DNA from: a virus
Virus record (IMG/VR): IMGVR_UViG_3300034117_001898
Coordinates: 1-22,809 of that record
DNA: 22,809 bases
Reading direction: 5' to 3' (one strand)
The position numbers were made by a program, and so were the translations under genes. Positions 1-22,809 of the stretch are shown here, in pieces. How positions within the stretch are numbered: position 1 is the stretch's first letter; each line of letters starts with the position of its first letter. The notes under the pieces are model-generated. The model did not search any database and was not told the origin of the DNA. It saw only the letters and a list, made by a program, of their open reading frames with translations.

Positions 1-151
1 CATACAGAGATGGATTCTTGCCTGTTTCTAGTTTCGTTTCATACCAATCTTCAGCAACTTCTCGATCATCAAATTCTTGTTCTTTTCGCTCTGAATCAAA
101 AGTCCAAGTGAGAATATACTTTACAACCCTATTGTTTTTAACTTTCGTCAT
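1..151 (-). CDS. Hypothetical protein, 3' end outside the window
   Basis: An open frame begins with ATG at 149-151 and runs off the left edge with no stop, giving 50 residues that start MTKVKNNRVVKYILTW and are rich in charged residues. I recognise no family. The start overlaps the end of the preceding reading frame (stop at 138-140), a tight packing typical of the window. There is no Shine-Dalgarno sequence. The segment FDSERKEQEFDDREVAEDW recalls the 'W/F...EEA' region of the small paralogous proteins at 485-745 and 14353-14622, but the match is too weak to claim. Confidence 0.6.
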   Translation of the reverse strand, partial: MTKVKNNRVVKYILTWTFDSERKEQEFDDREVAEDWYETKLETGKNPSLY

Positions 152-190
152 AATTTGCTTCAAGAGTATCAGTATGAACTACATCCTTCA

Positions 191-346
191 TTAGTTTTTG
201 AAAGTTTCTTCGCCATTCTTGTTCATAATACAGAATGTGTTTTGCTTATGTATTTCAGCATTAGCAACCAGTAAATCATCTTTCAAATCGTCTATCTTTC
301 CTTGAAGACGTTTAATTTTTGCTTCGTGTTTTTTATCGTCGTTCAT
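191..346 (-). CDS. Small coiled-coil protein, possibly frameshifted
   Basis: The frame from ATG at 344-346 gives 51 residues (MNDDKKHEAKIKRLQGK..., ending NGEETFKN). The first 35 residues form a lysine/leucine heptad-like helix. Near position 230 the coding character moves to another frame: the -1 frame reads LYYEQEWRRNFQKLMKDVV without stops down to a TAA at 138-140. Either the gene ends as given, or it is one protein of about 68 residues interrupted by a 1-base indel. No slippery heptamer is visible at the junction. The family is unknown. Confidence 0.5.
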   Translation of the reverse strand: MNDDKKHEAKIKRLQGKIDDLKDDLLVANAEIHKQNTFCIMNKNGEETFKN

Positions 347-367
347 ACCTAATTATATCAGTGTTCC

Positions 368-481
368 TTAATACCAAAGATCATCATCACTAGCTTTATA
401 GATGATATAGCATACTGCAAATGTTGCCAGAGATGCTAAAACTATTATTGCTATCCACATAATGATTATAGCCATACTCAT
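368..481 (-). CDS. Small single-pass membrane protein (37 aa)
   Basis: ATG at 479-481 lies 3 bases after the TAA of the upstream gene. The product (MSMAIIIMWIAIIVL..., ending KASDDDLWY) has one hydrophobic stretch, about residues 3-28, followed by a short acidic tail. This predicts an inner-membrane peptide of unknown role. A very similar design occurs at 20855-20950 (hydrophobic helix, then KYDDDK), and both sit in runs of small genes. No family is recognised. Confidence 0.6.
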   Translation of the reverse strand: MSMAIIIMWIAIIVLASLATFAVCYIIYKASDDDLWY

Positions 482-484
482 AAT

Positions 485-745
485 TTAATAGTTCATTTTT
501 GGTTGAGGGTCGTTTGTCCAAACAACTTCTTTTCTCTTTTTCTTAGGCTGCATCAACTTATCGATGATTGCCAAAGCTTCTTCTTTAGAATTAAACCAAC
601 TTTTATAATTAGCAACATCGTCAATGCCAAATATAAAGGAGTTATTAAGTATGTCAAACCAGAAGCAGAGAACCTTTCTCTCTACATGATAGATCTCTTT
701 GCTATCAACTCCTAACCTCCTTTTAATTATTCGATACGTTGCCAT
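485..745 (-). CDS. Small protein of a phage-internal paralogous family (copy 1)
   Basis: 86 residues starting MATYRIIKRRLGVDS. I chose the ATG at 743-745 because it lies just after the stop of the upstream gene (750-752); an earlier in-frame ATG at 763 would overlap that gene. The protein shares a pattern with those at 14353-14622 and 19131-19343: an N-terminal (F/Y)RI(V/I)(K/R), a central W.DI segment (first two copies), a 'W....EEA' helix and, in the first two, a C-terminal EVVW. This suggests three diverged copies of one small domain. Function is unknown; no catalytic motif is visible. Confidence 0.75.
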   Translation of the reverse strand: MATYRIIKRRLGVDSKEIYHVERKVLCFWFDILNNSFIFGIDDVANYKSWFNSKEEALAIIDKLMQPKKKRKEVVWTNDPQPKMNY

Positions 746-749
746 AATT

Positions 750-1139
750 TTAGTCTTTGTCACTATAAGCCTCAGCTAGTTTCTTTGCCGCAAGAGCATA
801 CACCTCAAAGAAAGTTTCACGATCTTCTAGTGATAGATCTAACACTCGCTCACCTACAGTCTCTAAGAATGTGTCTTCTTCTTTAGTGCTATAGGTAAGA
901 TCAGCAATCACTATAATATTCTCTTTGCCTTCAAAGCAGTTCTTGTGAATGCTACACATATTTTTTCTGACATAATCTCCATCATTCTCCCACCCAAGAA
1001 CATCAATATATTCTTGCAATTTACCGTATTTACCATTAGGAAAGTACTTAACAATAACCAGTCTATTGTCTACATCCTCTGGAGGTTTACCAATATAGGT
1101 CGGAGGTTGTGCGCCAATGTTGTCAATTCTGATCTTCAT
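750..1139 (-). CDS. Hypothetical protein (129 aa)
   Basis: The start codon at 1137-1139 is 7 bases from the TATAAA hexamer of a promoter-like element, so the mRNA would be practically leaderless. The product starts MKIRIDNIGAQPPTYIG and ends in an acidic helix (LEDRETFFEVYALAAKKLAE). It has two cysteines (CSIHKNC) but no recognised domain. It is the first gene downstream of tRNA-Leu, with the promoter in the gap between them. Confidence 0.75.
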   Translation of the reverse strand: MKIRIDNIGAQPPTYIGKPPEDVDNRLVIVKYFPNGKYGKLQEYIDVLGWENDGDYVRKNMCSIHKNCFEGKENIIVIADLTYSTKEEDTFLETVGERVLDLSLEDRETFFEVYALAAKKLAEAYSDKD

Positions 1140-1146
1140 GATGTGT

Positions 1147-1168
1147 TTTATATTTTAGTTTTTTATTA
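1147..1168 (-). promoter_or_regulatory. Phage promoter-like element for the gene at 750-1139
   Basis: On the minus strand: TAATAAAAAACTA (1168-1156), 3 bases, TATAAA (1152-1147), then 7 bases to the ATG. It lies directly after the CCA end of tRNA-Leu. One of 13 copies with the same layout; see the findings. Confidence 0.8.
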
Positions 1169-1173
1169 ATAGA

Positions 1174-1260
1174 TGGTAGCCACGGTCGGGGTCGAACCGA
1201 CAAGCCGATTAGGGCAACGGATTTTAAGTCCGCAGTGTTTACCAATTTCACCACGTGGCC
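1174..1260 (-). tRNA. tRNA-Leu (anticodon TAA)
   Basis: 87 nt including an encoded CCA (1176-1174). The acceptor stem is GGCCACG/CGTGGCT with a G-U first pair, the D arm is GTG...CAC with AATTGG in the loop, the anticodon loop is CTTAAAA (TAA), there is a long class-II variable arm, and the T arm is GTCGG-TTCGACC-CCGAC. It reads UUA/UUG, codons favoured in an AT-rich genome. It is probably co-transcribed with the small gene ending at 1266. Confidence 0.95.
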
Positions 1261-1265
1261 ATTTA

Positions 1266-1493
1266 TTATTGTTTATTCATCCAATCAATTACATCATGCA
1301 AACCTTCAGATTTATTACCATCTCCATAACTGCAGAAATGTTTTCCTGTGGTTTTTTTACCATGCCAAGGATGTTGATCGGTTTTGGTGTTTTGCCAAGT
1401 ATAGATTTGACCATAAGGTTCATTGTCTTTAGAAACATTGATGAATGTTTTGTTGTTTGAACCTTTCAAACGCTTGCTGTAAGTGAGTCGCAT
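1266..1493 (-). CDS. Hypothetical basic protein (75 aa)
   Basis: Starts MRLTYSKRLKGSNNK and ends HDVIDWMNKQ; rich in K, N, H and G, with two tryptophans and one cysteine. No family is recognised. The start is fixed by the promoter-like element: the hexamer TAACAT at 1505-1500 is followed by 6 bases and the ATG at 1493-1491. The stop lies 5 bases before the 5' end of tRNA-Leu, so the two are likely one transcript. Confidence 0.65.
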   Translation of the reverse strand: MRLTYSKRLKGSNNKTFINVSKDNEPYGQIYTWQNTKTDQHPWHGKKTTGKHFCSYGDGNKSEGLHDVIDWMNKQ

Positions 1494-1499
1494 GTCAGT

Positions 1500-1521
1500 A
1501 TGTTAATCTAGTTTCTAATTA
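1500..1521 (-). promoter_or_regulatory. Phage promoter-like element for the gene at 1266-1493
   Basis: TAATTAGAAACTA (1521-1509), 3 bases, TAACAT (1505-1500), 6 bases, ATG. It overlaps the last codons and TAG stop of tilS (1517-1515). Variant of the consensus with a G inside the A-run. Confidence 0.75.
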
Positions 1522-2150
1522 ATGCAATAGAATTTTTTATAAACAATTTTCTCTAAACCAAAGTTATTAAGATTTGGAAGTATTGAATTTCTAATAAAGT
1601 TTCTTCTGTATTTGGTATCATTGTTTGTAGGATCTTCTACAACAAATTCCCAAAGGTTATTATTATCAATGTAGTCTTTTATATTCGACTTTTTTGTTTT
1701 CAAAAAAGGACGAATCATTTTATGATTATTATTATGAAATTTAGTTGCGATTGGAATGGGTGTGTATTCTGGACAACCTTTTAATGTATTCATCAAATAT
1801 GATTCAACAGCATCATTGAGATGATGACACACAATAATATCTTTGTTTAGACTAGAAAAAAATTTAAGTCTTTCTTTTCTAAGATGATCTTCAATTCCAT
1901 GTTTGACATTATCATTAAAGTTAGTTCTTTTACCCAAGACTAATTTGATATTATGTTGCGAGCAAAATCTTTCAACAACTCTCTGCATTTTTGCATTTGT
2001 TGATTGGAAGTTATGATTGAAGTGACAGGCAGATACTTTATCTTTGTATAACCTTGATAGCAAGTGTAAACATGCTATAGAATCAATTCCTCCACTTACA
2101 GCAACACAAAAATCTTCTTTAGGAATTAATGATCTATCAAGTCTAATCAT
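1515..2150 (-). CDS. tilS: tRNA(Ile)-lysidine synthase TilS
   Basis: PP-loop ATPase that converts C34 of a CAT-anticodon tRNA-Ile to lysidine, so that it reads AUA as Ile. In 211 residues I see the PP-loop SGGIDS (19-24), HFNHN (43-47), HHLNDAVES (109-117, matching the family's HHxDDxxET), a RPFL segment (147-150) and EDPTNNDTKYRRNFIR (172-187, the family's E-D-x-S/T-N...RN.IR). It matches the catalytic core and lacks the C-terminal domains of long TilS proteins. I chose the ATG at 2148-2150, one base after the upstream stop (TGATATG), since it gives the usual 18 residues before the PP-loop; another in-frame ATG at 2204 overlaps the upstream gene by about 50 bases. Two CAT tRNAs or tRNA-like structures lie nearby (6553-6630, 4936-5004). 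Confidence 0.92.
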   Translation of the reverse strand: MIRLDRSLIPKEDFCVAVSGGIDSIACLHLLSRLYKDKVSACHFNHNFQSTNAKMQRVVERFCSQHNIKLVLGKRTNFNDNVKHGIEDHLRKERLKFFSSLNKDIIVCHHLNDAVESYLMNTLKGCPEYTPIPIATKFHNNNHKMIRPFLKTKKSNIKDYIDNNNLWEFVVEDPTNNDTKYRRNFIRNSILPNLNNFGLEKIVYKKFYCIN

Positions 2151-2151
2151 A

Positions 2152-2337
2152 TCAATACATGTTTCCGCTGAACATGTTGCCTTTGGATACATATGTTCCA
2201 TCAACCTTAGTCAATGTATTACTATTTCCATAAAGACTACGAGAAACAATAACACCTCGACTTGAAGGTTTCTTAAACGATTCTGATCTCCAACTGCTTT
2301 TGATTACTTTGATAGGTGCTTTGAATTTGTTTGACAT
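2152..2337 (-). CDS. Hypothetical basic protein upstream of tilS (61 aa)
   Basis: Product MSNKFKAPIKVIKSSWRS... ending VSKGNMFSGNMY, rich in S, K and R; no family is recognised. The start at 2335-2337 is set by the promoter-like element: TATTAT (2349-2344), 6 bases, ATG. A longer frame from 2379 would begin upstream of the promoter and is rejected. The stop is one base from the preferred tilS start, implying translational coupling. Confidence 0.65.
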   Translation of the reverse strand: MSNKFKAPIKVIKSSWRSESFKKPSSRGVIVSRSLYGNSNTLTKVDGTYVSKGNMFSGNMY

Positions 2338-2343
2338 GGCTTT

Positions 2344-2365
2344 ATAATATCTTAGTTTTTTATTA
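2344..2365 (-). promoter_or_regulatory. Phage promoter-like element for the gene at 2152-2337 and tilS
   Basis: TAATAAAAAACTA (2365-2353), 3 bases, TATTAT (2349-2344), 6 bases, ATG at 2337. The motif is read in frame as the last codons (L-I-K-N-stop) of the homing endonuclease, so that gene ends inside the promoter. Confidence 0.8.
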
Positions 2366-3029
2366 GTTTCCAACCACATTTAGTCTGTAGTTGTCTTCCT
2401 TGTTTTAAATGATTGAATGCACCTATAGATAATCCTGTTTTTTTAGACATATCTGTCAAAGATAATTCCAATGTTTCTAAAGTATACACATTAAACCATT
2501 TAATTTTATTGAGTTCGTTTTTTGTTAAACTCATTTTATTTTTAGAATCTTCTTTGTGTGTATAAGATGGTCTGACATATCCTTTTTGTTTTTTTATCTG
2601 CCAACTTTTTTTAGCCCAAGCACTCCTATTTTCTGTTGTAGCTTTTACCATGTTATTTAAATTTTTATTATTATGCCAATATGTTTTTAAAGATTTTGAT
2701 ATTTTTAATTTAGTTTCTTCTGATGGTATACCACCATTACCACCCTCTGTTAGATTATAACCATTAGGAGAAATAGTATTGTGGTTATTTATATAATAAA
2801 TTTCTTTATCGCAACACTCTTTAATTGAATTACAAGTTTCTAAAACTTCCCAATCAAAGTTATCAATACCATACTTACGTATTGCTTGTTTAAAAAGATA
2901 AAAATAATGTTTATTAGAAGGTGAATTTGCTTTACATAAATGCGCTTTCTTTCTTTCTTCTAAAGTTTTTGTAGTATATCCTATATACTGTTTTCCATTA
3001 ATTTTATTAGTAACCATATATACAATCAT
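2352..3029 (-). CDS. GIY-YIG homing endonuclease
   Basis: Free-standing site-specific endonuclease of 225 residues that would cut an allele lacking it and spread by repair. The GIY-YIG domain begins at the N terminus: VYM (3-5) stands for GIY, YIG is at 15-17, followed by an R/E-rich helix (LEERKKAHL) and EVLETC. A NUMOD3-like segment (EGGNGGIPSEETKLKISKS) lies at about residues 95-115, and the C terminus resembles a NUMOD/HTH DNA-binding repeat (SKKTGLSIGAFNHLKQG). Its start overlaps the stop of a 20-codon leader frame (3026-3088), and the bases just upstream form an 11-bp hairpin that would hide the initiation region. The coding sequence is more AT-rich than tilS, consistent with an inserted element. 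Confidence 0.93.
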   Translation of the reverse strand: MIVYMVTNKINGKQYIGYTTKTLEERKKAHLCKANSPSNKHYFYLFKQAIRKYGIDNFDWEVLETCNSIKECCDKEIYYINNHNTISPNGYNLTEGGNGGIPSEETKLKISKSLKTYWHNNKNLNNMVKATTENRSAWAKKSWQIKKQKGYVRPSYTHKEDSKNKMSLTKNELNKIKWFNVYTLETLELSLTDMSKKTGLSIGAFNHLKQGRQLQTKCGWKLIKN

Positions 3030-3088
3030 GCTATATTATTTAGCACAAAAATATAAAAAATAATATAGAGGTTGTTTATTTTAAACAT
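3026..3088 (-). CDS. Putative 20-residue leader peptide before the homing endonuclease
   Basis: ATG at 3086-3088 lies exactly 6 bases after the TATAAC hexamer of a promoter-like element, as for real genes here. The frame (MFKINNLYIIF..., ending FVLNNIA) is hydrophobic, and its TGA overlaps the endonuclease ATG in GCATGATT. An 11-bp inverted repeat lies inside it. It may be a translated leader that opens the hairpin and couples translation to the endonuclease, or a remnant of a displaced gene. The coding status is inferred from position only. Confidence 0.5.
   Translation of the reverse strand: MFKINNLYIIFYIFVLNNIA
3031..3068 (-). promoter_or_regulatory. Hairpin covering the homing endonuclease initiation region
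   Basis: Perfect 11-bp inverted repeat: CTATATTATTT (3068-3058) pairs with AAATAATATAG (3041-3031), with a 16-nt loop. The last paired base is one base from the endonuclease ATG (3029-3027). T4-type homing endonuclease genes are known to be silenced translationally by such hairpins in early transcripts; a similar role here is inference. Confidence 0.6.
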
Positions 3089-3094
3089 CTGATT

Positions 3095-3116
3095 GTTATA
3101 ATCTAGTTTTTATTTG
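3095..3116 (-). promoter_or_regulatory. Phage promoter-like element upstream of the leader peptide
   Basis: AAATAAAAACTA (3115-3104), 3 bases, TATAAC (3100-3095), 6 bases, ATG at 3088. The A-run is one base shorter than the consensus. It lies just after the stop of the 41-residue basic peptide gene. Confidence 0.7.
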
Positions 3117-3123
3117 ATAACAA

Positions 3124-3249
3124 TCACCTCCCTTGCTTGGCATATTTTTTCTTGTAATTTTTTGAATTCTTCAAACGGGAAGATTTCGTTTTGGCATGAA
3201 TTCCTTTTCTCTTAATTCTGTTGTCGTTTTTTGTTGTTTTAGTTTTCAT
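3124..3249 (-). CDS. Small very basic protein (41 aa)
   Basis: ATG at 3247-3249, TGA at 3124-3126. The product (MKTKTTKNDNRIKRKGIHAK..., ending NYKKKYAKQGR) has about 18 Lys/Arg and almost no acidic residues, suggesting binding to nucleic acid or ribosomes. I have an impression of similar KGxHAK...NYKKKY peptides in other phages but cannot verify it. The last codons and stop read GGGAGGTGA, a near-perfect anti-Shine-Dalgarno match with no start codon at a useful distance. It lies between tRNA-Thr and the homing endonuclease leader. Confidence 0.7.
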   Translation of the reverse strand: MKTKTTKNDNRIKRKGIHAKTKSSRLKNSKNYKKKYAKQGR

Positions 3250-3302
3250 AAAGTTATTATATCATTAAAGTTTTAATATGCAAATGTTTTTTATTATAAA
3301 GG

Positions 3303-3377
3303 TGGAGCCGATTGTCAGATTCGAACCAACGACCTACTCATTACAAATGAGTTGCACTACCACTGTGCTAAATCGGC
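3303..3377 (-). tRNA. tRNA-Thr (anticodon TGT)
   Basis: 75 nt with encoded CCA (3305-3303). Acceptor GCCGATT/AATCGGC, anticodon stem ACTCA/TGAGT with loop TTTGTAA (TGT, reads ACA), T arm GTTGG-TTCGAAT with stem CTGAC (one mismatch). Discriminator T. Six bases from tRNA-Asn. Confidence 0.95.
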
Positions 3378-3383
3378 TAAAAA

Positions 3384-3459
3384 TGGCTCCAAAGGTTGGG
3401 ATCGAACCAACGACCTAGAAGTTAACAGCTTCCCGCTCGTTCCACTGAGCTACTTTGGA
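3384..3459 (-). tRNA. tRNA-Asn (anticodon GTT)
   Basis: 76 nt with encoded CCA (3386-3384). Acceptor TCCAAAG/CTTTGGA, D stem GCTC/GAGC, anticodon stem GGAAG/CTTCT with loop CTGTTAA (GTT, reads AAC/AAU), T arm GTTGG-TTCGATC-CCAAC, discriminator G as usual for tRNA-Asn. Confidence 0.95.
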
Positions 3460-3615
3460 GTTAAAAATACTTTCTATTGCTGAAGAAGCTTTGGTCTTAA
3501 AGACACCACTCGTTTATCCTTCTGTCACTTTTCTGCTAGTAGAGGCTCGTCGGAGATTTCCAATCTGCTTTCCCAACATACTTCGGGCGATAAAGACCAC
3601 AATAGAAAAAAGAAA
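3460..3615 (-). other. Gap of 156 bases without a gene, with RNA-like folding
   Basis: Between tRNA-Asn and the 392-residue protein gene, this stretch is less AT-rich than flanking spacers and has no convincing coding frame. On the minus strand GGTCTT near its upstream end can pair with AAGACC near its downstream end. Inside lie a CCC/GGG hairpin and a loop TTGGAAA on a GCAGA/TCTCC stem that mimics a serine anticodon arm. There is no T arm and no CCA. It may be a decayed class-II tRNA or an independent small RNA. Confidence 0.35.
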
Positions 3616-4794
3616 TTATATATCATCTATTACTTGTAATGGAAAATATCCAGATTTATGATTAAAATTTGGATACATTTTTACCATTATTCTTGTAATT
3701 GGCAGTCCGTCTGTTTTTATTTTACCCTTTTCACCATATATTTTTAAATGTTTGTGACAAACTAATAAATCTCTTTTAAAATCACTTAATTTGACCATCT
3801 GACCATTTTCAAACTTTACAATTTTTTGACCATCGAGAATTTCACCATACATTTTGTCGTCATATTGATGTATTTCATTAAACTCTGTATTGAATATATA
3901 CCCATCCCCTGGAATAATAGTGTATATATCATTCTTTTGCATGTTTTCTAGCAGTTTTAATGTCTCATATTGAGACATTTTTTCTTCTAACAGTGGGATA
4001 ATGTTGGCTGTTCCGTTTGAATTTGTAGTGTAATAATACATTGAGATATTTTTAGGTAAATTCAGATATTTAACATAATTCAAAGCTCTATTTTTATCTA
4101 TTTTATTTTTATTTTTTGCTATATCTTCAAAGTTTAAGTTTTTAAGATATTCATATTCATGAATAAAACTTATTTTTCTAGCTTTAATATCCATATAACT
4201 ATTCAAAAGTTTAGGAATATCTGTATTGTAAAATGTATGCATTTTTTCATTTCCTACTATTTTATAAAGATCATGTATACTGCTGTGTTTAATATTACTA
4301 ACATCTACACTGTATTCATATTCACCAGATCTTGTTTTTGGATATAAAAAAATAAAACGTTCTCCGTGCTCATCATCTACTTCTTCTATATAAATTAATT
4401 TGTTTATTTTAGATTCAATATTTTTTAATTTTATATTAATAGTTTTTAATATATTATTTATGCGCTCATCTAAATATTTTTTTCTTTTTTTATATTCTTC
4501 GATTTTATTGTCGTCTAAATCATAATCATCTTCTCTAAAATCATCTATTCCGATTAATATAGCCGTTGGTTTTTTATTTAAATGTTGTAATACTATACCT
4601 TCATTTGAATTATATTCTTTGGTCTTATATTTTATAGATTTATTATCATACATTAAAGTTATTCCATAACCAGTGAATGATTGATTTGGTAATCTTGAAT
4701 CTATGCTCACATTGGTTCCTCTGCGCAACCCATTTTTTAAAATAAATTCTAAGTCATCTTCATTACGTAATGTATGTATGATACCATCAATCAT
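3616..4794 (-). CDS. Unknown protein of the tRNA cluster (392 aa)
   Basis: Starts MIDGIIHTLRNEDDLEFIL; very AT-rich and rich in K, N, I, D and Y. The N terminus (TLRNEDDLEFILKNGLRRG, then NVSIDS and GYGITLMYD) recalls the 'H.T...LE.IL..GL' opening of DarT/RES/ART-like ADP-ribosyltransferase folds, but no complete catalytic set is visible, so this is only a lead. Residues about 95-135 form a charged coiled coil. The C terminus has a short beta-rich stretch (GEILDGQKIVKFENGQMVKL). It is the only large protein gene between the structured RNA at 4835-5312 and tRNA-Asn/Thr. No Shine-Dalgarno site is present. Confidence 0.75.
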   Translation of the reverse strand: MIDGIIHTLRNEDDLEFILKNGLRRGTNVSIDSRLPNQSFTGYGITLMYDNKSIKYKTKEYNSNEGIVLQHLNKKPTAILIGIDDFREDDYDLDDNKIEEYKKRKKYLDERINNILKTINIKLKNIESKINKLIYIEEVDDEHGERFIFLYPKTRSGEYEYSVDVSNIKHSSIHDLYKIVGNEKMHTFYNTDIPKLLNSYMDIKARKISFIHEYEYLKNLNFEDIAKNKNKIDKNRALNYVKYLNLPKNISMYYYTTNSNGTANIIPLLEEKMSQYETLKLLENMQKNDIYTIIPGDGYIFNTEFNEIHQYDDKMYGEILDGQKIVKFENGQMVKLSDFKRDLLVCHKHLKIYGEKGKIKTDGLPITRIMVKMYPNFNHKSGYFPLQVIDDI

Positions 4795-4834
4795 TGTTTT
4801 TATTTAATAAAGCACAATAGAAAAACATAGAAAA

Positions 4835-5312
4835 TGATTTGCCCATAGCATTTCGGCCTACGACTCATCAAGGGCTGTGACTATCTAGGGAACCGCTCCT
4901 AGCAACGTCATACTTTATCGCGCATGAATACGAATTGCGAGGGGAAGGAATTTAACCTTCACTCTAGACTATGGGCCTAGCGATCTCCGTATGATCCCTC
5001 TCGCAAAGTGTTTTCCCCACTACCGAATAATTAACCAAGCGGAGCTTTGATCAATTTGAAGAAACACAGTGACTATTTCATCTTGGTAGCGACTCCAAGC
5101 CTACTTTAATTTATGTCGGATTACGTTTGTCATCATCGGGTTGCTAACCCGCTCTCTGTCAACTCGCTCATTGTAGTGTCTTTGCCTACAATGGCAGGGA
5201 AAAAATGATGGGGTTATTCTCATATCATTATTAAAACCGTGCGCTGTTTAGTATGCATCCATCAAGCGTAGAGGGTATGAGGAGAATAAAGTCGCTAAAC
5301 TCTGCCCCATTG
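4835..5312 (-). ncRNA. Large structured noncoding RNA candidate (about 480 nt)
   Basis: The 534-base gap between two protein genes has no coding frame, is much richer in GC than the usual spacers, and folds extensively on the minus strand. Pairings in order: TGGGG (5309-5305) with CCCCA (5213-5209); TTATTCTC (5289-5282) with GAGAATAA (5221-5214); GTTTAG (5300-5295) with CTAAAC (5251-5246), crossing the previous stem as a possible pseudoknot; CATTGTAG (5193-5186) with CTACAATG (5176-5169); CGGGTT (5151-5146) with AACCCG (5142-5137); CTTGG (5099-5095) with CCAAG (5086-5082); a tRNA-like domain at 5004-4936; CTAGG with CCTAG at 4902-4885; GCCC (4875-4872) with GGGC (4844-4841). Size, complexity and position in a phage tRNA cluster resemble GOLLD and ROOL RNAs, but I cannot confirm membership. 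Ends are approximate. Confidence 0.6.
4936..5004 (-). tRNA. tRNA-like structure with anticodon CAT, degenerate
   Basis: 69 nt without encoded CCA. Acceptor GCGAGAG/CCCTCGC has one A-C mismatch; short D arm; anticodon stem CTAGG/TCTAG with loop CCCATAG (CAT, C instead of T33); 3-nt variable region; T arm GAAGG-TTAAATT-CCTTC with A instead of the invariant C56. The other tRNAs here encode CCA, so this is probably a tRNA-mimicking domain of the large RNA or a decayed gene. If charged it could be a tRNA-Ile(CAT) substrate of TilS. Confidence 0.4.
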
Positions 5313-5323
5313 AAAATTATTAA

Positions 5324-5340
5324 CTGTTTTATGAAAACAG
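5324..5340 (-). repeat. Perfect inverted repeat over the stop of the ParB-like gene
   Basis: CTGTTTT and AAAACAG separated by 3 bases (7-bp stem), spanning the last codons and TAA of the gene at 5329-5751. The sequence after it (TTAATAATTTT) is AT-rich but not a clean U-run, so it is at best a weak terminator or an RNA 3'-end stabiliser before the structured RNA. Confidence 0.5.
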
Positions 5341-5751
5341 CCACTGCCAATCTTCTGGCATGTCAGAAATATTTAAAACTTTAGCTTTTATTTTAGTTAT
5401 TTTATTTGTAATTGCTTTTTGAAGTCTGTGATGCCCATCTAAAATTGACTGCTTTCCGTTGTTTTTATTTAAAATTAAAATTGGATAGTCAAGATTAGCT
5501 TTTTGAATATTAGCTAATGTTTCGGGATCAGTTTTAGTTTGGTGAAGAGCTAAAGGCTTAAGACTATCAACATTTATTTCTGATATAGGCATATCCTTAG
5601 AAAAAGCAAACAAATCACTAATAGTTACTTTAACTAATTTACCGTCATTTGTTGTATCTTCCCAACTAGTCTCTTGCCAATTATCACCGTGCATGCTTTC
5701 AATAATCTTACTATATGCTTCACTAAGTAAAATTTGATCTCTGTGTTTCAT
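5329..5751 (-). CDS. ParB/Srx-fold domain protein (140 aa)
   Basis: Residues about 55-125 resemble the ParB N-terminal (ParB/sulfiredoxin) fold: PISEINVDSLKPLALHQTK, then YPILILN, and the signature SILDGHHRLQKAI, equivalent to the family's DGxHRxxA. In this fold the motif binds phosphate or nucleotide; phage members include nucleases and CTPases. There is no HTH partner-binding domain, so this is not a full plasmid-type ParB. The first 35 residues (LLSEAYSKIIESMHGDNW) form a helix of a type often seen in phage proteins. It sits between tRNA-Gly and the large RNA. Confidence 0.75.
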   Translation of the reverse strand: MKHRDQILLSEAYSKIIESMHGDNWQETSWEDTTNDGKLVKVTISDLFAFSKDMPISEINVDSLKPLALHQTKTDPETLANIQKANLDYPILILNKNNGKQSILDGHHRLQKAITNKITKIKAKVLNISDMPEDWQWLFS

Positions 5752-5768
5752 TATTATATTTATTAGAT

Positions 5769-5843
5769 TGGTGCGGGATATCAGAGTTGAACTGATCTCT
5801 CAAGTTTGGAAAACTCACATATTAGCCGATATACGAATCCCGC
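5769..5843 (-). tRNA. tRNA-Gly (anticodon TCC)
   Basis: 75 nt with encoded CCA (5771-5769). Perfect acceptor GCGGGAT/ATCCCGC, anticodon stem TGAGT/ACTTG with loop TTTCCAA (TCC, reads GGA/GGG), T arm ATCAG-TTCAACT-CTGAT. Discriminator A. Its overall sequence resembles bacterial tRNA-Gly(TCC). Confidence 0.95.
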
Positions 5844-5848
5844 GAAAA

Positions 5849-5934
<86 letters not shown>

Positions 5935-5945
5935 AATAATAAAAT

Positions 5946-6544
5946 TGGTGGACGCGAGGAGCATCACACTATGGTTTTCACCACCAGATTTCTCTGTTTG
6001 TGCGCTGGACTATGCCTTTACCTTAGTATTTTTACTTTAGGTAGGTGATTATAGTCTCTACACCTTCTCATTATCTGAGCTTGGCTCGGCATTGGGACGG
6101 ATATTATTCCAGACCGTTCACCGAATTTACACCTTACTAACTATTCGTTTCCAAATAGCAGACCCTCATTAAGTTGAACTCCTGTCCTCTATCAACTTAC
6201 ATTAACCTTCAAACATGCTTATATTGTCTCGTTAAGGTGAGACTTTCCTGTTAGGGACGACCGATTTCTCTGCCATCCTCCACCAATGTATTAGACAGAA
6301 TACATACTGTTTTATTACCTGTTTTGTATCCAAGAGCAGAGCAGGTTTATCTCTTGGCGTATTTGCTTAGGCAGCTAAAGCAAGTTCGCCTTGTGGGGCG
6401 AAAACGCGATTAGCAATACCACGCACAGCGTTAACAATTCTGTTGCCGTTTATGTTTTTTTGATCAGCTTTTTAAGAGGCCAACTGATCAACCTCTACAT
6501 GCTAGTTGAATGCTTATCAATACAGTCGAAACCAGAACGCGCCC
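5946..6544 (-). ncRNA. ssrA: tmRNA (ssrA), interrupted by a group I intron
   Basis: Rescues stalled ribosomes by acting as tRNA-Ala and then mRNA for a degradation tag. The acceptor stem is GGGCGCG (6544-6538) with CGCGTCC (5956-5950), containing the G3-U70 pair read by alanyl-tRNA synthetase, then A and encoded CCA (5948-5946). The conserved 5' TCTGGTTTCGACTG follows. Pseudoknot 1 is clear: GAGG/CCTC interlocked with TTGATCAG/CTGATCAA, including TTGGCCTC and TAAAAAGC as in E. coli. The tag frame runs from GGC at 6447, after an AUAAAC resume signal, to TAA at 6369-6367, encoding GNRIVNAVRG at its start and PQGELALAA at its end. TAAGCATG precedes the T arm AGGAG-TTCAACT, whose 3' strand CTCCT lies about 210 bases further on because of the intron. 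Without the intron the RNA is about 389 nt, a normal length. Confidence 0.95.
5962..6171 (-). ncRNA. Group I intron inserted in the T arm of tmRNA (about 210 nt)
   Basis: Self-splicing ribozyme core without an ORF. Elements in order: P2 hairpin CTATT...AATAG; P3 strand AAGGTG; P4 TTCGG with CCGAG; P5 ACGG with CCGT; the joining sequence AATGCCGAGCCAAG typical of group I; P6a CTCA/TGAG; GTAGA then P7 GACTAT (6056-6051), which pairs with ATAGTC further on; P3' CACC; P8 TACC/GGTA; then two GAAA-capped hairpins, CAGA-GAAA-TCTG and TGGT-GAAA-ACCA, as P9 elements. Boundaries follow the rule of U before and G at the end of the intron and restore a 7-nt T loop: intron 6171-5962, exon TTCAACT joined to CTCCT. 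GAGGGU early in the intron can pair with ACU at the 5' exon end and CUC at the 3' exon. Splicing one loop position earlier remains possible. Confidence 0.88.
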
Positions 6545-6552
6545 GATAAAAT

Positions 6553-6630
6553 TGGTTGCGGGTTTCGGAATTGCACCGAAACTACTTCTGCTTATGAGAC
6601 AGATCCAGCACTACTACTGGTTGACCCGCG
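6553..6630 (-). tRNA. tRNA with anticodon CAT, initiator-like (fMet type)
   Basis: 78 nt with encoded CCA (6555-6553). Acceptor CGCGGGT/ACCCGCA has the C1-A72 mismatch that marks bacterial initiator tRNAs, and its end CGCAACCA is identical to E. coli tRNA-fMet. D stem CCAG/CTGG, anticodon stem TCTGT/GCAGA with loop CTCATAA (CAT, same loop as fMet). T arm TTCGG-TGCAATT-CCGAA with G instead of T55. It lacks the three G-C pairs in the anticodon stem that classical initiators have. It may be an initiator, or a Met or TilS-modified Ile tRNA with an unusual acceptor. It ends 8 bases before the tmRNA. Confidence 0.85.
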
Positions 6631-6659
6631 ATTGAAAATTATGCCGACTAGAAAGGCGA

Positions 6660-6718
6660 CTATAATATGTTCCCTTACTCACCCGCATACGCAGTTCTGC
6701 AAGTCATTTATATTATAG
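6660..6718 (-). repeat. Long-range inverted repeat between tRNA-Glu and the CAT tRNA
   Basis: CTATAATAT (6718-6710) pairs perfectly with ATATTATAG (6668-6660), enclosing about 41 bases that include GCAGAACTGC, itself a near-palindrome. The spacer from 6631 to 6757 holds no tRNA or coding frame that I can support. It could be a decayed tRNA, an RNase processing stem or a small RNA. Confidence 0.4.
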
Positions 6719-6757
6719 TACAGGGCATGAAGCCCTTTAACCTTAATAGCGGCAAAT

Positions 6758-6832
6758 TGGTACTTGCATGGAGAATCGAACTCCAATTGTACGGATGAAA
6801 ACCGTAAGTCCTAACCGTTAGACGATGCAAGC
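6758..6832 (-). tRNA. tRNA-Glu (anticodon TTC)
   Basis: 75 nt with encoded CCA (6760-6758). Acceptor GCTTGCA/TGCAAGT with G-U first pair, D stem GTCT...GGAC, anticodon stem TACGG/CCGTA with loop TTTTCAT (TTC), T arm TGGAG-TTCGATT-CTCCA. First RNA gene of the cluster, about 90 bases downstream of a sigma70-type promoter. Confidence 0.95.
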
Positions 6833-6871
6833 TATAAAACTTAAATTTTTTCTGTCAAAGAACTTTGATTA

Positions 6872-6891
6872 TTGATTCGCTTTCGAATCAA
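6872..6891 (-). repeat. Hairpin in the leader of the RNA cluster
   Basis: TTGATTCG and CGAATCAA are perfect 8-bp partners around a 4-base loop. It lies between the sigma70-type promoter and tRNA-Glu. No U-run follows, so it is more likely a processing or stability element than a terminator. Confidence 0.45.
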
Positions 6892-6928
6892 CCATCAAGA
6901 CAATCGATTCGATTGAAGTGATGCAAGA

Positions 6929-6956
6929 ATCATAACATATTTATCTTACATGTCAA
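6929..6956 (-). promoter_or_regulatory. Sigma70-type promoter of the tRNA/tmRNA cluster
   Basis: TTGACA (6956-6951), 16-bp spacer, TATGAT (6934-6929). Expected start near 6922, about 90 bases before tRNA-Glu. It begins 1 base after the stop of the 50-residue membrane protein gene. No coding gene starts near +1, unlike the two other sites of this type. Confidence 0.75.
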
Positions 6957-6957
6957 A

Positions 6958-7110
6958 TTAAATTTTGTCTTTCCATAATAAATACAAAGGCCAAATTAAA
7001 AAAAAGAATCCCCATAAAGTCTCATCCATTTTTTTATGATACAAAGAATAAAACAAACCGATTGTGTGAATGACACACATAGCTTTTAAATAAAATGTAA
7101 CAGCGTCCAT
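6958..7110 (-). CDS. Small membrane protein (50 aa)
   Basis: ATG at 7108-7110, two bases after the stop of the deaminase gene (TAACCATGG). The product MDAVTFYLKAMCVIHTIG... has two hydrophobic stretches, about residues 3-24 and 31-46 (TLWGFFFLIWPLYLLW), joined by a short charged loop (HKKMDE), and ends KDKI. This predicts a two-helix hairpin in the inner membrane. No family is recognised. It is probably in one operon with the deaminase. Confidence 0.65.
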   Translation of the reverse strand: MDAVTFYLKAMCVIHTIGLFYSLYHKKMDETLWGFFFLIWPLYLLWKDKI

Positions 7111-7112
7111 GG

Positions 7113-7520
7113 TTATTTTCCTTTATAGACATAAAAGTCTCCATCAAAAAACCAAACTTTTCTATTTCCAACTTGTTCAAGGATGCATTCACAATTTGCA
7201 CAAGGTTTTGAAATTGCTGGTTTATCATTGTTGTCGATCCTAACATTAACAAATGTTATATCACTACAATCTTCAACTCCTAATTTAATTAAACAGGAAA
7301 TTTCAGAATGGATACCTGCTGTATAATTTGAATTAAGATCTTTTGTTGGTTCATACACACCAAATTTATGATGAGGATGAAGCTTATTGTAATTATTATA
7401 TCCAATGGCAAGCATTTTATTTCCTTTAAAAGCAAACGTGGTGTGAAAACACTTACCAGTTTGTTTTGTAGGTTTTAATGCTCTTGTAATTTCTTCTAAT
7501 CTTTTGAAATTAATAGCCAT
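7113..7520 (-). CDS. dCMP/cytidine deaminase family protein
   Basis: Zinc-dependent deaminase of 135 residues, most likely acting on dCMP or (deoxy)cytidine to feed dUMP/dTMP synthesis. It has HSE (71-73) with zinc-binding His and catalytic Glu, and PCANC (106-110) with the two zinc cysteines; these match the H-[AS]-E and PCxxC signatures. An N-terminal strand (HTTFAFKGNKMLAIGYN) fits the family's beta sheet. ThyX in the same strand at 19895-20572 could use its product. The start overlaps the end of the preceding gene by 11 bases. The substrate cannot be fixed from sequence alone. Confidence 0.85.
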   Translation of the reverse strand: MAINFKRLEEITRALKPTKQTGKCFHTTFAFKGNKMLAIGYNNYNKLHPHHKFGVYEPTKDLNSNYTAGIHSEISCLIKLGVEDCSDITFVNVRIDNNDKPAISKPCANCECILEQVGNRKVWFFDGDFYVYKGK

Positions 7521-7794
7521 TGGGTATTAACTTATAAACATCAAATACCGTGTTGGATGTGTTTCCAGATGTTTCTTTAATCAAATCACACTCACCATAT
7601 ACTTGTACAAGATTTTTAATTCTTTCTTCAAGAATATGTGCGTTGATTTTTTTATCAGAATTTAATTTGCAATGATGAATTGACAAATAACAAGTATCAT
7701 CATACTCCACCAATTCTGTCAAAGGATGCAAACATTCATAGTCTGATACAAAATCTTTGATGATGTTGTTGATTTCTTCTGGTGTGATTTTCAT
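7510..7794 (-). CDS. Hypothetical protein (94 aa)
   Basis: Starts MKITPEEINNIIKDFVSDYE and ends VFDVYKLIPNGY; mixed helix and strand, with two histidines and a cysteine (SIHHCKLN). No family is recognised. Its ATG overlaps the TAA of the preceding gene in TAATG, and its end overlaps the deaminase start, so the three genes 8117-7113 form one translationally coupled operon behind the element at 8124-8145. Confidence 0.75.
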   Translation of the reverse strand: MKITPEEINNIIKDFVSDYECLHPLTELVEYDDTCYLSIHHCKLNSDKKINAHILEERIKNLVQVYGECDLIKETSGNTSNTVFDVYKLIPNGY

Positions 7795-8117
7795 TATAGT
7801 GCTGTATATTCTTCAGTAAATTCAATTCTGACATTTTCCCTTGGAACGTCTTTGAAATAATTCAAAGCTCTAGCTTCAACAGAACGAAACCTATCAAAGA
7901 TTAATTCACGAGTTGCAGGAACTTTAGGAAGAGTGAATCCTTTCTCAGACAATGCGCGATTAAGAGCGATTTTCATTGCTGTTTCTTTGTCATAATTGTC
8001 ATGTGGACTGCACAAAGAATAACCATAATAAACTTGATCGTTTTCTTTTACAGCTACCACAACACCACGTGGGTTGTACTTATCATCTCTGATATATTCT
8101 TTAATCATTGTTTGCAT
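7794..8117 (-). CDS. Hypothetical protein (107 aa)
   Basis: Starts MQTMIKEYIRDDKYNPRGVVV and ends RIEFTEEYTAL. The promoter-like hexamer TATACT is followed by 6 bases and the first ATG (8117-8115), which fixes this start over the one three codons later. The segment GVVVAVKENDQVYYGYSLCS looks like a two-stranded sheet followed by a helix. No family is recognised. First gene of the deaminase operon. Confidence 0.75.
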   Translation of the reverse strand: MQTMIKEYIRDDKYNPRGVVVAVKENDQVYYGYSLCSPHDNYDKETAMKIALNRALSEKGFTLPKVPATRELIFDRFRSVEARALNYFKDVPRENVRIEFTEEYTAL

Positions 8118-8123
8118 AAATTC

Positions 8124-8145
8124 AGTATATAATAGTTTTTTATTA
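8124..8145 (-). promoter_or_regulatory. Phage promoter-like element for the deaminase operon
   Basis: TAATAAAAAACTA (8145-8133), 3 bases, TATACT (8129-8124), 6 bases, ATG at 8117. It lies directly after a strong hairpin that follows rIIB, so it separates two transcription units. This argues for a promoter rather than an RNA processing site. Confidence 0.85.
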
Positions 8146-8152
8146 GTTGAGT

Positions 8153-8193
8153 TAGGGAGTGAGAAGCAATAATCCGACTGTTCTCACTCCCTA
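8153..8193 (-). terminator. Strong hairpin after rIIB, possible terminator
   Basis: TAGGGAGTGAGAA (8193 end read on the minus strand) pairs over 13 bp with TTCTCACTCCCTA (8165-8153) around a 15-nt loop. It follows the rIIB stop by about 10 bases. The downstream sequence (ACTCAAC) is not U-rich, so it is an atypical terminator or an mRNA 3'-end protector. Confidence 0.6.
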
Positions 8194-8203
8194 TCATCAT
8201 CAT

Positions 8204-9202
8204 TCACAAAATAACAAGAGTCACGCCATCGATTTCGTCCCAGTATTCATTGAGTTCTTGAAGAGCATCCAACACTTCTTGTTTTGATGGATATTCTGGA
8301 GAGAAACTATTTTGAATTTGTCTGACACTAACATCATCATATCCTTCATCGCGTTTGTTGTTGAGATATTTTTCAACTCTCTCCACAAAAGCTGTGCGTT
8401 CTTTTGCAAAGTTTGGCACGAGATTATCATTACCTTCTCCATCAGTCACCGAAGATTCGATTTCATATTCATAATCAGAAACGACCTCGTATGCTGATAC
8501 TCGACACTTTTGGCAATTGTAATCAGTTGGAACGCTAACAACATCTTTAGGGTTGACTTTGACTACGACTACTCTCTGTCCGAAAGAACGAGCATAATCA
8601 AGAGAACCAACATGCAAACCGAAACTACAATGATTGTTTCTATTGTCATCTACATTGCGGCGTTTGACTTCAATCTTGGAACCAACACCGTTGAAAATCT
8701 TACCGTCTGTTGTTGTAATACCTTGAACAACGACAGTTTTAGGATTACCATGAATGCTGTAATAATGTTCTGATACACCTTTGTATGCAAGAAAGCAACC
8801 ATCATCTGTAATTGGAAGTTCTTTGTATTCAAGAAACTCCATAAGCTCATCAACAGAACTTGAGGCAGGATTATCTTCAAGATTATTCCAGAATTTAGTG
8901 AAATGTTCAAGAGGAAGATCATCACGAACAATGCTTTCTACCTTTTGAGATAGTGCTGGAGGCAATGCTTCTCCGTTGTAATAAACTTGATCTTCAATGA
9001 TTTCAAATCCTTCTACTTTATCAATAGATTCAAGAGTGAAATCAATTGGATACAAAATTTCATTGATAGCATCTTCTTGCTCATCACTTGGAAGAGTGAA
9101 AGATTTAATGATTTTTGGATATTTACGATCTGTCTTTTCAACACGAACTGAACCATTGTTGATAAACAAAATAATTGCGGATTGGTTGATGATGTATGTC
9201 AT
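8204..9202 (-). CDS. rIIB: rIIB-like protein
   Basis: 332 residues resembling T4 rIIB-type proteins of large myophages, which act with rIIA at the membrane/DNA interface and affect lysis timing and exclusion. Visible family features are a block around CFLAYKGVSEHYYSIHGNP (136-154), RNVDDNRNNHCSFGLHVGSLDYA (182-204, split by D/N-rich loop), and VVVVKVNPKDVVSVP (211-225) followed by a CQKCR pair of cysteines. The C-terminal part is charged. It directly follows rIIA, as in T4. The start lies 6 bases after the TATAAT of a sigma70-type promoter, and a second promoter-like element is further upstream. Confidence 0.85.
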   Translation of the reverse strand: MTYIINQSAIILFINNGSVRVEKTDRKYPKIIKSFTLPSDEQEDAINEILYPIDFTLESIDKVEGFEIIEDQVYYNGEALPPALSQKVESIVRDDLPLEHFTKFWNNLEDNPASSSVDELMEFLEYKELPITDDGCFLAYKGVSEHYYSIHGNPKTVVVQGITTTDGKIFNGVGSKIEVKRRNVDDNRNNHCSFGLHVGSLDYARSFGQRVVVVKVNPKDVVSVPTDYNCQKCRVSAYEVVSDYEYEIESSVTDGEGNDNLVPNFAKERTAFVERVEKYLNNKRDEGYDDVSVRQIQNSFSPEYPSKQEVLDALQELNEYWDEIDGVTLVIL

Positions 9203-9208
9203 AGTATT

Positions 9209-9236
9209 ATTATAGTTTGTTTGTTTGTTTTGTCAA
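9209..9236 (-). promoter_or_regulatory. Sigma70-type promoter directly at the rIIB start
   Basis: TTGACA (9236-9231), 16-bp spacer made of AAAC repeats, TATAAT (9214-9209), then 6 bases and ATG. A normal start point would be the A of the ATG, giving a leaderless mRNA. Both hexamers are perfect consensus. Confidence 0.85.
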
Positions 9237-9240
9237 TGAG

Positions 9241-9262
9241 ATTGTATTTTAGTTTTTTATTA
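9241..9262 (-). promoter_or_regulatory. Phage promoter-like element upstream of rIIB
   Basis: TAATAAAAAACTA (9262-9250), beginning with the TAA stop of rIIA, 3 bases, TACAAT (9246-9241). Predicted start near 9234, giving a leader of about 30 bases made largely of CAAA repeats. It overlaps the sigma70-type promoter, so the two probably work at different times. Confidence 0.75.
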
Positions 9263-11140
9263 ATCTTTTATCAGAAGGAGTTTACGAAGATCGCGTCTAT
9301 CCAATGGTGATCCATATCGAGACACACTGTTGTAAATACGACTTCTGGTAGAATTTTCTGCTCTAATGTTTGTCATGATCTTTTTGATCTTTTCAATTTT
9401 ATCTGGATACCTTTTGAGATGTTTAAGAACAGTTGGGTTGATATTAATTGCATTGCATGTGCATGTCAAATCATATTCAATGCTTCTTTGTTTTTTCTGA
9501 AATTCTTCAAGATTTTTAAGTCTGGTGTGTGCGTTTTTGTATTCAGTGGAATCTGGATGCAACCAACCCAAATCATGAAGTTGATCTACCATTTTTTTAC
9601 TTTTGCTTGATACACAGTAAGGATCATTGTTTGTGTACTCATTATTATGATAAATTGTACGATGAAAAAGGTGATTAATACAATCAATTGTTTCGTGCCA
9701 ATTTGAATCAGAGATTTCTCCAAACTTATTGTCTACATATTCTTCAAACTCTTCACTGGTAAAAGAACCAAGTTTATTGTAACGACTGAATACGTTATAT
9801 TTCATCAAAGTTTTATTTTTCTCAAGCTTTGGAAGCTTCATCTTTTTAACATCAATGATCTCAATGTCTGAAGTGTCAACATTACAAGAGTTTGAATCGA
9901 GCGGTGATTCATCTTGAATATAAACAAAACCGTGGTAATTTGCAAAACCTGCAAGATGTTTTGCTAGACGCAACTTCCAATTTTTTAAATTTTTAATATT
10001 TGGAAGTTTATAAATTGGAAGCTTACCATTAGAGTATTCAAGATTATTTAAATATGCAACTTCATATGCTTTTATACTCATTAATGCCGCATGGGTTTCT
10101 GGAATATATTCAGACATGGCATAAGTAAACCAATCATCCTCGAAATACTTTGAAGTTTTGCTTTTGACATATTCACCCAGAGGTTTAGGAACAATTTTAC
10201 TGATTTGTTCATTCTTAAAAGTTTCGATATGTGACACAATATCGTTGATAACTTTTTGATTGTTTGGTGTATCTTCTATGCTTTCTCTTGAAATTGGAAT
10301 GCTGAGTTTTCCAATTGGAACATCGACAACATATATGTTTTCATTATTAAAAGTGCAGAATCGAATGGGAATCTTTTTATATACCACACCTCCCATACGA
10401 ATATAAATGTGATTATAATCATAATCTTGATGAGATTTTTTATATTGATGCATTCCATATTCTCCCAGTTTGACAGAATGAATCGGTGAATCTGGAACTA
10501 CAGTTTCAGAGTTATCAGAAAGAAACTCAATCTTTGTATCATGGTGTAGATTTTTAACAAATTTGGAAGTTGTATTCCTAAATGAATATGAATCACTGTC
10601 TGATACTTCAAAAGAAATTTCAATTCCACTTTCGTTTGTAGGTTCTTCAGAGATCTTAAAAATCTCTCCGATTGGAACACCTTTGTCTCCTCCACCAAGA
10701 ACGCATGCATACACACTACAAACACCGTTGTAATAAGAGTTGATGTAAAATGTATCGGTATATGAATGTGCCGCTTTTGAACCAATACCAAAACCACCTA
10801 CATATTCATTGGAATGGTTTTTGGTGCTTTCGAAATACATTCCAAAAATGTTACGAACACCATGTTCATCCAAACCTTTAGCGTAATCTCTAACGCTCCA
10901 AGTTTTGGTATTTTTTACTGTTTTGATTGCAACAACAACTGGACGATCAATCTCGTACTTTTTGTGTTCATCAACAGCATTGCAAATATATTCGCGAACG
11001 CATGCAAGAATTTTATCATTGTAAATCTTGTCACGCAGGAAGTATGCGGCAATGTCCATGCCTTTGGCAGACATTCCCATGGTGCTTTTTTGAAGCGAGT
11101 CTGATGCGATTGTTGGTGATGTTGTAATTCCAATTTTCAT
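9260..11140 (-). CDS. rIIA: rIIA-like GHKL ATPase
   Basis: 626 residues, close to the usual rIIA size. The N-terminal half is a GHKL (gyrase/Hsp90/MutL) ATP-binding domain: N-box REYICNAVDEHKK (49-61), G1 box RDYAKGLDEHG (84-94, D-x-G-x-G-like), and G2 box GGFGIGSKAA (115-124). Family members are peripheral membrane proteins acting with rIIB. The C terminus is rich in charged helices. Its stop codon is the first triplet of the next promoter-like element. The predicted mRNA has a 17-base leader (ATCATCAAACACAAACT) without a Shine-Dalgarno site, an exception among the 13 elements. Confidence 0.9.
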   Translation of the reverse strand: MKIGITTSPTIASDSLQKSTMGMSAKGMDIAAYFLRDKIYNDKILACVREYICNAVDEHKKYEIDRPVVVAIKTVKNTKTWSVRDYAKGLDEHGVRNIFGMYFESTKNHSNEYVGGFGIGSKAAHSYTDTFYINSYYNGVCSVYACVLGGGDKGVPIGEIFKISEEPTNESGIEISFEVSDSDSYSFRNTTSKFVKNLHHDTKIEFLSDNSETVVPDSPIHSVKLGEYGMHQYKKSHQDYDYNHIYIRMGGVVYKKIPIRFCTFNNENIYVVDVPIGKLSIPISRESIEDTPNNQKVINDIVSHIETFKNEQISKIVPKPLGEYVKSKTSKYFEDDWFTYAMSEYIPETHAALMSIKAYEVAYLNNLEYSNGKLPIYKLPNIKNLKNWKLRLAKHLAGFANYHGFVYIQDESPLDSNSCNVDTSDIEIIDVKKMKLPKLEKNKTLMKYNVFSRYNKLGSFTSEEFEEYVDNKFGEISDSNWHETIDCINHLFHRTIYHNNEYTNNDPYCVSSKSKKMVDQLHDLGWLHPDSTEYKNAHTRLKNLEEFQKKQRSIEYDLTCTCNAININPTVLKHLKRYPDKIEKIKKIMTNIRAENSTRSRIYNSVSRYGSPLDRRDLRKLLLIKD

Positions 11141-11163
11141 AGTTTGTGTTTGATGATGGCACT

Positions 11164-11185
11164 AGTTTAATCTAGTTTCTTATTA
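11164..11185 (-). promoter_or_regulatory. Phage promoter-like element for rIIA
   Basis: TAATAAGAAACTA (11185-11173), starting with the TAA stop of uvdE, 3 bases, TAAACT (11169-11164). Predicted start near 11157; the ATG follows 17 bases later, after a CA-rich leader. Confidence 0.75.
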
Positions 11186-12109
11186 ATATGATTTGAAATT
11201 TTCAGATAATATTTTGACGATAGATTTGTCTTTTGCTTTAAGTTCAACTTCCCAAATACAATCAAGGTTATTTGAAACCACGTTTGGAATGTGAGAAGCA
11301 TAATCAGTGTGTGATTTGGTGTTGTTGATACCTTCACTCCAATGCATTACAGGAGTATATGATTTCCATGTGTTTTTAAAATCATTCATATAACAACGAT
11401 TAGATGGGTTTATTGCATCATGGAGATTGTCAAACACGCAAGGCAACAAGCTACCAAACACATTGAAAACATTTTCTGAATTCCAATAACCATTGTCTTC
11501 ATTCTCAACAACTAATCGTTTTTGAACACCAACGTCACAACGAGAAAGATTACTCATGAATCTCTGACAGTATTGTTCAATTGTTTCAACTTCTAAGTTT
11601 GGATTTTTACTCACATGCAAACACATGGGAGTGTTGTGATCTTGAGAACACCCCATCAAATCAAGAACATAAGATTGGTGATTAAGTTCACAAATAGATT
11701 TATCAACAACAGCATCAGTATATGATGATAGCACATTAAATTGATCTGGATGAGAAGATATAGTAATGCCGATTTTTCTAGCGTGATCACCAGCAAGCAA
11801 TAGCATATTTTTAATTTGCTCAAAATCTGGTAGATCATTGTAATTTAAATCGAGAGTGCTGTCTGTAATTAAAGGAAATAGATTGGATGATACACGATAA
11901 TGTGATATACCAACAGAAGCACAATGAACAATAATTTGCGCTGTGATTTTAGAATTATGAAGGATGCGAGATGATAATTCTTTGATAGCAATGTGTCTTT
12001 GCATACTGACAAATTGCTTTCGTGTCATGGTCTTGAATGCGGTTTTTTTATTTTTATCTTTCAGCAATTCGCTGATGCATACAAGTCCAAGTTTTGGTGT
12101 TGCTGTCAT
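11183..12109 (-). CDS. uvdE: UV damage endonuclease (UvdE/UVDE family)
   Basis: 308 residues of the UVDE TIM-barrel family, metal-dependent endonucleases that nick 5' to UV photoproducts. Seen: N-terminal KLGLVCIS (6-13), HYRVSSNLFPL (70-80), the signature ISSHPDQFNVLSS (117-129) with metal and DNA contacts, VVENEDNGYW (about 198-207), VFDNLHDAINP (about 225-235) and MHWSEG (about 255-260). All main family blocks are present in order, so it is likely active. It sits alone between a strong terminator and rIIA, with its own promoter-like element, and its start is 6 bases from TACCAT. It would supply photolesion repair during infection. Confidence 0.93.
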   Translation of the reverse strand: MTATPKLGLVCISELLKDKNKKTAFKTMTRKQFVSMQRHIAIKELSSRILHNSKITAQIIVHCASVGISHYRVSSNLFPLITDSTLDLNYNDLPDFEQIKNMLLLAGDHARKIGITISSHPDQFNVLSSYTDAVVDKSICELNHQSYVLDLMGCSQDHNTPMCLHVSKNPNLEVETIEQYCQRFMSNLSRCDVGVQKRLVVENEDNGYWNSENVFNVFGSLLPCVFDNLHDAINPSNRCYMNDFKNTWKSYTPVMHWSEGINNTKSHTDYASHIPNVVSNNLDCIWEVELKAKDKSIVKILSENFKSY

Positions 12110-12115
12110 GCAACT

Positions 12116-12137
12116 ATGGTAATTTAGTTTTTTATAA
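12116..12137 (-). promoter_or_regulatory. Phage promoter-like element for uvdE
   Basis: TTATAAAAAACTA (12137-12125), 3 bases, TACCAT (12121-12116), 6 bases, ATG at 12109. It follows directly after the U-run of an intrinsic terminator, strong evidence that it starts transcription. Confidence 0.85.
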
Positions 12138-12139
12138 AT

Positions 12140-12175
12140 AAAAAAAGCGGGTGTCTAGTTAATAGACACCCGCTT
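12140..12175 (-). terminator. Intrinsic terminator after the gene at 12187-12429
   Basis: AGCGGGTGTCTA (12174-12163) pairs perfectly with TAGACACCCGCT (12157-12146), loop TTAAC, followed by a run of T. The best canonical terminator in the window, and it ends the transcription unit upstream of uvdE. Confidence 0.95.
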
Positions 12176-12186
12176 ATTAATAACTA

Positions 12187-12429
12187 TCAGAGAGCAATCA
12201 GACGATTGTTTCTGAGTTCGCAAGCAAAGTCACGAGTATCAACATTGACCCAGCTGTGGGTGTGTTGATTCTTGCGTTCAAGAACCAATGTTTCTCCTCC
12301 AAGCATCATAAAAGATCCATCTGGATTTTGAATGAACTTAGCTGAAAAAATCTTAGGATTCTTTCGTTGGTTGCGATTACGGAGCCATTGCTTGTTTTTT
12401 CTTGTCATGTTTGTGTCGGTATTACTCAT
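12187..12429 (-). CDS. Hypothetical basic protein (80 aa)
   Basis: I chose the ATG at 12427-12429 (MSNTDTNMTRKNKQWLRN...) because an earlier in-frame ATG at 12489 lies inside the upstream gene, and the start is preceded by a CAA-rich leader. The second half (FSAKFIQNPDGSFMMLGGETLVLERK) looks like a small beta-rich domain, ending CELRNNRLIAL. The N terminus is Asn/Arg/Lys-rich. No family is recognised. It is the last gene before the terminator. Confidence 0.7.
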   Translation of the reverse strand: MSNTDTNMTRKNKQWLRNRNQRKNPKIFSAKFIQNPDGSFMMLGGETLVLERKNQHTHSWVNVDTRDFACELRNNRLIAL

Positions 12430-12439
12430 ATTATTATGT

Positions 12440-12460
12440 CGGTTGTTTGTTGTTTGTTGT
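12440..12460 (-). promoter_or_regulatory. CAA-repeat leader before the gene at 12187-12429
   Basis: The intergenic leader consists of ACAACAA and ACAAACA units with no Shine-Dalgarno site. The rIIB and rIIA leaders are similar. CA-rich, unstructured leaders are known to help translation of mRNAs without Shine-Dalgarno sites; that role here is inference. Confidence 0.5.
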
Positions 12461-12667
12461 TTATTCTGGATCTTGTCCATTTGGTCCATTTTCTAGGAAG
12501 TGTTCAACTTCAAGAACACACACCAAAGAGTCTATCTGTTTTTTCAAATTTGTCAATAGCTTTTGTTTTTTTACAACTGATTCGTAGCAAGCTACTTCCA
12601 TATTCATCACATCATTAAATTGCTGTTCTGTAATTTTTATTTGCTCGTCGATTTCTTCTTCGGTCAT
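12461..12667 (-). CDS. Small coiled-coil protein (68 aa)
   Basis: Product MTEEEIDEQIKITEQQFND..., ending GPNGQDPE, a single long charged helix for about residues 1-50 with one Cys in each half. I start at 12665-12667: the in-frame ATG four codons earlier overlaps the promoter hexamer TACAAT and would not be in the transcript. No family is recognised. It is in an operon with the next gene and shares the terminator at 12140-12175. Confidence 0.65.
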   Translation of the reverse strand: MTEEEIDEQIKITEQQFNDVMNMEVACYESVVKKQKLLTNLKKQIDSLVCVLEVEHFLENGPNGQDPE

Positions 12668-12677
12668 GTCGTACTTC

Positions 12678-12699
12678 ATTGTATGTTAGTTTTTTATTA
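12678..12699 (-). promoter_or_regulatory. Phage promoter-like element for the coiled-coil gene
   Basis: TAATAAAAAACTA (12699-12687), 3 bases, TACAAT (12683-12678). Predicted start at 12671, 4 bases before the ATG at 12667. Confidence 0.75.
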
Positions 12700-12714
12700 A
12701 TTTATTTTAACAAC

Positions 12715-12948
12715 TTAATTATTATTTTTTGCTTTTTTTATTATATCATCAATGCCTTGAATGATTTCGACAACATCAGAATTCTCAAATACCAAAAGTT
12801 TTGGAACTCCTTTGATTTGATGTTTTTTAAAGAACTCAAAGTCTTCTTCAAATTCTACAGTTTCCAATTCGATGTTATCTTTTTTTAATTTACTTTTCAA
12901 CATGTGACATGGGCCACATGTTTTTGATGTTGCTAAAACAAGTTTCAT
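12715..12948 (-). CDS. Thioredoxin/glutaredoxin-like protein
   Basis: 77 residues with a compact thioredoxin fold: active site TCGPC (10-14, residues C11 and C14), and GVPKLLVF (about 47-54) with the cis-proline that follows the active site in space. It is shorter than full thioredoxin and closer in size to glutaredoxin/NrdH types, but the CGPC active site is thioredoxin-like. A likely role is electron supply to a phage or host reductase. The start codon lies 7 bases after a sigma70-type -10 hexamer. Confidence 0.85.
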   Translation of the reverse strand: MKLVLATSKTCGPCHMLKSKLKKDNIELETVEFEEDFEFFKKHQIKGVPKLLVFENSDVVEIIQGIDDIIKKAKNNN

Positions 12949-12955
12949 TTAATCT

Positions 12956-12983
12956 ATGATATTAAAAATAAATGATATGTCAA
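12956..12983 (-). promoter_or_regulatory. Sigma70-type promoter directly at the thioredoxin-like gene start
   Basis: TTGACA (12983-12978), 16 bp, TATCAT (12961-12956), 7 bases, ATG. It overlaps the stop of the upstream gene. Predicted leader of 0-1 base. Confidence 0.75.
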
Positions 12984-13429
12984 TCTTTTTTCCAAGTATA
13001 AAAAATCTGCCAATCTTCACTCACTGCAAAATGAACTTCATCATCCCAATCCCATTCATGATCATAAATTCCAGTGTCCTTATCGTATTCATCTTTCACA
13101 CACTCTGGTAGATTTAAAAATGGGGTATCTTCATCGTAATAACAATATTTTGCGATATACTCGTTCAATTGTTGATAATCATCATAGTATTCTGTATCTT
13201 CTGGATCACCGATATGTCTTTCAAGAATAGATTCTACAGATTCTTGATATTCATCGAGTTGTAAAACAGCATAATAGTCTGAATAGCACCCGCCACCTTC
13301 ATAACCATAAGCGGCAATAATGACTTTATCGTCATCTAAAACTTTTTTTGCCATTGCGAGACGGAGAGTATTATCACCCTCGTCAAAATTGCGGGTTTTT
13401 TCTCTTACTGCTAAAAATTGTATGTTCAT
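12980..13429 (-). CDS. Hypothetical acidic protein (149 aa)
   Basis: Starts MNIQFLAVREKTRNFDEG and ends SEDWQIFYTWKKD; strongly acidic and rich in Asp, Glu and Tyr (for example DPEDTEYYDDYQQL and DHEWDWDDEVHF). Acidic phage proteins of this size sometimes mimic DNA or inhibit host proteins, but nothing specific supports that here. The start lies 6 bases after TACAAT. The end overlaps the promoter of the thioredoxin-like gene. Confidence 0.75.
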   Translation of the reverse strand: MNIQFLAVREKTRNFDEGDNTLRLAMAKKVLDDDKVIIAAYGYEGGGCYSDYYAVLQLDEYQESVESILERHIGDPEDTEYYDDYQQLNEYIAKYCYYDEDTPFLNLPECVKDEYDKDTGIYDHEWDWDDEVHFAVSEDWQIFYTWKKD

Positions 13430-13435
13430 ATATTG

Positions 13436-13457
13436 ATTGTATGTTAGTTTTTAATTA
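13436..13457 (-). promoter_or_regulatory. Phage promoter-like element for the gene at 12980-13429
   Basis: TAATTAAAAACTA (13457-13445), beginning with the TAA stop of the coiled-coil gene, 3 bases, TACAAT (13441-13436), 6 bases, ATG at 13429. Confidence 0.8.
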
Positions 13458-14102
13458 GTTAAATCTCAACACATCACGTTGCATCATTATAGCATTTGCC
13501 TCTAAACGATACCTTTCAGCAGTCTCTCTCGCTTCATCGCGTTCACGTAATGCTTCTACTCTTTCTACCTTGGCTTGTATCCATGCTTCTTGAGTAATTT
13601 TCAAATCGCTTAATGCTTCATCGCGTTGCTCCTGCATACGATGTTCACGTAGCACGGCAGTTTCATAATTGTCAACTGCTTCGTTGCGCTGACGCTCTGC
13701 GGCATGAAGCTCTGCAAGGCGGTCGGTTGCCGACATGTCGAAAACGTCTCGACTATCCCGCTTGAGAATTGCGGCGACAATTGAAGCGAGATTGTGACTT
13801 GTCTCGTTGCGTTGCTCTGTCACGGCGGCGAGTTCGCGTTCGAGATTTTCTCGCTCAGTTGTTTCTTCGGCGAGTGCTTTCGCTAAGTCGCCAATCATCT
13901 CAGGTAGGTTCTCCGCTGTGTGCGTTGGAATGTAGCCGACTGGCATGGCTGACAAGCATTGCTTCAATAGGTTTTGCGCCTCAGCAAGGTTGCGTTCTAA
14001 TTTGCAACCTTCTCGATAACATTGATCGAGTTGCCAATTCATCCTTGGGGTTGTGGATGTGGGTTGATTGAATGCTGAATCCATTCGTGGAGTATCACTC
14101 AT
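13455..14102 (-). CDS. Coiled-coil protein with higher GC, MSDTPR-type
   Basis: 215 residues starting MSDTPRMDSAFNQP. The frame could begin 8 codons earlier, but the ATG at 14100-14102 overlaps the upstream stop (ATGAGTGA) and has AAGGAG at a good distance, one of few Shine-Dalgarno sites here. About residues 40-215 are a continuous coiled coil with E-R-E-x-L-A-x-V-T-E-Q-R-N repeats. Base composition is clearly more GC-rich than all neighbours (many GCG/CGC), suggesting recent acquisition. From memory, 'DTPR-D...ERELAE..EQRD' proteins are common in some environmental bacteria and phages; this should be checked. Function is unknown, perhaps structural. Confidence 0.75.
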   Translation of the reverse strand: MSDTPRMDSAFNQPTSTTPRMNWQLDQCYREGCKLERNLAEAQNLLKQCLSAMPVGYIPTHTAENLPEMIGDLAKALAEETTERENLERELAAVTEQRNETSHNLASIVAAILKRDSRDVFDMSATDRLAELHAAERQRNEAVDNYETAVLREHRMQEQRDEALSDLKITQEAWIQAKVERVEALRERDEARETAERYRLEANAIMMQRDVLRFN

Positions 14103-14349
14103 CACTCTCTCCTTCCCATTTTCCAATAACTTTTAGATATACTACTGCGCATGCACGGATATATTTCTTAAACTGATTGTCAGTTAAATTATCTTCAGCT
14201 TCAACCAATACATTTGCAAGATTAAACAGCAGTCCATTCTGTGGGTGTTTTATCCATCTCCTACTAGAGTCCCAATCTTTAGCTTCCTCTGGATTACAAT
14301 CCCAGCCGCAATGTTCAGCAATAATTATTTTCAGTTGTTCGTCAGTCAT
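14095..14349 (-). CDS. Hypothetical protein (84 aa)
   Basis: Starts MTDEQLKIIIAEHCGWD and ends GKWEGESDE. The first half (CGWDCNPEEAKDWDSSRRW) has two cysteines and several tryptophans; the second half is mostly helical. The sequence GWD...P..DW resembles small phage proteins often found beside unknown genes, without known function. Its stop overlaps the start of the coiled-coil gene by 8 bases. Confidence 0.7.
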   Translation of the reverse strand: MTDEQLKIIIAEHCGWDCNPEEAKDWDSSRRWIKHPQNGLLFNLANVLVEAEDNLTDNQFKKYIRACAVVYLKVIGKWEGESDE

Positions 14350-14352
14350 AAT

Positions 14353-14622
14353 TTATGGATAGTATGAACCGTGTTCTGATTTTGGCCAGACAACCTCTGG
14401 ACCTTTTCTGTTAATTTTTAGAACTTCTTCAATCTCTTGATAAACTTCGAGAGCCTCTTCAAAGGTATCCCAACTCAACCCCCTGCCATAAAACTCAGAA
14501 TCGATATCATACGGTACAATATCGTGCCACCCGAATAACCATTTTCTTTGAATGTAATACTTCGCTTTAGCTAGGCGAGAGTTTCTATGACGAGATTCCT
14601 TTACGATTCTGAATTTTGGCAT
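14353..14622 (-). CDS. Small protein of the phage-internal paralogous family (copy 2)
   Basis: 89 residues, MPKFRIVKESRHRNSRLAK..., with YYIQRKWLFGWHDIV, then W-D-T-F-EEAL and KGPEVVW near the end. It shares with the protein at 485-745 the FRIVK start, the '(E/Q)RK.L..W.DI' segment, the 'W....EEAL' helix and the EVVW tail, and more weakly with 19131-19343. Seen directly: shared spacing of these blocks. Inferred: common origin by duplication. Function is unknown. It starts 17 bases after the upstream stop, behind a CA-rich spacer. Confidence 0.75.
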   Translation of the reverse strand: MPKFRIVKESRHRNSRLAKAKYYIQRKWLFGWHDIVPYDIDSEFYGRGLSWDTFEEALEVYQEIEEVLKINRKGPEVVWPKSEHGSYYP

Positions 14623-14639
14623 ATGTTTTGTTTATTGTA

Positions 14640-14957
14640 TCAAGACTCTTTTTTCTTACGAGCGGGTTTTTTCTTTGCTGGTTCTGTGGATGTTTTAGAT
14701 TTACGAGCGGCTTTTTTCTTTGCTGGTTCTTCGGGCGTTTTAGCTTTACGAGTACGCTTAGGCTTACTTGTTTTATTTTCCATCTTCTCTTCTTTATAAG
14801 TCACATCATAGTCGATGATGCTATCGGCTTCACATCCCTCCGAGTAATCTTTAGGATTGTAAAAATAACAAACAAACGCTCTTATTGCAACAAACAGTAT
14901 TGAAAAAATAACTGATGTCCATATGCCGATTTCGATTATATTAGTTAATGTATTCAT
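14640..14957 (-). CDS. Membrane-anchored protein with a histone H1-like basic tail
   Basis: 105 residues. Residues about 6-33 (IIEIGIWTSVIFSILFVAIR) form one transmembrane helix, then an acidic linker (GCEADSIIDYD), and from about residue 59 a Lys/Ala/Pro tail with a tandem repeat of EEPAKKKAARKSKTS and TEPAKKKPARKKKES. AKKKxARK repeats are typical of histone H1-like and other DNA-coating tails. The combination suggests a protein that tethers DNA to the membrane. The repeat is also visible in the DNA (about 14650-14760). This role is inference; no family was matched. Confidence 0.7.
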   Translation of the reverse strand: MNTLTNIIEIGIWTSVIFSILFVAIRAFVCYFYNPKDYSEGCEADSIIDYDVTYKEEKMENKTSKPKRTRKAKTPEEPAKKKAARKSKTSTEPAKKKPARKKKES

Positions 14958-14968
14958 ATTTTTTGTAA

Positions 14969-15544
14969 TTAGATTTCGTCTTTTAGTCTACCACTTTGTT
15001 TCATCCAAATCATAAGATCAATTTGCGCCACACTCATATGTGGGAAATTATGTTTTGCAAGAAACAAAAATTGTTTTTCTAGTTGTTGATAAAGTTTTTG
15101 ATTTTGAGGTGTACTTTCTGGAGCGTCATCGACACCGTTATCACGCATCCAAGCAAGAATATGAGTATCAAGTACGGCACACTCACAATTCTGTCTAGTA
15201 TGCAACAAAAAGAAACGAGCAGTTTTCGGTCCAACACCACGAATTTGTAAAAGATCTTCCAAAGAGCAATTGCGCAAATCAAGATTAAGAGAATCCAAAA
15301 TAGCTTTGGTGAGTCTGTTATACTGACCGATACGAGAAGCAACAAGAGCATTGTGAATGCCGACTTCACCAAGGTTTTGTAGGTATTCAAATGGAAGGAC
15401 ATCTTTGTTTAAAAGTCGAGCGAGACATTTACTAGCGTAGTCGCTATTCTTTCCAGCAACAAACATGCTGAAAAGCCAAAACGATTGCAGTTCATAATCG
15501 TTACGATTGAAGTTGGTGATTTGAGTTGGGGTTATTGCTTGCAT
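14969..15544 (-). CDS. HhH-GPD DNA glycosylase-like protein
   Basis: 191 residues similar to the endonuclease III/OGG-type base-excision superfamily. The helix-hairpin-helix IRGVGPKTARFFLLH (101-115) is followed by AVLDTHILAWM (123-133), where D126 occupies the catalytic aspartate position. The family Lys is not evident, and the iron-sulphur cysteine cluster of EndoIII is absent (only CEC near the HhH). It could be a glycosylase for damaged or modified bases. The start lies 6 bases after TAGTAT of its own promoter-like element. Confidence 0.8.
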   Translation of the reverse strand: MQAITPTQITNFNRNDYELQSFWLFSMFVAGKNSDYASKCLARLLNKDVLPFEYLQNLGEVGIHNALVASRIGQYNRLTKAILDSLNLDLRNCSLEDLLQIRGVGPKTARFFLLHTRQNCECAVLDTHILAWMRDNGVDDAPESTPQNQKLYQQLEKQFLFLAKHNFPHMSVAQIDLMIWMKQSGRLKDEI

Positions 15545-15550
15545 GCCCTT

Positions 15551-15572
15551 ATACTAAATTAGTTTTTTATTA
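15551..15572 (-). promoter_or_regulatory. Phage promoter-like element for the HhH-GPD gene
   Basis: TAATAAAAAACTA (15572-15560), 3 bases, TAGTAT (15556-15551), 6 bases, ATG at 15544. It lies free in a 92-base spacer, so here the motif is not shaped by a coding sequence. Confidence 0.85.
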
Positions 15573-15636
15573 ATTCTTTTTTAGAGTTTTTATAAACAAA
15601 TATACCACAATGCAAAACAAAACCAATTTTATTATC

Positions 15637-15942
15637 TTATTGTTCTTCTGGTTGTTCTGCAGAAGATCCTTCAGAGTTTGGTTGCTCTGTAGTAAATTCT
15701 TCAACGTTTCCTTGAATTCCAAAAGATACTGTAATGTTTCCTTGTTCATCTTGATTTACTATTTTTTGATGTTGCAAACTTAACAAATCTTTTGAAAATG
15801 TTTTATCAATTTGCCATAATTGTTTGGCTGCCCAATTTAAATGTGGCGATGCCATCAACACGACTACAGAACCAAGTTCTGATGTTGTTAAGTTTTCTTC
15901 GACTATTGATACTGGGATTTCAATTACTTTTTCTTTTTTCAT
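15637..15942 (-). CDS. Hypothetical protein after the RadA-like ATPase (101 aa)
   Basis: Starts MKKEKVIEIPVSIVEENL, with a helical middle (ASPHLNWAAKQLWQIDKTF) and a low-complexity Glu/Gln/Pro/Ser tail (TEQPNSEGSSAEQPEEQ). Its ATG overlaps the stop of the ATPase by one base, so the two are made together and it may be a small partner of that ATPase. No family is recognised. Confidence 0.7.
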   Translation of the reverse strand: MKKEKVIEIPVSIVEENLTTSELGSVVVLMASPHLNWAAKQLWQIDKTFSKDLLSLQHQKIVNQDEQGNITVSFGIQGNVEEFTTEQPNSEGSSAEQPEEQ

Positions 15943-16898
15943 TATTTCGATTCTAATTGTTTGACTAATTCTTTTAGAAAAGTTTCATCTTTTATTGAAT
16001 TCACTTTCCATACTGATTCTGATCCTCTGCCATATTTGCATAATTTATTTTCTGCAACCAACTCTCTCAATATATTATTAGCAGTTTGTGTGCTAATGTC
16101 AAGTTCTTCAGATACACGCGCAACAGTAATCAAAGGTGGTTCTACCATATTAATGATATGATTCTTCCTTGTTTGTGATATTGAAACTTTTGAGGTTTTT
16201 ACTTTTTCCTCTGGTTCATACGCTCCCAAAAATGTATATCCAGATGATTCCATGATTGCTTTGTATTGTGCTGTTGGTCCGAATCTATTCTTGTAAACAT
16301 TGATTATTCTATAATCTTTACCAAGTTCTTCGTCTTTGTCAATTTTCAAATTAACATCAACAGCATATGGTAAAGTAGTTCCGCCTTTCAGTTCTCCGCT
16401 TGTTGTCATTTGAACAATGAAAAGCAAAGCGCAATCGTATACTTTAGCTTTTTTAATCAATGTATTGACAAAATATTGAACCTTTTGTCTTGAATTCAAA
16501 TCATTATCGGTTGTTAAACATTGAAAGCTATCAATCACCAAGAAATCCATATTCTTCATATGCTGTACGATTTCATCTACATTTGTGATTGTGGCAATTT
16601 TTAAATTTTTAACATTCAAACGCTTCGCATTGTATGCGATTTGTCTAATATCTTCTTCTCCAGATGTATAACCAACCTTGTATCCCTTGGTTGTTAACTT
16701 TTCTGAAAGAATTAAAGAAAATACACTTTTACCAGTTCCTGGTTTTGCTATTAAAGTCATCGTAGATCCTGGCAATATACCATCTCCGAATATAGAATCT
16801 AATTCATCATCGCCTGTTTTAATTCTATTAAAGTAACTACTTGGAATGGATACATCTCCAATACGAGTAAATTCAACATGTTCGTGATTTAATAACAT
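15942..16898 (-). CDS. RadA/Sms-like RecA-superfamily ATPase with winged-helix C terminus
   Basis: 318 residues. Residues about 22-220 form a RecA-type core: Walker A AKPGTGKS (51-58), a GEEDIRQIAYNAKRL motif (80-94) close to RadA's GEES..Q...RA.RL, Walker B FLVIDSFQ (119-126), and a VQMTTSGELKGG segment that corresponds to RadA's H-x-T-K-x-G-x-x-A-G. The N-terminal zinc finger and the C-terminal Lon-like domain of bacterial RadA are missing. About residues 240-300 instead hold a winged helix (RVSEELDISTQTANNILREL). It probably acts in recombination or helicase loading. The start lies 6 bases after TAATCT. Confidence 0.85.
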   Translation of the reverse strand: MLLNHEHVEFTRIGDVSIPSSYFNRIKTGDDELDSIFGDGILPGSTMTLIAKPGTGKSVFSLILSEKLTTKGYKVGYTSGEEDIRQIAYNAKRLNVKNLKIATITNVDEIVQHMKNMDFLVIDSFQCLTTDNDLNSRQKVQYFVNTLIKKAKVYDCALLFIVQMTTSGELKGGTTLPYAVDVNLKIDKDEELGKDYRIINVYKNRFGPTAQYKAIMESSGYTFLGAYEPEEKVKTSKVSISQTRKNHIINMVEPPLITVARVSEELDISTQTANNILRELVAENKLCKYGRGSESVWKVNSIKDETFLKELVKQLESK

Positions 16899-16904
16899 GA
16901 CGTT

Positions 16905-16926
16905 AGATTACTCTAGTTTTTTATTA
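16905..16926 (-). promoter_or_regulatory. Phage promoter-like element for the RadA-like gene
   Basis: TAATAAAAAACTA (16926-16914), 3 bases, TAATCT (16910-16905), 6 bases, ATG at 16898. A perfect copy of the box. Confidence 0.85.
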
Positions 16927-16934
16927 ATGAATCT

Positions 16935-17129
16935 TTATTCGAAATTCTTAATGAACCAATCAGAAATTTCCCAATGGAAGTCTTTTTCATTTTTGATAGA
17001 TCCAGCCCTTACATAAATGTAACTTTCGGGATGTTCCCCATCGTAATCGCTCCAAACTTCAATAACATCATCATCATTCATGATGAAATAATAATTGTTG
17101 ATTTCCGCTTCGTATTTACCTTTGCTCAT
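16935..17129 (-). CDS. Hypothetical acidic protein (64 aa)
   Basis: Starts MSKGKYEAEINNYYFIMND and ends ISDWFIKNFE. Beta-rich appearance with several aromatic and acidic residues (IEVWSDYDGEHPESYIYV). No family is recognised. Its ATG overlaps the TGA of the metallopeptidase gene upstream (ATGA), so translation is coupled. Confidence 0.65.
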   Translation of the reverse strand: MSKGKYEAEINNYYFIMNDDDVIEVWSDYDGEHPESYIYVRAGSIKNEKDFHWEISDWFIKNFE

Positions 17130-18010
17130 AGTCTTGTTATTACTTGTTTAACTGCATTTTTAAATTTATATGTTGCTACATTATTAGGCACATTTTTCCA
17201 ATTTGTGATTATCTCTGCAAAAAATTCATCGGGATTACTTACAGAATAAGCAGATGGCCATTTCATAAGTTTGGCTATCTTTTCTCTTTGTAATTTGTAA
17301 TCTTCTTTTTTAGAATCTTGCAATCTATATGTTTTTTTCTTTTTAATTCTTCTATGGTATTCGTCTAACATATCCACATACGCTTTTAATAATATTGGAT
17401 ATGATTGTTTTGGAATTAAATCAGCAATAAAGTGAGCATATTCATGCAACAAAAAATCTGGTCTATTGGTATAGTGTTGATCTAAATAAATCACTCCTCT
17501 GGAATAATAAGCAGGTACAATGTCTTTCGGATCATATGATATATTTTCGTTTTTTATATCTGTAATTACGATCTTTGGTCTTTTTAATGGTAAAATACCA
17601 TAAACTTTTTTTAAAAATTCAGGAACTGTAACTTTTAATTGATCTATTACTCTTATTCTACTTGGAGTATTAAGAAATTTTTCATCTTTTTTGATATTGA
17701 TTTCAATACCTTGATGACTTAATTCATCAACGCCACGTATGACAAATTTAATATAGTTTCTTTTTGATACCGTTGGTTTTAATATACGCTCTCTTAATTT
17801 TTCTTCGGTTTGTTTTAAAAATCTATCAGCAGATTCTGGATTTCTTAATTTTAATAATTTATAAGTATCTTGAACTTTTTGCTGTTTTAATTTTTTAGAA
17901 AGTTCTCTCTTAAACACAGATTGTTTTGAAAGAGTTTTAAGCTCTTTCAATTCCTGCTTTCTAAGAGGGTTTTTTTCTCTTTTTTCAAAGAAAATATCGA
18001 AACTGTCCAC
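17126..18010 (-). CDS. HExxH zinc metallopeptidase-like protein (294 aa)
   Basis: Likely GTG start at 18008-18010, 8 bases after the upstream stop. The first 80 residues are a Lys/Glu-rich helical region. The catalytic part has LLHEYAHFIADL with HEYAH at 189-193 and a downstream PDEFFAEIITNW (about 261-272), whose Glu is a plausible third zinc ligand of a gluzincin-type site. Between them is a basic insert (HRRIKKKKTYRLQ). The substrate is unknown; in phages such proteins may process head proteins or act on host proteins. A second, unrelated-looking HExxH protein is encoded at 22096-22701. Confidence 0.75.
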   Translation of the reverse strand: MDSFDIFFEKREKNPLRKQELKELKTLSKQSVFKRELSKKLKQQKVQDTYKLLKLRNPESADRFLKQTEEKLRERILKPTVSKRNYIKFVIRGVDELSHQGIEINIKKDEKFLNTPSRIRVIDQLKVTVPEFLKKVYGILPLKRPKIVITDIKNENISYDPKDIVPAYYSRGVIYLDQHYTNRPDFLLHEYAHFIADLIPKQSYPILLKAYVDMLDEYHRRIKKKKTYRLQDSKKEDYKLQREKIAKLMKWPSAYSVSNPDEFFAEIITNWKNVPNNVATYKFKNAVKQVITRL

Positions 18011-18018
18011 TGTAATAT

Positions 18019-19134
18019 TTAACTTGCTACGATAGTTTTTCCAAGGGTGGATACATGAGCCATTCCATTATCAACTCTGACTTGTTCAACCGAATAAGGT
18101 TGAATGCCATTACATTCATCTAATCCAACAATACTAAAGCCATTCTGCCAATTAGGAGCAGATGCATAGACAGGCTTAAGATCACATGCACAAGCGTTCT
18201 CCCAAGCATAAACCTGTGTATCTGGACGCTTACCAATACCAGGAATTCTTTGCGCTGTAGCGCCAAATCTATGGGTATGGTTATGCATCAATGAGATGTT
18301 AAACTTATCAAGCATACCTCTAGCTGAATATCCACCATTCTTACGAACAACATCACCATGCATGATAACAAAGTCATCAGTCAAATTAACATAATCTACC
18401 AGATTTACATGTTTATTATATTCACCTAAAAATATTTCTTCATATGAGAGTCTTTCTCTAATTTCTGGTAAACATCCAAGTTCACCGATTCTTTCAGATA
18501 GATAGCGCCACCAACGACCATTAACATCGTTACCGCTATGATTAGCATTTACTTCATAAATTGTAGTATCTTCTGGTGATAAACTTATAAGTTCCTTTAA
18601 GAAAGATTGATACGCTACTCTTTCATCAAGCAATGAATATTGATGACGAATGTCTTTTGAATAACGAGACACTGCAAAAAGATCAAGAGTGTCGCCATTT
18701 AAAACAATAGTTTTCGGTCTTAATTCTGCGACTACTTCAAAAAACACATCAAGTGTTTTTGGGCAGTGTTTTGGAAAATGCATATCTCCAATAACCAATG
18801 CATAATTTTCAGATGACTTACTGTATGCTGTGGATTGTGGAACTGTTACATTGATGGGAGCTAATTGTTCCAAGAAAGAAAATACCTCATCTTCTGTCTT
18901 TTTAAATCTTGTTGGTTTTTCTCTTTGAAGATTCTCATTTATATGTCCTTGAACTTCATTATCACTACCTGACTCGAAATTGAAAAAGTCGGTATCATAA
19001 TTTGATTGAGATTGTTTTTCATAAGCTTTGACCCAATCAAAAGCTGTTGAACGAGGAACGCCAAAGGTTCTTTGAATTTCATTAAATGACATTCCGTCTC
19101 GTTTGGCTTGGATTACTTGTTGTTTTATATTCAT
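18019..19134 (-). CDS. Calcineurin-like phosphoesterase with N-terminal HTH
   Basis: 371 residues. About residues 1-40 form a helix-turn-helix of the Hin/terminase-small-subunit kind (SFNEIQRTFGVPRSTAFDWV), then a flexible acidic linker, then a metallophosphoesterase domain: GDMH (116-119), NGDTLD (146-151), NANHSGND, HGD and HNHTHR, the five metal-binding motifs in the right order. HTH plus this domain suggests a nuclease or phosphatase directed to DNA. The ATG overlaps the upstream TGA (GCATGA). A second phosphoesterase without HTH lies at 21428-22099. Confidence 0.85.
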   Translation of the reverse strand: MNIKQQVIQAKRDGMSFNEIQRTFGVPRSTAFDWVKAYEKQSQSNYDTDFFNFESGSDNEVQGHINENLQREKPTRFKKTEDEVFSFLEQLAPINVTVPQSTAYSKSSENYALVIGDMHFPKHCPKTLDVFFEVVAELRPKTIVLNGDTLDLFAVSRYSKDIRHQYSLLDERVAYQSFLKELISLSPEDTTIYEVNANHSGNDVNGRWWRYLSERIGELGCLPEIRERLSYEEIFLGEYNKHVNLVDYVNLTDDFVIMHGDVVRKNGGYSARGMLDKFNISLMHNHTHRFGATAQRIPGIGKRPDTQVYAWENACACDLKPVYASAPNWQNGFSIVGLDECNGIQPYSVEQVRVDNGMAHVSTLGKTIVAS

Positions 19135-19343
19135 GCTTGTTGTTTGTTAAAAAATTCTTTAAATGATTGTTTAAATTTATTTATATCTTCTTGAGTAGCA
19201 GTTTCTAATTCTCTTTCTGCTTCTTCATATGTATCATGATTTGAAACAAAGTCAACTTTACCATTTCCAACATTATAAAGAATGTCATAGGTATTATCAT
19301 CAGATCGTCTAACAATTCTAAATCTACTTTTTCGAGGAATCAT
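19131..19343 (-). CDS. Small protein of the phage-internal paralogous family (copy 3)
   Basis: 70 residues, MIPRKSRFRIVRRSDDN..., with TYDILYNVGNGK and then DTYEEAERELETATQED. The FRIVRR start and the 'T/S-x-EEA' helix correspond to the proteins at 485-745 and 14353-14622, but the EVVW tail is replaced by a basic KQSFKEFFNKQQA. Assignment to the family is weaker than for the other two. It overlaps the upstream gene by 20 bases and the downstream gene by 4. Confidence 0.65.
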   Translation of the reverse strand: MIPRKSRFRIVRRSDDNTYDILYNVGNGKVDFVSNHDTYEEAERELETATQEDINKFKQSFKEFFNKQQA

Positions 19344-19536
19344 ATGAATTATTTATTGAGGTGACATCAACATACTTTAATCCAAATCCGCAATCGTCTA
19401 CGAGATAGTTTATTGCTTTGTAAGCATCGGTTGGAAAAAATCCAATTTTTGGGTAGAGTACATACAGGTCATTTGAAACATTTATGTTATGTTCCTTTAG
19501 TAAAGTTATAGCTTCTTCTTTGTTTTTGAAGTTCAC
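19324..19536 (-). CDS. Hypothetical protein (70 aa), GTG start
   Basis: Starts at GTG (19534-19536), MNFKNKEEAITLLKEHNIN..., ending INNSYDSSKK. The N-terminal helix is followed by a segment with YPKIGFFPTDAYKAINYLVDDCGFG, perhaps a small alpha/beta domain. No family is recognised. The frame is intact and overlaps the next gene by 20 bases. Confidence 0.6.
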   Translation of the reverse strand: MNFKNKEEAITLLKEHNINVSNDLYVLYPKIGFFPTDAYKAINYLVDDCGFGLKYVDVTSINNSYDSSKK

Positions 19537-19593
19537 TTATCTGACTATTTAACCAATATAATTTGATATTAGTTAAGCCATGTGAATCTTTTT

Positions 19594-19890
19594 TTAAAAT
19601 TCAGTTTTCCAATTAAGTTTAGAAGATTTGCAAGAAATATTAATATCATCACGATCTTCAAGATCACTGATGTCATATTCTATCTCATCAAGCCATTCAT
19701 TATATTCACAAGTTTCGAATACTTCTTTTATAATAGTTTCATCAAAAGTTTGATGGAAAAGTATTGTTTTGAATGTTTCAATCCAATCTTCAATATTGGC
19801 ATCTGGACCGAGTGTCAAATGAATGGTTTTATCTGGACGAAATCCACCTTCGATAGTTATTTTAATTGGTTCTGTTTTCATATAATTCAT
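19594..19890 (-). CDS. Hypothetical acidic protein (98 aa)
   Basis: I start at 19888-19890 (MNYMKTEPIKITIEGG), 4 bases after the thyX stop; a start at 19881 (MKTEP) is equally possible. The protein has an N-terminal beta segment (GFRPDKTIHLTLGPDANIED), a central helix and an acidic middle (EYNEWLDEIEYDISDLEDRDD). No family is recognised. The position suggests an operon with thyX. Confidence 0.65.
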   Translation of the reverse strand: MNYMKTEPIKITIEGGFRPDKTIHLTLGPDANIEDWIETFKTILFHQTFDETIIKEVFETCEYNEWLDEIEYDISDLEDRDDINISCKSSKLNWKTEF

Positions 19891-19894
19891 AATA

Positions 19895-20572
19895 TTAAAA
19901 TTTCCAAGCTTGTATTGTATGTTTAAATGGTTCACCTTCAATATTTTTTACAAGTTCAAGCATCTTCTCAGCAATCTCTCTAATTTCTTTTTGTGCATGC
20001 TCAGAGTTACGAAGCTTCAAAAAGTTTGCAAAACTTCTCATATTAAATTGTACATCAGCTTGAATTTGAGAATTGTAAGTTTTAAAAAATCGTGCGCTTT
20101 CTTTTGCACGTTTACGACCAAGAATGGGTGTAAGTTCCTCTAGACACTGATGATAATACTTATTGCCCATTTTTGTATACTCTTCAAGAACTCCTGCCCA
20201 ACTATAAACAGATATAGATTCATGTGAATTGCCAGCACAACCATCTTCATCTGCATTGTCTAATGCAATCCAATCAGTAGGAATGTAATACTTATCATCA
20301 TTCAATTCTTTGTATCGGGCTGATTCAGCATTAATACTAGCAATGCGATGCTTGAGCAGGTGAATATGAGCGCTAACATCGGTATCAACAAGAAAATGCA
20401 CACTACCTTTTTCAAAGGGTGTTTCGTGACCGTTAGACCAGAGCATGTCGATGAGTTTAGGAATGCGCGATTTCTTTTCATCATTTAATTCTCTTGATGT
20501 GCTTGTCCATGCACTACATGCAATAATTTCGTCTGAACCATAATGTCCAATTAGTTCTACTTTATTTATCAT
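19895..20572 (-). CDS. thyX: Flavin-dependent thymidylate synthase ThyX
   Basis: 225 residues. Makes dTMP from dUMP with methylene-THF, FAD and NADPH. The ThyX signature RHRx7S is present as KHR (74-76) with S84 in HLLKHRIASINAESARY; the first Arg is replaced by Lys, which is unusual. GHETPFEKGSVHFLV (48-62) is also typical (HxxxFEH-like) and NMRSFANFLKLRNSEHAQKEIR near the C terminus matches the family's N-x-R-x2-x-x-F-x2-LR. I start at 20570-20572, as the longer frame overlaps the upstream gene. It would work with the deaminase at 7113-7520 in pyrimidine supply. Confidence 0.93.
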   Translation of the reverse strand: MINKVELIGHYGSDEIIACSAWTSTSRELNDEKKSRIPKLIDMLWSNGHETPFEKGSVHFLVDTDVSAHIHLLKHRIASINAESARYKELNDDKYYIPTDWIALDNADEDGCAGNSHESISVYSWAGVLEEYTKMGNKYYHQCLEELTPILGRKRAKESARFFKTYNSQIQADVQFNMRSFANFLKLRNSEHAQKEIREIAEKMLELVKNIEGEPFKHTIQAWKF

Positions 20573-20576
20573 AATA

Positions 20577-20831
20577 TTAGTAATCTTTTTTGTATTCAAG
20601 ATTTTGAATTTCTGCTAAATGATCAACGAGATTTGCTAATTCTTGGTCATTTAGAATAGTCATATCAGTGTAAGGTTTTCCTCTTAAAGTCATCCACGCT
20701 TGTTTGATTCTGAAAAGAAAACCAATAGAAATATCATATTGAAAATGAGCGAACTCTGTTCCAAAATCTGGATCATGACTCACATAAAGTCCCCCATGTC
20801 CGCAATCGCATTTAAAAAATTTACCATTCAT
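20577..20831 (-). CDS. Hypothetical protein with Cys/His-rich N terminus (84 aa)
   Basis: Starts MNGKFFKCDCGHGGLYVSH. The CDCGHGG segment could be half of a zinc ribbon, but no second Cys pair exists, so a mononuclear zinc site would need His residues (H12, H19, H29). The remainder is helical (LFRIKQAWMTLRGKPY, DQELANLVDHLAEIQNL). No family is recognised. The ATG is 7 bases from TATAAA of its promoter-like element. Confidence 0.7.
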   Translation of the reverse strand: MNGKFFKCDCGHGGLYVSHDPDFGTEFAHFQYDISIGFLFRIKQAWMTLRGKPYTDMTILNDQELANLVDHLAEIQNLEYKKDY

Positions 20832-20838
20832 ATGTGTT

Positions 20839-20860
20839 TTTATATTCTAGTTTTTTATTT
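20839..20860 (-). promoter_or_regulatory. Phage promoter-like element for the gene at 20577-20831 and thyX
   Basis: AAATAAAAAACTA (20860-20848), beginning inside the AAA TAA end of the small gene upstream, 3 bases, TATAAA (20844-20839), 7 bases, ATG at 20831. Confidence 0.8.
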
Positions 20861-20950
20861 GTCATCGTCGTATTTTTCAAAAATAATAAGAGCGGCAATT
20901 GCAAAAATAATCATTGAAACGCTGTATAAAATAATTGATATTTCACTCAT
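20855..20950 (-). CDS. Small single-pass membrane protein (31 aa)
   Basis: MSEISIILYSVSMIIFAIAA... ending FEKYDDDK. One transmembrane helix (about residues 4-24) and a short acidic tail, very like the protein at 368-481. Its ATG overlaps the stop of the upstream gene (ATGAGTGA), and its TAA is inside the following promoter-like element. Too small for family assignment. Confidence 0.6.
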   Translation of the reverse strand: MSEISIILYSVSMIIFAIAALIIFEKYDDDK

Positions 20951-21134
20951 CATAATCGTATCCTATTTTATGAGTCTCGATCCAGCGATAATTTCTTTTA
21001 TCACCTACACGCTCAATAGTCATATGACCATTTTCATATGCTTCACGATGTGTTTCATTAACACCCATCCAAAAACCAGCAATCATACACAAAGCTGTAT
21101 GAATGACCAATAAAATTACAACGATAATATTCAT
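20943..21134 (-). CDS. Small membrane protein (63 aa)
   Basis: MNIIVVILLVIHTALCMIAGF... with one transmembrane helix (about residues 2-24) followed by a charged soluble part (NETHREAYENGHMTIERVG) ending in IGYDYDE. No lipoprotein box. It starts 3 bases after the upstream stop and overlaps the next small membrane protein gene by 8 bases; the two may act together in the envelope. Confidence 0.65.
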   Translation of the reverse strand: MNIIVVILLVIHTALCMIAGFWMGVNETHREAYENGHMTIERVGDKRNYRWIETHKIGYDYDE

Positions 21135-21137
21135 AAT

Positions 21138-21431
21138 TTAAGAATTCATTACCTTCAATAAATCTCTTCTATTTTCAACAGAAAATTCTTCATCACCAAT
21201 CTTTACTTGCATTCCTCTTTCTCCCATATCATTATCATAAATATACCACATAATCCAACCATCTGGATCAACAATATCTACTGTATCTTCAAATGCTTTC
21301 CAAACTGTATTGTAAAATGAACCATTAATATCCATAAACCCCGCATCATGTGCTTTGTCCATTACTTTTTTCAAAGCAATATATGAATCTAAAATTTTAT
21401 TTAGTTCTTCAATAGTAAGTTGTTTGTTCAT
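21138..21431 (-). CDS. Hypothetical protein (97 aa)
   Basis: I chose the ATG at 21429-21431 (MNKQLTIEELNKILDSYI...), which overlaps the upstream TGA in ATGA; a longer frame begins 15 codons earlier inside that gene. Helical N terminus, then a W-rich beta region (YNTVWKAFEDTVDIVDPDGWIMWYIYD), ending NRRDLLKVMNS. No family is recognised. Confidence 0.7.
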   Translation of the reverse strand: MNKQLTIEELNKILDSYIALKKVMDKAHDAGFMDINGSFYNTVWKAFEDTVDIVDPDGWIMWYIYDNDMGERGMQVKIGDEEFSVENRRDLLKVMNS

Positions 21432-22099
21432 CTTATTTCTTTGATTTCTAGTTCGTCTAATATTGTACTCACACATCCATCAAAGTCAACTACAGAATAC
21501 TGATGAAAATGACCGCAATAGTGACGAGATGCTCCACAAAGTTTGATTAACACATCATGATCTTTGCGTTCTTGTAAACACTCATCCCAAAGTGTTTCAT
21601 CACGATCACACCAACTAGAAATTCCATCTTTGTCAAATGAACCACTCCATGTAGGTGCGCTATGTGTTACAAGTATATCACAACGCTTTATTTTAGAATG
21701 ATCTAAAACAAACTTTTCATCTTTCCAGTATGAGATACCTTCTGTTCGCATACGACGATCAACGCTAACTGCCCCACCAACAAAACCAAACTTTTTGTCG
21801 TTTAGCGTTAGATAAGTATAATCGGACAATAGTTTAAAATTACTCATGCTTACTCTTCCATCAAAATAAGATGGATCATCATGATTGCCACGAATGCCAA
21901 TAAAGTCAATGCCCTTGCCACCAAAAAAACTATTGATATAGTCAAACTGACGAGATTGTTGTTTGTCAAGTTTAAATCCAATACCCAAATCGCCCACACC
22001 AATCAGTGTGAAGTTACGAATTTCTGATGCTTTAATTTTTAAGAAAAGCTGATCCCATTTGCCATGGATGTCTCCTACTATATAAATTGGTTTGTTCAT
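21428..22099 (-). CDS. Calcineurin-like metallophosphoesterase (223 aa)
   Basis: The product starts MNKPIYIVGDIHGKWDQL. All five metal-binding motifs are seen: GDIHG (9-13), GVGDLG, RGNHDD, THSAP and GHFH, in order and spacing of the ApaH/PP1-like superfamily. Phage members include polynucleotide phosphatases and Ap4A hydrolase-like enzymes; the substrate cannot be told here. The ATG chosen overlaps the TGA of the upstream gene; an ATG four codons earlier would lie within it. Confidence 0.88.
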   Translation of the reverse strand: MNKPIYIVGDIHGKWDQLFLKIKASEIRNFTLIGVGDLGIGFKLDKQQSRQFDYINSFFGGKGIDFIGIRGNHDDPSYFDGRVSMSNFKLLSDYTYLTLNDKKFGFVGGAVSVDRRMRTEGISYWKDEKFVLDHSKIKRCDILVTHSAPTWSGSFDKDGISSWCDRDETLWDECLQERKDHDVLIKLCGASRHYCGHFHQYSVVDFDGCVSTILDELEIKEIR

Positions 22100-22701
22100 A
22101 ATTGACTGCATATTTTCTCGTGTCTTTTTTTAAGTTTGTCGTTATAGTTATTAGGATCTAAGTAAAAATCTAATGAATGCAATTGTGTTGATGAAAGTTT
22201 TCTAAGAGCTGGAGAGTATGGAGATTTACTATTTTTAGTCCATGATCTTAATTTTTCAACAGTATGATAAAAGAATAGATAGCAGTTTGCGCCTCGTGTG
22301 TAGTTATCGACATCAATATCAAGTTTATATTTTTTGATAGTTTGAAGTGCAATACACTCACAATGCCATTCCAATTCTATAGCATCCTTTACTGCCTGAG
22401 ATACTATCTTTTTAGAGTATCTCTTACCATCAAGCCAGTTGAACAAAATGTCACATCCTTTCACTTTTGAATTAAAGAATTTACGATGATGTTTCCATTG
22501 TAAGTAATGAGAATATTCATGCACAAATATTTCAAATGCACAGTCGCGTTTCATTGCGACTACAAATTCTTTTTGATCTTTATTATCATCAAACCAACCA
22601 CCATATTTACCATCTATAGCTCTTGTCATAATAAGCTTTATTGAAAAGCCGTCATCGAGCAATTCATTTACTGCTTTTGCTATAAAGGTATTTTTATCCA
22701 T
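22096..22701 (-). CDS. HExxH metallopeptidase-like protein (201 aa)
   Basis: HEYSHYLQW with HEYSH at 61-65 is a zinc-binding HExxH, and IELEWHCECIALQ (about 108-120) has an acidic residue placed as a possible third ligand. The region between contains a G-x-D-Y-like basic segment (DGKRYSKK). It resembles short phage metalloproteases of unknown substrate and shares HEY(A/S)H with the protein at 17126-18010, but little else. The start ATG at 22701 is preceded by an AT-rich spacer without a Shine-Dalgarno site. Confidence 0.75.
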   Translation of the reverse strand: MDKNTFIAKAVNELLDDGFSIKLIMTRAIDGKYGGWFDDNKDQKEFVVAMKRDCAFEIFVHEYSHYLQWKHHRKFFNSKVKGCDILFNWLDGKRYSKKIVSQAVKDAIELEWHCECIALQTIKKYKLDIDVDNYTRGANCYLFFYHTVEKLRSWTKNSKSPYSPALRKLSSTQLHSLDFYLDPNNYNDKLKKRHEKICSQL

Positions 22702-22716
22702 ATTCTAAGAATGGTT

Positions 22717-22809
22717 TTATTCTTGTATATTACTTAAATATTCTGCGTAATAGACCCTATTATAATTACGTTTTCTAGAGTTTTCTGTTTCTTGTGCAAT
22801 TTTTAGTGG
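22717..22809 (-). CDS. C-terminal end of a protein, 5' part outside the window
   Basis: Open frame entering from the right edge, 30 residues (PLKIAQETENSRKRNY..., ending YAEYLSNIQE) and TAA at 22717-22719. Charged and helical; no family can be assigned from the fragment. It ends 15 bases before the ATG of the metallopeptidase-like gene. Confidence 0.55.
   Translation of the reverse strand, partial: PLKIAQETENSRKRNYNRVYYAEYLSNIQE

Follow-up and report, generated by a model that had tools for sequence, protein, structure and literature searches.

The minus strand of the window, the whole stretch of 22,809 nucleotides of viral DNA that was analysed, carries between positions 6544 and 5946 a phage tmRNA gene split by a 210-nt group I intron (Table 1). 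The window spans a 22.8-kb IMG/VR virus record, which encodes rIIA, rIIB, ThyX, a DnaB/KaiC-type ATPase, a GIY-YIG endonuclease, and seven tRNAs. The tmRNA gene belongs to a run of RNA genes that is ordered tRNA-Glu, tRNA(CAT), tmRNA, tRNA-Tyr, and tRNA-Gly on the minus strand. The Rfam tmRNA model (RF00023) matches the gene with 78.4 bits, above the cut-off of 47, and the alignment stops where the T arm meets the intron. The gene specifies a tRNA-like domain with a G3-U70 pair, TGGNTTCGAC, and CCA, and the open tag frame that follows pseudoknot 1 (PK1) has a hydrophobic end with Ala-Ala (GNRIVNAVRGIANRVFAPQGELALAA). ARAGORN detects no tmRNA in the unspliced window, because the intron interrupts the gene; after removal of the intron in silico, it calls a complete 389-nt tmRNA with the tag GNRIVNAVRGIANRVFAPQGELALAA. 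A first-pass annotation had listed acceptor strands with G3-U70 and CCA, the sequence block TGGTTTCGAC, pseudoknot 1, a tag frame ending in LALAA, and T-stem strands AGGAG and CTCCT separated by about 210 bases. The acceptor strands and CCA lie where it had placed them, the T-stem strands have the spacing described, and the block, the pseudoknot, and the tag, which ends in ELALAA, are present. The minus strand of the window also contains a gene for a TilS-like PP-loop ATPase (1515-2204, Pfam ATP_bind_3), and the phage encodes CAT-anticodon tRNAs; the two together may provide the phage with its own lysidine-modified tRNA-Ile.

Table 1. Positions of the interrupted tmRNA gene, its intron helices, and neighbouring tRNA genes in the window, and of sister introns in tRNA genes of related phages.
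Feature	Position	Strand	Description	Evidence
Whole interrupted tmRNA gene	5946..6544	-	599 bp; 389 nt once spliced	Rfam RF00023; ARAGORN on in-silico spliced sequence
5' exon	6172..6544	-	5' acceptor strand through T loop	
5' acceptor strand GGGCGCG	6544-6538	-	pairs with CGCGTCC, G3-U70	
PK1	about 6495-6462	-	within 5' exon	
Tag frame including stop	6367..6447	-	GNRIVNAVRGIANRVFAPQGELALAA, resume codon GGC	ARAGORN, spliced sequence
Pseudoknot domain	within 6172..6544	-	within 5' exon	
T-stem 5' strand AGGAG	6183-6179	-		
T loop TTCAACT	6178-6172	-		
Group I intron	5962..6171	-	210 nt; preceded by U at 6172 (-1U), ends with G at 5962	Rfam model, left-out model, L014 empty site
P2 hairpin	6141..6158	-	GAAA loop	sequence; helix only partly aligned across family
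P3 5' strand	6134-6130	-	span of P3 5', P4, P5: 6085..6134	covariation
P4	6125-6120 with 6090-6085	-		covariation
P5	within 6085..6134	-		covariation
P7 GACTAT / ATAGTC	6056-6051 / 6013-6008	-	span 6008..6056	sequence and covariation
P3 3' strand	6047-6043	-	enclosed by P7	
P8	6041-6021	-	enclosed by P7	
P9	6004-6000 with 5969-5965	-	span 5965..6004	covariation, 100% of cells paired
P9.1	5996-5985	-	GAAA-capped	inside P9
P9.2	5983-5972	-	GAAA-capped	inside P9
3' exon	5946..5961	-	T-stem 3' strand, 3' acceptor strand, A73, CCA	
T-stem 3' strand CTCCT	5961-5957	-		
3' acceptor strand CGCGTCC	5956-5950	-		
A73 and CCA	5949-5946	-		
tRNA (CAT anticodon)	6553..6630	-	just upstream of tmRNA	ARAGORN
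tRNA-Tyr	5849..5934	-	just downstream of tmRNA	ARAGORN
Sister intron, L031	1516-1722		tRNA gene; also at this place in the L003 record (138 kb)	
Sister intron, L030	1511-1709		tRNA gene	
Sister intron, L243	808-1008		tRNA gene	

The boundaries of the intron are set by a natural empty site. A search of IMG/VR with the 5' end of the tmRNA returned seven contigs from related phages. The phage relative L014 has the same tmRNA without an intron (88% identity over exon 1), its exons are joined exactly at the equivalent of 6172|5961, and ARAGORN calls this gene a tmRNA, with the tag GNNIVNAVRSFVNRSFAPQGELALAA. Therefore, the intron comprises positions 6171-5962, which is identical to the span given in the first-pass annotation and has been obtained independently of it. 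Group I introns are preceded by a U at position -1 and end with omega-G. The boundaries conform to this rule, and the rejoined exons match the L014 allele. The insertion point is the last, 3'-most position of the T loop, called subsite 8 (AGGAG TTCAACT, intron, CTCCT), and the intron has no reading frame of its own. L243, a more distantly related phage (76%), likewise has an intronless tmRNA.

The conserved P3-P8 core, including P7, and the covarying helices identify the insertion as a group I intron. The Rfam model Intron_gpI (RF00028) aligns to 6187-5982; the match that the first-pass annotation had made its test is significant (E 4.5e-10), but its 43.2 bits fall below the curated gathering score of 50. 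Short phage introns lie near this cut-off, with 47.6 bits for the L031 intron and 68.6 bits for that of L030. A covariance model of 17 other phage tRNA introns, from which the window was left out, recognizes the intron with 150.2 bits (E 2.7e-37). In an 18-row alignment, 37 of 52 pairs show two-sided changes and the covariation score is 0.397, compared with 0.140 for shuffled alignments (0/500) and much lower values in every slid control, some relatedness being left in the score by both types of control. The covariation excess is nevertheless large and distributed across P3-P9. The annotated P7 strands and two GAAA hairpins are indeed P7, P9.1, and P9.2, and a GAAA loop caps P2 as well. By sequence, P1 is formed by CAACU with GGU(C)UG, and P10 by three pairs, GAG with CTC of the 3' exon. 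P1 is short, with the pairs U-G, C-G, and A-U and two more past a bulged C, and on this reading is the weak point of the ribozyme fold. A plain minimum-free-energy fold of the intron (z -2.3) was not relied on, as it is unable to show the P3/P7 pseudoknot. The central claim of the first-pass annotation, a phage tmRNA with its own T-loop group I intron, is supported by the covariance models, the L014 junction, splicing in silico, and covariation. It has been refined by the placement of the intron at subsite 8 and by its relatives, which are mainly phage tRNA introns.

The family to which the intron belongs, as recognized by the model built without it, is widespread in tRNA genes. A scan of IMG/VR with a motif from the P9 region matched at least 119 stretches, of which 85 distinct matches were examined. 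Among the matches listed, nearly all of those outside the window lineage are followed by the 3' half of a tRNA. At least 53 of the examined matches with resolved boundaries interrupt tRNA-Leu(UAA) between U34 and A35, and the other hosts among the matches listed are Asn, Arg, and CAT tRNAs, isotype calls other than Leu, Asn, and CAT being less certain. The IMG/VR loci (L036-L148) delineate a family of group I introns of about 200 nt in phage tRNA genes, mostly tRNA-Leu(UAA). Members are also found in the 735-kb uncultured phages LR756501/LR756503, and crAss-like phage records contain partial matches. The family is common in Bacteroidia tRNA genes as well, with matches in 17 of 395 sampled genomes and in 28 of 299 within one order. 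In the phage group of the window, a CAT tRNA (L031) has a sister intron ahead of its anticodon, and tRNA-Asn(GTT) (L014 and L243) has one that separates the second and third anticodon bases; the tRNA-Asn of the window itself (3384-3459) has no intron, and the record of L012 contains three introns in total. The window intron shares its core and its P9/P9.1/P9.2 layout with the phage and Bacteroidota tRNA introns, most of which measure 194-231 nt, a range that includes its own length. By contrast, it resides in the T loop of a tmRNA rather than in the anticodon loop of a tRNA, and its P1 and P10 are altered to suit the new site.

The similarity of the intron to its potential sources was compared using tmRNA introns from Bacteroidia genomes as yardsticks: L168 and L231 (subsite 3), and L236 (subsite 8), with L168 paired with L198. 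Identity between the window intron and these three yardsticks is 55-58%, whereas the phage tRNA-Leu(UAA) intron L049 reaches 71% on the same model columns and 74% in a global alignment. The phage-tRNA-intron model gives the cellular tmRNA introns 47-58 bits, against 150 for that of the window. In the tree, the window intron groups with L049 (support 92/91), and the three from cellular tmRNA genes make up a separate clade (98/92). Within that clade, the subsite-3 and subsite-8 introns cluster, and one cellular tmRNA intron may have shifted between these subsites. These comparisons suggest that the window intron made a separate hop from the phage/Bacteroidota tRNA-intron family, an origin that is better supported, although not proven. 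The direction of the hop is one that we infer, since closeness to phage tRNA introns does not prove it. The balance leans somewhat towards this being the first known intron-form tmRNA of a phage, founded separately by the jump of a tRNA-Leu(UAA)-type intron to subsite 8, in convergence with Saprospiraceae. Alternatively, the tmRNA might already have contained the intron when it arrived from a Saprospiraceae-type host, in which subsite-8 tmRNA introns occur, and phage tRNA genes would then not be the source. Its subsite is that of the cellular L236 and of the Saprospiraceae genes described in the main text of PMC11915505, and the AU test rejects neither the grouping of the four tmRNA introns in one clade (p 0.344) nor that of the subsite-8 pair (p 0.063). 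However, the similarity values, the model scores, and the separate cellular clade disfavour a common origin with the cellular tmRNA introns, and two phage relatives, L014 and L243, have intronless tmRNAs, which together make arrival from such a host unlikely.

The GIY-YIG gene (2352-3029) was rejected as the specific mobility partner of the intron, as it is also present in L014, whose tmRNA is intronless. A gene resembling HNH endonucleases (PHROGs; L012:2472-3053) directly follows the intron-bearing tmRNA in the sublineage L004/5/6/9/12/13 and could be a free-standing homing endonuclease; it is absent from the window and is therefore not a requirement for the intron. Scans with a P7 pattern found that the group I introns of genomes that reach the Rfam cut-off adjoin 23S rRNA genes, with no tmRNA at the cut-off, and identified three more candidates in viral contigs (L016-L018), of which L016 and L017 have no RNA match. 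L018, from another phage, resembles a tRNA gene interrupted by a group I intron (about 5320-5810, minus strand), and an HNH-like reading frame just upstream seems to contain an in-frame TAG codon.

The phage tmRNA tags are long, with 26-29 residues and a common NAV/NAI...GELALAA pattern (window 6367-6447; L014 3515-3895; L243 5175-5561). Two cellular Bacteroidia tags, read by eye, have nine residues: GNNQFALAA (L198) and GNRQFAMAA (L236). The tag of the window starts with Gly-Asn, as these do, and the intron family is present in Bacteroidia; therefore, there are hints of a Bacteroidota host, which serve as a lead only. Host assignment by rIIA/rIIB similarity yielded only distant matches and was uninformative.

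According to the main text of a survey of tmRNA genes, intron-form tmRNA genes comprise 883 unique sequences, all interrupted in the T loop at one of four subsites (2, 3, 7, and 8), with subsite 8 reported only in Saprospiraceae (PMC11915505). The T-loop introns of bacterial tmRNA mentioned in the first-pass annotation are therefore an established form, and so are phage-encoded tmRNAs, with 79 sequences in the same survey, the main text of which is silent on introns in them. The window intron occupies one of the four subsites and, as described there, shares the T-loop position, -1U, and terminal G of intron-form bacterial tmRNAs (PMC11915505). It is short and without an endonuclease gene, as are most of those introns, but it measures 210 nt compared with a reported mean of 293, is carried by a phage, and resembles phage tRNA introns more closely than it does the three introns compared from cellular tmRNAs. 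Standard phage tmRNAs (the 79 of PMC11915505, by its main text, together with L014 and L243) have the complete tRNA-like domain, PK1, tag, and phage tRNA cluster seen in the window; by contrast, the window gene is interrupted by an intron and missed by ARAGORN. A literature search, in which PMC11915505 was taken on its main text, found no report of an intron-bearing phage tmRNA. The paper on phage pf16, considered as an earlier case, reports no tmRNA in pf16. The window gene combines known parts in a new setting, probably with an origin of its own, and is not a system of a new kind.

The observations are, with high confidence, best explained by a phage tmRNA with a compact T-loop group I intron that belongs to the tRNA-intron family. 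The intron most likely moved into this tmRNA from a tRNA gene of the family found in phages and Bacteroidota, mostly in tRNA-Leu(UAA). The tmRNA is probably co-transcribed with the neighbouring tRNAs, and the compact intron interrupts the gene after the final base of the T loop. The intron is predicted to be self-splicing: the precursor would fold, and the ribozyme would cleave after U6172 with guanosine and ligate U6172 to C5961, which would restore the T stem AGGAG/CTCCT, the loop TTCAACT, and the acceptor stem. Judged from the anatomy of the gene, splicing must precede the use of the tmRNA, because the T arm is unable to form beforehand. The spliced 389-nt tmRNA would work in trans-translation with the alanyl-tRNA synthetase (AlaRS) and SmpB of the host; six phage records, fragments among them, yielded no SmpB gene, and therefore host SmpB would be required.

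It is very unlikely that the intron has decayed and the tmRNA gene is dead. The short P1, the Rfam group I score beneath the cut-off, and the sister phages that manage without the intron are compatible with decay, and splicing itself is a prediction from the sequence. However, every core helix is intact and covarying, and joining the exons yields a complete tmRNA whose tag is open. Moreover, the intron and exons are nearly constant although the spacer just upstream has diverged: two sublineages differ by 0 changes in the 210 intron bases and by 22 substitutions and 3-4 gapped positions in about 357 positions of that spacer. Slimmer still is the prospect, raised as speculation in the first-pass annotation, that splicing is a regulatory switch timing ribosome rescue in infection: tmRNA activity would wait for splicing to form the T arm, but the family occupies many unrelated phage and bacterial tRNA genes, as a neutral mobile element would, and the tmRNA of sister phages is intronless.

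Intron-form phage tmRNAs are likely to be undercounted, because the intron hides the tmRNA of the window from ARAGORN. The intron-plus and intron-minus alleles of sister phages, together with the related introns in tRNA genes of these phages, constitute a natural system for the movement of small introns lacking endonucleases between RNA genes, which also bears on whether phages seed introns into bacterial tRNA and tmRNA genes. If the intron was founded separately in the phage, phages would be vehicles that move such introns between tRNA and tmRNA genes.
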